The notes under the pieces are model-generated. The model was not told the origin of the DNA and searched no databases. It saw nothing but the letters and a program-made list of their open reading frames with translations. From Deltaproteobacteria bacterium (lineage in GTDB: Bacteria > Desulfobacterota > Desulfobaccia > Desulfobaccales > 0-14-0-80-60-11), in assembly GCA_003599195.1 (NCBI GenBank), contig QZIZ01000019.1:23524-87523 (forward strand): a DNA stretch of 64,000 bases, in the 5' to 3' direction. The translations under genes were made by a program, and so were the position numbers. Of this stretch, positions 1-64,000 are shown piece by piece (position 1 is the first letter of the stretch; the number at the start of each line of letters is the position of its first letter).

Positions 1-1032
1 GCCGTCGGGGCCGATGACCGGCGAGGATTCGATGGCGTCCGCGACCTCAAAAGCCCATTTCAGGCTGCCGTCTTCCGGGTTGACCGCATAAAGAAATCCA
101 CCACTGCCCCCCACATAGATAATGCCGTCCGCGCCCACGGCCGGCGAGGAATAGATCGGCCCACCTTCAGAAAGGGGAACCCCCCAATTCAGGATGCCGT
201 TAGGATAGACCGCCAATAAATAACCCAGGTCTGTGCCCACATAGATGGTCCCGTACGCGTCGATGGCCGGCGAGGAGCGGATGGGGAAAAAACTCTCAAA
301 AAGGACCCATTTCCGGCTGCCATCCGGATTGACGGCGTAAAGCTTGGTGTCGCCCGAGCCTAGATAGACGGTGCCGTCCGTCCCCACGGCCGGGGAAGAG
401 TCGAGGGGACCCTCGGTGGTGAAGTACCACTTTATGTTGCCGTTCGAATCTATGGCGTATAGCTTGCCAATGATGGCGGTGGTGGCATCGATGGCGCCCA
501 CGTAAACGGTGCCGTCCAGGTCTAGGGCCGGAGAGGAACTCACCCAATTCCCCAGGGCAACGCGCCACTTCTCATTGCCGTCGGCATCGACCGCGTAGAG
601 GTTGCCGTCATCGGACCCCACGTAGATGGTCCCGCCCGGGCCGATGGCCGGTGAGGACATGATTGCGGCTCCGGTCTCAAAAGCCCATTTCGGGCTGCCG
701 TCAGCCGGGTTAAGGGCATAGAGCTTCCCGCCAACAGAACCCGCGTAAACGGTCCCATCTTCCCCCAGGGCCGGGGAAGAGTACATGAACATATCCTCCA
801 TGGCGGTATCAAAAACCCACTTCTGAGTGCCGTCCGGATTGACCGCGTGAAAGACCCCGAACAGGGTTCCGATATACAGCGTGCCGTCCGGGGCCAGGGC
901 GGGGGAGGTGGTGACGATATCGTCGGTGGCATAGGCCCATTTGGCGTCGCCGGGGGCGGCCCGAGCCGCGCCGGTCAGAGCCAGGGCCAAAACGACGCAC
1001 TGGAGGGATAAAACAAGGGCTTTCTTCCCCAT
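1..1032 (-). CDS. Secreted PQQ-like beta-propeller repeat protein (BamB-like), truncated by the window edge
   Basis: Reverse-strand reading from ATG at 1032: MGKKALVLSLQCVVLALALTGAARAAPGDAKWAYATDDIVTTSPALAPDGTLYIGTLFGVFHAVNPDGTQK. It has a signal peptide followed by ~41-43 aa repeats (SPAxxxDGTxYxGx...LYAVNPDG). No stop before window position 1, so it is absent from the ORF track, which shows only spurious frames here. Confidence 0.85.
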   Translation of the reverse strand, partial: MGKKALVLSLQCVVLALALTGAARAAPGDAKWAYATDDIVTTSPALAPDGTLYIGTLFGVFHAVNPDGTQKWVFDTAMEDMFMYSSPALGEDGTVYAGSVGGKLYALNPADGSPKWAFETGAAIMSSPAIGPGGTIYVGSDDGNLYAVDADGNEKWRVALGNWVSSSPALDLDGTVYVGAIDATTAIIGKLYAIDSNGNIKWYFTTEGPLDSSPAVGTDGTVYLGSGDTKLYAVNPDGSRKWVLFESFFPIRSSPAIDAYGTIYVGTDLGYLLAVYPNGILNWGVPLSEGGPIYSSPAVGADGIIYVGGSGGFLYAVNPEDGSLKWAFEVADAIESSPVIGPDG

Positions 1033-1236
1033 GAGCCGCTCCTCTCAAAGGCCTATGAGGACACCAGTAAAACGAACCATTACTGCGGCAGGAAGTGGTT
1101 AGATGATAACACAAGATCCTGTAAAAATCAATTATTCGGGGTCTGCCGTACCTCCCCCGGAGCCGTCAAGCCCCGCATGGTGGTGCGAACCATGGGCCAA
1201 ACCCGCCCGGCCCGGGCGGGATTATTGCTTAGGCGC

Positions 1237-2076
1237 TCACGCTCCGCCCGGAGCGCACTCCACCACTTTAGGCTCCTCCACTTGGACCGCCTGGGTGGCG
1301 ATCATCGCCTGCGCCCGCGCATCCACCAGTTTTTCCCCGTAAAACATGGCCCCTTCGGTGTAGGGAGAGGTCTTGAAGCCGGTGTAGGCCCTCAGGCCCG
1401 CCCGGTGGAAGCCCGCTTTCAGCAGCAGCGCCAGGAAGTCCCTTCCCGGCAGGGCGCCGCCGATTCACTGGTACCAGTTTTCAATCTTCCCCGCCTTATC
1501 CGGGGGGAGTTCCGCCACCAGCACCATGTCCGCCAACATGAGGCGGCCCCCGGGCTTCAGCACCCGGTGGGCCTCTAACAAAGCCTTTTCCTTGTCCAGG
1601 GTAAGGTTAAAGACGCCGTTGGAGATGACTGCGTCGAACTCGTTATCCGGGAAAGGCAGGGATTCGGCCTCCGCCAACTGAAAAGTGACATTTGTTAGGC
1701 CCAGGACAGAGAGGTTGGCTTTAGCCTTGTCTATCATGGCCTGGGTCACGTCAACGCCCGCCACCCGGCCCTCCGGCCCCGCCATCTTCGCCGCCAGAAG
1801 CGAGTCCAGCCCCGCGCCGCAGCCGATGTCCAGGACTGCGTCCCCGGGGTGGATAGGCCCCAGGCTGAAGGGGTTGCCCACCCCGCAGAAGGAGTCGATA
1901 AGGGCGGCCGGAAAATCCCGGAGCAGGTCCAGGGGGTAACCCTGCTGCTTCAGCCCTTCCAGGCCGGTGGGGTACCTGAAGCATGAAGCCGCGCCCGCGG
2001 CCGCCACCTGGGAGTATTTGCTCTTGATGCTCTCCCGGATCAGGGTGATATCTTTTTCGGTCAGATTAGATTCCAT
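1237..2076 (-). CDS. ArsM/AS3MT-like SAM-dependent methyltransferase, candidate selenoprotein (in-frame TGA at 1465..1467 read as Sec, residue 204)
   Basis: The N-terminal 203 aa (track ORF 1465..2076) carry VLDIGCGAGLDS and VISNGVFNLTLDKEKALLEAHRVLKPGGRLMLADMV. After the TGA the same frame continues IGGALPGRDFLALLLKAGFHRAGLRAYTGFKTSPYTEGAMFYGEKLVDARAQAMIATQAVQVEEPKVVECAPGGA* to a stop at 1237..1239. That matches the usual ArsM-type C-terminus (C-x-x-GAL...LLxxAGF...TxFKTSxxTEGAxF). Confidence 0.75.
1430..1450 (-). promoter_or_regulatory. Candidate bacterial SECIS hairpin downstream of the TGA codon
   Basis: Minus strand: GCCGGGAA-GGGAC-TTCCTGGC, 8-bp stem (one G-U), 5-nt loop beginning GG. 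It starts 14 nt after the TGA, which places the apical-loop G ~23 nt downstream. Confidence 0.65.
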
Positions 2077-2138
2077 AATATTTACCTAAAGTCGCGCCTT
2101 TCTTTGCGCCTTGGCGTCTTTGCGTGAGAACTATCTTT

Positions 2139-2705
2139 TCACAGTTCCTTCCCGATGGAGAAGGCCTTGCCCAGATATTGGCCGATCCCGTGGTAGGTGC
2201 GGATTTCCGGGCCGAAGACAATGGGCTTCACCTTCTCGATGTCCGCCATGCCCTTCTCCCCCAGCACGCTGTCATCGGCCTTGACGTCCAGGACTTCGCC
2301 GATGAACTGGGTGTGCAGGCCGATTTCGATGGTGTGGATTACTTTGCATTCCAGGACCAGGGGAAATTCCTGCACATAGGGCGCGTCCACCAGGCCGCTT
2401 TTCACCGGCGTCAGCCCGGCCGCGGTGAACTTGTTCCCGGCCTTGCCGGAGGCGATGCCGCAATAATCGGCTTCCTTGACGTAAGCTTCCGGGGGGATGC
2501 TGACGGTGAAGGCCTTTTTCAGCATCAGGTTGCCGTAAGTGTAGGTGGCTTTCCGCAGCGAGACCCCGACGCAGGGCGGCTGGGAGCAGACGATCCCGGC
2601 CCAGGCCGCGGTCATGATATTGGGTGTGCCCGCCGCGTCATAAGTCCCCACCAGCCACACCGGGGTGGGGAAGGCCAGGGTCTTGGGACCCAGGGATTTT
2701 TTCAT
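2139..2705 (-). CDS. Flavin reductase family protein (FMN-binding split barrel)
   Basis: MKKSLGPKTLAFPTPVWLVGTYDAAGTPNIMTAAWAGIVCSQPPCVGVSLRKATYTYGNL..., typical flavin reductase/flavoredoxin pattern. Confidence 0.85.
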   Translation of the reverse strand: MKKSLGPKTLAFPTPVWLVGTYDAAGTPNIMTAAWAGIVCSQPPCVGVSLRKATYTYGNLMLKKAFTVSIPPEAYVKEADYCGIASGKAGNKFTAAGLTPVKSGLVDAPYVQEFPLVLECKVIHTIEIGLHTQFIGEVLDVKADDSVLGEKGMADIEKVKPIVFGPEIRTYHGIGQYLGKAFSIGKEL

Positions 2706-2909
2706 GAACAGCTCCTCCTTCAGGGGTCAGGGGGTCAGGGGTCAGGGGTCAGTAATCAGTAATCAGTGGTCAGTGGTCAGAATAGCAGTTATTTTCCAGA
2801 TAATCATTTATTACAGGGCCTTTAGATAAAAAGGTAAGGCGGACGAGGGAAAATGCAACCTGGCGTCTTGAGTATATCTGCGGCGGGGTTTTTGTGCTAT
2901 TTATAAAAT

Positions 2910-4094
2910 ATGGACCCTGAAATGGATAAGCGTTTACAGCTATTGCAACAATTGGCCTCCCGTCTGGCGCAGCGCCGGGCGGACCTGGTGGCCGCGGCCG
3001 GGGAGGATACCGGCGCGCCCAGCCGCATTGCCGGGATCGAAGTGGACCTGGCCGTGGAGCACCTCCGAACCATGGAAGTGGAGGTCCCCTATATCCAGGG
3101 CAAATCCCCTTACGGCACGGTGGCCGCCATCTTCCCCTACGACGCGGCGCCGGTGATGCTGGCCCGGGTGGGCGGAGCCGCGATTTTGGGGGGGAACCGC
3201 TTCCGGTTCAGTTTTTCCTCCGTCACTCCCTTGACGGCCCGGGTCATCTCCGAGGTGGTGGCCCCTTTTCCGGAATTTGAGGCGGTGGCGAGCCTGGACA
3301 ACCGCGCCTTCGGGGAGCAGTGCGTCCGGGACCCATCCGTGCGGGTGCTCTTCATCTCCGGGGGCGGGGAGGTGGGCCAGGTTTACGCAGGCCAGGCCCA
3401 GGCCTTCGACAAGCTCTTTTTCGCGGGTCCCAGCGGCCTGCCCCCGGCCATCCTGTTCAAGGACGCGCCCCTGGAGAAGGCCGTGCCTTTTGTGATTAAA
3501 AGGGCCTTCATCAACGGCGGGCAGTACTGCACCACCCTGAAGCGGGCTTACATCCACCGGGAAATTTTTGCCGCAGCTAAAAAGCTGATCCTGGAACAGA
3601 TGCAGGAAATCCGGGTGGGTAACCCTCAAGACCCCTTGACCTGGATCGGCCCCATCAAGGTGGCCCGCACCCGGGCCTTGCTGGAGCGGGCCCTGGCCGC
3701 GCTGGGGGAGCCCGAATTCCTGGTCCCCTGCCAACGCAACGGGGAATGGCAGGGTCCCTTCCTGGTGGAAACTACGGAGCCGCCGGATGTGGAATTATTC
3801 GGGCCCTTTCTGGCCCTGGTCCCGGTGGACAGCAATGAGGAAGCCGTCACCCGGGTTTTGGCCAGCCGCTACCCCTTCCTGGTGAGCTGGTTCGGCACTG
3901 CGCCGCCGGGGGCCAAAGAGGCTTTTGTCAAAACCTTCGGCATGGTCTACGACAACCCGGATTTCCTCTTCACCCCCATGCGCCTCCCCTTCGGCGGCAG
4001 AGGGGCCAGCGGCTGGATTCTGGAGAAGACCGGCGGCGAACTGGTGAAAAGGGACGGAGCGTTTATCTACAGCGCGGAGTTGGTGCGCGGCTAA
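2910..4094 (+). CDS. Aldehyde dehydrogenase superfamily protein
   Basis: ALDH-like fold motifs; catalytic Cys context INGGQYCTTLKRAYIH; C-terminal LPFGGRGASGWILEKTGGELVKR. Confidence 0.75.
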   Translation: MDPEMDKRLQLLQQLASRLAQRRADLVAAAGEDTGAPSRIAGIEVDLAVEHLRTMEVEVPYIQGKSPYGTVAAIFPYDAAPVMLARVGGAAILGGNRFRFSFSSVTPLTARVISEVVAPFPEFEAVASLDNRAFGEQCVRDPSVRVLFISGGGEVGQVYAGQAQAFDKLFFAGPSGLPPAILFKDAPLEKAVPFVIKRAFINGGQYCTTLKRAYIHREIFAAAKKLILEQMQEIRVGNPQDPLTWIGPIKVARTRALLERALAALGEPEFLVPCQRNGEWQGPFLVETTEPPDVELFGPFLALVPVDSNEEAVTRVLASRYPFLVSWFGTAPPGAKEAFVKTFGMVYDNPDFLFTPMRLPFGGRGASGWILEKTGGELVKRDGAFIYSAELVRG

Positions 4095-4223
4095 GGTAGG
4101 GTGCGTTTTACGCACCAACAATTCAGATGCAGTGTCGCAGTAAAAGATAATAAACGCTGTCAGAAACCTTGCGTTCGCCCGGATGCAGATAGGCGAGCAC
4201 AAGGTTCGCCCCTACGCAAAATC

Positions 4224-4937
4224 ATGCTTTCCCAAGACTGGCCCCAAACTTATCAAGAAGCGGTGGCTCTTCAGGAAACCCTGCGCGGACAAGTCCGCCT
4301 CATCCCCCTGCCCCGCGCCCCCCGGTTCGTGGCCGGCGCGGACGCCATTGCTGACCGGGCGGACCGCCGCATCTTCGGGGGCATCGCGGTTTATTCTTAT
4401 CCGGAGCTGGAGTTGGTGGAAGAGGCGGGCGCGGCCGGGGTCTGCCCTTTCCCTTACCGCACGGGGCTTTTAAGCTTCCGGGAGGTCCCCATCCTGGCAG
4501 CGGCCTTTGAAAAACTTAAGCAGCGTCCGGACGTGATCCTGGTGGACGGCCAGGGCATCGCCCACCCCCGGGGTTTGGGATTGGCCACGCATCTGGGTTT
4601 GGCGCTGGAGGTCCCCACCATCGGCGTGGCCAAAAGCCGCCTGGTGGGTGCAGGCGAGGAGCCGGGAACGGAAAGGGGCGCGGCCAGCCCCCTGATTTGG
4701 CAAGGCCAGGCGGTGGGACTGATCCTGCGGACGCAAACCGGGAAAAAGCCCTTCTATCTCTCCCCCGGGCACCTGATTACCTTGGCGGAAAGCCGGGAGA
4801 TAGTGATGGGCTGTGTCCAGAGATACCGCAGCCCGGCGCCGCTGCGGCAGGCGGACGGCTTGAGCCGCCGCCTCAGGTCAGCAGAGTCGGACCCGGAAGA
4901 GACCCGGCGCGCAACGACGCCGGATAAGTGGAATTAA
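4224..4937 (+). CDS. nfi: Endonuclease V (deoxyinosine 3'-endonuclease)
   Basis: Translation from ATG 4224: VAGADAI...GGIAVYSYPELELVEE...PYRTGLLSFREVPILAAAFEKLKQRPDVILVDGQGIAHPRGLGLATHLGLALEVPTIGVAKSRLVG. The track ORF begins further upstream, inside a repeat-like segment. Confidence 0.88.
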   Translation: MLSQDWPQTYQEAVALQETLRGQVRLIPLPRAPRFVAGADAIADRADRRIFGGIAVYSYPELELVEEAGAAGVCPFPYRTGLLSFREVPILAAAFEKLKQRPDVILVDGQGIAHPRGLGLATHLGLALEVPTIGVAKSRLVGAGEEPGTERGAASPLIWQGQAVGLILRTQTGKKPFYLSPGHLITLAESREIVMGCVQRYRSPAPLRQADGLSRRLRSAESDPEETRRATTPDKWN

Positions 4938-5088
4938 AAAGCCGCTCCCGGTACTGCGGGCAGATTGGACTAGAACAATTGCGGCAATGCTCTTTTCCCG
5001 AATCCCACTCCCGCCACAGGCATTGGCGGCAGGCCCCCGTGATGTTGCTCTTTAAGCAGATGATCCCCACATCCCCAAAGTCAACCAT
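4873..5088 (-). CDS. Small Cys-rich protein (two CxxC pairs)
   Basis: MVDFGDVGIICLKSNITGACRQCLWREWDSGKEHCRNCSSPICPQYRERLF..., paired CxxC suggest metal binding. The 3' end overlaps nfi antiparallel, so the call is tentative. Confidence 0.4.
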   Translation of the reverse strand: MVDFGDVGIICLKSNITGACRQCLWREWDSGKEHCRNCSSPICPQYRERLFNSTYPASLRAGSLPGPTLLT

Positions 5089-5176
5089 TGTTGTTGTACC
5101 TAGAAGAAATAATGTCTATGATTAAATAACGGCTATACCACCAATAAACTAAAATCAATTTTCTGTCAATTTATTT

Positions 5177-5635
5177 TCAGAAAAAATCTGTTTTCTGGAA
5201 GACCAGGGGCCTGGCCTCGGGTCGCAGAATTTTGGCCTCCACCACTTCCCCCACGAATAGCGTGTGATCCCCAGCGGCATGGGTGGATACAAGTTTCATA
5301 TCCAGATAGGCGTAAGCCTGCCGTAAGATCGGGGCTCCGGTGGCGGCGGTGATCCATTCCAATCCCGCCAATTTATCCACTTTGCGGCCGCTTTTGTATC
5401 CGAACCGTTTCCCCAAGTCCACCTGTTCCGATGTCAAAACATTGACAGCAAAGATACCGCTTTCTTTGACGAGGTCGTGGGTATATCGGGGCGGGGCGAT
5501 GGAAACTGTGACCAGGAGGGGGTGCAAAGACACCTGGGAGACCCAGGCCGCAGTCATGCCGTTGACTTTTTCCCCCACTCGGGTGGTGACCACGTAGACC
5601 CCGTGCACCAGGGCGGCAAAGGCTACGTCCTGCAT
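5177..5635 (-). CDS. Flavin reductase family protein
   Basis: GVYVVTTRVGEKVNGMTAAWVSQVSLHPLLVTVSIAPPRYTHDLVKESGIFAVNVLTSEQVDLGKRFG. Confidence 0.88.
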   Translation of the reverse strand: MQDVAFAALVHGVYVVTTRVGEKVNGMTAAWVSQVSLHPLLVTVSIAPPRYTHDLVKESGIFAVNVLTSEQVDLGKRFGYKSGRKVDKLAGLEWITAATGAPILRQAYAYLDMKLVSTHAAGDHTLFVGEVVEAKILRPEARPLVFQKTDFF

Positions 5636-5703
5636 ACACCCTCCAAAGAACGGTTTACGGTCTCCGGTTTTCGATAAAAAAGCCGGAAAGCAGCATGGTT
5701 GGG

Positions 5704-5898
5704 TTAACCGGACCGGCCCTCTTGAACATCATTCTCCGGGGGGTAACCGGGGTCGTCCGAGACCTCCAGCCATTCATCGCATACCCAGAACTGTCCGGCG
5801 CCCCGGTCGATGCGGGTGCAGGTGCCCTTGTGCTTGTCGGACCAGAAGCGGCAGGTGCGGCAGACCTTCATGGCAGATTTCTTTTTTTTCGGATTCAT
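5704..5898 (-). CDS. Small Cys-rich protein
   Basis: MNPKKKKSAMKVCRTCRFWSDKHKGTCTRIDRGAGQFWVCDEWLEVSDDPGY..., C-x2-C...C...C arrangement. Confidence 0.55.
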   Translation of the reverse strand: MNPKKKKSAMKVCRTCRFWSDKHKGTCTRIDRGAGQFWVCDEWLEVSDDPGYPPENDVQEGRSG

Positions 5899-6006
5899 GG
5901 AAAGGTAAAGTTTCGGGAGTGATAGTCCCCGCCCGCTTAAGGGCAGGGTGTGCCGGGAGGAGGCGCATAACCCGCCCCGGCTTGAGTTATCGTAGATTTA
6001 TCCGCG

Positions 6007-7023
6007 TCAAAGGTCAAGGCGGAAATGGTCGAACCCTTCTCCGGCGATCTCTTTCTCCCCTTCCGGGGTGGCCAGCCAAACCCCGGTCCCGGGGATAATT
6101 TCTCCTAAAGAGAGAGGCCGCGGCAATCCGGCCCGGTCAAAGGCCTGGAAAAGGGCCCCGGTCTTCTCAGGTGGCGAGGTAAAGAGCAACTGATAATCTT
6201 CCCCTCCTTTCAGGGCTAGATCCAGGGGGTCCAGACCCAGCAAAGGGGCCGCAGCCCGCACCCGGGGCGAGACCGGCGCGCCCGCGGCCGGAATTTTCGC
6301 CCCCACGCCGCTGGCCCGGCAGACATGGCCCAGGTCCGTGGCCACGCCGTCGGAAAGATCAATGAGTGCGCTAGCCAATTTTTCCCCGGCCAGAATCCGG
6401 CCCGCCCGGAGTTGGGGCCGAGGGGCCAGGTGGCCTTGGGCCAGGGCCTCTTTAAGCTGCGGCTCCAGGGTCACACCCCGCTTTAGCATCTCCAGGCCTG
6501 CGGCCGCTTCTCCCAAAGGGCCGGTGACGTAGACGCGGTCTCCAACCTGCGCCCCCCGGCGTCGGAGCATTTCCATCTTGGGGACCCGGCCCAAAAGGGA
6601 AATAGTTACCATGACGCCTTTGGGGGAAGCCACGGTATCGCCGCCGATCACGGCCACCCCGTATTCCCCGGCGGTCCGGGCCAACCCTTCTCCCAGGGCC
6701 AGGGCCCCCGCAGGGTCTTGGCCCTTGGGCCACCCCAGGGAGAGCAGGGCATAAAGGGGCTCTCCCCCCATGGCCGCGATATCGCTCAGGTTTACCGCCA
6801 GGGCCTTGTAACCCAACTGGGATAAAGAGAAATAAGCCAGATCGAAATGCACCCCCTCCAACAGGGTGTCCACGGTCCACAGGAGGTAGTCGGGTCCGGC
6901 CACGGCCAGGGCCGCGCAGTCGTCCCCGATCCCTACGGCCACTGCCGCCGGAGGCGGCCCGAAGATGCGGCTTAAGGCATTGATGAGCGCCGGTTCCCCG
7001 GTTAAAGGCTTTTCGGGGGGCAT
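6007..7023 (-). CDS. thiL: Thiamine-monophosphate kinase
   Basis: AIR-synthase-like fold: GIGDDCAALAV...LLWTVDTLLEGVHFDLAYFSLSQLGYKALAVNLSDIAAMGGEPLYALLSLGWP...IDLSDGVATDLGHVCRASGVGAKI. Confidence 0.92.
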   Translation of the reverse strand: MPPEKPLTGEPALINALSRIFGPPPAAVAVGIGDDCAALAVAGPDYLLWTVDTLLEGVHFDLAYFSLSQLGYKALAVNLSDIAAMGGEPLYALLSLGWPKGQDPAGALALGEGLARTAGEYGVAVIGGDTVASPKGVMVTISLLGRVPKMEMLRRRGAQVGDRVYVTGPLGEAAAGLEMLKRGVTLEPQLKEALAQGHLAPRPQLRAGRILAGEKLASALIDLSDGVATDLGHVCRASGVGAKIPAAGAPVSPRVRAAAPLLGLDPLDLALKGGEDYQLLFTSPPEKTGALFQAFDRAGLPRPLSLGEIIPGTGVWLATPEGEKEIAGEGFDHFRLDL

Positions 7024-7257
7024 GGTGATTCCTTTTGGAATAAAGATTGCAATAGATTATGTCAGCATCTTCAGGGCCGCAAGCATTTTTTGGATACAAG
7101 TTTTATTAAAGAAAAATAGGCACTTCTGCCTATTGTATTTTATTTATTACGATCCATAATTTAGTCAAAGGAAACGATCCCCGCTTTTTCCATCAGGCCG
7201 GGGCAGTCAAGCCGGAAACCCGTTTTATTAACCAGAGTTTTTTTGGGAGGAACAGTC

Positions 7258-7362
7258 ATGGCCATGATCGCTTTTTACGCCGGGCTCTTGATTGGCGGAG
7301 TCGCAGGAATGGTGGTTCTTTCCCTGTTATCCATGATCCGTCCCCAAGATCGGGCCCAGTAA
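7258..7362 (+). CDS. Small single-pass membrane protein (34 aa)
   Basis: MAMIAFYAGLLIGGVAGMVVLSLLSMIRPQDRAQ* preceded by a Shine-Dalgarno-like gggagg 7 nt upstream of the ATG; below the track length cutoff. Resembles DUF3789-type small proteins. Confidence 0.65.
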   Translation: MAMIAFYAGLLIGGVAGMVVLSLLSMIRPQDRAQ

Positions 7363-7437
7363 GGGGAACTCAAGCCACCTCAGCCCCTGGGGAAAATTTG
7401 GCAGGTAAGAGGAAAATAGTTCCCCTCCAGACGATTC

Positions 7438-8094
7438 TTAAGCAAAACCCGGCAAGATCTCCAGCAGGTCCCGATGATCCTGGAGATGGTATTGGGCTTC
7501 CAGCCCCGGGTTTTTGTAGGCTGCAAAAATAACTCCCGCTTGCCTGGAGACCAATAGGTCCACCGGCGCATCCCCGATGTACACGGCTTCCTCCGGCTCC
7601 ACCCGGAAATGCTTCAGGATTTTCAGCAGGCATTCCGGGTGGGGCTTCGGTTGGGCCACGTCATAACTGCTCACCGTCAGGTCGAAGAGATCTTCCAGCC
7701 CCAATTCCTTCAGCACCATGGGCAGGCTTTTGCCCCGGTTGGTGGCGATGGCGGTATGGTATTTAGGGCGCAAGGCCGCCAGGACCTCCCTGATGTGGGG
7801 CTCCAATCTGAGCAAGGACAAAAAGGGCCGGTTGTCTATGTTTAATTGATAGTCCTGGGCCGCCGCCACCCGGGGAGTGCCCTGGAAGAGAAAATCCACG
7901 GCTTCCCTGGCGGTGCAGGACTGGACAAAGTCCAGTTGGCGGGGGGTGATGGGGCCCAGCCCGAATTTTTCCAGGAGGTGATTGTAAAACGCGGCATTGG
8001 CCCGGCGGGAATCGATCAAAACCCCGTCGCAATCGTAGATGACCACCTTGACGGCCGCCAGGCCGGCGCCAGTCCGGGGGGCGGAACTAACCAC
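7438..8094 (-). CDS. HAD family hydrolase (phosphoglycolate phosphatase-like)
   Basis: VIYDCDGVLIDSRRANAAFYNHLL...TNRGKSLP...KPHPECLLKILKHFRVEPEEAVYIGDAPVDL. Confidence 0.88.
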   Translation of the reverse strand: MVSSAPRTGAGLAAVKVVIYDCDGVLIDSRRANAAFYNHLLEKFGLGPITPRQLDFVQSCTAREAVDFLFQGTPRVAAAQDYQLNIDNRPFLSLLRLEPHIREVLAALRPKYHTAIATNRGKSLPMVLKELGLEDLFDLTVSSYDVAQPKPHPECLLKILKHFRVEPEEAVYIGDAPVDLLVSRQAGVIFAAYKNPGLEAQYHLQDHRDLLEILPGFA

Positions 8095-8148
8095 GAAGCG
8101 GCAGGCCTGCCCGGGCCTCTAGGGGCGAAATAGAGGAAAGCAAGGCGC

Positions 8149-8745
8149 TCAGGCCGCCGGCCCTCCCTCCGGGAGGCTGTTCTTCGGAGGCTGCTCCGGA
8201 GGTTTGGGGGCTTCCGCCTTTTTCGCCAAAGTGGCGCCGCAGCCGGGACAGAAGAGCAAATCGGCGTCCAGTTTCCGGGAGCACTGGGGGCAGGTGATCA
8301 GCTTAGGGGGCGGAACCGGTTCCCGGGAACGGTAATGGCTCACCCCCGCCACCCGCTGGTGGCCGCAGGCGGGGCAGAAGAGATGGTCGGGATCCAGATC
8401 CCGGTCGCATTGAGGGCAGACATACCAGATCGGCTCTTCATGATCCTCCAACGGCATCTCTTCTTCGTGGCGCTGGCCGCAATGGGGGCAAAAGGTGAAC
8501 CTCTGCTCCATGGTGCGGGAGCAATGGGGGCAGGTGAATAACTCGGGCAGCGGCGGAGGCGTCAGCGCCGTCAACGGGGGATTCAGGGCCTTTTGGTACT
8601 GCTGGGTAAAATCGGTGCTGGCCTGGCGTAGCTTGGCCGTCCACTGGGCGATTTTTTGGGCTATCTCCGGCAGTTTCTCCGGCCCGAAGAGGATCAGGGC
8701 CAGGACCAGAAGGAGAATCAGTTGCTCAAAAGAAATGCCGATCAC
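8149..8745 (-). CDS. TatB/TatA-like translocase subunit with three C-terminal zinc-ribbon units
   Basis: N-terminus MIGISFEQLILLLVLALILFGPEKLPEIAQKIAQWTAKLR, then FTCPHCSRTMEQRFTFCPHCGQR, YVCPQCDRDLDPDHLFCPACGHQ and ITCPQCSRKLDADLLFCPGCGA. Confidence 0.8.
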   Translation of the reverse strand: MIGISFEQLILLLVLALILFGPEKLPEIAQKIAQWTAKLRQASTDFTQQYQKALNPPLTALTPPPLPELFTCPHCSRTMEQRFTFCPHCGQRHEEEMPLEDHEEPIWYVCPQCDRDLDPDHLFCPACGHQRVAGVSHYRSREPVPPPKLITCPQCSRKLDADLLFCPGCGATLAKKAEAPKPPEQPPKNSLPEGGPAA

Positions 8746-8761
8746 ACGCCACCCGCAGCAA

Positions 8762-9040
8762 TCAGGCTTTTAAGCTCTGGCCGCAATGGGGACAGAAGGC
8801 AATATCCGGGGCGACTTCTTTACTGCACTTGGGGCAGGGTTTGGTCTGGGCGGCAGCGGTCGCGGCAGGAGAGGCTTTGGCTTCTTCCTTGGGCAGGACC
8901 TCGGGTTCATCATGGGCCTTCTTAAAGCTGCGGATGGCCTTGCCGATGCTGTCTCCCAACTCCGGCAACCGCCGGGGGCCGAAGAGCAGCAAAACGATGA
9001 CCAGGATGATGATGATGGTTCCCAGATTGTAACCGAACAT
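8762..9040 (-). CDS. tatA: TatA-like translocase subunit with C-terminal zinc ribbon
   Basis: MFGYNLGTIIIILVIVLLLFGPRRLPELGDSIGKAIRSFKKAHDE... followed by KPCPKCSKEVAPDIAFCPHCGQSLKA. Confidence 0.82.
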   Translation of the reverse strand: MFGYNLGTIIIILVIVLLLFGPRRLPELGDSIGKAIRSFKKAHDEPEVLPKEEAKASPAATAAAQTKPCPKCSKEVAPDIAFCPHCGQSLKA

Positions 9041-9101
9041 GGTATGCCTCTTGTATTTTTGTTAAAATATAACAATATTTACCCAAAAAACAAGGGGCGG
9101 T

Positions 9102-9190
9102 TCAGTGATTCAGTTATCAGTAATCAGTGATCAGTGATCAGTGGTTTCTTTGACCACTGATTACTGATTACTGATCACTGATTACTGGTC
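9102..9190. repeat. Degenerate 7-bp tandem repeat (ATCAGTG/ATCAGTA) arranged as an inverted repeat
   Basis: cagttatcagtaatcagtgatcagtgatcagtgg...ccactgattactgattactgatcactgattactgg between divergent tatA-like and rarA genes. Confidence 0.85.
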
Positions 9191-9213
9191 TCTGCTAATG
9201 GCCACCGACCAAT

Positions 9214-10563
9214 ATGAATAAAACTTCTTCCCTCTTCGCGCCTCCCCAACCTCTGGCAGCCCGCATGCGGCCCAAGGTATTGGACGAATTCGCGGGCCAG
9301 CAGCACCTGGTGGGGAAAGGAAGGCTGTTGTGGCGGGCGTTGCAGGCCCGGCGGCTTTTTTCCTCTATGATCTTCTGGGGTCCCCCGGGCTCCGGGAAGA
9401 CCACCCTGGCCCGGGTCATCGCCCGGGTCCTGGACTGCCAGTTTGCCAGCCTGAGCGCGGTCATGTCCGGGGTGGCGGATTTGCGCAAAGTGGTGGATGA
9501 GGCCCGGACCTGGCAGGCCCGGGGCCGCCGCACCGTGGTCCTCATCGACGAAATCCACCGCTTCAACAAGGCCCAGCAGGACGCGCTCCTGCCCCACGTG
9601 GAGGAGGGGCTACTGACCCTCATCGGCGCCACCACCGAAAATCCCTATTTTGAGATCATCGGCCCCTTGTTGTCCCGGGCCCGGATTTTTATCTTCGAAC
9701 CCCTTGCCGAGGAAGAAATCCTGGTGATCTTACGCCGGGCCCTGGTGGACCGGGATCAGGGACTGGGGGGCATGCCTTTGGAGGTGACTGAAGAAGCACT
9801 GGGGCATTTTGCCCGGATGTCCGCGGGCGACGCCCGCCGGGCCTTGACCGCCCTGGAGTTGGCGGCCTTGAGCACCGCGGCGGATGAGAAGGGAATCATC
9901 CGCGTGGACCTGGCCGCGGCCAGGGAGTGCATGCCCCGGCGGGACCTCCTCTATGACAAGGAGGGCGACGCCCACTACGACACCGTGAGCGCCTTCATCA
10001 AGAGCGTGCGCGGTTCCGACCCGAACGCGGCCCTCTACTGGCTGGCCCGGATGCTGGAGGCCGGCGAAGACCCCCGGTTCATCATGCGCCGCCTCCTGAT
10101 CCTGGCCTCGGAGGACATCGGCCTGGCCGACCCCCAGGCCCTGGTCCAGGTGGCTGCGGCCTCCCAGGCCCTTACCTGGGTGGGCCTGCCGGAGGGCCAA
10201 TACCATCTGGCCCAGGCCACCCTTTACCTGGCCTTAGCTCCCAAAAGCAATTCCACCATGGCCTACTTCCGAGCCCAGGCGCAGCTTAAGGAAAAAGGGG
10301 CCACCAAGGTGCCCGCGCCTTTTCAGGACGCCCACCGGGACCGGAAGGGTCTGGGACACGGGCAGGGCTACCTTTACCCCCATGATTACCCCGGCCATTT
10401 CGTGGAGCAGGATTATCTGCCGGAGGAATTGGCCGGGGCCCGCTTCTATGAGCCGGGCACAGAGGGCGCGGAGCCGGAGTTGGCGGCCCGCTGGCGGGCC
10501 TTTAGGGAAAAAGGCGGCAATCCCGGCAGCGGCGGTGAAAACCCGGGGGACGAATCTATTTGA
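9214..10563 (+). CDS. rarA: Replication-associated recombination protein A (AAA ATPase)
   Basis: MIFWGPPGSGKTTLARVIAR...VLIDEIHRFNKAQQDALLPHVEEGLLTLIGATTENPYFEI...RLLILASEDIGLADPQAL. Confidence 0.93.
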   Translation: MNKTSSLFAPPQPLAARMRPKVLDEFAGQQHLVGKGRLLWRALQARRLFSSMIFWGPPGSGKTTLARVIARVLDCQFASLSAVMSGVADLRKVVDEARTWQARGRRTVVLIDEIHRFNKAQQDALLPHVEEGLLTLIGATTENPYFEIIGPLLSRARIFIFEPLAEEEILVILRRALVDRDQGLGGMPLEVTEEALGHFARMSAGDARRALTALELAALSTAADEKGIIRVDLAAARECMPRRDLLYDKEGDAHYDTVSAFIKSVRGSDPNAALYWLARMLEAGEDPRFIMRRLLILASEDIGLADPQALVQVAAASQALTWVGLPEGQYHLAQATLYLALAPKSNSTMAYFRAQAQLKEKGATKVPAPFQDAHRDRKGLGHGQGYLYPHDYPGHFVEQDYLPEELAGARFYEPGTEGAEPELAARWRAFREKGGNPGSGGENPGDESI

Positions 10564-10733
10564 TACTAATTTCCTGGGAAATATGGTATAAAGAAGAGAG
10601 TTAAGGGGCGGCGGCCCCAGGCCACCTGCGCTTTTCCATCCGCCCCAAAAATGCGGGGCAATGCCTCCCGGTCCCTGGACAAATGCTTCTGAAAGACTTA
10701 TACTTTTAATGATAAAAGGGGGAGTACCGCTTC

Positions 10734-11111
10734 ATGGAGGAGGTAAAAGCCATGTCGAGGATACTCTTTGCAGACAGTGAGCCTCATATCCGGCGGCTCT
10801 TCCTGGAGGAGCTCCGGGAGGAGGGCTATGAGGTGGTGGTGGCCGGCAACGGCGCCGGCGTGGTGCGCCTGATGGAAGCGTTCGAGCCGGACGTGGTCAT
10901 CATGGAAGTCTTGCTGCCGGATATGTCCGGCGTGGAGACCGGGCGTATCGTCAAGGGTACCCGGAAGGATACCCGGGTGATCTTCCATTCCCACTGCATC
11001 CCGCCCCTGGACCTTGATTCTTTGGGCGCGGATGCGTTTGTGGTCAAGTCCCACGACCTTGGCCGTTTAAAGGAGGCCGTGCGCCGCCTCTTACCTTCCC
11101 AGGCCGCTTAG
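10734..11111 (+). CDS. Response regulator receiver domain protein
   Basis: MSRILFADSEPHIRRLFLEELREEGYEVVVAGNGAGVVRLMEAFEPDVVIMEVLLPDMSG...; true start probably ATG at 10752. Confidence 0.82.
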   Translation: MEEVKAMSRILFADSEPHIRRLFLEELREEGYEVVVAGNGAGVVRLMEAFEPDVVIMEVLLPDMSGVETGRIVKGTRKDTRVIFHSHCIPPLDLDSLGADAFVVKSHDLGRLKEAVRRLLPSQAA

Positions 11112-11141
11112 GGCGGCAGGCGCATTGCGGAGGAACCGGTC

Positions 11142-11441
11142 ATGGCCATCATGGAAATCAGCGTCACTCCCCTGGGATTAGGCCACCCGAGTGTGGGCGA
11201 TTATATCGCCGAAGTGGTGAAATATCTGCGCCAGAAAAATATCACCCACCAACTCACCGACATGGGCACCCTGGTCCACGGAGAGGCCTCCCGCCTCCTC
11301 GAGGTGGCCCAGGCCCTGCATGAGCTGCCTTTCGCCAAGGGAGTGAAGCGGGTGGTCACCCACATTACCATCGATGACCGCCGTGATAAGGAGGTTCGCC
11401 TGGGCGACAAAACCACCTCGGTTCAGGCCCGTCTCGCCTAA
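11142..11441 (+). CDS. MTH1187/UPF0045-type thiamine-binding family protein
   Basis: ISVTPLGLGHPSVGDYIAEVVKYLRQKNITHQLTDMGTLVHGEASRLLEVAQALHELPFAKGVKRVVTHITIDDRRDKE. Confidence 0.85.
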   Translation: MAIMEISVTPLGLGHPSVGDYIAEVVKYLRQKNITHQLTDMGTLVHGEASRLLEVAQALHELPFAKGVKRVVTHITIDDRRDKEVRLGDKTTSVQARLA

Positions 11442-11447
11442 AAAGTT

Positions 11448-12599
11448 ATGGCCAATACCAGTCGCGATTACTACTCCATCCTGGGGGTGTCCCGGGATGC
11501 CACGCCCGAAGAAATCAAGAAGTCATACCGCCAGGTGGCCATGCAGTACCACCCGGATCGCAATCCCGGTGACAAGGGAGCGGAAGAGCGGTTCAAGGAG
11601 GCCGCGGAGGCCTACGAGGTCCTCCATGACCCCGAAAAGCGCCGCCTCTACGACCGCTACGGCCATGAGGGAGTCTCCTCCACCGGTTTCACCGGGTTCC
11701 GGGATTTTTCCGATATTTTTCATGCCTTCAGCGATATCTTCGGGGATGTCTTCGGTTTCGGGGGGCCTGCAGGACCGCAGCCCCAGGCGGGCAACGATCT
11801 CCGTTATGATCTCTCACTGGATTTCATGGACGCGGCCCTGGGCACGGAAGTGACCCTGGAAGTGCCCCGGGTGGCCAACTGCCGCACCTGCGGCGGCAAC
11901 GGCGCCAAACCCGGAACCAGAAAGATTCCCTGCACCCAGTGCGGCGGCCGGGGGGTAATCTCCCGGACGCACGGCATCTTTCAGATCACCACCACCTGCC
12001 CCCGCTGCCAGGGGTTAAAAGAGTTCATCTCCGAACCCTGCCCCGCGTGCCGGGGTGAAGGCCGGGTCCGGGAAAAGAAGAAGCTTAAGGTAAAAATCCC
12101 CCCGGGCATGGACAGCGGCACTCATCTGGTCATGTCCAGCGAAGGCAACGACGGCGTCTTCGGAGGGCCCCCGGGGGATCTTTATATCATCCTCCAGGTG
12201 AAACCCCATGAACGCTTCCGGCGGGACGGCTATGATTTGCATCTCCAGGTGCCCGTCTCCTTTCCCCAGGCGGCCTTGGGCGCCCGGATCACCATTCCGC
12301 TGCTCTCCGCCTCCCGGGAGATTGTCATCCCTCCCGGGACTCAACCCGGGGAGATTATCCGCCTGAAGGGGGAAGGGGTCCCTTATCCCAAAGGCTCCCG
12401 CCGGGGTGATCTGCTGGTGGAAGTGCGGGTGGCCGTCCCCCGGCAATTGACGCCCAAGCAACAAGAGTTCTTGCAGGAGTGGCTCAAGGAGGAGGGGGGG
12501 GAGCAGGCCGCGGCCGGGGTCAAATCCCAGGCGGCAGCCAACCCCGGAGAAGAAAGTTTTCTCAAAAAAATTTGGCATACCTGGATAAATCCCAAATAG
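11448..12599 (+). CDS. dnaJ: Chaperone protein DnaJ
   Basis: J domain with HPD (YHPDRNPGDKGAEERFKEAAEAYEVL), G/F region, CxxCxGxG repeats, C-terminal substrate-binding domain. Confidence 0.95.
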   Translation: MANTSRDYYSILGVSRDATPEEIKKSYRQVAMQYHPDRNPGDKGAEERFKEAAEAYEVLHDPEKRRLYDRYGHEGVSSTGFTGFRDFSDIFHAFSDIFGDVFGFGGPAGPQPQAGNDLRYDLSLDFMDAALGTEVTLEVPRVANCRTCGGNGAKPGTRKIPCTQCGGRGVISRTHGIFQITTTCPRCQGLKEFISEPCPACRGEGRVREKKKLKVKIPPGMDSGTHLVMSSEGNDGVFGGPPGDLYIILQVKPHERFRRDGYDLHLQVPVSFPQAALGARITIPLLSASREIVIPPGTQPGEIIRLKGEGVPYPKGSRRGDLLVEVRVAVPRQLTPKQQEFLQEWLKEEGGEQAAAGVKSQAAANPGEESFLKKIWHTWINPK

Positions 12600-12740
12600 A
12601 GACCGGGAGAAACGCCAGGAAAACCTGTTAATGACCCCCCTTTTCCGGGGGGATATCCGCCTGCAACCGCCCACCGGGACGGCAGCTTTTCCGGGAGCCC
12701 TCCCCGGGCGGCCGCCCCTGCCGGCACCTGAAAAACCACC

Positions 12741-13748
12741 ATGATCAAGCGCGCCCTGTTCTTCGGGGGTTATTTTTTATTCTGTCTCGCCTGTTTTCTC
12801 CTGGCCTTCGAATTTATTTACCGCTATCAGCTCATCGATTTCTTCCAGCCGGAACTGCGGGCCAACAACTCCCCCGGGGATTTGCGGGGCTCAAACCGCA
12901 TAACTCTCCTGACCATGGGAGATTCCTTCTCCGCCGGGGATAATACCTGGGTGACCTATCTCAGGGAACAGTTACCCGACTTCAGGATTATCAATGCCGC
13001 GGTGTCGGCCACCGGGGTCTTCGAAGCCCAGTACATGGCCCCCCGGCGGTTTCGGGAATTCCGGCCCCAGGTGTTCATTTACCAGGTCTACGTGGGCAAC
13101 GACATCCAGGATATCCGCCGGCCCCTGAATTGGCGGACCATGACACCGGTCCGCTATCTTTACGGCTTTGCCTGCAGCTACCTGGGTTTGCGTTCCCTGA
13201 CCTTCGCCAATTACCGGCTAGCCCAATTAGTCAGAAGACCGGGGTACGAGAGGGTGCTGCCTCAGGATGAGCCTTTTTCCCCGGTCACCTATCCCTATAG
13301 CGTCATCGTATATACCCGGGCCGAGCCCGGCAATCTGGAAGATACGATCCTGGCCCGGGGCGCACGGGGCCGGGACGTGGACACCCTGATTAAAGGCATA
13401 AAAACGCTGACGGGCTATGCCCCCCCGGAGTGCCGCAAATACGTGGTGGTGATCCCCGACGCCGCCCAGGTGAGCGATTTCTATTTGGACCATATGAAGC
13501 AATTGGGAGTCCGGGTGAGCCAACCCCAAAAATTCCAGCAGGATGATTATCCCATGCTCCATCGGTTGCAGGAGGGTTTACGGGACCGGGAAATCATAGT
13601 TTTGAACCCCTTGCCCCTGTTCAAGGGGCACGAACGGCAAGGCCGGAGACTTTATTACTCCAATGATTCCCACCTGAAGCCCATGGGCCAGGAAATCCTG
13701 GGTGAATTCATCCTGGATCGGCTCACCGCCGACGGCCTCGCTTCTTAA
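12741..13748 (+). CDS. SGNH/GDSL-type hydrolase-like membrane-anchored protein
   Basis: N-terminal TM; ITLLTMGDSFSAGDNTWVTYLREQLPDFRIINAAVSATG; C-terminal NDSHLKPMGQEIL. Confidence 0.7.
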   Translation: MIKRALFFGGYFLFCLACFLLAFEFIYRYQLIDFFQPELRANNSPGDLRGSNRITLLTMGDSFSAGDNTWVTYLREQLPDFRIINAAVSATGVFEAQYMAPRRFREFRPQVFIYQVYVGNDIQDIRRPLNWRTMTPVRYLYGFACSYLGLRSLTFANYRLAQLVRRPGYERVLPQDEPFSPVTYPYSVIVYTRAEPGNLEDTILARGARGRDVDTLIKGIKTLTGYAPPECRKYVVVIPDAAQVSDFYLDHMKQLGVRVSQPQKFQQDDYPMLHRLQEGLRDREIIVLNPLPLFKGHERQGRRLYYSNDSHLKPMGQEILGEFILDRLTADGLAS

Positions 13749-13937
13749 AACCGTTTGCCGTTTTCTGTTTTCCGTTTTCTGTTAATAAATCATTAGATTA
13801 CCAATAAGTTGCCTTGCAATTCGTTTTCAATCGAGAGGAAAATTGGTATAAGAGGGCTATGGAATGTTTAGAAAAATAGATAGGATTGAACCTTGAAAAT
13901 CTTGGACCCGTAAATTTATGCCATAGTTGAATTCGCC

Positions 13938-14849
13938 ATGCCATCCGACCCGAAAACCGAAAACCGCTTCAAATGCGGCCGCGTGGCCCTCATCGGCCTG
14001 CCCAACGCGGGGAAGTCCACGCTGCTAAATCGCCTGGTGGGCGAGAAGCTTTCCATCACCTCACCCAAACCCCAGACCACCCGCCACCGGCTCTTAGGCA
14101 TCGTCAACCGCCCCGGGGCCCAGCTTTTATACCTGGACACTCCCGGGGTCCTGGAACCGAAAGGCCCCTTGAACCTGAGCCTGGTGGAGGCGGCATTAAG
14201 CGCACTGGCCGGAGCGGATGTGGTGGTCTGGCTGGTGGAGCCCCGGCCGCCCGATCCCCGGGACCGGGTCTTGCTCCCCCACCTGCAGCAGCTCTCCCAA
14301 CCCCTGGTGGTGGCCATCAATAAGATCGACCTGGTCTCCAAACCGAAACTCCTGCCCCTGATGGCGGCTTACCATCAGCTCTTTCCTGGAGGACCGGTTA
14401 TTCCGGTGAGCGCCCTTTTAGGCGAAGGCCTCCCGGAGTTGGAGGGGGAAATTATCAAGTTGCTGCCGGCAGGTCCCCCCATCTACTCGGAAGACCAGGT
14501 CACGGAACAGACGGAACGCTTTCTGGTGGCCGAGCTGATCCGGGAACGGCTTCTGCACCACCTGGGGGAGGAGATTCCCTATGCGGTGGCCGTGGATATC
14601 GAGGAATTCGACGAGTCCCGGCGCCCCGAACTGGTGCGCGTCCGGGCGGTGATTTACGTGGAGCGGACGTCCCAGAAGGGCATCGTCATCGGCAAGAAAG
14701 GGCATCTCTTAAAGACCGTGGGCCAGGAGGCCCGTATCGAGATGGAGGACTTGCTGGGCTGCCGGGTCTTTTTAGACCTTTGGGTGAAGGTCTGGAAAAA
14801 TTGGCGCAAGGACCCCCGGGCCTTGCGATTGTTGGGGTATCAGACTTAA
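13938..14849 (+). CDS. era: GTPase Era
   Basis: G1 GLPNAGKSTLLNRLVGEKLSITSPKPQTTRHR, DTPG, NKID, C-terminal KH domain GIVIGKKGHLLKTVGQEARIEMEDLLGCRVFLDLWVKV. Confidence 0.95.
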   Translation: MPSDPKTENRFKCGRVALIGLPNAGKSTLLNRLVGEKLSITSPKPQTTRHRLLGIVNRPGAQLLYLDTPGVLEPKGPLNLSLVEAALSALAGADVVVWLVEPRPPDPRDRVLLPHLQQLSQPLVVAINKIDLVSKPKLLPLMAAYHQLFPGGPVIPVSALLGEGLPELEGEIIKLLPAGPPIYSEDQVTEQTERFLVAELIRERLLHHLGEEIPYAVAVDIEEFDESRRPELVRVRAVIYVERTSQKGIVIGKKGHLLKTVGQEARIEMEDLLGCRVFLDLWVKVWKNWRKDPRALRLLGYQT

Positions 14850-14909
14850 AAAACCTTCATTGACAATCACCCCGCAGATGCCAATAATAGGTGCAAGAGG
14901 CGCACATCC

Positions 14910-15371
14910 ATGAAACGCGGCCTGGTTCAGATCTTTTCCGGGGTTTTGTTTCTCCTCCTCTTGTCTCCCGGCTATGCCTCGGCCCAGGGCTGGTTCCTGT
15001 GGGGCACGGAAGGCTCCTATATCCACCAGTTGGCGCACCTCCTCTTCTGCGGGGCCATGATTTTTTTTATCTACGAGATGCGCCAGGAGAAACTGCTGCG
15101 TTTCCGGGGCCTGCGTTCCCTGATGTGGGGCTGCGGCATCCTGGCTCTCTGGAATCTGGACGCGGTGGTGGGCCACACCCTGGAATGGGGCCGAGCCAAC
15201 CGGGTATTCATAGGCCAGGGCTTTTTTCAGCGCCTGGTCATGGAGGATTGGGAATCCTGGTTTTATTACCTTACCAAGATTGATCATTTTGCCTTGCTGA
15301 TTCCCGCTTTTTATCTTTTTTACCGGGGGCTCAAAACTCTGGCCCTGGAGTCAAAATCCGAATCGCGATGA
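14910..15371 (+). CDS. Membrane protein, co-transcribed with the downstream histidine kinase
   Basis: Signal peptide plus hydrophobic segments; overlaps the next ORF by 4 nt (ATGA). Confidence 0.7.
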   Translation: MKRGLVQIFSGVLFLLLLSPGYASAQGWFLWGTEGSYIHQLAHLLFCGAMIFFIYEMRQEKLLRFRGLRSLMWGCGILALWNLDAVVGHTLEWGRANRVFIGQGFFQRLVMEDWESWFYYLTKIDHFALLIPAFYLFYRGLKTLALESKSESR

Positions 15372-16525
15372 CCACCCTCCCTTTCTTTCCCATCTGGTTT
15401 TTCCAAGTCCTGGGCACCCTGGCGGTCATTGTCTTCTCCTTTCTTTCTCTAAGAATCACCCGCAGCCTGATGGCCCGGGAACCGGAAAACGCCTTATGGT
15501 TGTTTTTGGACTGGCTCACCCTGGGATTCGTCATTTTTTCCATCTCCCATGCCGTCTCCCACGTCACCCAAGAGATCATCAATTATTTCGGCGAAACCCC
15601 GCCCCTGTGGCGCCTCCGGAGAATCTTCGGGGGTTTTGACAGCATCATCTACGTGATGATCGCCGCCACCGTCCTTTTTTTTCACCGCATCCAGCGCCTG
15701 TACCGCCGCATGGAGGAGGACCACCATCACCTGGAGGAGACCAGCCATGAGATCCTGGCCCTCAACCGGGAGATGGAAGCCCTGGTGATGGAGCGCACCA
15801 TGTCGGAAATGGCCTTAGGGATGGCCCACGGGATCCGCAATCCGCTCCACGTCATCGGCGGCTTCAGCAATCGCCTCCTTAGGAAGACCGACCCGGACGA
15901 TCCCACCCGGGCCTGGCTTTCCACCATTGCCGAAGAAGCCCGGCGCATCGAACAGATGGTGGCCCGCTTCGAATCCCTGGCCCAGAGGAAGGAGTCCTTC
16001 TTCAACCAGGAGGACCTCAACGATATCGTGGCGGACACCCTGGAATTGCTGCGGCCGGAGATCAAAAGCAAAAGTTTGACCCTGATCACCGCCCTCCACC
16101 CCCAGCCCCTGGTGGGGCGCCTCAACCGGCACCTGCTGAAAGTGGCCCTGTCCCACTTAGTGCGCAACGCGGTGGAAGCCACCCGGGCCTTTGGCAAGAT
16201 CATCGTGCGCACCAAGGTGGAAAAGGATTACGCGGTGCTGACCCTCCAGGACACGGGCCGGGGCATGCCCCCGGAGGTGGTGGACAAGGTCTTTGTGCCC
16301 TTTTACACCACCAAAATCGGGGGCACCGGCTTAGGCATGGTCTTTGTGAGGCAGATCGTGGATGAGCATCGAGGGGTCATCACCCTGGACAGCAAGGTGG
16401 GCCGGGGGACCACGGTGACCATCCGGCTGCCCCACCGGTTTATGGATAAAGCGGAACTGGAAGGCGAACCCGGGCCTCCACCCGGTCCCCAGACCCCGCC
16501 GGAGCCCGCCGGCGGGCAGGGGTAG
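15368..16525 (+). CDS. Sensor histidine kinase
   Basis: Membrane segments, H-box MALGMAHGIRNPLHVIGGFSNRLL, HATPase_c boxes HLVRNAVEAT, DTGRGMPPEVVDKVFVPFYTTKIGGTGLGMVFVRQIV. Confidence 0.92.
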   Translation: MTTLPFFPIWFFQVLGTLAVIVFSFLSLRITRSLMAREPENALWLFLDWLTLGFVIFSISHAVSHVTQEIINYFGETPPLWRLRRIFGGFDSIIYVMIAATVLFFHRIQRLYRRMEEDHHHLEETSHEILALNREMEALVMERTMSEMALGMAHGIRNPLHVIGGFSNRLLRKTDPDDPTRAWLSTIAEEARRIEQMVARFESLAQRKESFFNQEDLNDIVADTLELLRPEIKSKSLTLITALHPQPLVGRLNRHLLKVALSHLVRNAVEATRAFGKIIVRTKVEKDYAVLTLQDTGRGMPPEVVDKVFVPFYTTKIGGTGLGMVFVRQIVDEHRGVITLDSKVGRGTTVTIRLPHRFMDKAELEGEPGPPPGPQTPPEPAGGQG

Positions 16526-16550
16526 CGTCCTGGTCATAAAAAAAGATCGA

Positions 16551-16680
16551 TCTCACGCAAAGGCGCCAAGACGCAAAGAAAGACGCTAGCAAAATATTTA
16601 AGGGGCACGGTTCCGCCGTGCCCCTTAATAATTATATCTTGCGCCTTGGCGCCTTTGCGTCTTTGCGTGAGATAACTTTT
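16551..16680. repeat. Nested inverted repeat: outer ACGCAAAG-type arms enclosing a GC-rich hairpin
   Basis: ctcacgcaaaggcgccaagacgcaaag... [taaggggcacgg-ttccg-ccgtgcccctta] ...gcgccttggcgcctttgcgtctttgcgtgaga. Confidence 0.85.
16599..16627. terminator. Bidirectional terminator-like hairpin between convergent genes
   Basis: TAAGGGGCACGG TTCCG CCGTGCCCCTTA, perfect 12-bp stem. Confidence 0.6.
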
Positions 16681-16683
16681 GTC

Positions 16684-17577
16684 TCACTTCTTCCGGCTCT
16701 CGGCCCGGGACACCAGCCAGTAAATCGACCCCAGGATCAAAATACCGGCCAGGTACATGAGTTCCACTTGCAGGGATTCATGGGCCAGGGAGGCTACCAG
16801 CACTTTGCGGATGAAGGCCACCAGGGCCACCCCCACAAACAGGGACAATTGAAATTCCCCGCCCTGGAGCCGGTCGATCTCCGCGTCCAGCAACTCGATC
16901 ATCAGCCACAGGATCAGCAGGGAACCCAAGGCCGACACCAGCCCCTTTTCCGGGTTGCCCCTGAAAATCAGGCTGACGTCATGGGCCAGGACCGCCACCA
17001 CGCCCACGGACAGACTGATGAGGCCCAAAAGCAGCAGCATGTTGAGGCCGAAGGTAAAGCGGTGGGCGAAGCGGATCAGGGCGTTGTCCAGGCGGTAGGA
17101 CAGAAAAACCCGGCGCATCTCTTCTTCGTGATAAGTCCGGGCGATCACGTCCAGGTTAAGGTCCAGGATTTTCTCCATGGCCAACTGGGACGACTCCCGA
17201 AGGCGCGGCTCCACCTCGGTCTCGATAATCTTATGCAGCTGGAGCCGCAGGAAGTTCATGCCCACATAAACGAAATGGGCCGACAGGCCGATACGCACGT
17301 GGGTATGGCCGATGCGCTGCAGGCGCTGGTAGTAGCGGTCGTCAAAGGGCCCCTGGAACAGGGCCAGCAGCCAGTTGTGGTGCGCGTTGGTGAGCCGGGC
17401 CAGCCTGGCTTCATCCTGAAGAAACCGGGCCGCGTCCGGCATTTGTTGAAAAAGGTGGTAGAAGTCGCTTACCAGGCGGCCGGCGTGAGGCTCCACCAGG
17501 GGCAGGAGGCCCCGCAGGATCTCCATTTCCACGTCGGTCAGCCGGTAGTTGTCCTTAATTTCCTGGAATGTGCGCAT
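16684..17577 (-). CDS. Protoglobin-domain protein fused to PsiE-like membrane domain
   Basis: N-terminal globin-coupled-sensor features (YRLTDVEMEILRGLLPLVEPHAGRLVSDFYHLFQ...RIGHTHVRIGLSAHFVYVGM, candidate proximal His). C-terminal ~4 TM segments with LLILWLMIELLDAEIDRLQGGEFQLSLFVGVALVAFIRKVL, reminiscent of PsiE. Confidence 0.72.
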   Translation of the reverse strand: MRTFQEIKDNYRLTDVEMEILRGLLPLVEPHAGRLVSDFYHLFQQMPDAARFLQDEARLARLTNAHHNWLLALFQGPFDDRYYQRLQRIGHTHVRIGLSAHFVYVGMNFLRLQLHKIIETEVEPRLRESSQLAMEKILDLNLDVIARTYHEEEMRRVFLSYRLDNALIRFAHRFTFGLNMLLLLGLISLSVGVVAVLAHDVSLIFRGNPEKGLVSALGSLLILWLMIELLDAEIDRLQGGEFQLSLFVGVALVAFIRKVLVASLAHESLQVELMYLAGILILGSIYWLVSRAESRKK

Positions 17578-17925
17578 GCTTGCGCCTCCGCGAGAAGAAG
17601 TTCAAGGTTCGAGGTTCAAAGTTCAAGGTTCTTGTGCGCTTTGTGCGCTATTTAAGTTGCCCACCCTTCATAATCTTCGGATGAGCCGCAGGCTCATGAG
17701 CGGTATAGCACAGGCTTTCCAGCCTGTGCGAATTACTGAAGCGGGCGAGACGCCTGTCCTACCTATCCTTTAATTCCTTACGGGTGGGCCGCAGGCTCAG
17801 GTTTATCTATCTGAAAACATAAAAATTATCGGAAGTCGAAGCCAAACTTTGAACTTTGAACCTTGAACTCTGAACTTGTGCAGTCAGCAAGCTTTCTCCG
17901 CTCACTGCTTATTGCTCACCGTTCA

Positions 17926-18330
17926 CTAGACCTTCCTCAGGGCAATGGCGTCGATCTCAACGGCCACGCCCCGGGCCAGAGCTGAGACCTGGACGGTTGT
18001 CCGGGCCGGCGCCGGGTCCGGAAAAAATTCGGCGTAGGTGCGGTTCATCTCCTTAAAATCCGCCATGTCGGCCAGATAGACGGTGGTCTTGATCACGTCC
18101 TTGAGGGTGAGGTTGGCTGCGGCCAGGATGGCCTTCAGGTTCTGGATGGTCTGTACGGTTTGGACCACGATGTCCCCTTCCACCTTATTGCCGGCGGCGT
18201 CCAGGGGAATCTGGCCGGAAACGAAGACGAAGGGGCCTGCGGCCAGGGCCTGGCTGTAAGGACCCACCGGGGCCGTGACTTGATCCGTGATGATCACTTT
18301 TTTTTTCATGACGGGTTCTTCCTTATCCAT
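17926..18330 (-). CDS. ridA: RidA family protein (YjgF/YER057c/UK114)
   Basis: VIITDQVTAPVGPYSQALAAGPFVFVSGQIPLDAAGNKV...VIKTTVYLADMADFKEMNRTYAEFF...RTTVQVSALARGVAVEIDAIA. Confidence 0.92.
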   Translation of the reverse strand: MDKEEPVMKKKVIITDQVTAPVGPYSQALAAGPFVFVSGQIPLDAAGNKVEGDIVVQTVQTIQNLKAILAAANLTLKDVIKTTVYLADMADFKEMNRTYAEFFPDPAPARTTVQVSALARGVAVEIDAIALRKV

Positions 18331-18409
18331 TGAATTTAAGGTTCTACCTCCGGAAATGGGGGCAGAGAGTGATTAATTGCAAGAAAAACCTTGAAGATTA
18401 GCCTGGGGT

Positions 18410-18709
18410 TTGTTAATTGTTACCAAAAACCCCCGGAGGATGGTAATGGGGCTGTGGATGAAGTGCCCGAAATGCCAAACGCATAATCCCCTTTCTTTAA
18501 AGGTTTGCGACAATTGCGGATCTTTGCTGGATAATCTACCCAAAGAACAACGCATTTATGTGCTGACGCCCCCGGGCGCGGCGCAACCCGCGCGTCTTCT
18601 CAAAGCCACGCCGACTGCGGAATCTCCTCTGCCTGCCGCCGCTCCGGAGGCTCAAGCCGCCCCTCCCAAGGCCAAGGCTCAGAAAAAACCTCGGAAGAAG
18701 AAGAGTTAA
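18410..18709 (+). CDS. Small zinc-ribbon protein with low-complexity basic tail
   Basis: WMKCPKCQTHNPLSLKVCDNCGSLLDN...; Ala/Pro/Lys-rich C-terminus. Confidence 0.7.
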   Translation: MLIVTKNPRRMVMGLWMKCPKCQTHNPLSLKVCDNCGSLLDNLPKEQRIYVLTPPGAAQPARLLKATPTAESPLPAAAPEAQAAPPKAKAQKKPRKKKS

Positions 18710-19551
18710 GCCGGGGCTGCGGCGTGTTCCACAATCCCCAGGATTAATTGCACCAATCGGGGTTCGGCCCGGGCCACGGTGTCCACGATCTCTTCCAGAG
18801 AAGTGGGGGCCATGGCGTCCGGGAGATTAAGATTGCTGAGCACGGAGATGCCTAAGACTTGCAGACTGGCGTGCACCGCGCAGATAGCCTCGGGCACGGT
18901 GGACATGCCCACCGCGTCCGCGCCGATCAACCGCAGAAAGCGAGTTTCCGCGGGGGTTTCCAATTGGGGGCCTTTGACCGCCACGTAAACCCCCTGGCGC
19001 AATACCAACCCCCTGCGGCGGGCCACCTCCTCCGCCACCTGCATTAAGCGGCGGTCGTAGACCCGGCTTAAGTCGGGAAACCGCGGCCCCCAGGCGTCGA
19101 TATTCTCTCCGGTGAGGGGGCTGTCTCCCAGGAAATTGAGGTGATCCCGGACGAGCATTAATTCACCGGCTCTGAAGAAAGGATTGAGGGCCCCCGCGGC
19201 ATTGGTCAGGATCAGGTTTTTAATGCCCACCGCGGCCATCACCCGCACCGGAAAGGTCACCTGGCGCAGAGAATACCCCTCATAAGCGTGCAGCCGCCCC
19301 TGGCAGAGGAGAACCCGGCTGCCGGCCAGAAGCCCCCAACTCAGGTGTCCCCGGTGGCTGGGACTGGTGGCCCGGGGATAGTGGGGCAGCTTCTCGTAAG
19401 GGAGACTGCCTTCCTCTTCCAACTGTCCGGCTAAAAGCCCCATGCCGGTTCCCAGGACGATGCCCCATTCCGGAGCGGTTTGCCAATTCCGGCCCAGGAA
19501 GTCGGCGCACTCCTCTACCTGGGCATAATATTGCTGGGCGGTCACCATCAT
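18706..19551 (-). CDS. Purine-nucleoside phosphorylase
   Basis: WGIVLGTGMGLLAGQLEE...RVLLCQGRLHAYEGYSLRQVTFPVRVMAAVGIKNLILTNAAGALNP...GPQLETPAETRFLRLIGADAVGMSTVPE. Confidence 0.93.
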   Translation of the reverse strand: MMVTAQQYYAQVEECADFLGRNWQTAPEWGIVLGTGMGLLAGQLEEEGSLPYEKLPHYPRATSPSHRGHLSWGLLAGSRVLLCQGRLHAYEGYSLRQVTFPVRVMAAVGIKNLILTNAAGALNPFFRAGELMLVRDHLNFLGDSPLTGENIDAWGPRFPDLSRVYDRRLMQVAEEVARRRGLVLRQGVYVAVKGPQLETPAETRFLRLIGADAVGMSTVPEAICAVHASLQVLGISVLSNLNLPDAMAPTSLEEIVDTVARAEPRLVQLILGIVEHAAAPA

Positions 19552-19706
19552 CCCCCATTCCCGAAATAATGTTTTTCAAGATATGCTGCTTTCCGCCATT
19601 CGTCAATGCCTGGGCCGGAGGAAGGTCCATTTCCCGGTTTATCTCCTTGACAGAAGCAGGGTTCGGTTTTAAAAATAAGGACACAGCAGAATGGGGATCT
19701 TGCGTC

Positions 19707-20129
19707 ATGGCCAGACCGAAAAAATGCCGGTGGGTGAAAATGGAGCCGGGGGTGACCTTTTTCAAGCCCCAGGGTATCCCCCTCCGGTCCTTGGAGCACA
19801 ACGTCATCACCATCGATGAAATGGAAGCCATGCGGCTGTCCGACTTTTTGGGATTGAACCAGGAACAGGTGGCCAAAGAGATGCAGGTTTCCCGGCCCAC
19901 GGTGACCCGCATTCTGGCCCGGGCACATAAGGCGGTGGCCGATGCCTTGGCCCACGGCAAGGCCATTCGCATTGAGGGGGGAGATTACCGTCTGGCGGAG
20001 GAATTCCTGGTCTGCCGTTTCTGCGGCCATCAGGAACCCGCCCCGGCCCAAAAGGGAGGGGAGCCGCAGACCTGCTCAAAATGCCAGAGTCCCAACTCCG
20101 GCCAAATTGCGGCGGATAAAACCCGCTAA
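19707..20129 (+). CDS. DUF134 domain HTH protein with C-terminal CxxC pairs
   Basis: MARPKKCRWVKMEPGVTFFKPQGIPLRSLEHNVITIDEMEAMRLSDFLGLNQEQVAKEMQVSRPTVTRILARAHKAVADAL. Confidence 0.88.
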   Translation: MARPKKCRWVKMEPGVTFFKPQGIPLRSLEHNVITIDEMEAMRLSDFLGLNQEQVAKEMQVSRPTVTRILARAHKAVADALAHGKAIRIEGGDYRLAEEFLVCRFCGHQEPAPAQKGGEPQTCSKCQSPNSGQIAADKTR

Positions 20130-20259
20130 CCAGGACACAATTAATTAGGGGGTCGTGGAGTTAACAGTAAATTATCTATAATTACAGATAGTTGTGGTGC
20201 GAAAAGCGCACCCTTTTCAAGCCAGCCCATCTTGAAGCCTGGGGGGGAGACTGAAGGGC

Positions 20260-21300
20260 ATGGATGCCATAACCTACCGCGAATCCGGGGTTGATATCGA
20301 TAAGGCCGAGTCCTTTATTCAAAAGATACGCCCCCTGGTCAAATCCACTTTCCGCACCGGCGTTCTGGGGGAGATCGGCGGCTATGCCGGTCTTTTCCAT
20401 CTGAACGTCCAGCAATACCGCGATCCCGTATTGGTTTCCGCCACCGACGGGGTGGGCACCAAGATCATGGTGGCCGTCCTCATGGACCGGCACCACACCA
20501 TCGGCATCGATCTGGTGGCCATGTGTGTTAACGACATCATCACCCACGGGGCCGCCCCCTTATTTTTCCTGGATTATCTGGCCATGGGGAAGCTCTCCCC
20601 GCAAACCGGGACCCAGATCATAGAAGGCATCACCAACGGCTGCCTCCAGGCCCGCTGCTCTCTGATCGGGGGGGAAACCGCGGAGATGCCGGGCTTATAT
20701 AAAGAGGGGGATTACGATCTGGCCGGTTTTGTGGTGGGGGTGGTGGACCGGAGCCAGATCATCGACGGCTCGGATATCGCCGTGGGCCACCGGCTCATCG
20801 GCATCGCCTCCAGCGGCCTGCACTCCAACGGCTTTTCCCTGGTGCGCAAGGTCCTCTTCGAGAAGCACGGCTATGGGGTGATGGACGAGATCCCGGAGTT
20901 GGGCGGCCCCTTGGGGGATGAGCTCCTTAAACCCACCAGGATCTACGTGGAAACGGTGCTCAATCTCTTGCGGGATTTCTCCTTAAGCGGCATCGCCCAT
21001 ATCACCGGCGGCGGACTGACCAATAATCTGCCCCGCATCCTGCCCCGCTCCTGCCAGGCGGTGATCCACCGCCAGGCCTGGACTCCGCCCCCTATTTTCA
21101 AGTTGCTCCAGGATAAGGGCAACATCCCGGAAGAGGAGATGTTCCGCACTTTTAATAACGGCGTGGGTTTGGTGATGGTGGTGGCCGAAGATCTGGTGGC
21201 CGACGTGCTGCTGCGCCTCCAAGGCCTCCAGGAACAGGCCTTTGTCATGGGGGAGATAATGGGCCGGAAAAATGACGACCCGCCGCTGGTCTACGTTTAA
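20260..21300 (+). CDS. purM: Phosphoribosylformylglycinamidine cyclo-ligase
   Basis: YRESGVDIDKAESFIQKIRPLVKSTFRTGVLGEIGGYAGLF...ATDGVGTKI...GIDLVAMCVNDIITHGAAPLFFLDYLAMG. Confidence 0.95.
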   Translation: MDAITYRESGVDIDKAESFIQKIRPLVKSTFRTGVLGEIGGYAGLFHLNVQQYRDPVLVSATDGVGTKIMVAVLMDRHHTIGIDLVAMCVNDIITHGAAPLFFLDYLAMGKLSPQTGTQIIEGITNGCLQARCSLIGGETAEMPGLYKEGDYDLAGFVVGVVDRSQIIDGSDIAVGHRLIGIASSGLHSNGFSLVRKVLFEKHGYGVMDEIPELGGPLGDELLKPTRIYVETVLNLLRDFSLSGIAHITGGGLTNNLPRILPRSCQAVIHRQAWTPPPIFKLLQDKGNIPEEEMFRTFNNGVGLVMVVAEDLVADVLLRLQGLQEQAFVMGEIMGRKNDDPPLVYV

Positions 21301-21342
21301 AGACGGTTTTTAGTTTTTAGTCTTCGGAAGATAATTAAATGA

Positions 21343-21372
21343 AAGGGGCAACAGGCTACTCTGTTGCCCCTT
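21343..21372. terminator. Terminator-like hairpin nested in AAACTGA-type heptamer inverted repeats
   Basis: AAGGGGCAACAG GCTACT CTGTTGCCCCTT flanked by gtttttagtttttag and aactaaaaactgaaaactaaaaacc. Confidence 0.7.
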
Positions 21373-21428
21373 CCCTTTCCATTCTCCCATGATCTTTTAA
21401 CTAAAAACTGAAAACTAAAAACCATCTT

Positions 21429-22454
21429 TCAGGTTTTGCCGATAAATTTAATAAAACTCATAAAGTAATTCAGATCAAAAATGTTCCTCTCCTGGAGAGC
21501 GGCCATCTCCTTCAGGGCTTCTTTAGAAGACTTGGGGCGCTTGTGGGAGTTGCCGCCGGTCAAGGTTTCATAGTGGTCCAGAATCCGCAGGACCCGGGCC
21601 CAGGGGTCGATGGCATTGATTTTTAGGCCCCCGGGGTGCCCGGAGCCGTCCCCGTTTTCATGGTGCTGCAGGGCCATGTATCTCACTTCCCGTCGGATTC
21701 CGGGCATGGCCGACAGCATTTTGTAACCCACCGCGGGATGGGAATCCGTGGTCTTGACCGCGGTCCTGGTGGTATCCTTCTGGACCAACTCGGGCTTTAA
21801 CTGGATCAGGCCGATGTCATGCAACATGGCTCCCAGGCCGAAGTCCTGGGCTTTTTGGGCGTCCCAGCCCAGAAAACTGATAAAGGCCAGCCCCAAAAAG
21901 CAGACATTGAGGGAGTGGTTGTAGAGGACGTGGTCGTGCCGCCGGATTTCCAGGATGGACCGATGGAAGTCTACTCCGCCTTTCATCAAATCGAACATGC
22001 CGTCGATCAGACGCAAGGCCCGGAACATCTGGGGGCTGGCGCCGATCTCCTCGGAGCAAAAGAAATTGCGCACCGTAATCAGCGTCGTGTCATACAGAAG
22101 GGTGACCTTCTCCTCCGGTTTCCAGGTTTCATCCGGCAACACCTTCTCCAGGGAGCGGTCCAGGTACTCCAGGACCCGGTCCTCATCCTCCTGTTGATAA
22201 TAAAGCCATTGAATCTCCAAAGATTTCAGTTTCTGAAACCATTCCTCTTTGAAGATCTCGTTTTTGGGACAGGCCAGGACAAAGCGCGGCTCCGGGTCCT
22301 TTTTGGCTTTGACCTTGAGATAGACGTCGAAGGTGACCACATCGCCCGGCGCCAGGTTGCGCAGCGGCAAAGGGATATACCCTCCCTTTTCTTCGCCGAT
22401 GGCGGGGGCGACGATTTTACTGGTCTTTAACTCTAAATCCAGAATTTGTTTCAT
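21429..22454 (-). CDS. HD-GYP domain protein (putative c-di-GMP phosphodiesterase)
   Basis: MLHDIGLIQLKPELV and MALQHHENGDGSGHPGGLKINAIDPWARVLRILDHYETLTG; start MKQILDLELKTSK at 22454. GYP motif reads GHP. Confidence 0.83.
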   Translation of the reverse strand: MKQILDLELKTSKIVAPAIGEEKGGYIPLPLRNLAPGDVVTFDVYLKVKAKKDPEPRFVLACPKNEIFKEEWFQKLKSLEIQWLYYQQEDEDRVLEYLDRSLEKVLPDETWKPEEKVTLLYDTTLITVRNFFCSEEIGASPQMFRALRLIDGMFDLMKGGVDFHRSILEIRRHDHVLYNHSLNVCFLGLAFISFLGWDAQKAQDFGLGAMLHDIGLIQLKPELVQKDTTRTAVKTTDSHPAVGYKMLSAMPGIRREVRYMALQHHENGDGSGHPGGLKINAIDPWARVLRILDHYETLTGGNSHKRPKSSKEALKEMAALQERNIFDLNYFMSFIKFIGKT

Positions 22455-22562
22455 AGATATGCAAAGGCGGCGCAAAGATATAGGGACAAGTAAACCTGTC
22501 ATCCTTATCATCGGAACCCGGACATCATTTATAAAATATTAATTTCTGCAAGCTGACCGCGG

Positions 22563-23150
22563 TCAGCTATTAATCCGCCGCCAGAGCCGGATGCCGGGGG
22601 GCGGAGCAGGCTCCGTCTCCGGGGGGGCTTGCAGGGAAGCAAAGACCGCCTGGGCCAGGGCCCAACCCTTGTGCTCCTGGGCCTCCTGCCACTCTCCATA
22701 GGTCAGGGCCCCCACCTTACAGGCCTCAACGCATGCGGGTTTCCGGCCCACGGCTTCCCTCTCCGGACATTGGTCGCACTTCAGGGCGACCGCCCGCTTG
22801 TCCGGGGCCAGATAGAGGGGGGCGTAGGTGAGCACCCCGAAGGGGCAAGCCATGGCGCACATGGCGCAATTGATGCACTTGGCCGGGTCGATGTCCACCG
22901 TGGACCGGGGGGTGCGGCTGATGGCCCCAGCAATGCACACCTGCTGGCAGGGGGCGGGCTCGCAGTGGCGGCACTTGTTGGGAAAGGCCAGGTGCTGCCT
23001 GCCCGGATAAATCCTTAGCCTAGGCCGGGGCGTCACTTGCTCCGAAATGGCCCCGGCCAGATTCTTGGTCCGGGAATGCTCCACCGCACAGGCCAAACGG
23101 CACTGCAAACAGCCCACGCAACGCTCGGGGCGGACGATGACGGTTTTCAT
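22563..23150 (-). CDS. 4Fe-4S dicluster-type ferredoxin (HycB/CooF-like electron-transfer protein)
   Basis: Four Cys clusters: CVGCLQCRLAC, CRHCEPAPCQQVC, CINCAMCAMACPFG, CDQCPEREAVGRKPACVEAC. Confidence 0.88.
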   Translation of the reverse strand: MKTVIVRPERCVGCLQCRLACAVEHSRTKNLAGAISEQVTPRPRLRIYPGRQHLAFPNKCRHCEPAPCQQVCIAGAISRTPRSTVDIDPAKCINCAMCAMACPFGVLTYAPLYLAPDKRAVALKCDQCPEREAVGRKPACVEACKVGALTYGEWQEAQEHKGWALAQAVFASLQAPPETEPAPPPGIRLWRRINS

Positions 23151-23190
23151 AAACTATCCTTTTGGGGAGATATCCCCGCTAAGATTGCTC

Positions 23191-24396
23191 TCATCCCCAC
23201 AACCTCCCCGGTGTCACCGGCTCCGCGGCGGGCAACTGTTGGGACATGAGGTGAAAGTAAATCCCTGCGTCCGCCACTGCGCCCACCAGGGTCAAACCCA
23301 CCAGGCGGCCCTCCCGGTAGGCCAGGCGGCGGTAATGGCCGCGGCGCCGGTCGAGTTCGCTGACTATCTCGACATCCTCGGCCTCCGGCTGCACTAACCC
23401 CCCGGTGATGATCTTGAAGCCCCGCAACGAAATGCTGTTTTGGGGCAGCAGGCCGGGGTAGCGCCGGTTTGCCCCGGCCATGTTGGCCCCGGCGATCTTC
23501 CCTTGCTCCACGGCCGCGGGCCAGATGGGGACATAAGCCGGTTGGCCGGTGAGGAGGTTAACTCCCTGAACACAGTCCCCCGCGGCATAAATCTCCGGCA
23601 GCCCGGTATTAAGCCGGGCGTCCACCGGCACGCCGCCGGCCGCGGCCAGGCCGCTGTCCGCCAGAAATTCCGTATTCGGCGTCACGCCGATGGCGAACAG
23701 CACGGCCTGAGCGGGCAGTTCCCGGCCGTCCGCCAGGGCCAGGGCCCGGACCCGGCCCTTGTACCCCGCCAAACCAATGGGCTTGGTGTCGCAATAAACT
23801 TCAATGCCCCATTCTAATAGGGCGTTACCCAACATCGCCGCGGCCTGAGTATCCACCAGCCGGGGCAATACCTGGGACTCCAGCTCCGCCAGGGCCACCC
23901 GGCAGCCTCGCCGGGCCAGGGCTTCAGCGGCCTTGAGGCCCACCGGCCCGGCTCCTGCAACCACCACCTCTGCGCCCTCGGGCAGGGCCGCGTCCAGGCG
24001 CCGCCAGTCCGCCAGGGTGCGCAGGGTAAAGACGCCCTCCAGGTCTTCCCCGGGGATGCCCGGCAGCCGGGGCCGGGCCCCGGAGGCGATGAGCAGCCGG
24101 TCGTAGGGACAGGCCCGTCCGGAGCGCAGGCGCACTTCCCGCTCCTCCGGGGCCACCTGGACCACCTGCTCCCCCAAGAGGGCTTCAAACCCCCATTCCT
24201 GGAAATAATCCGCGGCCTTAAGCCAGATCTTCTCCAGGCTTACCTCGCCGCTCAACAGATAGGTGAGCAGAGGCCTGCTGTAAGGAGGATGAGGCTCATC
24301 GCTGACCACGGTGACGGCGCCCCGGGGGTCCCACTGCCTGATGGTTTCCGCGGCGGCCAGCCCCGCGGCGCTGGCGCCGATGATTAGATAGCGCAT
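23191..24396 (-). CDS. NAD(P)/FAD-dependent oxidoreductase
   Basis: MRYLIIGASAAGLAAAETIRQWDP...LLIASGARPRLPGIPGEDLEGVFTLRTLADW...VVVAGAGPVGLKAAEALARRG...EIYAAGDCVQ. Confidence 0.9.
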   Translation of the reverse strand: MRYLIIGASAAGLAAAETIRQWDPRGAVTVVSDEPHPPYSRPLLTYLLSGEVSLEKIWLKAADYFQEWGFEALLGEQVVQVAPEEREVRLRSGRACPYDRLLIASGARPRLPGIPGEDLEGVFTLRTLADWRRLDAALPEGAEVVVAGAGPVGLKAAEALARRGCRVALAELESQVLPRLVDTQAAAMLGNALLEWGIEVYCDTKPIGLAGYKGRVRALALADGRELPAQAVLFAIGVTPNTEFLADSGLAAAGGVPVDARLNTGLPEIYAAGDCVQGVNLLTGQPAYVPIWPAAVEQGKIAGANMAGANRRYPGLLPQNSISLRGFKIITGGLVQPEAEDVEIVSELDRRRGHYRRLAYREGRLVGLTLVGAVADAGIYFHLMSQQLPAAEPVTPGRLWG

Positions 24397-24672
24397 AATG
24401 TTATTTTACCGCGAAGCTGAGGCCCCAGGGAAGAAAAATAGCTGCTTATGGAAGGGCGAAAAGGGGAAGAGGGAAAAAGGGGAAAGGGGAAAAAATTTAT
24501 TATGCCTCCAACCCTTCCCTTTTCGCCTTTTAACCTTTTCCCCTTTTCCCCCAGATATTTCCCATCTTGCATAACTTTCACTCCTGTAGTAGTGTCCTCT
24601 CCAGCCGGACCCGGCTTCGAAGGGCCAGCTTTCCGGTTCGCATTTCCCCATTTCCGAAGATTGCGGAGGCAG

Positions 24673-25278
24673 ATGATGAAACCCATATCCCGGGCCTTGA
24701 TAAGCGTTACCGACAAAGGCGGTTTGCTGGAGTTTGCCCAATTTCTAGCCAAGTATCAGGTGGAGATCCTGTCCACCGGCGGCACCGCCAAGATGCTCAG
24801 GGACGGCGGCGTGAAGGTGGTGGAAGTCTCCGATTACACCGGCTTTCCGGAAATGTTGGACGGCCGGGTGAAGACCCTGCACCCCAAAATCCACGGGGGC
24901 ATTCTGGGCCGCCGGGACCTCCCCGCCCACCTGGAACAGATGGCCGCCCAAAAAATCCAACCCATCGACCTGGTGGTGGTCAACCTCTATCAGTTCGAAA
25001 AAGCGGTGGCCAAGCCCGGCTGCACCCTGGAAGACGCCATTGAAAACATCGATATCGGCGGGCCCACCCTGCTTCGGGCCGCGGCCAAGAATTACCAGGC
25101 GGTCACCGTGGTAGTGGACCCCGGGGATTACCACCGCCTCATGGACGAGATGAAGCTTAATAAGGGCGCGACCAGCCTGAGCACCCGCTTCAAACTGGCG
25201 AAAAAGGTCTTCAAGCTTACCAGCGAGTACGATACCGCCATTTACCATTATCTGGTGGACAAGGCTCCGGCCTGCTGA
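24673..25278 (+). CDS. purH: IMP cyclohydrolase (PurH N-terminal MGS-like domain only)
   Basis: [83 protein letters not shown]...; ORF ends before any AICAR transformylase domain. Confidence 0.9.
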
Positions 25279-25643
25279 TGGGTGCGCCTGCCTCGATTAC
25301 CATGAGCCGGGGCCGGGTCCTGGACCTCACCGGCCCCTATTACTACCAGGACCTGCTCACCGGCATCGCCCAGGAGATCCTCGCCGAGCTGGCCGAAATC
25401 GAGAAAGTGGACCTCCCCTCCCTGGCGGAGGAGGATTTCGAACAGGTGGTGAGCGTCACCCAGATCCGCCTGCTCAACGAACTTTATTACTGCCTGGGGC
25501 AACTCCGGGCCGCGGGTGTGGAACTGGAGGTGAAACGGGCCATCCAGGACCTCCGGGATATCTGGAACCGTTACATCGACCAGACCCAGCGGCCCGCAGC
25601 CCTGAAATTTCAGGTGGAGCCGGGAGAAGACCAGGTGCAATGA
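25278..25643 (+). CDS. Conserved hypothetical small protein
   Basis: ORF overlapping the purH stop by 1 nt: [46 protein letters not shown]... Confidence 0.6.
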   Translation: MGAPASITMSRGRVLDLTGPYYYQDLLTGIAQEILAELAEIEKVDLPSLAEEDFEQVVSVTQIRLLNELYYCLGQLRAAGVELEVKRAIQDLRDIWNRYIDQTQRPAALKFQVEPGEDQVQ

Positions 25644-26004
25644 GAGGGAGAGGAACAATCTTTCCAGCAGGTGACTGTCTCTGGACGATCAGGACCTCAT
25701 AAGATTTAACCCTAAACATTCCGCCAATCTTTCTATCAGATAACCTACATAAAATTACCTAACATAAATAAAATAACTAGGCAAAAATAGGTAATTTTAC
25801 CAGCTTTTTCCTAACCTAAATTTTCTTAAAATAATACTAAACTGAAATTTTGGCGAGGGCTGGGAAGTTAAGCCCACCGTTTCCGGATTTTTACGGCAGG
25901 TGTGCGGATCGAAGTGGACATGAATTTCTACTGCCTCCTGAGGTTGATTTTCCAAACGTGAAAGATCTTTCGATTGAGCGTGATGGCGAAGCGTGGGGAG
26001 AATT

Positions 26005-27141
26005 ATGAAAAGTTACTATGGCGATAAAACCGTCTTGATTACCGGATCAGCCGGCACCGTGGGCACGGAAATCGTCCGCCAGTTGGTGGCGCTCGCACCC
26101 AAGGAACTCCGGATTCTGGATAATAATGAATCCGCTTTGTTTTTTCAGGGCAATGAATACCGGCATGCCGGCCGGGTGATCCCTTACCTGGGCGACGTCA
26201 GGGACGACCAGAAACTGGCCAACGTCACCAGGGGAGTGGACATTATCTTTCATCTGGCCGCGTTTAAGCACGTGGGTTTCGCAGAATACAATCCCTTCGA
26301 GGCGGTGCAAACCAATATTCTCGGAGTGAAACATGTGGCTCAGGCCGCCCAGATCAATCACGTCTCCCGGGTGATCTTCGCCAGTTCCGATAAGGCCGTC
26401 AACCCCACCAACGTCATGGGCACCTCCAAACTCATGGGGGAGCGCATCTTCACTGCAGCCAACATTTTTCACAACAACGGCAGCCAGATATTCTCCAGCG
26501 TCCGCTTCGGCAACGTCCTGGGCTCCCGGGGTTCGGTGGTTCCCATTTTTGCCAAACAGATCCTGTCCGGCGCCACGGTGACCGTCACCGACGCCCGCAT
26601 GACCAGGTTCGTGATGACCGTGCAGGAGGCCGCCAACCTGCTGCTGGAAGCGCCTTTCATCGCTTGCGGGGGTGAGGTTTTGGTCACCAAGATGTTGGCC
26701 ATGCGCATCATCGATCTGGCCCACGCCATGATCGAACTGCTGACCGCCAGAACCGGCATGGACCCGGGGTCCATTCCCATCAAATTCGTGGGCGCCATGC
26801 CCGGCGAGAAGCTCTATGAGGAATTGATGACCGAGGAGGAAGTGGGCCGCACCAAGGAACTCCCCACGATGTTCGCCATCCTCCCGGCTCTGCGGGGTTA
26901 TTACCAAAAGATTGAATATAACTATCAAAATTTGCTGCCGGAGGTGGAAAACCGGCGCCCCTACATCTCCAACCTGGAGATTCCCATGACCATTGAGGAG
27001 ATCAAGGCCTACCTGGAAGACTACGGTATTCTGGATGAATTCCTGCCGCCGGGAAAGCCTTATGATCTGCTGTATCCCGCTCCCGACCTGGACCTGGAAA
27101 CGGCAACGCAGAAATCTCCGCGGCCGGTCAAACTGCAATGA
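26005..27141 (+). CDS. Polysaccharide biosynthesis protein, UDP-N-acetylglucosamine 4,6-dehydratase-like (CapD/PseB family SDR), copy 1
   Basis: VLITGSAGTVGTEIVRQL...HLAAFKHVGFAEYNPFEAVQTNILGVKHV...SSDKAVNPTNVMGTSKLMGERIF...SSVRFGNVLGSRGSVVPIF. Confidence 0.9.
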   Translation: MKSYYGDKTVLITGSAGTVGTEIVRQLVALAPKELRILDNNESALFFQGNEYRHAGRVIPYLGDVRDDQKLANVTRGVDIIFHLAAFKHVGFAEYNPFEAVQTNILGVKHVAQAAQINHVSRVIFASSDKAVNPTNVMGTSKLMGERIFTAANIFHNNGSQIFSSVRFGNVLGSRGSVVPIFAKQILSGATVTVTDARMTRFVMTVQEAANLLLEAPFIACGGEVLVTKMLAMRIIDLAHAMIELLTARTGMDPGSIPIKFVGAMPGEKLYEELMTEEEVGRTKELPTMFAILPALRGYYQKIEYNYQNLLPEVENRRPYISNLEIPMTIEEIKAYLEDYGILDEFLPPGKPYDLLYPAPDLDLETATQKSPRPVKLQ

Positions 27142-27588
27142 GGATGCTTCTCTGGGATTGAGCCGAAGGCGCACCCGGGGGTCTTCCCCACCCGGGGGCG
27201 GACATATGGGGCCTTGCCGGCAAATTCATCTGTCTACCGCGGCGTAAGCAAAGCGCAGATCTTTCCCATTCAAAATTTTCTACAAAATTCCCTTAGTTAT
27301 CCCCAGCAGAGAGCAACAACCGGAAGCCCAGGCAAAGGGAACACTATCCCTTTTGTTTAGCGGGCTCGTCCCTGGAGGATTAATTGCGGATATATACAAC
27401 GATTTTTCCATACATTAAATAGGTAATTATGCCTATTGATTATAGGCCAGCTAAAAATCAAACTATACTTAGGCTTTTTGGCAACACCTATATTTTGTCG
27501 AAGGGGCCGGACCAGCGCAAGTTCATAAAATATTGACCTTCAAACTTCGATAATGCCCCTGGAGAACAACAAAAAGGAGGAGCGGAAT

Positions 27589-29649
27589 ATGAAACGATTT
27601 CATCGACAAGGAAAAATCATCCTTGCCGCGGTCCTGGGGCTGGCCTTGCTCCCCGGACCGGTCTGGGGACAATCCCTGAAAACCGTCCAGGTGCCGGAAC
27701 CCCCCACCCTTTCCAGTTTTGTGAGAGATAAAGCCGCGGCCATTCAGTTGGGGAAGGCCCTCTTCTGGGATATGCAGGTGGGCAGCGACGGGGTCACGGC
27801 CTGCGCCAGTTGCCATTTCCACGCCGGGGCTGACAGCCGCACCCGGGCCCAACTCAACCCGGACACCCTGGGAGGGGATGCCACTTTCCAGGCCGGGGGG
27901 CGCAACACCAATTTGGGCCGGAGCAAATTCCCCTTTGTCAAGTTTGTCAATCCCGACGATCCCAGTGCCGGGGTCCTTAGGGATTGGAACGACGTGGTTT
28001 CCTCCCAGGGGGTGCGCCTCACCCTGTTCACGGATATCGTGCCCGGCAACGCCGTGGATGCCGGGGTCTCCCAGCGGGATCCGGTTTTCCGGTTCCAGCG
28101 GCGGGTGGAGCCCCGCAATACTCCCACCATGATCAATGCGGTCTTTAACTTCGCCAATTTTTGGGACGGCCGGGCCAATAACGTCTTCAACGGCGCCAAT
28201 CCCTTCGGGGCCATGGATACGGACGCGGCCGGAAATCCCAATAAAAGGATCGTGAAAAATGTCGCCGGAGTCCTGACCCCGGTGCTCATCCGCATCCGCA
28301 ACGCCAGCCTGGCTTCCCAGGCCACGGGTCCGCCTCTGAGCGACTTCGAGATGTCCTGGAGGGGCCGCACCTGGCCCAAGGTTGGCAAGAAGATGCTCAG
28401 CCTGGCCCCCTTGGCCCAGCAGGTGGTGCATCCCCAGGACAGCGTCCTGGGCCTGCTCGCCAACTCCACCCTGGTCAACGGCGTGCCCTCCAATGTTCCC
28501 GGGATCAACACCACCTATGAGGCTCTGATCAAGAAAGCCTTTTTCGGTTCGTATTGGGGCAATACCACCCAAATAGTGACTTTTAACGCCGAGGGGCTGC
28601 CCACGGTCCTGCCCCACCCCGGCAGGCCCTTGACCACTGACGAATACACGCAGATGGAGGCCAACTTCAGCCTTTTCTTCGGTCTGGCCGTGCAGCTCTA
28701 CGAGGCGACCTTGATCGCGGACGACACCCCCTTCGACCGGTTCCAGGATGGTTTTCCCAATTCCCTTACCCCCGAGCAGGTGTTCGGCATGCAGATTTTC
28801 GATTTTGCCCAATGCTCGGTGTGCCATGCAGGCGCAGAAATGACTGCCGCGTCCGTGGCCAATCTTCTCCTGAACCCAAATCCCCCGCCTCCGGGGCAGA
28901 TCAATGTGCCCGACCCCACCAAAAATCCCCTGAACGCCATCGAACAGATGCCGTTCACGGTGGGGGAAGGCCTTTATGACGTGGATTTCGTCCATATCAG
29001 CGTGGTGCGCCAGTCCAACGACCCGGGCCGGGGGGGGACCGCGCCCTTTATCAACCCCCGCACCGCGGCCGAATATCCCCTTTCCTGGTCGGTTCTGGGC
29101 CAGTTGAAAAGGGACGGGCTGCTGCCGCCCTCGGTGGCCGCGTTTACCCCCAACCTGCCGGTGGGCTTCCAGGCGAATTTCACCCGGCCTTTCCCGGACC
29201 GGGCGGTCAATAGCGGGGCCATGAAAGTCCCCCAACTGCGCAACATTGACCTGACCGGCCCCTATTTCCACAACGGTGGAGCCGCCACCCTGATGCAGGT
29301 GGTGGACTTTTATACCCGGGGCGGGAACTTTCGCTTCGGGAATTTTCCCGACATAACTGAAGCAATGGACGGCGACGTTCCTGCTGAGGTTGCCCCAGTC
29401 GGCTTTTTGATCGGCAATACCGCCGCTCAAAGGGCCCTGGTGGCCTTCCTCCAGGCCCTCACCGACCCCCGGGTCAAAGAAGAGCAAGCTCCCTTTGATC
29501 ATCCTCAACTCTTCGTGCCCCAGGGCATCGATCCCGTCACCAGAATCGAAGTTATTAACGAGATTCCGCCGGTGGGCGCGGGCGGCCGCATACCTGCCGG
29601 ATTGCTGCCCCTGCAGCCCTTCCTGAACGTGAACCAATTCTCGCCGTAA
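27589..29649 (+). CDS. Secreted di-heme cytochrome c peroxidase family protein (MauG/CCP-like)
   Basis: Strong Shine-Dalgarno (aaggagg) and signal peptide; CASCH and CSVCH heme motifs; GAMKVPQLRNIDLTGPYFHNGGAATLMQVVDFYTRGG. Confidence 0.88.
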   Translation: MKRFHRQGKIILAAVLGLALLPGPVWGQSLKTVQVPEPPTLSSFVRDKAAAIQLGKALFWDMQVGSDGVTACASCHFHAGADSRTRAQLNPDTLGGDATFQAGGRNTNLGRSKFPFVKFVNPDDPSAGVLRDWNDVVSSQGVRLTLFTDIVPGNAVDAGVSQRDPVFRFQRRVEPRNTPTMINAVFNFANFWDGRANNVFNGANPFGAMDTDAAGNPNKRIVKNVAGVLTPVLIRIRNASLASQATGPPLSDFEMSWRGRTWPKVGKKMLSLAPLAQQVVHPQDSVLGLLANSTLVNGVPSNVPGINTTYEALIKKAFFGSYWGNTTQIVTFNAEGLPTVLPHPGRPLTTDEYTQMEANFSLFFGLAVQLYEATLIADDTPFDRFQDGFPNSLTPEQVFGMQIFDFAQCSVCHAGAEMTAASVANLLLNPNPPPPGQINVPDPTKNPLNAIEQMPFTVGEGLYDVDFVHISVVRQSNDPGRGGTAPFINPRTAAEYPLSWSVLGQLKRDGLLPPSVAAFTPNLPVGFQANFTRPFPDRAVNSGAMKVPQLRNIDLTGPYFHNGGAATLMQVVDFYTRGGNFRFGNFPDITEAMDGDVPAEVAPVGFLIGNTAAQRALVAFLQALTDPRVKEEQAPFDHPQLFVPQGIDPVTRIEVINEIPPVGAGGRIPAGLLPLQPFLNVNQFSP

Positions 29650-29677
29650 AGGACGGAGCAGCACCACCTGAAGGACA

Positions 29678-29711
29678 AAACGGCCGGGTAATACCCGGCC
29701 GTTTCTTTTTC
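29678..29711 (+). terminator. Rho-independent terminator
   Basis: AAACGGCCGGGT-AAT-ACCCGGCCGTTT followed by cttttt, just after the peroxidase stop. Confidence 0.9.
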
Positions 29712-30118
29712 TTTTACCAAGGGGACGATTCGGGGAGAGCCCGGCCCATCCGCACCCCACGGACTGGAGCCGGTAGCGGCGGCCCGTAGCAATAATTACC
29801 TAGATAAATCTTATTGTAATAGTATTATTTACTAGAGTAGATTATCAAAAGTTAGATACCCTTACCGGCCTTTATGCCTATACAAAAATAGGTACAGGGA
29901 GCTACTTGACATTTTTTTCTGTGTAAGTATAATTTATTTCAACAATATTTGCCTCTAACGGCAGATAATTTTGACATATTCATTAAATCTTAATGACAAA
30001 TTTTTGAGAGAACTTAACATTAAGAAATAAACAACTTCAGACTCCCCAAAGTCTTATCAAAAAGGAACAGGGGAATTCGTCTGTCCCTCCCAAAATATTG
30101 GCGGATGAGGATTTGCCG

Positions 30119-31174
30119 ATGAATTCAGGAAAATTTTGGATGCTGCTTCTAATTATCTGTTTGGGGCTGGTGGGCTGCGGCGGCCCTGGAGCTCACCAGA
30201 TGGCGCCCCAGCAGATCGCGGCCCAGGTGGACTCCAAGAGCAAGCAAAGCCAGCAGCTTCAGGAGCAGTTGTTGAAACAGATGGCCATGACCGCTGCGAT
30301 CAGGGATTATCGAGACTATAAAGTGGGCTCGGAGGACATGTTGGCAATCACTTGCCTGGGCACGGATAAGCTGAATACCGAGGCCCGGGTCAATGGCCAG
30401 GGCGAGATCAGCCTGATGCTGGTGGGGCCGGTCAAGGTGGAGGGCTTAACCGCCACTGAGATCGAGAAGAAGCTGGCCCAGCTCTATCAGGAAGGGGATT
30501 ACCTGCGAAATCCGCAAATAACGGTGGCCGTCAAGGAATTCCGCCATCAGAAAGTGGCCGTCACCGGCGCGGTCAACAAACCGGATACTTACACCCTCAT
30601 CGGCCCCCGCACCCTGCTGGAGGTGCTGGGGATGGCCGGCGGACTCACGAATAATGCCGGCGAGGTGGCCCATGTGGTCCGCCCCTACAAAGGCAAGGAG
30701 ACCTCCAAAGAGGGTATGACCCGGCAGTCTTTCACCCCGGGCACGGAGACCATCATGGTGGATCTGAACCGGGCTTTGATCAAGGGAGACCCGGGGGTAA
30801 ATATTGCCATCCGTAGCGGGGATGTGGTCCATGTCCCCTTTGCCCATCTCGCCTATGTCCTGGGTGCGGTTGCCAGACCCGGGGAGGTCCCCATCAAGAA
30901 TAATATGACGGTGACCAAGGCCGTGGCCCAGGCCGGGGGCCAGCACATCATCCTCAGCTCCAACAACGCCTCCATTTTACGGATGGATGAGAACGGCCAA
31001 CGCCAGACCATTCCGGTAAACCTTGCCTCCATCACTAAGGGCACTGAACCGGACATCCCCTTGAAGGAAAATGACATCGTCTTCGTCCAAGAGAGCGGGG
31101 CGCGGCGGTTCTTCTTTGATTTCAAATTCTTTATGCCCGGCAATGTCGGCATGGGCATCCCGGGCCTGATCTAG
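30119..31174 (+). CDS. Polysaccharide export outer-membrane lipoprotein (Wza-like)
   Basis: Lipobox MNSGKFWMLLLIICLGLVGCGG; DYKVGSEDMLAITCLGTDKLNTEARVNGQGEISLMLVGPVKVEGLTATEIEKKLAQLY plus SLBB-like repeats. Confidence 0.9.
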   Translation: MNSGKFWMLLLIICLGLVGCGGPGAHQMAPQQIAAQVDSKSKQSQQLQEQLLKQMAMTAAIRDYRDYKVGSEDMLAITCLGTDKLNTEARVNGQGEISLMLVGPVKVEGLTATEIEKKLAQLYQEGDYLRNPQITVAVKEFRHQKVAVTGAVNKPDTYTLIGPRTLLEVLGMAGGLTNNAGEVAHVVRPYKGKETSKEGMTRQSFTPGTETIMVDLNRALIKGDPGVNIAIRSGDVVHVPFAHLAYVLGAVARPGEVPIKNNMTVTKAVAQAGGQHIILSSNNASILRMDENGQRQTIPVNLASITKGTEPDIPLKENDIVFVQESGARRFFFDFKFFMPGNVGMGIPGLI

Positions 31175-31317
31175 GCGTCAAGCCGACCAAGGTCCTGCGG
31201 GCCTACCGCCCCGGGAACCTTGGCGGCGGCGGCGCTAAGATAAGGTTAACGGCCAATAAAAAAGGACTCTGAGATCAAGGGTCTGAATTTCAGGATCAGT
31301 TTTTAAGGATCTATCCT

Positions 31318-33612
31318 ATGCAAAATGAAACCCCGAACTACATGCTTGTACCTTCTTCTCCCTCCATGCCCCCCGCCCTGGACAGCTATTACAAAGGCGA
31401 GACTGAAGAGGTCTCACACCTGCGGGATTACTGGCACATCCTCTTGAAGCGCAAGTGGTGGTTCCTCGGCGTGTTATTGGGGACGGTGGGCCTGACCTTG
31501 TCGGTCAGCGGTTTGATGTCCCCCATTTATAAGGTCACCACCACCATCCAGATCCTCCAGGATAATCCTTCGGCCTTGGTGGGCGGACAAAACACCGATC
31601 CCCTGGGAGCCTTAACCGGTTCCAGTTCCGTGGATAAATTTTACGAAACCCAGTACAACATCCTCAAAAGCCCCACCATTGCCAAGGGCCTCATCGACAC
31701 CCTGAACCTGAAGGAGCATCCATCTTACAAAAAGGTGGAAAGAGACTATCCCAAGGACTCTCCCGAAGCTATCAAAGACAGATATGCCTGGGCCCTGCTG
31801 GATAGTCTGAAAGTGGACCCGGTCAAGAACTCGTTTTTAGTGGATGTCTCCTTTAAGTCCACGGACAAGAATATGGCCTGGAAGATCACGGAGGCCATAC
31901 CCAAAGAATATTTGAAATTGTCCATGAGCACCCGGGAGCAGTCCTATACCACCCTGCGGGAATGGCTGGATAAGGAGCTGGTCCGTCTGGGCCAGAAGCT
32001 GCAAGACTCCGAACGGACTCTGTACGCTCATGGCCAGAAACAGGACTTTCTGTCCATGGAAGAGCCCGAAGTGAACGTCGTGGTCAAAAAATATGTGGCG
32101 GTGAGCCAGGCATTGACCGCGGCCCAGGCCGACAAGGCCAATAAGGAAGCCCAGTATAAACAGATCAAGGAACAGGGCGCGGATGCGCCGCTGATCACCA
32201 ACCATCCCCTGGTTACGGCGTTGCGCCAGTCATTGATCGATCTCGAGGGCCAGGTTTCCGGACAAAGCAAGATCTTCGGACCTAATTTCCCCGAGCAGGC
32301 GTCCATCAGCGCCAGGATGAGGGAAGTGCGCCAGCGTCTCAACCAGGAGGTCAGGCGCCTGGAGGCCAGCATTAAGGCGGATTATGAAGCCGCTACCAAG
32401 TCGGAAGCCTTACTGCAAAAGGAATTCGATCTCCAACGCTCCAAGATGGTGGACCTGCAAAACGATCTGGTCCATCATCACGTCTTGAAACGGGACCTGC
32501 AGACCAACCAGACCCTTTATGAAGGCCTGCTGGCCCGTATGAAAGAAGCCAGCGTGGCCAGCACCATGGTGGCCAGCAACGTGTCGGTCATCACCCCGGC
32601 TCTTGATCCTTACGAGCCCTGGTTGCCCAAGTATCTGCTATTCACGGTCCTGGCGGTGGTCCTCGGCTCCATGTTCGGCATGGGAACCTCCTTCTTCGTC
32701 GAATACATGGATGACTCCATCAAGACCATGGAAGAAATGGAGAAGATCTGCCATATCTCCTCCCTGGGAGTCATTCCCATGATGAAGGAAGATTCCTGGA
32801 AATTACCCATGGTCGGCCGGGAATCCCGGATGCTTACCGGCCCCGGCGCCGATACCCAGGGGCCGGCGGAGGCTCCTTCCCCCGTGGAACTCCTGTCTTA
32901 CAACAATCCCATGTCCATGCTCGGGGAGGCCATCCAGCACATCCGCACTTCGCTGCTGCTCTCAACCTCGGAGGCGCCGCCCAAGGTCATCGTCATCACC
33001 AGCGGCAATCCCGGGGAGGGCAAAACCACGGTCTCCGTGAATCTGGCAGCCGCGTTGGCCGGTCCCGACCGCCGCTGCGTTATTTTGGACTGCGACCTTA
33101 GAAAAGCCAGGGTTCATCAGGTCTTCCGGCAGCCCGTGCAACCCGGCCTCACCAATTACCTTACCGGCGCCTCGGCCTTGGAAGACGTCCTCCGCACCAC
33201 CTCGGTGCCCAATCTCTATTTCCTGCCGGCCGGCCCGACGCCGCCCAATCCCAACGAGCTTTTCAGTTCCTCGGCTTTCACCAACCTCATCAATCACCTC
33301 CGGGGCGAATTCGATCACATTATCCTGGATTCGCCTCCCATCATCGGCTTTGCCGACGGGCGGACCATTTCCACCATCGCCGATGGAGTGCTGCTGGTGA
33401 TCAGACACCACTTCACCACCCGGGAAGCCGGGCAACTGGCCATGCAATTGCTGTCCCAGAACAATGCCCGTATCCTGGGCGGGATCCTGACCATGACCAA
33501 AAAAGAGCGCATGGGATATGGCGGCTACTACGGCTACTTCAAGAATTATCACAAATATTATGGCGGTTATAATAAGCAGGATACTGGGGAGGGAAAGCAG
33601 ACTCAACATTAA
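31318..33612 (+). CDS. Polysaccharide co-polymerase / tyrosine autokinase (Wzc-like)
   Basis: N-terminal Wzz domain; C-terminal kinase VIVITSGNPGEGKTTVSVNLAAALA, CVILDCDLRKARVHQVF; Tyr-rich tail GYGGYYGYFKNYHKYYGGYNKQ. Confidence 0.93.
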   Translation: MQNETPNYMLVPSSPSMPPALDSYYKGETEEVSHLRDYWHILLKRKWWFLGVLLGTVGLTLSVSGLMSPIYKVTTTIQILQDNPSALVGGQNTDPLGALTGSSSVDKFYETQYNILKSPTIAKGLIDTLNLKEHPSYKKVERDYPKDSPEAIKDRYAWALLDSLKVDPVKNSFLVDVSFKSTDKNMAWKITEAIPKEYLKLSMSTREQSYTTLREWLDKELVRLGQKLQDSERTLYAHGQKQDFLSMEEPEVNVVVKKYVAVSQALTAAQADKANKEAQYKQIKEQGADAPLITNHPLVTALRQSLIDLEGQVSGQSKIFGPNFPEQASISARMREVRQRLNQEVRRLEASIKADYEAATKSEALLQKEFDLQRSKMVDLQNDLVHHHVLKRDLQTNQTLYEGLLARMKEASVASTMVASNVSVITPALDPYEPWLPKYLLFTVLAVVLGSMFGMGTSFFVEYMDDSIKTMEEMEKICHISSLGVIPMMKEDSWKLPMVGRESRMLTGPGADTQGPAEAPSPVELLSYNNPMSMLGEAIQHIRTSLLLSTSEAPPKVIVITSGNPGEGKTTVSVNLAAALAGPDRRCVILDCDLRKARVHQVFRQPVQPGLTNYLTGASALEDVLRTTSVPNLYFLPAGPTPPNPNELFSSSAFTNLINHLRGEFDHIILDSPPIIGFADGRTISTIADGVLLVIRHHFTTREAGQLAMQLLSQNNARILGGILTMTKKERMGYGGYYGYFKNYHKYYGGYNKQDTGEGKQTQH

Positions 33613-33719
33613 GGCGGCGGCAGGAAAGACGCCTGCCAATCTCTACTGAAACCGGAACTTACTCAGGGTGGAGCCACAGGGATTGCGGCCTGAGGAATAA
33701 TGATAAAAGAGAAGAGTCG

Positions 33720-34859
33720 ATGAGTGATTTTTTCCGCGATAAAGTCATCTTGATTACCGGAGCCGCGGGCACCATAGGGAAGGAAATCGTCCGCCAATTG
33801 CTGGCGACGGAAGCCCGGGAAATCCGGTTAATAGATAATAATGAATCGGAATTATTCTACCTGGGAAATAAATACCGCCATCACGGGCCCGTCACCTTAT
33901 ATCTGGGCGATGTGCGCGACGAAAAGAAACTGCTCAATGTCACCCAAGGGGTGGATCTCATCTTCCATCTGGCCGCGTTAAAACACGTGGGCCTCTCGGA
34001 GTACAATCCTTTCGAAGCGGTGCAAACCAATATCAACGGCGTCAAGCACCTGGTGCAAGCCGCGATGTCCAATAATGTCCCCCGGGTGATTTACACCAGC
34101 TCCGACAAGGCGGTCAATCCCACCAACGTCATGGGCACCTCCAAGCTCATGGGCGAACGCATCATCACCGCCGCCAATATCGTCAATTCCAACGGCAGGC
34201 AGATCTTTTCCAGTGTCCGCTTCGGAAATGTTTTAGGCTCCAGGGGCTCAGTGGTGCCGATTTTCGCACAGCAGATCATCAACGGCAAAAAAATCACCAT
34301 TACCGACGCCCGCATGACCCGGTTCGTCATGACCATCCAGGAGGCAGCCCAACTGGTCCTGGAGGCCGCCACGCTGGTCTGCGGGGGGGAGGTCCTGGTT
34401 ACCAAGATGCCGGTGATGCGCATCGTTGATTTAGCCCGGGCCATGGCCTGCCTGCTGGCTCCTCAAATCGGCCGCGATCCCGAGAAGATCACCTGCAAAT
34501 ATGTGGGAGCCACTCCCGGCGAAAAGCTGTATGAAGAGCTGATGACCATAGAGGAAGTGGGCCGCCTGAAAGAGCTGCCCTCCATGTTTGCCATTCTGCC
34601 GGGTCTGGAGGCGTTTTACCACAAGATAAGCTACTCCTATCCGGACGAACTGCCGCAAACGAATAAGCAGCCCTATATTTCCTCGTTGCAGACTCCCATG
34701 TCCGTGGCGGAAATCAAAGACTACCTGAAGCGCTACGGTATCTTGGACGAATTTCTCCCCCCCGGAGATTCCTGGCATCCAGGTTATGGACCCCTGCCGG
34801 TGGAACGGGAGCCCGCCCCCCCTGCAGCCAACAACAACTATAAATACCAAAGCGGGTAA
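33720..34859 (+). CDS. UDP-GlcNAc 4,6-dehydratase-like SDR, copy 2 (paralog of 26005..27141)
   Basis: VILITGAAGTIGKEIVRQL...HLAALKHVGLSEYNPFEAVQTNINGVKHLVQ...SSDKAVNPTNVMGTSKLMGERIITAANIV. Confidence 0.9.
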   Translation: MSDFFRDKVILITGAAGTIGKEIVRQLLATEAREIRLIDNNESELFYLGNKYRHHGPVTLYLGDVRDEKKLLNVTQGVDLIFHLAALKHVGLSEYNPFEAVQTNINGVKHLVQAAMSNNVPRVIYTSSDKAVNPTNVMGTSKLMGERIITAANIVNSNGRQIFSSVRFGNVLGSRGSVVPIFAQQIINGKKITITDARMTRFVMTIQEAAQLVLEAATLVCGGEVLVTKMPVMRIVDLARAMACLLAPQIGRDPEKITCKYVGATPGEKLYEELMTIEEVGRLKELPSMFAILPGLEAFYHKISYSYPDELPQTNKQPYISSLQTPMSVAEIKDYLKRYGILDEFLPPGDSWHPGYGPLPVEREPAPPAANNNYKYQSG

Positions 34860-34868
34860 GAGGTTCGT

Positions 34869-35480
34869 ATGAGCTTTACCTTATGGTTTACCGGTCTTTC
34901 CGCGTCCGGGAAGACCACCCTGTCACGCCGCATCTACTTTGATTTAAAATCCCGGGGCCTCAAAGTGGAGCTTCTGGATGGGGACTTGGTGCGGGCGGCC
35001 CTCAACCAGGATCTGGGGTTCAGCCGGCGGGACCGGGATATACAGGTGCGCCGCCTCGGCTTTATTTCCCACCTGTTAAATAAGAATGACGTTATCTCCA
35101 TCGTGGGGGCGATTTCCCCTTACGCCGGCACCAGGGCCAAAAACCGCCAGCTGATTGAACAATATATCGAGATTTTTTGCTCCTGCCCCTTGGAGGTGGT
35201 CGAGGGCCGGGACCCGAAAGGGTTATATGCCAAGGCGCGTAGAGGGGAAATCTTGCATTTTACCGGAATTTCCGATCCTTATGAGGCTCCCGAGGCCCCC
35301 GAAATTATTGCCCATACCGACCAGGAAAGTGAGGAGGCAAGCACGGCCAAGATCATAAATTTCTTGGAAGAATGCGATTATATTCCCCGCAGGGATTGCT
35401 GCCCCATTATCGATTACTCCGAGAGCGACGAGCGGCAGTGGCGTCAAAGATTGGCCAACCTGGGGTTTATCAAGAGTTAG
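34869..35480 (+). CDS. cysC: Adenylylsulfate (APS) kinase
   Basis: LWFTGLSASGKTTLSRRIYFDLKSRGLKVELLDGDLVRAALNQDLGFSRRDRDIQVRRLGFIS...VGAISPYAGTRAKNRQ...GRDPKGLYAKARRGEI...GISDPYEAPEAPEI. Confidence 0.93.
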   Translation: MSFTLWFTGLSASGKTTLSRRIYFDLKSRGLKVELLDGDLVRAALNQDLGFSRRDRDIQVRRLGFISHLLNKNDVISIVGAISPYAGTRAKNRQLIEQYIEIFCSCPLEVVEGRDPKGLYAKARRGEILHFTGISDPYEAPEAPEIIAHTDQESEEASTAKIINFLEECDYIPRRDCCPIIDYSESDERQWRQRLANLGFIKS

Positions 35481-35511
35481 CCCGGCGGAAATTCAAAAGG
35501 CCTCGAAATTT

Positions 35512-36399
35512 ATGAAAACTGATGATGGTAAATGGTCTCCTGATTTTATCGGCGTCGGCGTGGAACGAAGCGCCACCAGCTGGCTTTGGACCTGCCTCGA
35601 CGAGCATCCCCAGATCTGCATGAGCCATCCGAAAGAGATTCATTATTTCAACAGAAATTATGACCAGGGTGAAAAATGGTACCGCCAACATTTTGCGCCC
35701 GACGCCCACACCAGGATTTTCGGGGAAATCAACCCGGTTTATATGGATGATCCCCTGGCTTGCGAACGCATCGCCAGAGACTACCCGAATGCCAAGATAT
35801 TGGTGATCCTGCGGAATCCTTTTGAAAGAGCCTTGTCGCATTTATCAGTGATCTTGAGAAACGAGCAGGGAGTCGTCGATAATCAGGATCTCGGTTTAGC
35901 CAGGGAAACCGTAGCCCTGGACGATAAATATTTGCGCCGCAGCTTATACTACCGGGGACTGAAGCCCTATTTGCGCGCCTTTCCCCGGGAGCGGATCATT
36001 ATTCTGTTTTATGAAGATATGAAATTGGATCCTCAGGCTTTTCTGCATTCATTATTTTTTCAACTGGGCGTGGATGCGGATTTCCTGCCGGCGTCCTTAG
36101 AAAAAATTATTAACCGGACTTCGAATTACCGCTTTCCTCTAATCTTTTGGGGGCTGGTTAAGCTGAGACAAATCCTTAAGACCCTGCCCGTCACTGAACG
36201 GCTAGTGGAAAGATTTATCAAAAAATCAAATCTCTGGTCCTGGTCTTCAAGGATTTTTGAATCCGACCACGCCAAAAAAAATGGGTCTAAACTGGAGTTC
36301 GAAGAGGTGTTCGGCGCCGAGGGACGGGATATCATCACGGCGGACCTGGAACTCCTGGTCAAGGACCTGCACTTAAAAGTCCCGGCCGGCTGGAATTAA
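35512..36399 (+). CDS. Sulfotransferase family protein
   Basis: PDFIGVGVERSATSWLWTCLDEHPQICMSHPKEIHYFN (PAPS 5'-phosphosulfate-binding-loop-like) and ILVILRNPFERALSHLS (3'-phosphate-binding-like). Confidence 0.88.
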   Translation: MKTDDGKWSPDFIGVGVERSATSWLWTCLDEHPQICMSHPKEIHYFNRNYDQGEKWYRQHFAPDAHTRIFGEINPVYMDDPLACERIARDYPNAKILVILRNPFERALSHLSVILRNEQGVVDNQDLGLARETVALDDKYLRRSLYYRGLKPYLRAFPRERIIILFYEDMKLDPQAFLHSLFFQLGVDADFLPASLEKIINRTSNYRFPLIFWGLVKLRQILKTLPVTERLVERFIKKSNLWSWSSRIFESDHAKKNGSKLEFEEVFGAEGRDIITADLELLVKDLHLKVPAGWN

Positions 36400-36415
36400 C
36401 CGATGTGATTATGGT

Positions 36416-37744
36416 ATGAATGGGCTCTTATCCTCTTCCATTAAGGCCATCCTGCCTCGTAAGGGCAACTTCACCGCCAATGTGATGACCCTGGCGGGCG
36501 GCAGCACCCTGTCCCACCTGATTCTCATCGCCGCCAGCCCCATTCTCACGAGGTTATATAGTCCGGCGGACTTCGGACTTTGGGCCCTGTTTATCTCGCT
36601 TACCAACATCATGGGAGGCATCGCCGCCTGGCGTTACGAATTTGCCATCATGCTGGCCCAGGAGGACGGGGACGCGGCCAATATCCTGGGGCTATGCCTG
36701 TTGATCCTGGCTTTAATGTGCGGCCTCTTTTACTCAATGGTGGCCCTCTTCGGCAGAACCATCGCCCATCTGCTTAAGAGCCCGGAGATCTCCATCTGGC
36801 TGTGGTTGGCCCCTTTAACCATCCTGCTCACCGGGCTTTTCAATTCGCTCAACTATTGGAGCACCAGAAAAAAGAAATTCCAGTCGGTGGCCGTTTCCAA
36901 AGTGAGCGCCTCCATGGGCATCGCCGGCACCCAAATAAGCGCCGGGGCCATCCACTCCCCCGTTCCGGGAGGGCTCATCGCCGGCCAGGTCCTCGGCCAG
37001 GCGGTGGGCACCGGGATTTTAGCCCGGCAGGTCTGGAAAGCGGACGGCAGGGCCATCTGCGCCGCCCTTTCCACCACCGGCATTATCGACCAGGCCCGGC
37101 GGCACCACAAATTTCCCCTGCTGTTCATGTGGTCCACCCTGGCCAACAATCTGGCCCGCCAAGTCCCGGTTTGGTTCATCGCCCTGAGTTTCGGCACCCA
37201 GGATACGGGCTTTTTCTCCCTTGCTTACCGCACCATCTTTCTGCCCATAACTCTCATCGCCCAGGCGGTTTCCCAAGTGTTCTACCAGCGGGCCACGGAA
37301 CTGAAAAACCTCACGGGCGATTCCTATTCCTTTGCCAAAAGGCTGACCTTGTCCTTGATCCTGATTCCTGCCATCCCCTTTATCGCCCTGATGCTCTGGG
37401 GGCCGGAGCTCTTTGCCCTGGTGTTTGGCGGGAACTGGGTGACCGCAGGCAGATATGCCGCCATTCTCTGCCCCCTGGCCTGGGCCAGTTTTGTGGTGGG
37501 ACCGCTGACCATGATTAATGCAGTCTACGAATACCAGGAAATGCACCTCTTTTGGCAGCTCGGCCTGCTCTCCATTGCGTCCATCGTGTTTTATGCAACC
37601 ATACAATATCAGATGCCCCTGGAACAAATATTGTATTATTATTCCTCTATCGTAGTACTCTGGTATCTGGTGAATTTGTTCATACTTCTTCGCATCTCCC
37701 AGGGAGAACCTTTGTTTTACCGGCGCCGCCGGACCAAGGCATAA
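36416..37744 (+). CDS. Lipopolysaccharide/oligosaccharide flippase (Wzx-like)
   Basis: NVMTLAGGSTLSHLILIAASPILTRLYSPADFGLWALFISLTNIMGGIAAWRYEFAIMLAQ, multiple TMs. Confidence 0.88.
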   Translation: MNGLLSSSIKAILPRKGNFTANVMTLAGGSTLSHLILIAASPILTRLYSPADFGLWALFISLTNIMGGIAAWRYEFAIMLAQEDGDAANILGLCLLILALMCGLFYSMVALFGRTIAHLLKSPEISIWLWLAPLTILLTGLFNSLNYWSTRKKKFQSVAVSKVSASMGIAGTQISAGAIHSPVPGGLIAGQVLGQAVGTGILARQVWKADGRAICAALSTTGIIDQARRHHKFPLLFMWSTLANNLARQVPVWFIALSFGTQDTGFFSLAYRTIFLPITLIAQAVSQVFYQRATELKNLTGDSYSFAKRLTLSLILIPAIPFIALMLWGPELFALVFGGNWVTAGRYAAILCPLAWASFVVGPLTMINAVYEYQEMHLFWQLGLLSIASIVFYATIQYQMPLEQILYYYSSIVVLWYLVNLFILLRISQGEPLFYRRRRTKA

Positions 37745-37759
37745 TAAACAGGATGACGG

Positions 37760-39097
37760 TTGATCCGCATGGCTAAATATCATACCAGCAGAATCTTCTT
37801 ATTTTACTTCGCTCTCCTTCTTTTCTCCCAGGTTTTATATTCGGAAAAACCCAAAGAGATCGACTTTATTCTTTTGTTCCATGTCGGCTCCCTGGCCCTT
37901 TTTTTGTATTACGGTTTGTTAAAAACCATGATGCATCCGGATCGATTCGATATAGAACCGATACAAGTAATTACCCTGGTCTTCCTTATCTATTTCTACA
38001 CGGTGGGAGTTTTTCTTTCCAGGTCGAACAATGTGCCCTGGATCGGCGCCATAGAGTTTCCCTACCGGATCGCCAACTTGTTTATGATTCTGTTCATTCC
38101 GTTGTTCATCCGGAAGGAAGAGGACTTAAGGCGGGTCTTCGTCATGATGCTGGTGATGATGGCCACACAGATTCTCTACGATATCTTCCTGGGAGAAGAC
38201 ACCTTATTGGAGAGCCGCCTCTGGGGCAAAGATTTCGCCTCCATTATGTTTCTCGCCAGCCTCCCCTTCGCGTTCGGGGCGCTGCTCCTTTTTTGGAATT
38301 CCAAAACCTGGCGGGGAACCAAACGCCTCCTTCTGCTGGGCCTCAGTTTCCTGGTGATGCTCAAGGTATTTCTGACCTTTTCCAGGACCGTCTGGCTGGT
38401 GATGTTCCCCTTGAACGTCGTAGGATTGGTGTACCTGATCCAATACAAGTCCCGCACCAAGAAAAAAGTACGGGGGTGGTATAACAAGGTCACCATGCTG
38501 ATCTGCGCCGTGGTGGTTGCCGGCGCGGTGGGGGCGTTTGGGATAGTGCTGTTTAACCCGCCCACTGCGGATTTAATTCTCTCCCGGGCCGACAAAACGG
38601 ACTCACAGGCCTGGAACCGCACCACCGAAATTCAAATGGCCTATGAGGAATGGCTTAACCGGCCCATCCTGGGCTCCGGGTTCGCCTACCAGATGCCGAT
38701 CTTTAAAGGCACCCGTTTCCGGCAACAAGACTGGGTGCATAATTTTATTATGCAATTCCTGGTATCAAGCGGCATAATAGGGCTGGCGATGCTTATAACT
38801 CTTCTCGGAGCAACGGCTTTGCTGTTGCGGAAATTGTTCAAACGATCGCGCTCCTCGCTTCAGAACGCGGTGATGATTTCCTGTATTCTCGCGCTCTTCA
38901 ACGTGGTGTTGATTGGCATGGTGCAGACGGTGCTCCATAAAGAAGATACCTACTTCATCCTGGCCATGATTATCTCCTTCATCGTGGCCATTAAGCGATT
39001 TCAAGCCGAGGAGAAGCGAGCCTTGCGGCTCCAGGAAGCCCCCATTCACCAGTGGGGCATACCCGTCAAATTGGGCCAGCCATTGAGGGCAAGGTAG
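37760..39097 (+). CDS. O-antigen ligase/polymerase family protein (Wzy/WaaL-like)
   Basis: ~10 TM segments, large loop with NRPILGSGFAYQMP...WVHNFIMQFLVSSGIIGLAM. Confidence 0.8.
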   Translation: MIRMAKYHTSRIFLFYFALLLFSQVLYSEKPKEIDFILLFHVGSLALFLYYGLLKTMMHPDRFDIEPIQVITLVFLIYFYTVGVFLSRSNNVPWIGAIEFPYRIANLFMILFIPLFIRKEEDLRRVFVMMLVMMATQILYDIFLGEDTLLESRLWGKDFASIMFLASLPFAFGALLLFWNSKTWRGTKRLLLLGLSFLVMLKVFLTFSRTVWLVMFPLNVVGLVYLIQYKSRTKKKVRGWYNKVTMLICAVVVAGAVGAFGIVLFNPPTADLILSRADKTDSQAWNRTTEIQMAYEEWLNRPILGSGFAYQMPIFKGTRFRQQDWVHNFIMQFLVSSGIIGLAMLITLLGATALLLRKLFKRSRSSLQNAVMISCILALFNVVLIGMVQTVLHKEDTYFILAMIISFIVAIKRFQAEEKRALRLQEAPIHQWGIPVKLGQPLRAR

Positions 39098-39160
39098 GCC
39101 GGCCCGCCTTTGGTTCCGCTAAATTCGCACATACCCTCGCTGAGGTTAAGGATAAGTTGA

Positions 39161-40330
39161 ATGAACATCCTCCTTCTTACGCATTACGAAACCGTCGGCG
39201 GCCGCCGGCAATTGGAAATCAACACCCTGCGCCAGGCGGGGCACTCGGTGCAGGTGGTGGCCTGGAACAGCAGCGGCAAAGAATACCAGTATGACTTTCC
39301 GGTTACCTATATCCACAACCGGAGCCGGGTTTATTTTTCCCAGAGTTTGCTTAAAAAAGGGTTGTTGGCCACCCTGTGGACCATCGGCGGCCTTTATCCC
39401 CGGACCCTGAAGATGATCCTGGCCACTCGCTGGGACGTGTTGCATTGCTGCAATCTGGCGCTGCTCCCCCTGGCGGTGCTGGGGAAGTGGCTGAAGGGCG
39501 GTAAGATTATCTTCGATTCCTATGAAATGCCCATCCTAAAAGTCCCTTTACGCATCAAGAACCGGGGGCTGGCCGCCATTACCCGCCTGGTCCTGGAAAA
39601 TACCGAAAGATTCCTGGTTTCCCAGGTGGACGGGGTCCTGACCATCCCTGCCGTGGGCGGCCACGAAAAGAAGAAATTTGCCCGGTATTGCAATAACGTC
39701 GAGGTCTTGATGAACGTCCCCGACCTGCAGGGCATTGTTTCCCACAAGGACTATCCCCAGCCGCCCACCGCCATTTTTTTCGGCGGCCTCAACCGGGAAA
39801 AAGGACTCTTTGCCATGCTGGAGGCCGCGGCCCTATTGGTCAAACCCTATCCCAATTTTCGCCTGATCCTCATCGGCTACATGTTCGAGAACCCCGCCGC
39901 GGTGCAGGAAACCATAGACCGCCTGGGAATCCGAGACCATGTGGTCCTGCATTCCTGGGTGCCCACCGACAAATTGGGGGAATACCTGGCGCACGCCTGG
40001 GTCGGCCTCTGGCCCAGCCAGCCCTGCGGCCACTATACCCAGGTGACCACCGGGAACAGCCGGAAGGGTTTTCAATACATGAAGTACGGGCTTCCCATCG
40101 TGGGCACCACCTTTGGCGAAATCGCCACCCATGTGGCCGAGGAGGGCGCCGGCCTCCTGGTGGACTGCACCAGGCCGGAAGCCCTGGCCGCGGCTATGGC
40201 GGAGATCTTTGAACATCCGGAATTACGCGAGAAAATGTCCGCCAACGGCCTGGCCGCGGTGCGCACCAAATATAATTGGGAAAGCGAATCCAAAAAATTA
40301 TTGAAGGTTTATCGAGCCCTGGAAGGATAA
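39161..40330 (+). CDS. Glycosyltransferase family 4-like
   Basis: MNILLLTHYETVGGRRQLEINTLRQAGHSVQVVAW...AIFFGGLNREKGLFAMLEAAALLVKPYPNFRLILIG...KYGLPIVGTTFGEIATHV. Confidence 0.87.
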   Translation: MNILLLTHYETVGGRRQLEINTLRQAGHSVQVVAWNSSGKEYQYDFPVTYIHNRSRVYFSQSLLKKGLLATLWTIGGLYPRTLKMILATRWDVLHCCNLALLPLAVLGKWLKGGKIIFDSYEMPILKVPLRIKNRGLAAITRLVLENTERFLVSQVDGVLTIPAVGGHEKKKFARYCNNVEVLMNVPDLQGIVSHKDYPQPPTAIFFGGLNREKGLFAMLEAAALLVKPYPNFRLILIGYMFENPAAVQETIDRLGIRDHVVLHSWVPTDKLGEYLAHAWVGLWPSQPCGHYTQVTTGNSRKGFQYMKYGLPIVGTTFGEIATHVAEEGAGLLVDCTRPEALAAAMAEIFEHPELREKMSANGLAAVRTKYNWESESKKLLKVYRALEG

Positions 40331-40333
40331 CCA

Positions 40334-41497
40334 TTGAAAACCAAGACCTTAAAGAGAAAAGATTTAAACCCGAAGGTGGCGGTATTATTGGGGACCCGCC
40401 CCGGACTGATCATGTTCAGTCCGGTAATCCGGGCGCTGATCAAGGGTCGGGTCGACTTTTTCATGATCCATTCCGGCCAGCATTATTCCTATAACATGGA
40501 TGAAATATTATTCGAGGAGTTGGAAATTCCCAAGCCTTCCCATTACTTAACCGGGGTAGCGGAAAAAAAGCTGCACGGCGCCCAAACCGCGGTGATGCTG
40601 GAAGGCATTGAACGGGTATTGATCCAGGAAAGGCCGGCCATCCTCCTGGTGGGCGGGGACACCAACACCAACCTGGCCGGCGCGCTCGCGGCCAGAAAGC
40701 TCCATATCGCCATCGGCCACATCGAATCCGGGGAAAGAAGCTACGATTGGCGCATCCCCGAAGAGCATAACCGGCGCATGATCGACCATATCAGCGAGTA
40801 CCTGTTCGTCACCAACGAAAAAGGGAATAATCAACTATTAAAAGAAAATGTCATGGGAAGGACCTTTATTGTCGGCAACACTATTGTCGACGCCGCGTTC
40901 CAGAATATTGAACTTGCCAAAAAGAAATCGGCGATTCTTGAGAAACACGGATTACAAGAAAAAAAATACATCGTCTTGACCGCGCATCGGGAAGAAAATG
41001 TCGATCACGAAGAAACCCTTGCTAATATTCTCAATGCTTTGGAATTGATGCATCAGCGGACGGGCCTCCCCATTTTCTTTTCCGCCCACCCCCGGACCTT
41101 GAACCGCTTGAAAATCTTCCAGCTGACCGAACGGGCCGGGAGGATTCCGGGCCTGATCATCAGCGAAGCCCTCGGATATCTCGATTTTCTGCGGCTGTTG
41201 TCCGGGGCCCGGCTGGCTTTGACCGATTCGGGAGGAGTGCAGCAGGAGGCCTGCATTTTCCAGGTCCCTTGTGTGACTTTACGGGAAGTTACCGAATGGA
41301 CGGAAACCCTGGAAATCGGGGCCAATATCCTGGCAGGCGTGGCGCCGGAGAAAATCGTCGCCGCCGGCCTGGAGATGCTGCAGAGAGACGGCGGTTGGCC
41401 CATACCCTTCGGCGACGGCGCCGCGGCCCAACGGATCGTTGCGGTGGTCAAAGAAGAGCTGGGCCGGCTTGCGGGGAAACCGGCCTCCGCCGCCTGA
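40334..41497 (+). CDS. wecB: UDP-N-acetylglucosamine 2-epimerase (non-hydrolysing type)
   Basis: VAVLLGTRPGLIMFSPVIRAL...HSGQHYSYNM...LLVGGDTNTNLAGALAARKLHIAIGHIESGERSYDWRIPEEHNRRMIDHISEYLFV...SGGVQQEA. Confidence 0.88.
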   Translation: MKTKTLKRKDLNPKVAVLLGTRPGLIMFSPVIRALIKGRVDFFMIHSGQHYSYNMDEILFEELEIPKPSHYLTGVAEKKLHGAQTAVMLEGIERVLIQERPAILLVGGDTNTNLAGALAARKLHIAIGHIESGERSYDWRIPEEHNRRMIDHISEYLFVTNEKGNNQLLKENVMGRTFIVGNTIVDAAFQNIELAKKKSAILEKHGLQEKKYIVLTAHREENVDHEETLANILNALELMHQRTGLPIFFSAHPRTLNRLKIFQLTERAGRIPGLIISEALGYLDFLRLLSGARLALTDSGGVQQEACIFQVPCVTLREVTEWTETLEIGANILAGVAPEKIVAAGLEMLQRDGGWPIPFGDGAAAQRIVAVVKEELGRLAGKPASAA

Positions 41498-41520
41498 CTC
41501 CCGCCGCTGGTGTGAAACCC

Positions 41521-42303
41521 ATGAACAACGCCTGGAACGAACATTTCCATTACGATTACTTCCGGGAATTATTAACGGTTGCCAAGGATAAGTTCGTTCT
41601 CCATTTACTGAAAGAAGCCCCCTTAGTCCTGGCAGCCGGGGCGGGGCCGGCGCTGCTGCTGCGCCACGATGTGGATGTTTCCTTGAAGCGGGCTTATGCT
41701 ATGGCGGAGATTGAACACCGCCTGGGAGTGGCAGCCACCTATATGGTCCTGGCGGATTCGCCCCTTTACCGCCTCGCCACCCCGGAGTCCCGGGGCATCA
41801 TCCGCGATCTCCAGGCCATGGGCCATGAAGTGGCCCTGCATTTTGCGGCGCCCGCGGACCCTGGCGAGGATGAAGGCAGATGGCAGGAGCTGGAGAGCCG
41901 GGTCCTGGGGGCCAAGGCCCTGTTGGAAGATATCCTCCAAGCCGAGGTGGCGTCCATTTCCTTTCACAAGCCCATCACCCGGCTGCTTCGGGGTCCCCTC
42001 AAGATTTTCAACCTGGTCAACGCCTATTCCCGGGAATTGATGGACTGGTACCTGTCCGACTCCCGGGGCCGCTGGCGGGAGGGCGAACCTTTGCCGAAGC
42101 TGCGGCAGCCGGCGAAGCCGTTGTTACAACTATTAATCCATCCCATCTGGTGGGGAGAGACGCATTTGGGGGCCATGGAAAGGATGGAAGACTTTTTTCA
42201 TTCCGAATCCCGGGGCTACTCAACGGCCGAACGCAAGATCCTGGGCCGGGAATTGACCGACACCCTGGGGATTCCCCACGCCGGGCTCACCTCCGGGTGT
42301 TGA
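41521..42303 (+). CDS. Polysaccharide deacetylase-like protein
   Basis: LLLRHDVDVSLKRAYAMAEIEHRLGVAATYMVLADSPLYRLATPESRGIIRDLQAMGHEVALHF. Confidence 0.75.
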   Translation: MNNAWNEHFHYDYFRELLTVAKDKFVLHLLKEAPLVLAAGAGPALLLRHDVDVSLKRAYAMAEIEHRLGVAATYMVLADSPLYRLATPESRGIIRDLQAMGHEVALHFAAPADPGEDEGRWQELESRVLGAKALLEDILQAEVASISFHKPITRLLRGPLKIFNLVNAYSRELMDWYLSDSRGRWREGEPLPKLRQPAKPLLQLLIHPIWWGETHLGAMERMEDFFHSESRGYSTAERKILGRELTDTLGIPHAGLTSGC

Positions 42304-42322
42304 AAGAGGAACGTAACCGATA

Positions 42323-43096
42323 ATGAAGATCGGCGAATTTGATCGAGATACCGGAGCCTTGCAGAAACGGCTGGAAGCCCATAGCCGCTTCGGCTCCCGG
42401 GACCTGAATACCTGGATCTTTGAGCACCTGGACCTTACCCCCGGACTCTCCATCCTGGACTTGGGCTGCGGCACCGGCAAGCAGACCCTGCCCCTGGCCC
42501 AGGCCGTGGGTCCAAAGGGAAAGGTCTTGGCCGTGGATATTTCTCAAGCAGCCCTGGATGATTTGCAGCGCCAGGCACGGGAACAGGGATTGGCGGAGCG
42601 CATCGCCACCCGCTGCCTGGGTCTGGACGCCATGGAAGGGCAGCTGGAACCCGCCGGCCTGGACCGGGTGGTGTCCAGCTATGCCGTATATTACGTGGAG
42701 GACCCCCGCCGCCTGTTCAGGGCGCTGCACCAGGCCCTGAAGGACGGGGGCATTTTCTTCGCCTGCGGCCCGGCTCTGGACAACAACGCCGATTTTCTCT
42801 CTTTTTACTACAACCTGGTAAAGCAGTCTCCGCCCCCCCTTAACAAAACCGGGGAGTTCATGGAGAAGACCGCGCCGGGGCTGCTCCGGGAAATCTTCGG
42901 CGGTGTGGACATCTTTCGGTTTGAGAATCCCATGCGCTTCGACTCCGCGGACGCCCTGCTGGCGTACTGGAGTTCCCACAATCTCTATGACCGGCAGGTG
43001 GAGGCCGCATTCCGGGACGCGGCCGGGCGGCACTTCCGTGGGCATCCGGAATTTGTCATCACCAAAAGGGCCGTGGGGCTGCGGGCAAAAAAATAG
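42323..43096 (+). CDS. Class I SAM-dependent methyltransferase
   Basis: LSILDLGCGTGKQTLPLAQAVGPKGKVLAVDISQAALDDLQRQA. Confidence 0.85.
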   Translation: MKIGEFDRDTGALQKRLEAHSRFGSRDLNTWIFEHLDLTPGLSILDLGCGTGKQTLPLAQAVGPKGKVLAVDISQAALDDLQRQAREQGLAERIATRCLGLDAMEGQLEPAGLDRVVSSYAVYYVEDPRRLFRALHQALKDGGIFFACGPALDNNADFLSFYYNLVKQSPPPLNKTGEFMEKTAPGLLREIFGGVDIFRFENPMRFDSADALLAYWSSHNLYDRQVEAAFRDAAGRHFRGHPEFVITKRAVGLRAKK

Positions 43097-43156
43097 GCCT
43101 CACGCAAAGACGCAAAGACGCAAAGTAAGACGCAAAAAAATAAAAATTAACCGAGG

Positions 43157-43807
43157 TTGTTATTAAACCTTTGCCGGGGAGCTTCGATGCAAGAGGGATT
43201 ATTTGAGGCGGGAGAAGACTGCCGGATTCAGACCGGCTGCATTGTGGGCCTGAAGTACCGGGACGATTGCCGGCCGGCCGTTCTGGGCAAAGGAGCCCGC
43301 ATCCGGGCCGGGACCATCATTTATGCCGACGTGGTCATCGGTGACGATTTCCAGACTGGCCATCACGTCATGATCCGGGAAAAAACCGCGATCGGCCATC
43401 ACGTGGTGGTGGGCACCAACACGGTGATCGACGGCCAGGTGAGCATCGGGGATTTTGTCAAAATCGAATCCAACTGCTACATCCCCACCAACGTGACCGT
43501 GGGCAGCCGCATCTTTCTGGGGCCCAACGTCACCTTGACCAACGACCGCTACCCCTTGAAGATGCGGGATCAATACCGTCCGGAGGGGCCGGTTCTGGAA
43601 GACGGGGTCACCCTGGGCGCGGGGGTGATCGTCTGCCCGGGGGTGCGCATCGGTGAGGGTTCTTTCGTGGCCGCAGGTGCGGTGGTCACCAAGGACGTGC
43701 CGCCCCGGACCATGGTCAAGGGGGTGCCGGGCCGGTTCAGCCCGCTGCCGGAAAAATTGCGGGAGCTGAATATCGCCCTGTCGTGGATGAAGTACCTTAA
43801 AGCCTGA
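43157..43807 (+). CDS. Left-handed beta-helix acyltransferase (sugar N/O-acetyltransferase)
   Basis: Hexapeptide repeats: ARIRAGTIIYADVVIGDDFQTGHHVMIREKTAIGHHVVVGTNTVIDGQVSIGDFVKIESNCYI... Confidence 0.9.
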   Translation: MLLNLCRGASMQEGLFEAGEDCRIQTGCIVGLKYRDDCRPAVLGKGARIRAGTIIYADVVIGDDFQTGHHVMIREKTAIGHHVVVGTNTVIDGQVSIGDFVKIESNCYIPTNVTVGSRIFLGPNVTLTNDRYPLKMRDQYRPEGPVLEDGVTLGAGVIVCPGVRIGEGSFVAAGAVVTKDVPPRTMVKGVPGRFSPLPEKLRELNIALSWMKYLKA

Positions 43808-43931
43808 GAAGAAGGAGCCGCCGCTTCCATTTGCGTCCTTATCATGAGTCACCACCCCTTATCTTGCGCCTTTGCGCCTTTGCGCCTTGGCGTCTTGGCG
43901 TGAGAATATCTTTTCCATAAGGAATCTAACA

Positions 43932-44483
43932 TTGAATTTCGCTGACTACCCCCCGGAAGTGATAGAACGAGCCAAAGGCATCCGCCTGCTGATCCTGGAC
44001 GTGGACGGGGTGCTCACCAACGGCAGCCTCTATTTCGGGCCGCAGGGCGAGGCCCTGAAGGTTTTTCACGTGCGGGACGGCCACGGCCTCAAGATGCTGC
44101 AAAAGGCCGGCATCGAAGTGGCCTTTCTCTCCGGCCGGCGTTCGGACGCGGCCTATCACCGGGCCCAGGAGTTGGGGGTCAGCCGCTTTCACGAGGGGTT
44201 GCGGGATAAAGTGGCGGTCATGGAGGAAATCATGGCCTCCATGGGGATTGAGGCCGGGGCGGTGGCCGCGGTGGGGGACGACCTGGTGGACCTGCCCCAC
44301 CTGCGCCGGTCGGGGCTGGCGGTGGCCGTGGCCGACGCGGCGCCGGAAGTGAAGGACGCGGCCCATTGGGTCACTGCTTTGCCCGGCGGCAGAGGCGCGG
44401 TCAGGGAGGTCTGCGATTTGCTGCTCAAGGCCCAGGGGAAGTGGGAGGGGGTTGTGAGGCCTTGGTTTGGCAGTTTGGAATAG
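43932..44483 (+). CDS. kdsC: KdsC-type 3-deoxy-D-manno-octulosonate 8-phosphate phosphatase (HAD family)
   Basis: IRLLILDVDGVLTNGSLYFGPQGEALKVFHVRDGHGLKMLQKAGIEVAFLSGRRSDAAYHRAQELGV...VGDDLVDLPHLRRSGLAVAVADA; probable TTG start at 43932. Confidence 0.92.
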   Translation: MNFADYPPEVIERAKGIRLLILDVDGVLTNGSLYFGPQGEALKVFHVRDGHGLKMLQKAGIEVAFLSGRRSDAAYHRAQELGVSRFHEGLRDKVAVMEEIMASMGIEAGAVAAVGDDLVDLPHLRRSGLAVAVADAAPEVKDAAHWVTALPGGRGAVREVCDLLLKAQGKWEGVVRPWFGSLE

Positions 44484-44542
44484 TAACATATTAATTAATA
44501 GGGCTTATAACCTGCTTCATTCATTTTAAATGATGTTAATTT

Positions 44543-45241
44543 ATGAAATTATACAAATATAGACCAATAAATGAATATGTCGAACCTATTCTTACAAGCA
44601 ATAAAATATGGTTTCCAAAGAGAAAAACATTAAATGATCCAGAAGATTTATTGATAGAGATTGAAAATGATATAACAGTAGAAACTTATAGAGAGTTTTT
44701 AATTAACAAATCGCTGGAAGCTCAGCGACCTAAAAAATTCCTAAGAGCTAATTTTAAACAAGCCTTTGATCGGAACGGATTGACACATGCCGCCAAACGA
44801 AAGATAAACTTGGCATTAAAAAAAATGCAGGCAAATTTTGATAGGTTAGGGATTTTATCCTTATCGGAAAATGCTGACGACGAAATCTTATGGGATGAAT
44901 ATGCTGAAAAAAAGAAAGGGGTATGTTTAGAATTCGAACTACCTCATAGTGAATATTTATTAAAAGTATTATACGTAGAAACACGTCCTAAATTAAAACT
45001 AAGTGAATTATTATTCGACAATGATTCCGAAAAAATGCTTATAGAAGTTCTAAGGACAAAGACGATGAAATGGAGCCACGAAAATGAATGGAGATATTTT
45101 ATAAAACAAGGGAATGTGGAATTCTCTTTTATGGGTAGCATCACAGGAATAAGATTCGGAATAATGACAGAATTAAAAAATAAGCAAAAGATTATTACGT
45201 TAATTGATTCATGCGAAAGCAAAATCAAAATATATGGTTAG
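44543..45241 (+). CDS. DUF2971-like protein in an AT-rich islet
   Basis: MKLYKYRPINEYVEPILTSNKIWFPKRKTLNDPEDLLIEIEN...ILSLSENADDEILWDEYAEKKKGVCLEFEL...; markedly more AT-rich than its neighbours. Confidence 0.82.
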   Translation: MKLYKYRPINEYVEPILTSNKIWFPKRKTLNDPEDLLIEIENDITVETYREFLINKSLEAQRPKKFLRANFKQAFDRNGLTHAAKRKINLALKKMQANFDRLGILSLSENADDEILWDEYAEKKKGVCLEFELPHSEYLLKVLYVETRPKLKLSELLFDNDSEKMLIEVLRTKTMKWSHENEWRYFIKQGNVEFSFMGSITGIRFGIMTELKNKQKIITLIDSCESKIKIYG

Positions 45242-45552
45242 GGTTTTTATCCAGAAATCTGAAATTTAAGAACGATTTTTCTTCTGGTTCCCAAGCACAG
45301 CTTGGGAACGAGCAGGGAAAATCGAGATTCGCAACGAAGCTGCGCTCCGTTTAGAATGACAGACTCTCATTTCCCGGTTTTTGCTGCAAGCTGGCCGCTG
45401 CAAGCTGACAGCTATTTCCCCGAAGTCTGAGTTTTGGTCACGGCCAACTTTCTTCCTTTTCGCTCCCTCCGTCTCCCCCCTTTGCGCCAGATAAGCCTTT
45501 ACACTTTTTTTCAGGGTTATATAATTCTCTCAGCAAATATCGGCTAATTGGC

Positions 45553-46149
45553 ATGGAAAATTTTCCTCACAAGCCCCCGAAGGGGTGGCGGCGGTTTTGG
45601 GGCTGGAAAGGGCTGGCGGGCCTGATCCTGCTGGCGGGCTTAGGCTGGGGCCTGTATGAATGGAGCAGCCCGGCGCCGCCGCCCCCGCCGCCCCCGGCGC
45701 CTTTGGAGACCAAGGCCCGCATGGAGAGCCTGGCCTTAAGCGAAATCCAGGAGGGCAACAAGCGCTGGACCCTGGAGGCCCAATCCGCGGATTTTTCCAA
45801 GGAGAAGCTGGAGGTCAAGATCACCGGGGTCAAGGTGGAATTTTTCGGGGGGCCGGATGAGGTCATCAGAGTAAAGGCCCAGGAAGGTCTGATTAACACC
45901 AAGACCCGGGTCCTGACTCTCAAGGGCCAGGTGGAAATGGTAAGCGGTAATTTGCGCATCACCACCGACCGGGTGATCTACCAACCCGGGGAGCGGCTGC
46001 TGTCGGCCCCGGAGGAAGTCACCCTGGAGGAGCCCCGCCTGAAGGTCCAGGGCCGGGATTTGCAGGTGAAACTGGCGGAGAAAAAGCTGGTCCTGGCCCA
46101 ACATCGCCTCACCCAGGTCAACGTCCCGAATTTGGAGCTGAAACCGTGA
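45553..46149 (+). CDS. lptC: LPS export ABC transporter periplasmic protein LptC
   Basis: Single N-terminal TM, EIQEGNKRWTLEAQSADFSKEKLEVKITGVKVEFFG...; upstream of lptA/lptB. Confidence 0.87.
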   Translation: MENFPHKPPKGWRRFWGWKGLAGLILLAGLGWGLYEWSSPAPPPPPPPAPLETKARMESLALSEIQEGNKRWTLEAQSADFSKEKLEVKITGVKVEFFGGPDEVIRVKAQEGLINTKTRVLTLKGQVEMVSGNLRITTDRVIYQPGERLLSAPEEVTLEEPRLKVQGRDLQVKLAEKKLVLAQHRLTQVNVPNLELKP

Positions 46150-46787
46150 AACCAAAGATCTCCCGGTGTATCACCGCCGGTGTTCTCTGTCTGCTGTTGG
46201 CGCTCTTGGTCTGGAGCCTGCCGGAAACCGGACAGGCCCAGGGGAAGAAAGGGGTCCAGAAGGACATCCCCCTGCACATCACCGCGGCCCGCCTGGAAGC
46301 GGACCAGAAGGAGCGGGTCATCACCTTCAGCGGCCAGGTGAAGGCCGCGTACGGCGACAACCTGTTATATTGCGAGCAATTAAGGGTCTATTACGAGCCG
46401 CCAAAATCCGGGCCGAAGCCCGCCGCGGCTCCTCCCCAAGAAAAGAAAGACGCTTCGCCCCTGGGGGAGTTGGGCGGGGAGAAGATCGACCGCATCGTGG
46501 CCGCGGGGGGAGTGCGGTTCGTCCAGGGGGACAAGGTGGCCACCGGCAAGGAAGCCACCTATTACCGGAGCCGGGAAGAGCTGGTGCTGGCGGGCAATCC
46601 CCAGGTATGGAGCGCGGAAAATACCCTGAAGGGCGAGCGCATCGTCTTTAATTTGCGCACCAACCGGGTGACGGTGGAGAGTTCCCCCAAAAAACGGGTG
46701 GAAGCCCACCTTTATCCCTCCGGCAAAGGGCTGCCCGAGGCCGCCAAAGGCCTGCCCCTGGGGCCGGAAGGCCGGAAACAACGGTAA
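46146..46787 (+). CDS. lptA: LPS transport periplasmic protein LptA
   Basis: Signal peptide, DIPLHITAARLEADQKERVITFSGQVKAAYGDNLLYCEQLRVYYE, OstA-like. Confidence 0.87.
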   Translation: MKPKISRCITAGVLCLLLALLVWSLPETGQAQGKKGVQKDIPLHITAARLEADQKERVITFSGQVKAAYGDNLLYCEQLRVYYEPPKSGPKPAAAPPQEKKDASPLGELGGEKIDRIVAAGGVRFVQGDKVATGKEATYYRSREELVLAGNPQVWSAENTLKGERIVFNLRTNRVTVESSPKKRVEAHLYPSGKGLPEAAKGLPLGPEGRKQR

Positions 46788-47518
46788 TGCAACAGATGCA
46801 CCGCCTGACCCTCAGCCATCTGGTAAAAAGTTACGACGGCCGCACCGTCGTGGACGACGTCAATCTGGAGGTGCACAGCGGCGAGGTGGTGGGCCTGCTG
46901 GGTCCCAACGGCGCGGGCAAGACCACCACTTTCTTCATGGTCCTGGGGCTGCTCCATCCCGACCGGGGCCAGATCTTTCTGGACGGGGAGGACATCTCCA
47001 CCCTGCCCATCTTTCAACGGGCCAGGCTGGGCGTGCAGTACCTGCCCCAGGAGCCTTCGGTGTTCCGCAAGCTCACGGTGGCGGAAAACGTCCTGGCCAT
47101 TCTGGAGACCCTGGAGCCGGACCCCCAGGCGCGCCAGGAACGGCTGCAGCAATTGCTGGCGGAACTGCGCATTACGCATCTGGCCCACCAGAAGGCCTCC
47201 GCCCTTTCCGGAGGGGAGCGGCGCCGGGTGGAGATTACCCGGGCCCTGGTCACTTCGCCCCATTTCATCATCCTGGATGAGCCTTTTGCCGGCATCGACC
47301 CCCTGGCGGTCACCGATATCCAGAATATCATCCGCCAGTTGAAGGACAGGCAATTGGGGGTCCTCATCTCCGACCATAACGTGCGGGAGGCCCTGGGGGT
47401 CTGCGACCGGGCTTATATCCTCAATGAGGGAGTGGTCCTGGAGGAAGGGACCCCGGAGGTTTTGGTGGCCAGCGAAGTAGCTAAAAGGATTTACTTGGGG
47501 GAAACCTTTAAGTTATAA
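46787..47518 (+). CDS. lptB: LPS export ABC transporter ATP-binding protein LptB
   Basis: GLLGPNGAGKTTTFFMVLGLLHPDRGQIFLDGEDISTLPIFQRARLGVQYLPQEPSVFRKLTVAENVLAILE; SGGERRRVEITRAL; DEPFAGIDP. Confidence 0.95.
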   Translation: MQQMHRLTLSHLVKSYDGRTVVDDVNLEVHSGEVVGLLGPNGAGKTTTFFMVLGLLHPDRGQIFLDGEDISTLPIFQRARLGVQYLPQEPSVFRKLTVAENVLAILETLEPDPQARQERLQQLLAELRITHLAHQKASALSGGERRRVEITRALVTSPHFIILDEPFAGIDPLAVTDIQNIIRQLKDRQLGVLISDHNVREALGVCDRAYILNEGVVLEEGTPEVLVASEVAKRIYLGETFKL

Positions 47519-47582
47519 TGAATTCAGAAGCGGTGGCAGACCGGCGCCGATTTCCAGGAAATTAATCGTAAAGTTAAGAAAT

Positions 47583-49070
47583 ATGGCCCTAGAGATTCGA
47601 CAGAACCTGAAGCTTACCCAGACGCTCATCATGACCCAGAAGTTGCAGCAGGCCATCAAGCTGCTGCAGCTCTCCCGGCTGGAGCTCCTGGGGGAGATTC
47701 ATCAAGTCCTGGAGACCAACCCGGTTCTGGAGGAGTCTCAGATCGAAGATAAAGGGGAGATGGGTCCGGAGGCGGAGAGCCTCTCCTTGTCCAAGGACGG
47801 TGAGCCCCTGGAGAGCGAGGCCAGTAACGGCACCGAGGCCAAATCAGCGGCCGAGGAATGGGACTGGGACGGCTATTTGCAGGACCGGCTGATGCCTACC
47901 CCCACTGCCGGGGAATTCGAGGAGCGGGAAGCGGCTCCCTTTGAGAACCTGAACGCCCAGAAAACCACCCTGAAATCCCACCTCATCTGGCAGCTGCGCA
48001 TGGCCGAGTTGGACGAGGAAGCCGAGGCTATCGGCGCCATGATCATCGGCAATCTGGACCGGAACGGCTATCTGCGGGCCACCGTCGAGGAAATCGCCGG
48101 AGAGATGAATGTCACCCCGGAACGGGTGGGGGAAGTTCTGGCGGTTATCCAGAGCCTGGATCCGCCGGGGGTGGCGGCCAGGGACCTCAAGGAATGCCTC
48201 CTTCTGCAACTCAAAGCCTCCGGCCAGCAAGACCCCGTGGTCACCGCCGTCGTCGAGCATCATCTCCATAACCTGGGGAACAAGAATTACCAGGCCATTG
48301 CCCGGGACTTGAAGGTGTCCATGGAGAAGATCTTCCAGACCAGCGAGATCATCTTCAAGCTGGACCCCAAACCGGGCCGGGAGTTCGACTCCGAAGACGC
48401 GGACTATATCAATCCGGACGTCCACGTGCAAAAAGTGGGCAATGAATATATCATCAGCCTGAATGAAGACGGCCTGCCCAAGCTCAAGGTGAACACCTTT
48501 TACCTGGAGGCCCTGCGCAACCCCGAGAGTCTGCCGGATAACGTCAAGAGCTACATCCAAAAACATCTGGACAACGCCCTGTGGTTTATCCGCAGTATTC
48601 ATCAGCGCCAGAAGACTCTGTACAAGGTGACCGAAAGCATTATCCGGTTTCAGAAGGATTTTCTGGACCAGGGCCTGGCCCATCTGAGGCCTCTGACTCT
48701 GCGCCAGGTCGCGGAAGACGTGCAGATGCACGAATCCACCATCAGCCGGGTCACCACCAACAAATATATTCACACCCCCCAGGGCGTGTTCGACCTGAAA
48801 TATTTTTTTAACAGCGGCATCAATCAGATCCTGGGAGACCAGATCGCTTCGGAAAGTGTGAAGGAGAAGATCCGTCAGCTCGTGCAGGGCGAAAACCCCG
48901 AAAACCCGCTGAGCGACCAGGAGATTGCCGACCTGCTGCGGCGGGACAACGTGATCATCGCCCGGAGAACGGTGGCCAAATACCGGGGTATGCTGGGAGT
49001 GCTCCCATCCAGCAAGCGCAAGCGGCCCGGATACCGGCGCAAGAACCTGCCAGAGACTTCTCCCTCTTGA
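47583..49070 (+). CDS. rpoN: RNA polymerase sigma-54 factor
   Basis: MALEIRQNLKLTQTLIMTQKLQQAIKLLQLSRLEL...; RpoN box ARRTVAKYRGMLGVLPSSKRK. Confidence 0.95.
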   Translation: MALEIRQNLKLTQTLIMTQKLQQAIKLLQLSRLELLGEIHQVLETNPVLEESQIEDKGEMGPEAESLSLSKDGEPLESEASNGTEAKSAAEEWDWDGYLQDRLMPTPTAGEFEEREAAPFENLNAQKTTLKSHLIWQLRMAELDEEAEAIGAMIIGNLDRNGYLRATVEEIAGEMNVTPERVGEVLAVIQSLDPPGVAARDLKECLLLQLKASGQQDPVVTAVVEHHLHNLGNKNYQAIARDLKVSMEKIFQTSEIIFKLDPKPGREFDSEDADYINPDVHVQKVGNEYIISLNEDGLPKLKVNTFYLEALRNPESLPDNVKSYIQKHLDNALWFIRSIHQRQKTLYKVTESIIRFQKDFLDQGLAHLRPLTLRQVAEDVQMHESTISRVTTNKYIHTPQGVFDLKYFFNSGINQILGDQIASESVKEKIRQLVQGENPENPLSDQEIADLLRRDNVIIARRTVAKYRGMLGVLPSSKRKRPGYRRKNLPETSPS

Positions 49071-49110
49071 TCTCCCATTATCCCTCAGGATCTACCTTTA
49101 GGAGGATAAC

Positions 49111-49632
49111 ATGCAGATTTCCGTAACTTTCAGACAACTCGAGCCTTCCGAGGCTTTGAAAAACTATGTGACCGACCGCCTCAATAAATTCAAGCGCTAT
49201 CTCGATGGCCCCGTGGAGGCCCACGTGGTACTGGGATTGGAGAAATTCCGCCATCTGGCCGACGTGACCATTGACAGCAACGGCCGGATTATCAAAGGCC
49301 GGGAAGAGAATGCCGACATGTACGCGGCCATCGATCTGGTGATGGATAAGATCGATATGCAGCTTAAAAAGCTACGGGAAAGGATGCGGGAGAAAGGCGA
49401 CCGCAGCCGGCCCGCGGCCCCCGTGACGGCTGCGGAAGAGGGACCGGCTACGCCCGCGGTCAAGCGGAAAAGGGTGGAAGTGCCGGCCCTGGAACTTGCC
49501 GACGCCGTGGAAATGATGCAGCGCGGCAATGATAACCTCCTGGTCTTCACCAATGTGGCCAATGGGGCTTTAGGCATCCTCCATCGGCGGCAGGACGGGC
49601 AATTTGTGCTGGTGGAGCCGGACCTGAGTTAA
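49111..49632 (+). CDS. hpf: Ribosome hibernation-promoting factor (long HPF/RaiA)
   Basis: MQISVTFRQLEPSEALKNYVTDRLNKFKRYLDGPVEAHVVLGLEKFRHLADVTI; C-terminal sigma-54 modulation extension. Confidence 0.93.
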   Translation: MQISVTFRQLEPSEALKNYVTDRLNKFKRYLDGPVEAHVVLGLEKFRHLADVTIDSNGRIIKGREENADMYAAIDLVMDKIDMQLKKLRERMREKGDRSRPAAPVTAAEEGPATPAVKRKRVEVPALELADAVEMMQRGNDNLLVFTNVANGALGILHRRQDGQFVLVEPDLS

Positions 49633-50109
49633 ATGACCTCAAATTCCATGAAAATCATCGATCTTCTGGACCCCAAGCGCGTTGTGCCAAGCATGCAGGC
49701 TGCCAATAAACGGGGGGTATTGGAGGAAATGGCCGCGGTCCTGGTGAGCGGCCATCAAGAGGTAACCCAAGCGAACGTGGTGGAGGTATTGCTGGACCGG
49801 GAGCGCCTGGGGTCCACGGGGATCGGCGACAATATCGCCATCCCCCACGGCAAGGTCCCCCAGCTTTCCAGGATGCTGCTGGCCTTCGGCCGCAGTGTTA
49901 AAGGTGTCGACTTCGACTCCATGGACGGCAAACCCTCCCATCTCTTTTTTGTGCTGCTGGCCCCGGTGAACTCCACAGGACTGCATCTCAAGGCCCTGGC
50001 CAAGATCTCCCGGATGCTCATGAGCCAGGTTTTCCGGGACAGCCTGATGAAGTCCGGGGGGCCGGAAGATATTTTAAGGCTGATTTCGGAAAAGGACGCC
50101 GAATTCTGA
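49633..50109 (+). CDS. ptsN: PTS IIA-like nitrogen regulatory protein
   Basis: VLLDRERLGSTGIGDNIAIPHGKVPQLSRMLLAFGRSVKGVDFDSMDGKPSHLFFVLLAP. Confidence 0.93.
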   Translation: MTSNSMKIIDLLDPKRVVPSMQAANKRGVLEEMAAVLVSGHQEVTQANVVEVLLDRERLGSTGIGDNIAIPHGKVPQLSRMLLAFGRSVKGVDFDSMDGKPSHLFFVLLAPVNSTGLHLKALAKISRMLMSQVFRDSLMKSGGPEDILRLISEKDAEF

Positions 50110-50138
50110 GTTAAACGCGAACTAACAGCCATGGCCCT

Positions 50139-51101
50139 TTGGCGGGATCACCCCAGCCGCATGATAAATTCTCAGCAATGAGTCCGGATTCTGTGGTAAA
50201 TCAAGCGCCTTCCTCCTCCTTGCCTGAATCCCTGCCTGTCCTGATCATTACCGGGGTTTCCGGTTCCGGGAAAAGCACGGTGCTCAAGGCCTTGGAGGAC
50301 ATCGGCTATTTCTGCGTGGACAACCTGCCCCTGCGCCTGCTGCCGCCGTTTTTGCGGGAGCAGTCCAAATCGTACCGGGAGGGCCGTAAAATCGCCCTGG
50401 TGATGGACGTCCGCACCGAGGGGTTCCTGCAGAATTACGCCCGGGTCTTTCGCCGCTTGAAGAAGCAGGGCTACCAGTTGCATCTGATTTTCCTGGAAGC
50501 CGACGAAGGGACCTTGATCCGGCGTTTCAGCCAGACCCGGCGGCAACACCCCCTGGCGGACCGGGAAAGCATCTCCCACGCCTTGCAGGAGGAACGCCGT
50601 TCCCTGGCGGGGCTCAGGCGTCTGGCCCACCGCATCATCGACAGTTCCTTCTACAGCCCCCATCAACTCCGGGAGATGATCCAGGTGGAATATTCGGAGT
50701 TGCCATCCCGGCAACGCCTGGCCCTGCACCTGATCTCGTTTTCCTATAAAAACGGGATTCCCCCGGAGGCCGACTTGGTGCTGGACGTCCGGTTTCTTCC
50801 CAATCCCTTTTTTGTGGAAGAATTAAAACCCTTCACCGGCAACGACCCCCGGGTCCGGGACTATGTGCTGGGACAGGAGGAAACCCAGGTTTTCCTGAGG
50901 CATCTATTCGAATTTCTCGATTACCTGCTGCCTCAGTTTATTCAAGAAGGCAAAACCCATCTCACTCTGGCCATCGGCTGCACCGGGGGGCAACACCGGT
51001 CTGTGGTCATCGCCAACGTCCTGGCGGGACACCTGACCCAAGGAAATTTACCCTTTACCCTCCATCATCGAGAGGTGACGCCTAAGGAGAGCTATTCATG
51101 A
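50139..51101 (+). CDS. rapZ: RNase adapter protein RapZ
   Basis: LIITGVSGSGKSTVLKALEDIGYFCVDNLPLRLLPPF...DVRFLPNPFFVEELKPFTGNDPRVRDYVL...AIGCTGGQHRSVVIANVLAGHL. Confidence 0.95.
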   Translation: MAGSPQPHDKFSAMSPDSVVNQAPSSSLPESLPVLIITGVSGSGKSTVLKALEDIGYFCVDNLPLRLLPPFLREQSKSYREGRKIALVMDVRTEGFLQNYARVFRRLKKQGYQLHLIFLEADEGTLIRRFSQTRRQHPLADRESISHALQEERRSLAGLRRLAHRIIDSSFYSPHQLREMIQVEYSELPSRQRLALHLISFSYKNGIPPEADLVLDVRFLPNPFFVEELKPFTGNDPRVRDYVLGQEETQVFLRHLFEFLDYLLPQFIQEGKTHLTLAIGCTGGQHRSVVIANVLAGHLTQGNLPFTLHHREVTPKESYS

Positions 51102-51499
51102 TCGGTATTTTACTCGTTACCCACAAGGAACTGGCCGAAGCCCTGATGTCGGTCTGCAATCTGATCCTGGGCCGCCAGGACGCGGTTCAGGCCATTTCGC
51201 TGGATCCCCATGCCTCTCCGGAGGAGTGCCGGCAAAAGATCCAAAAGGGTTTGGCCAAGGTGAACAACGGTAACGGCGTAATCATCCTCACGGATATGCT
51301 GGGAGGCACCCCCTCCAACCTCACCCTCACCTTTTTGCAGGAAGGCAAAGTGGAGGTGGTCACCGGCGTTAATCTCCCCATGCTGATGAAGCTGTCCCAA
51401 CTCCGCGAGGAAAAAGACCTGGCCCAGGTGGCCCTGACCTTGAAGCAATACGGCCAGAAGGGCATTACGGTGGCCAGCGAGGTTCTCCGCCATAAATGA
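51098..51499 (+). CDS. PTS mannose-type EIIA domain protein
   Basis: MIGILLVTHKELAEALMSVCNLILGRQDAVQAISLDPHASPEEC...VIILTDMLGGTPSNLTLTFL. Confidence 0.92.
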   Translation: MIGILLVTHKELAEALMSVCNLILGRQDAVQAISLDPHASPEECRQKIQKGLAKVNNGNGVIILTDMLGGTPSNLTLTFLQEGKVEVVTGVNLPMLMKLSQLREEKDLAQVALTLKQYGQKGITVASEVLRHK

Positions 51500-51509
51500 C
51501 CCGGAACCG

Positions 51510-51977
51510 CTGATCCGCCCTGCCGGTCTGACGGACCTCAACGGCATCTGGGCCATTGAGAAGTTATCCTTTCCCTCCCCCTGGCCCCGGTTCTCTTTTC
51601 TGGCGGAACTGGGGCACTCCCTGAGCCACACCCTGGTGGCCGCCCCCCCGCGGCCGCGGCCCCGGCAGATCTGGGGCTACCTCGTTTTCTGGGTGGTGGC
51701 CGACGAAATGCACATCCTTAATCTGGCCGTCCACCCCCAACAACGCCGCCGGGGCCTGGCCCGCCGCCTCCTGAGCGAGGGGATGGGCCACGCCCGGAGC
51801 TTGGGCGCGCGGGTAGCCTGGCTGGAAGTGCGGCCTTCCAACGATCCGGCCCGGGCGCTGTACCATTCCTTCGGCTTCCAGGAAGTGGGCCGCCGCCCCC
51901 GTTATTACGACGATACCCAGGAAGACGCCCTGCTGTTGGCTTATTATTGGGAGGAAGAGAGAGATAGTGATCAGTGA
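51510..51977 (+). CDS. rimI: Ribosomal protein alanine N-acetyltransferase-like (GNAT), start codon uncertain
   Basis: Open frame LIRPAGLTDLNGIWAIEKLSFPSPWPRFSFLAELGHSLSHTLVAAPP...ILNLAVHPQQRRRGLARRLLSEGMGHARSLGARVAWLEVRPSNDPARALYHSFGFQEVGRRPRYY. First ATG/GTG/TTG in frame is GTG 51636, inside the domain. Confidence 0.85.
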   Translation: MIRPAGLTDLNGIWAIEKLSFPSPWPRFSFLAELGHSLSHTLVAAPPRPRPRQIWGYLVFWVVADEMHILNLAVHPQQRRRGLARRLLSEGMGHARSLGARVAWLEVRPSNDPARALYHSFGFQEVGRRPRYYDDTQEDALLLAYYWEEERDSDQ

Positions 51978-52029
51978 TCAGTGATCAGTGAAAAACCCAC
52001 TGATTACCGACCACTGATCACTGATCACT
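51966..52029. repeat. ATCAGTG heptamer inverted repeat between convergent genes
   Basis: agtgatcagtgatcagtgatcagtgaaaaacccactgattaccgaccactgatcactgatcactgg. Confidence 0.85.
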
Positions 52030-52034
52030 GGAAC

Positions 52035-53279
52035 TCACGGCGCGGCGCATTGGCGCGGGGGTGCGGGGTGCTCCTTCAGGAAATTCTGCACCAGCTCTTC
52101 CGGGCTGCTGTTGGGCAGGCCCGGAAAGACCTCGATGCCTTTATGCTGGATCAGGCCCTGGGCTTTCTCCCCCAGGCCCGCGGCGATGAGGTGGGTGACC
52201 CCCAGGTCCTCCAGGATTTCGGGGATGCCTCCGGGCTCATGCGCAGGGGTGGCGATGGTCTCCTGATCGACGATGGCCCCGTCTTTGACGGTCAGCAAGG
52301 CAAAATGTTGGGCCTGGTTGAACTTGGCGGCCAACTTGCCGTCCTCCAGGGGCAGGGCGAACTTCCAGACCCCCGGCTCCCGCCGGGACGCGGTGGGGGA
52401 GAGGACCTCCGTCAGGTAATCGACAATGGGGTGCAGAGCCTGGAAGAAGGGGCTTTCGGCTTCCGGCAGTTGGATGAGTTCGCCTTGGTCCGCGGCCTCC
52501 ACCACCTTGGGGTCGAAGGGCAGCGCGCCCAGGAAGGGCACCTTGGCGGCCTGCGCGGTCTTTCCGGCGCCGCCGCTTTTGAACAAAGGCACCGCTTCGC
52601 CGCAGTGGGGGCAGCGGTAGCCGCTCATGTTTTCCACCAGCCCCAGCATATCCATGTTGATCTTCTGGCAGAAATTGATGGATTTGCGCACGTCCGCCAG
52701 GGAGATTTCCTGGGGGGTGGTGACGATCAAGGCGTGGGCCTCGGGGATGGTTTGGGCCACGCTCATGGGTTCGTCGCCGGTGCCGGGAGGCGCGTCGATC
52801 ACCAGGTAATCGAGAGGCCCCCAGACCACCTCGGTCAAGAACTGGCGGATAAGCTGGTGTTTCAGGGGCCCCCGCCAGATCACCGCCATTTCCCGGTTTT
52901 TCATCAGCATCTCGATGGACACCACCCGCAGGTTGTCGAAGAGGTCCGGGGGCAGTTGAAACTGGGCGTGCATCAGGTCCAGGGGGTCTTTCAGGCCCAG
53001 CATCCTGAGCACGTTGGGGCCGTGGAGGTCCACGTCCATCAGGCCCACCCGGTAACCCCGGCGGGCCAGGGCCAGGGCCAGGCTTACGGCCACGCTGCTT
53101 TTGCCCACGCCGCCTTTGCCGCTCATCACCAGGATTTTGTGGCGGATCTGCTTCAGGGTGCGGTTGAGTTCTTTATCATCGGATTCTCCGGGGTGCTGCT
53201 GCCCGGGGGCGCAGCCGGAACAGGACTTGGGGTCGGCGCCGCAGCTCTTGGGATCGGCGCCGGAAGGACAGTCGGTCAT
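52035..53279 (-). CDS. mrp: Mrp/NBP35-type iron-sulfur carrier ATPase fused to a NifX/NifB-like (dinitrogenase FeMo-cofactor-binding) domain
   Basis: ILVMSGKGGVGKSSVAVSLALALARRGYRVGLMDVDLHGPN...YLVIDAPPGTGDEPMSVAQTI...YRCPHCGEAVPLF; C-terminal KFALPLEDGKLAAKFNQAQHFALLTVKDG...IPEILEDLGVTHLIAAGLGEKAQGLIQHKGIEVFPGL. Confidence 0.92.
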   Translation of the reverse strand: MTDCPSGADPKSCGADPKSCSGCAPGQQHPGESDDKELNRTLKQIRHKILVMSGKGGVGKSSVAVSLALALARRGYRVGLMDVDLHGPNVLRMLGLKDPLDLMHAQFQLPPDLFDNLRVVSIEMLMKNREMAVIWRGPLKHQLIRQFLTEVVWGPLDYLVIDAPPGTGDEPMSVAQTIPEAHALIVTTPQEISLADVRKSINFCQKINMDMLGLVENMSGYRCPHCGEAVPLFKSGGAGKTAQAAKVPFLGALPFDPKVVEAADQGELIQLPEAESPFFQALHPIVDYLTEVLSPTASRREPGVWKFALPLEDGKLAAKFNQAQHFALLTVKDGAIVDQETIATPAHEPGGIPEILEDLGVTHLIAAGLGEKAQGLIQHKGIEVFPGLPNSSPEELVQNFLKEHPAPPRQCAAP

Positions 53280-53578
53280 AACTTAATATCTCCTCGAAAA
53301 AATAATCGTTTGGAAACCTGGAAAGATTAATGAACCAATGATCATTAAACCCTATCTATATATTTAATACCTAAAAATTAATTCCCGCAAGGGTTTTGGG
53401 AAAAACCTGAGGCGGGGGAGGCGGGAATGGGCATGGACGTTGGGGGAGCGGCCTGAACCGGCGTTAATCGGCGATAACATATCTATCCGCCGATTGACGG
53501 CCCGCCTACGAAAAATGTCGTTTGATTGAGAGTTGGCATTAATCGATTTGAACCGACTGCAATTATTACCCTAACCCC

Positions 53579-53776
53579 AATGCTGTTCACTTTAGCAACT
53601 TTTGGAGGCAATGGCATTGTCCATCATACGTTTTTGTCATTCTGAACGGAGCGAAGCGGAGTGAAGAATCTCTGTTTTCACGCGAAGTTAGAGATTCTTC
53701 GGTCGCCTACGGCTCCCTCAGAATGACAAGAAAAAAAGAATATCGCCTTACCTCAGGGGCTTAAGTGAACAGCATT
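53579..53776. mobile_element. MITE-like composite inverted-repeat element
   Basis: Outer 16-bp TIRs AATGCTGTTCACTTTA / TTAAGTGAACAGCATT (15/16) enclose an inner hairpin element (53636..53727) with ends GTCATTCTGA...TCAGAATGAC; no coding capacity. Confidence 0.6.
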
Positions 53777-53801
53777 GACCCAGATCCCTGACCCCTGATC
53801 C

Positions 53802-55640
53802 CTAACTAGGCCGCCGGTAGCGGATGTCGAACTCGAAATTGGGGAAGCGCCGGGGCAGGCGCATGAGGTTGAAAACCATGACGCCCACGGCCATCCGGTC
53901 CCACCAGGAAGACATGGGCCAGCCCAGGTGGACGAGCACCTTCCGGTCCGGGAACTCGTACTCCACCACCTTCAACAGGCTGACAATGCGTTGGTAGAGG
54001 CTGATTTTGGTGAGAGGAAAACGGAAGTGGTTGGCCGCGGTCTTGGGGGGGATGCCCGCCCGGGGAGAGTAGAAGGTGATATAGGCCTCATTTCTCCGGT
54101 CTGCAGTCAGACCCGGCTCTTCGGAGCGCCGGAAAAAGAGGTGAATCTCCGGGGCCTCGCTTTCCGCCAGATATAGGATCATCTCCATTTCCGAGTCCGC
54201 CTGGGCGATCTGTTTCAGCTCCGGGGCCCGCTTTCTGGCCACCAGGAATCCCAGCAGCAGCAGCAGGGCGGTAACTGTGCCCCAAAGCATGGTGGCGTAA
54301 TGTTTTTCATAAGCCAGGAAGATAAAGGAACTGGCGAGAATGATCCACAAAACCAGGGTCCCCAGGCGGCTGGTGTAATATTTGACGTCCTTGGTACCCA
54401 CGAAATAGCGGTAGATGATGAGAGCGCCGGTGTTGATGGCGAAACTGGCCACAATCCCCAGGGCGTACATATCCGCCAGCAGGGATTGGCTGCCTGCGGT
54501 GAGAAGGATGATGCCGGAGAAAAAGGTGGCGTTCAGGATGTGGATGCGATAGAGGGACTGGCGGCGGTTGGTGGCGATAAGCCAGAAGAAGCCGTAGCGG
54601 TGGGCCACCCGCTCCATCAGTTCGCTGGAGGCCACGAACGCGGTGTTGATGGCCATGGCCAGGGTGAAGCTGGCCAGAACCGCTACTGCCACCCCAAAGG
54701 GGACGCCGTTCAACATGGAGGCGTAATAGGTGACCAAATCACCTTCGTGGGCCTTGAAGTCAATGGGCGCAGATAGAGTCAAGGCGGCCACTATAGGCGT
54801 CACCACCCCCACCGTCAGCCCCAGGAACAGGTAGGACCGGCGGATTTCCTGCCAGTTGCGGGCCAGGCCCGCGGTCTGGAGCACCGATTCCACGCCGGAA
54901 AAAGCCAGGATACAGAAAGCAATATGGGAGATGAACTTACCATAACCGCTGATCCAGGACCCGGTCTGCACCTGGCCCACGGCAGTGGCGCCCGATTGAA
55001 AGATCTGCCCCAAAGCGCGTTGATCCAGGGCCAGGAATCCCGAGACCAGGAGATTCAACATGATAATCGCGGCCCCGATGAAAATCATGAAGGTGAAGCG
55101 GGCGTTTTCCCGGATTCCCAGGATATTCAGACCCGCCACCGCCCAGATGATCCCCAGGGCCAGGAGCATGGTCGTGAAGGGCGATAATGGGTAAAAGGAG
55201 GTGGCGTTGGCCACCGCGCTCACCGCGGAGATGCAGGCGGTGAGGATATAGTCCACCATGATGCTCGCCACGGCCACGAAAGAGACCATGGGCCCCAGCA
55301 CCAGGTAGGAAAAGGAATAGACCCCGCCGCCGATGAGGCCGTGGTGCTCCAGGATTTCGGCGATCTCCGTCAGGCGGGTGGTGAAGATCCGGATGAGCAG
55401 GCTGGTGACGGCGATAAAGGCGATGGCGCTCAGGCCGATGAAGCGGTAGGCCTCCGCGGGGACGTAAAAGATGGAGGTGAATTCGTCCATCAGGGTGATG
55501 ACGCCGATGGCTAGCCAGGTGAGCCACCAGCGGCCCTGGTGGTGGTAGGACAATAGTTCCCGCTTGCGCAGCAGGTAGATAAACAATAAAACCAGGCCCA
55601 CATTGAGCACGGTCAGGACAATGGTCTTCACTTCGGTCAA
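53802..55640 (-). CDS. APC-superfamily amino acid permease with C-terminal cytosolic domain
   Basis: ~12 TMs; EFTSIFYVPAEAYRFIGLSAIAFIAVTSLLIRIF...GLIGGGVYSFSYLVLGPMVSFVAVASIMVDYILT... Confidence 0.85.
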   Translation of the reverse strand: MTEVKTIVLTVLNVGLVLLFIYLLRKRELLSYHHQGRWWLTWLAIGVITLMDEFTSIFYVPAEAYRFIGLSAIAFIAVTSLLIRIFTTRLTEIAEILEHHGLIGGGVYSFSYLVLGPMVSFVAVASIMVDYILTACISAVSAVANATSFYPLSPFTTMLLALGIIWAVAGLNILGIRENARFTFMIFIGAAIIMLNLLVSGFLALDQRALGQIFQSGATAVGQVQTGSWISGYGKFISHIAFCILAFSGVESVLQTAGLARNWQEIRRSYLFLGLTVGVVTPIVAALTLSAPIDFKAHEGDLVTYYASMLNGVPFGVAVAVLASFTLAMAINTAFVASSELMERVAHRYGFFWLIATNRRQSLYRIHILNATFFSGIILLTAGSQSLLADMYALGIVASFAINTGALIIYRYFVGTKDVKYYTSRLGTLVLWIILASSFIFLAYEKHYATMLWGTVTALLLLLGFLVARKRAPELKQIAQADSEMEMILYLAESEAPEIHLFFRRSEEPGLTADRRNEAYITFYSPRAGIPPKTAANHFRFPLTKISLYQRIVSLLKVVEYEFPDRKVLVHLGWPMSSWWDRMAVGVMVFNLMRLPRRFPNFEFDIRYRRPS

Positions 55641-55682
55641 TCCTTATTAAAAGTTGGTGTACTACCCGAAAGTCCCTTTTTT

Positions 55683-55772
55683 GTCATTCTGAACGGAGCG
55701 AAGCTTCGTTGCGAATCTCGCATTAAACTGTGCCTGCGAGATTCTTCGGTCGCTCTGGTCCCTCAGAATGAC
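55683..55772. mobile_element. Second GTCATTCTGA...TCAGAATGAC hairpin element
   Basis: gtcattctgaacggagcgaagcttcgttgcgaatctcg...cgagattcttcggtcgctctggtccctcagaatgac, matching the ends of 53636..53727. Confidence 0.65.
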
Positions 55773-56223
55773 AAATTATTATCAATCATGTTGGGGCAGA
55801 ACGACGGGCTGTCAGGGAGAATGGGACTCCGGCAGGGGCAGGCTGATGGAAACCGCGATAGAAGCGAAGAACGGGGAGGCGGATAACAGGTTTATCCGCA
55901 GATGGGCAAGGGTTGCAGGGGAAATGCATCCGGGGGCGGGCCACGCAGGATGCGCCGCGGGCGCGAGGGCGCGCTTCGTCATATCTCCTCCTTCTGCCTA
56001 CGGGGTTAGCTGCCGGGCTCGGACAGGAGGTTGCTTGCCCTACCGCGTTGAGCGGATTCGCCCCCGAAATTGGGTCCCCCGCTTCTCCGGCTGGGGGCCG
56101 GAGAACTCGGCGTTTGGCCCGGATTGTCAGGCCAATTTGCTCTTATTTACTCTTTTTCCAAGGGAAGTCAATGGGAATCTGTGTCCCTTTGTGTCTCTGT
56201 GCCTTTGTGGTGGATTTTTTGGA

Positions 56224-57192
56224 TTAAATAGGAGGATGCCGATATCCCGGAGAAGACCCGCCGCCGGAGCCGCCGGTGATTTCCATCGGCATGCCGGTCT
56301 GCTCTTCCACCGTCTGCATCACTTTGGTCATGTTCACCTGATCGCTCAAACCCCGCTGCTCCAACATTTCCAAGACATGGAGCAACATGGAGCGGATTTT
56401 CATGTAGACGTCCTCGTGCACGGAGAGAAAGACCCGGCCATGGAGGAAACCGATCTTGGCGGGCTCGTAGATATATTCCACCGACGCGCCTTTGGGCACC
56501 ATGGGAAATAGTTTCTTGATATGCTCCGGGTACATGCGGGTGCAGCCGTGGCTCACCAGCCGCCCGACGCCCAGGGGCATATGGGTGCCGTGGATGCCGT
56601 AATCCCCCCACGACAATGTGAGCTTATATTCCCCCAGGGGATTGTCCTCTCCCGGCGGCATCACGGCCATGCCGTATTTCTTTTGCAGCGACTTGGGGAT
56701 ATGCCAGGAGGGATTGATCTTTTTTTCCACCACCTTAAAGGTCCCAGAAGGGGTCTTGAAGTCCAGCACCCCCATGCCGATGGGAAAGGTATAGACCTCG
56801 GTGGGGGTCTTGAAGAAGTAAAGGCGCATCTCCCCGGTGTTGACGATGATCTGGCGGCCCCGACTGTCGGGTACGATCCATCTGGTGGGGATCACCATCT
56901 CCGCGCCCGCGGGAGGCAAAAAGGGGTCCCAGTTACGGTGAAGCGCCCCGATCTCCGAGTAGCCCAGGCCGTAGTGGCGGGCGATGTCCAGCAGATCGTC
57001 CCCCTTCTGCACCACGTGGCGCTGCAGGTTGCCCACCACCGTCACCGCCTGGGGGTCAATGCCGCTCCTTGTGGCCGGGGGATGAATGGTAAAAGGACCG
57101 GCCGCGGCCGCGGGCAGGGCCGGGAAAAATATAACCCAACCGATCAAAGTCAAAATCAACTTCACCATGGCTGACACCATTTTCCTTCTCAA
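56224..57192 (-). CDS. L,D-transpeptidase (YkuD) with LysM
   Basis: HVVQKGDDLLDIARHYGLGYSEIGALHRNWDP; YKLTLSWGDYGIHGTHMPLGVGRLVSHGCTRMYPEHIKKLF. Confidence 0.92.
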   Translation of the reverse strand: MRRKMVSAMVKLILTLIGWVIFFPALPAAAAGPFTIHPPATRSGIDPQAVTVVGNLQRHVVQKGDDLLDIARHYGLGYSEIGALHRNWDPFLPPAGAEMVIPTRWIVPDSRGRQIIVNTGEMRLYFFKTPTEVYTFPIGMGVLDFKTPSGTFKVVEKKINPSWHIPKSLQKKYGMAVMPPGEDNPLGEYKLTLSWGDYGIHGTHMPLGVGRLVSHGCTRMYPEHIKKLFPMVPKGASVEYIYEPAKIGFLHGRVFLSVHEDVYMKIRSMLLHVLEMLEQRGLSDQVNMTKVMQTVEEQTGMPMEITGGSGGGSSPGYRHPPI

Positions 57193-57228
57193 AACTGCTG
57201 AGCAAACAACTTCTAACTCCGGTTGGGG

Positions 57229-57318
57229 GAAAAGGGCAAAAGGTTAAAAGGGGAAAAGGAAGGCGATGTGATCTGTCACATCCCTTCCCTCTTCCCCTTT
57301 TCCCCTTTTTCCCTTAAC
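57229..57318. terminator. Purine/pyrimidine inverted repeat with inner hairpin between ldt and mtnA
   Basis: ggggaaaagggcaaaaggttaaaaggggaaaaggaag[gcGATGTGAtctgTCACATC]ccttccctcttccccttttccccttttccctt. Confidence 0.55.
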
Positions 57319-58384
57319 CCTTCCTTAAGGCCTTCAAACTGCTGGCGTAAGGCGGCCGGGCCACTCCCCCTTCGGTGATAATGCCGGAGATCAGGTCGCT
57401 GGGAGTGACGTCAAAGGCCAGGTTCAGGGCCTGGGCGTCGGCGGGAGCCACGGGTTGGCCCCAGAGGTGGGTGATCTCCGCTCCGGAGCGTTCCTCCACC
57501 GGAATATGGCTGCCGTCGGGGATGGAAAAATCAAAGGTGGACAGGGGTGCGGCCACATAAAAGGGAATGCCGTGATAATGGGCCATCACTGCCACCCCGT
57601 AAGTGCCGATCTTGTTGGCGGTGTCGCCGTTGGCGGCGATGCGGTCCGCGCCGACGATGGCCAGGTCCACCAGGCCCTTGGCCATCAGGGCCGCGGCCGC
57701 GCCGTCCGGGATCAGGGTGTAGGGGATGCCGATTTTGCTCAACTCCCAGGTGGTGAGGCGGGCGCCCTGGAGCAGCGGCCGGGTTTCATCCACCCACACG
57801 GAAAAACGCTTCCCCGCCTCCTTTGCTGCCCTCAGCACCCCCAGGGCCGTGCCGTAGGCCCCGGTGGCCAGCGCGCCGGTGTTGCAATGGGTGATCACCC
57901 GCATGCCTTCTTTGATCACCGCCTGCCCGGCCTGGGCCATGCGGCGGTTAATGGTCTCGTCTTCCTTGAGCATGGCCTGAGCCTCGGCCACCAGCCGCTC
58001 TTTTAACAGCCCCACCGGTTCGCCCGCATGGGCCTGGGCCAGGTTTTGCATCCGGTCCAGGGCCCAAAAAAGGTTCACCGCGGTGGGCCGGGCCGCGGCG
58101 ATTTCCCGGCAGATGTGGTCGAATTTACCGGCAAACTCCCGGGGGTCCTCGGTCTTTAACTCCAAGGCCCCCAGGGCCGCGCCCATGGCCGCGGCCACGC
58201 CGATGGCCGGCGCGCCCCTGATGGCAAGCGTCCGGATGGCCTCGATGACCTCGCGGTAATCGGTGATTTCCAGGTAAATCTCCTCCCGGGGCAGCTTGCG
58301 CTGGTCCAGGAGCTTGACCTTGTTGATATCCCAACAGATGCTGCAATATGGGGTCATTTGTTCTCCTATTAGATTATTTCTCAC
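57314..58384 (-). CDS. mtnA: S-methyl-5-thioribose-1-phosphate isomerase
   Basis: IRTLAIRGAPAIGVAAAMG...THCNTGALATGAYGTALGVLRAAKEAGKRFSVWVDETRPLLQGARLTTWEL...AIVGADRIAANGDTANKIGTYGVAVMA. Confidence 0.94.
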   Translation of the reverse strand: MRNNLIGEQMTPYCSICWDINKVKLLDQRKLPREEIYLEITDYREVIEAIRTLAIRGAPAIGVAAAMGAALGALELKTEDPREFAGKFDHICREIAAARPTAVNLFWALDRMQNLAQAHAGEPVGLLKERLVAEAQAMLKEDETINRRMAQAGQAVIKEGMRVITHCNTGALATGAYGTALGVLRAAKEAGKRFSVWVDETRPLLQGARLTTWELSKIGIPYTLIPDGAAAALMAKGLVDLAIVGADRIAANGDTANKIGTYGVAVMAHYHGIPFYVAAPLSTFDFSIPDGSHIPVEERSGAEITHLWGQPVAPADAQALNLAFDVTPSDLISGIITEGGVARPPYASSLKALRKG

Positions 58385-58415
58385 GTAAAGACGCTAAGGC
58401 GCAGAGACGCAATAT

Positions 58416-59846
58416 TTATTTTTGTAGGAGACGCCGAAAAATCTCGTTCGCCAGCTGCGGATTGGCCTGGCCCTTGGTCTGCCGCATCAGTTGGCCCACG
58501 AAAAAGCCCATGACCTTGGTCTTGCCGGCCTTAAAGTCCGCCACTTCCTTGGGGTGGGCCTTAATAATTTCCTGGGCCGCGGCTTCCAGGGCGCCGGTGT
58601 CGCTGATCTGCTCCAGCCCCTTTTCTTTGACGATGGCCTCGGGGTCCTGGCCCCCGGCCCACATCTCCTCAAAGACCTTTTTGGCCTGGGAAGCGCTGAT
58701 GGTCCCCTTCTCCACCAGGGTAAGCAGCCGGGCCAGGGCCTCAGGGGTGATGCGGCAGGCGGCCAGGCCCGCTTCTTCTTTTTTCAATTCCCGGAGCAGT
58801 TCCACCATGATCCAGTTGCTCACCTGCTTGGGCTGGGGGAACTCTTTAACGCAGGCCTCGAAGTAGTCGGCCAGGGCCTTGTCCCCGGTGAGGACTTCGG
58901 CGTCATATTCCGGCAGGCCGTATTGATCCCGGAACCTCCGGCTCCGGGCCGCGGGCAGCTCCGGCAGGCCTTGCCGCAGGGATGCCAGCCAGGCGTCAGC
59001 GATCTTGACCGGCACCAGGTCCGGGTCCGGGAAATAGCGGTAATCGTGGGCCTCTTCCTTGCCCCGCATGGAGACGGTCTGGCCCTGGGCCGCATCCCAG
59101 AGGCGGGTCTCCTGAATGATCTCCTTGCCCGCGTCCAAAAGCGCCCGCTGCCTCTTGATTTCGTATTCCAGGGCTTGGCGGACGAACCGGAAGGAGTTCA
59201 TGTTTTTGAGCTCCGCCTTGGTGCCGAACTCAGCCCGGCCCACGGGCCTCAGCGATATATTGGCGTCGCAGCGGAGCGACCCCTCCTCCATGTTGCCGTC
59301 GCAGATCTCCAGGTAGAGCAGGATATTGCGCAGGCCCTTGAAATACTCCACCGCTTCTTCCGGGGTGCGCAGGTCCGGCTCGCTGACGATCTCGATCAAG
59401 GGCACGCCGGTGCGGTTGAAGTCTACAAAGCTCACCGGCCGGTGTTCGCTGTGGATGAGCTTGCCCGCGTCTTCTTCCATGTGGATGCGGGTAATACCGA
59501 TGCGCTTCACCCCGCCGTTCACCCGGATGTCGAGGTGCCCGTGCTCCGCCAGGGGCTGCTCGTACTGGGAAATCTGGTAGCCCTTGGGGAGGTCCGGGTA
59601 AAAGTAATTTTTCCGGGCGAAGACCGATTCGGGGTTGACGCGGCAGCCGGTGGCCAGGGCCATTTTCAGGGCGAACTCCACGGCCCGCCGGTTCAAAACC
59701 GGCAGCGACCCCGGCATCCCCAGGCAGACCTCGCACACCTGGGTATTGGGCGGGGCTCCGAAGGCAGTGGCGCAGCCGCAAAAGATCTTGCTGGAGGTCA
59801 GGAGCTCGGCGTGGATTTCCAGCCCGATGACCGCTTCGTAATTCAT
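58416..59846 (-). CDS. gatB: Aspartyl/glutamyl-tRNA(Asn/Gln) amidotransferase subunit B
   Basis: [66 protein letters not shown]... Confidence 0.96.
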
Positions 59847-60053
59847 AATATCAACCTGAGTTAGGGAAAGACCGGTGAGGAAAGGTTCCCGATTTCTGCT
59901 TAAAATATGGTTTAAAATATCCCAACGCCTAGAACTCTGTCAAGTCGGGGCCTGGTGGCGTTTTTCGTTTTCCGTAGGGATATTCTGGGAGATGCACAAT
60001 CCTCTTGGCCTCAGAAGATAGATACGTTAAATTAACCTGGCTTGTGCCTTCTT

Positions 60054-60088
60054 ACCGAAGACCGATGACCAAAGACCGAAGACCAAAA
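60054..60088. repeat. ACCGAAG heptamer tandem repeat (5 units) upstream of fabD
   Basis: accgaag accgatg accaaag accgaag accaaaa. Confidence 0.85.
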
Positions 60089-60100
60089 ATGAGGTGAAGC

Positions 60101-61051
60101 ATGTCCCGATTAGCCTTTCTCTTCCCCGGCCAGGGGTCCCAATACGTGGGCATGGGCCAGGACCTTTATGAGACGGACCCTCAGGCCCGGGAGCTTTTTC
60201 ACACCGCGGAGGAGACCACCGGCCTGCCCTTGCGGCGTCTCTGTTTCGAGGGACCCATGGAGGAGCTCACGGAAACGGTCAATCTCCAGCCCGCGGTCAC
60301 CCTGGTGAATCTCTGTCTTTATCAGGCTCTTGCAGCCGCCGGGGTCACCCCCCAGGCGGTGTGCGGCCACAGTCTGGGGGAATACAGCGCCCTGTTCGCC
60401 GCCGGGGTCCTGAGCGCGGCCGACACCCTGGCCGCGGTCAAGGAAAGGGGCCGCCTCATGCAGCGGGAGGCGGAAAAGCATCCCGGCGCGATGGCGGCTA
60501 TCATTGGCCTGGCGCCGGAAAAGCTGGCCGCGCTGTTGGAGCCGCTGGTCAGCCAGGGGCCCCTGGCCCTGGCCAATTTCAACACCCAGGAGCAAACGGT
60601 GGTTTCGGGTTCCCCGGAAATGGTGGCCAGGGCCGCGGAAGTCTGCAAGGCCGCGGGGGCCCGGGCCGTGCCCCTGAAAGTCTCCGGGGCCTGGCACTCC
60701 CCCTTGATGACGGACGCGTCCCCGGATTTTGCGGCCTTTCTCGGGACCTTGCAATTTCAAGCGCCCCGGCTCTCCATCTATCTCAACGCCACCGCCGCCG
60801 CGGAGACCGACCCGGAGCGCCTGCGCCGGGCCATGGGCGGCCAGCTTACTTCCCCGGTGCGTTGGGCCGGACTCATCCTCAATCTGAAGAACGCAGGCAT
60901 CGACACCTGGGTGGAGGTAGGCCCCAAGAACGTGCTTAAGGGCCTGGTGCGGAAAATTCTCCCCCAGGAGCCGGCGGAGAGGTTCTTTAATGTGGAAAAC
61001 CGGGAGAGCCTGGGTAAGTTTGTGGACGCTTGGAAGGCTTTAAAAGGATAA
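60101..61051 (+). CDS. fabD: Malonyl-CoA:ACP transacylase
   Basis: FLFPGQGSQYVGMGQDLYE...AVCGHSLGEYSALFAAGVLS...GAWHSPLM. Confidence 0.95.
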   Translation: MSRLAFLFPGQGSQYVGMGQDLYETDPQARELFHTAEETTGLPLRRLCFEGPMEELTETVNLQPAVTLVNLCLYQALAAAGVTPQAVCGHSLGEYSALFAAGVLSAADTLAAVKERGRLMQREAEKHPGAMAAIIGLAPEKLAALLEPLVSQGPLALANFNTQEQTVVSGSPEMVARAAEVCKAAGARAVPLKVSGAWHSPLMTDASPDFAAFLGTLQFQAPRLSIYLNATAAAETDPERLRRAMGGQLTSPVRWAGLILNLKNAGIDTWVEVGPKNVLKGLVRKILPQEPAERFFNVENRESLGKFVDAWKALKG

Positions 61052-61096
61052 CCTCACGCAAAGACGCCAAGGCGCAAAGAAAAGACGCAAGATAAA

Positions 61097-61130
61097 AAAA
61101 TAGGGACACTAATGAAAGTGTCCCTATTTT
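61097..61130. terminator. Bidirectional intrinsic terminator
   Basis: AAAATAGGGACACT-aatgaa-AGTGTCCCTATTTT between convergent fabD and the PilZ-like gene. Confidence 0.85.
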
Positions 61131-61144
61131 GTATCAATTACCTT

Positions 61145-61429
61145 TTAAACGATGTCCAGGAAAAATTCCACACCCACCAGGAAGCACCCGGGTTTGTCGG
61201 GTGCGGGGAGGGTCCAGATCACCTGCCCCCAATGGTGCGTCTCCTTTCCGTCTCCCGATCGCTGGTAGCTGAACTCCAGACTGTCTCCGGGGGAGAATAT
61301 CAGGGGAGTTTCCAGTTTGGCTCCCAAGGTGCTGTGGTCCAGCACAAAACTGTCGTCCCGGGGTTGGCGGTTGATCTCTTTGATCTGGATTAACTCAACG
61401 ATGCGCGGTACGCGCCGCCTCTCTTCCAT
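61145..61429 (-). CDS. PilZ-domain-like protein
   Basis: MEERRRVPRIVELIQIKEINRQPRDDSFVLDHSTLGAKLETPLIFSPGDSLEFSYQ...VGVEFFLDIV. Confidence 0.6.
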   Translation of the reverse strand: MEERRRVPRIVELIQIKEINRQPRDDSFVLDHSTLGAKLETPLIFSPGDSLEFSYQRSGDGKETHHWGQVIWTLPAPDKPGCFLVGVEFFLDIV

Positions 61430-61620
61430 AGGCCTTCCCGTTTACTGATGATAACACCCCTGATTGTCCAAGTTGCCCTCAGGCTTAAATCATCGCCCAA
61501 TAAAGGCCACAGGGGAGAAAGGCTTTCCCGCCAGGGAGGCGCTTCTGCCGCGCCAGGGCGAGCGAAACCTTAGCTATGCTTATTTATCGGCAGATTTGTT
61601 AAAGGGAAAAATTTCGGGGG

Positions 61621-63870
61621 TTATTTCTCCGACATGACCGTCACCGGGACCCAATCCGGACCAGGCGGATCTTTCAGGAGTTTTTTGCACAGGAGCCGGT
61701 AGCGCCGGCCCAACGAATCATGGGGCCTGAGATGCAGGGCCTCGTCCAACGCGGCGACGCTTTCCGCCCATTGCCTGGTCCGGAAGAAAGTAAGGGCCTG
61801 GTCAAAGGCCTCCAGGAACCGGGCCAACTCCGGCTCCGGGGTCCCTTCACCCATCAGTTCATAGATTTCCTGGGGCTGGGCCTTGCCCTTAACCTGCACC
61901 AGGTCCACTTTCCGCAGGATAAAAGCATCCCCCAGGGCCTTGGCGGTGGCCTCGCTCACAAGAATATCGGTGCCGAAATATTTGTTGAGCCCTTCCAGGC
62001 GGGAGGCCAGATTAACGTTGTCGCCGATGGCGGTGTAATCGAAGAGGCGGTCGGAGCCCATATTCCCCACGGCCGCCACCCCGGAGTTGACGCCCACGCC
62101 GATGCGGAATTGGGGCCGGCCTGCGGTGGCCCATTCCTTCCCCAAGTCCCGCAGGGCGGCCGTCATGTGCAGGGCCGTGCGGCAGGCCCTGGGGGCATGG
62201 TCCGCAAGTTCCAAAGGCGCGCCGAACAGGGCCATGATGGCGTCGCCGATATATTTGTCAATGGTGCCCCCATGCTCGATGATGATATTGCTCATGGGGT
62301 TCAGAAAGTCGTGGAGCAGGGCCACCAGGTCTTCGGGATCCAGGTTTTCCGACAAGGTGGTGAAACCCCGGATGTCCGTAAAAAGGATGGTAAGTTCCCG
62401 GCGTTCGCCGCCCAGCCGCAGGTTGTCCGGGTGTTTCAGGATTTCATGGACCACTGCCGGCGCCACATAAGCCTCGAAGGTCCGGCGGACCCGCAATCTT
62501 TCCTTCTCTTCCTGCATGAAGCGATGGACGGTAAAGCCCACATTAATAATGCCGATATACAGCAGCGGGTAAAAGAGATCCAGTTGCCAGCCCCGGGTGA
62601 ACAGAAGGTAATTGCCGCCGGCGAAAATGACCGCCAGGGCCAGGGTGAAGGCGATAGACCGGAACGCGGACAGTTGCGGCAAAGCCCAACCCAGGATGAT
62701 TCCCAAGACCAGGAGGATCAGTACCGACCAGCCCAGTGCAAAGGGAAGCTTCTGCATATACCTGCCGCTTAAAAGATTATCTATTACCGCCGCGTGAATA
62801 TCTATCCCCGGATGATTCCCGGAAAACGGGGTGACCCGGAGGTCATAGATGCCCACCGCGGTGGCGCCCATGAGGACGATTTTATCTTTCAAGGCATTGG
62901 GCGGAATGCGGCCTTCCATGACTGCGGCCGCGGAATAGGTGGGAAAGACCCCCGGGCCTCCCAGATAATTGATGAGGAGGCGGCCGAAGCGGTCCACCGG
63001 CACTTTCCGGGCTCCCAATCTGACTTCTTTCACTCCCAGTTGGGTCAGGGTAATACCCAAAGGAGGCCGGCCCCAATAATGATCCATGGTGACCAGGGTC
63101 AGGGGTGCGAAGAAGTCGGGGCCGTAGAGGATAGCCAGGGGGGTCCAGCGGACGATGCCGTCATCATCGGGCGTCATGTTGAAATAACCGCCGCCGGCTG
63201 CGGCCGCGGTGATTTCCGGAAGATTGACCTGCACCCCCCCCGCCGCCATCAAGGGGGAACTGCCGGGCTTGATCTCTTCCAACTGGCGCACCACGTTATA
63301 AGTGGAAGCCCGGATGTAGGACTCGCCCATCAGCTCTGCGGCCTGCAACCCCCGCACCGTTCCCCCCACGTCCCGGAAGAAGAACCCCAATACCGTGGGC
63401 GGCTCCCGGCCGATAACCCGGGCCAGTTGCCGGTCCACATCCGCCCGGCGCTCTTCCTGCTCCAGGAGATTCAGCAGCTCGGGCGTGGCTTTGCCGCGTC
63501 CGGTGATCTCCCGGCGCAGATTGGCGAGGGTCCGCACCGCCGCGCTCTCCTCCCGTTCGGCAAAGACGATATCCAGGCCTATCACCCGGGGGCCTGCTTC
63601 CTTCACCTTGGAGAACAGCCGGGCCTGGATTTCCCGGGACCAGGGCCAGCGCCCCACCTTCTGGAGGGATGCGTCGTCGATGCCGATAATGGCGATTTCC
63701 GGAACAGGGGTCAGCGGGCCCCGGTAACGGAACTTGAGGTCGTAGAATTTCAGCTCCAGGAATTCCGTGAACGCGGGACGCCAGATCAGCAGGGCGACCA
63801 CCACCAGGGTCACGGCGGCCACCCAGCGGCCGGGAAAGGTCTTAAAAAGGGAGGCGAAGCGGCGGAGCAT
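61621..63870 (-). CDS. CHASE2-domain class III adenylate/guanylate cyclase
   Basis: CHASE2: IAIIGIDDASLQKVGRWPWSREIQARLFSKVKEAGPRVIGLDIVFAE; three TMs; cyclase: LTILFTDIRGFTTLSENLDPEDLVALLHDFLNPMSNIIIEHGGTIDKYIGDAIMALFGAP. Confidence 0.93.
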   Translation of the reverse strand: MLRRFASLFKTFPGRWVAAVTLVVVALLIWRPAFTEFLELKFYDLKFRYRGPLTPVPEIAIIGIDDASLQKVGRWPWSREIQARLFSKVKEAGPRVIGLDIVFAEREESAAVRTLANLRREITGRGKATPELLNLLEQEERRADVDRQLARVIGREPPTVLGFFFRDVGGTVRGLQAAELMGESYIRASTYNVVRQLEEIKPGSSPLMAAGGVQVNLPEITAAAAGGGYFNMTPDDDGIVRWTPLAILYGPDFFAPLTLVTMDHYWGRPPLGITLTQLGVKEVRLGARKVPVDRFGRLLINYLGGPGVFPTYSAAAVMEGRIPPNALKDKIVLMGATAVGIYDLRVTPFSGNHPGIDIHAAVIDNLLSGRYMQKLPFALGWSVLILLVLGIILGWALPQLSAFRSIAFTLALAVIFAGGNYLLFTRGWQLDLFYPLLYIGIINVGFTVHRFMQEEKERLRVRRTFEAYVAPAVVHEILKHPDNLRLGGERRELTILFTDIRGFTTLSENLDPEDLVALLHDFLNPMSNIIIEHGGTIDKYIGDAIMALFGAPLELADHAPRACRTALHMTAALRDLGKEWATAGRPQFRIGVGVNSGVAAVGNMGSDRLFDYTAIGDNVNLASRLEGLNKYFGTDILVSEATAKALGDAFILRKVDLVQVKGKAQPQEIYELMGEGTPEPELARFLEAFDQALTFFRTRQWAESVAALDEALHLRPHDSLGRRYRLLCKKLLKDPPGPDWVPVTVMSEK

Positions 63871-64000
63871 GGTGCGACTATCATACAAAGAATAGCGTTG
63901 AAGAGTCAAAGAAATCTCATGGCAGCCAATCTTTTCTCTACGTCCTCTACGCCTCTGCTTCGAAAAGTTATTGGTGGGGCGGCCGTCCCTGGCCGCCCGA

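Follow-up and report, generated by a model that had tools for sequence, protein, structure and literature searches.

The 64,000-nt stretch of DNA analysed here (the window) carries on its (-) strand a gene that quite probably encodes an ArsM-superfamily, class I SAM-dependent methyltransferase with two selenocysteines (Sec), both recoded through SECIS elements, which would methylate a soft metalloid or metal with the aid of a C-terminal arm bearing Sec280. Computation demonstrated the two sites of recoding, the family and fold of the protein, and its residue pattern. The gene is a member of an already catalogued family, and hence not new, because the read-through protein matches the profile NF047649 above its cut-off (525.9 bits against 460, over residues 1-280 of 283) and this family, named “methyltransferase/UXPK-star double selenoprotein” and credited with two Sec, is listed in a passage of a 2026 review (PMC13188914), which cites Haft & Tolstoy 2025. 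An earlier note on this DNA had proposed a candidate selenoprotein of ArsM/AS3MT type; its selenocysteine reading is supported by the present analysis, its arsenic reading is weakened, and the family it described was already on record. The features concerned are as follows.

2139..2705 (-): flavin reductase-like gene (PF01613, 122.7 bits), immediately upstream of the methyltransferase gene
1222..2076 (-): full frame of the methyltransferase gene, 284 aa when translated with TGA=U, with Sec at U204 and U280
1465..1467 (-): UGA codon of Sec204, in the column of CmArsM C224 and human AS3MT C206
1419..1463 (-): SECIS-like hairpin 1, which lies within coding sequence; its apical stem-loop is GGAAG-GGA-CTTCC
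1237..1239 (-): UGA codon of Sec280, belonging to the UXPK motif (here U-A-P-K) at the C-terminus, where NF047647 is above cut-off at residues 251-280
1222-1224 (-): TAA stop codon of the methyltransferase gene, the protein ending ...CAPGGA-U-APKQ
1202..1220 (-): hairpin 2, candidate SECIS for Sec280, CCCGCCCG-GGC-CGGGCGGG, 3' of the stop codon

The ORF 1465..2076(-) reads KIENWYQ and then TGA, after which the frame stays open for 75 further sense codons, to the TGA at 1237-1239, as the earlier note had stated and as translation bears out. That second TGA, previously regarded as the stop, is recoded too: the frame runs on as U-A-P-K-Q before reaching TAA, which makes the protein longer than supposed and a double selenoprotein. 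The first UGA lies inside the U-x-x-G motif of the methyltransferase (U204-IGG) and the second within the C-terminal UXPK motif (U280-APK). Judged by alignment, the sequence past the first TGA is homologous, with chance excluded, because NF047649, the ArsM/AS3MT structures and the TGA-bearing homologs all align across it; the residues downstream, proposed before as the normal C-terminus of the family, are indeed its usual ending. When this profile was searched directly against the genome DNA, it scored 519.1 bits over 1-283 with 2 TGA inside, and the tail domain NF047647 (UXPK-star) exceeded its own cut-off at residues 251-280.

The column of the first TGA, whose content in relatives had been singled out as a check, holds Cys in the ArsM/AS3MT structures and TGA in 86 of 87 distinct clade members from several phyla, the remaining one having GGA; neither TAA nor TAG was found at codon 204 among these 86 and the GGA homolog, and the coding sequence 3' of this codon is kept in the homologs. 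UXPK-star relatives also carry TGA at the place of Sec280 in the homolog alignment. Both in-frame UGAs are supported by evolutionary comparison of the sequences. Two relatives (L044 and L045) have a further TGA as the codon directly following the UXPK motif, probably a true stop. The single GGA homolog (L089:4001-5392) belongs to the Sec clade but encodes Gly where the others have UGA, through either loss of Sec or error. Ordinary annotation truncates the methyltransferase gene, as the earlier note foresaw with its 203-aa protein, and an example of such truncation is found in RefSeq: the plasmid homolog of Ilyobacter polytropus (L164:2483-3250) has TGA at codon 204, its CDS ends there, and it is likely mis-annotated.

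The window protein resembles NF047649 (MTase_UXPK_star) in its full-length match above the curated cut-off and in two Sec at the same places, with no essential difference. The selenoprotein families NF041537 (ArsM/AhpD) and NF041536 (ArsM/DUF2284) share the Sec-containing methyltransferase domain, and the window protein reaches 350 and 312 bits with them; it falls under both cut-offs, and whereas those families bear an additional C-terminal AhpD or DUF2284 domain, it has only the short UXPK tail. Copies above the NF047649 cut-off occur in 6 of 396 genomes sampled across the phylum, and the UXPK-star domain is above cut-off in 13 of 22 genomes of the host's family. No record of a substrate for the NF047649 family was found, and a literature search for an Alkaliphilus selenoprotein ArsM returned no paper.

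The best 13 PDB fold matches of the protein are all ArsM/AS3MT structures, and Sec204 aligns to the Cys of GEC-LGGAL in the solved structures 5evj, 5eg5 and 4kw7. With ArsM (NF008823/PRK11873; CmArsM 4FSD; human AS3MT 8XT7) the window protein has in common the fold, the SAM-binding domain and the C224/C206 column; it differs in V66, G154, a new invariant C64, Sec204 and the C-terminal Sec tail. The three As(III)-ligand cysteines of CmArsM are not all present, their columns reading C72 to V66, C174 to G154 and C224 to U204. Among 94 distinct homologs, which were collected by peptide patterns from the window protein and form a sample biased towards the C64/V66 form, 85 are C64/V66/G154/U204, one is C/I/G/U, one is C/V/G/G and 7 are canonical, with L or M at 64 followed by C66/C154/C204. 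The C72 column is thus Val/Ile and the C174 column Gly in all 86 Sec members of the clade, and Cys64, two residues ahead of the first ArsM ligand column, is invariant in it. Human AS3MT has no activity towards either inorganic or methyl As(III) (iAs(III), MMA(III)) when mutated to C156S or C206S, and Cys61 is the third As ligand (PMC3877260); the position of C156 is Gly in the window protein.

The earlier claim that the TGA falls on a conserved As(III)-site Cys is accordingly half sustained: the column is that of C224/C206, but the two partner ligands are absent throughout the clade. The arsenite methyltransferase profile NF008823 gives the window protein 198.1 bits against a cut-off of 263, while a separate canonical ArsM elsewhere in the same genome (G000 C87, L151:179-937 (-)), with all three As-ligand cysteines, passes it with 317.5 bits. 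Because the clade is without two of the three As-binding cysteines and has the invariant C64, the name “arsenite methyltransferase” is not established for the window protein, and on these sequence grounds arsenic would be a homology-based lead that has been weakened. Giving these enzymes that name extends a function across the loss of an essential ligand. The 64-kb window holds no ars operon genes beside the methyltransferase gene, and since none adjoin it, the argument for a metalloid substrate is one from homology.

One explanation, to which we give slightly less than an even chance, is that the enzyme methylates some other soft substrate, such as Se, Te, Sb, Bi or Hg species or an organic thiol or selenol, with its specificity set by C64, G154 and U204. 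This agrees with the sample, in which C64/V66/G154 goes with Sec204 while ArsM combines L/M64 with C66/C154/C204, and with the tree, in which a 100/99 branch splits canonical ArsM from the Sec clade; in addition, the host already owns a canonical ArsM. Nevertheless, the altered ligands could still bind As via Cys64 and Sec204 together with an external thiol or the Sec280 tail, and a few members (L074) have a regulator of the ArsR family nearby.

Rather unlikely is an arsenite methyltransferase of the ordinary kind, with Sec merely in the place of one As-binding Cys, a reading also implied by the names of neighbouring NCBIfam entries. Fold and sequence are nearest to ArsM/AS3MT, Sec204 stands at the C224/C206 column, and two other Sec-containing ArsMs (L159 and L160) keep C154 with only the Cys of codon 204 changed; moreover, NF008823 arsenite methyltransferase is itself listed among selenoproteins, in the block preceding those “predicted with high confidence” (PMC13188914). 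Against it stand the loss of the C72 and C174 ligands in all 86 Sec members, the inactivity of AS3MT C156S (PMC3877260), and the NF008823 scores, 198 bits falling short of 263 where another gene of the genome reaches 317.5.

The tree was rooted at its midpoint, so that the direction of change in it is an inferred one. Three ArsM-like proteins of other genomes (L158-L160) keep C154 and have TGA at 204, with C66 also kept in L159 and L160. Because these canonical-site Sec forms nest inside the canonical ArsM group, apart from the C/V/G/U proteins, comparison of the sequences suggests that Sec was gained at codon 204 at least twice, once inside true ArsM. Two distant homologs have the form A64/G154/U204. 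A tentative proposal, with the balance of probability leaning against it, is that the C64/V66/G154/U204 clade constitutes a selenoenzyme group of its own, widely distributed and with a remodelled soft-metal site, which would not be an arsenite methyltransferase; the Sec of its active site and, for UXPK-star members, a second one in the mobile C-terminus would jointly act on some substrate that is not As(III), and Sec would have arisen independently, at the same codon, in true ArsM (L158-L160).

Each UGA is followed by a hairpin whose 3-nt loop contains G and lies 23 nt (U1) or 24 nt (U2) after the UGA. Past the first UGA, where a SECIS-like structure had been predicted, hairpin 1 folds with -28.6 kcal/mol (z -3.7; none of 200 shuffles did as well), and its apical stem is kept in 14 distinct homologs, with the loop-closing pair exchanged from G-C to A-T; this region is also coding, so its conservation does not stem from RNA structure alone. 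For hairpin 2 the evidence comes from relatives: its loop begins 18-24 nt past the UGA in 14 of 14, compensatory C-G/T-A exchanges occur at two pairs (7 of 14 relatives each), and the arms pair with their own partner at 6.6 of 7 positions, against 5.3 when arms are swapped between relatives. Folded for the window by itself, the 55-nt region does not beat its shuffles (z -0.2). Hairpin 2 may double as a transcription terminator.

The genome encodes selB (363 bits, above cut-off) and selD (above cut-off; G000 C48, L012:1501-2490 (-)). An in-frame TGA stands at the active-site Cys position of selD (AAGU motif); that its product is predicted from the sequence to be itself a selenoprotein points strongly to Sec use by the organism. 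Neither selA nor tRNA-Sec was found in the genome assembly, which is 81% complete, while both were above cut-off in 7 of 7 relatives tested. Of the machinery that the earlier note had named as a check, selB and a Sec-containing selD are accordingly present, and selA and tRNA-Sec were seen in the relatives; the missing selA was rejected as a refutation of Sec use, given those seven relatives and the incomplete assembly. Upstream of selB on its contig, where selA was sought, just one unassigned ORF was seen. The tRNA-Sec candidates of the genome are ordinary tRNA-Ser, -Leu, -Lys and -Gly according to ARAGORN, and a SelD-like gene of the window (6007..7023(-)) proved to be thiL, not selD. That the TGAs are real stops, leaving a 203-aa truncated enzyme or pseudogene, or sequencing errors is extremely improbable and was rejected: the truncation of such genes by ordinary annotation, as in the Ilyobacter plasmid homolog, and the absence of selA and tRNA-Sec from this assembly would suit it, but TGA is shared at codon 204 by 86 distinct homologs, with no TAA/TAG and with conserved coding sequence downstream, and the second TGA and the hairpins are conserved as well.

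Under the preferred reading, that of a double selenoprotein methyltransferase of the ArsM superfamily, SelB and tRNA-Sec would recode each UGA at a bacterial SECIS hairpin, the second of them lying past the stop codon. The catalytic pocket would contain Sec204, and a flexible tail at the C-terminus, CxPGGA-U-x-P-K, would carry Sec280; the AlphaFold model gives most of the core pLDDT values >90, against 45-64 for the tail 251-283, which bears Sec280. Together with the invariant Cys64, which replaces the ArsM ligands, Sec204 may bind an ion of a soft metalloid or metal, be it As(III) or some other thiophilic species, and this ion would then be methylated from SAM. The tail with Sec280, being mobile, could serve as a reducing or delivery arm, and might be kept reduced by the flavoprotein encoded upstream.

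This flavin reductase-like protein is a candidate redox partner on the basis of conserved adjacency: a homolog, 70-87% identical, is found directly upstream in 9 of the 11 distinct UXPK-star-type loci with enough flank, window included. The gene is possibly co-transcribed with the methyltransferase gene. A survey of neighbourhoods in the wider clade found no conserved gene cluster except this flavin reductase of the UXPK-star group, the neighbours being otherwise scattered (ArsR-type, P-type ATPase, rhodanese). At the edge of the window, positions 1-1032 encode in translation a protein built of many similar, beta-propeller-like repeats (SSPAxGxDGTxYVG), which runs off the window start.
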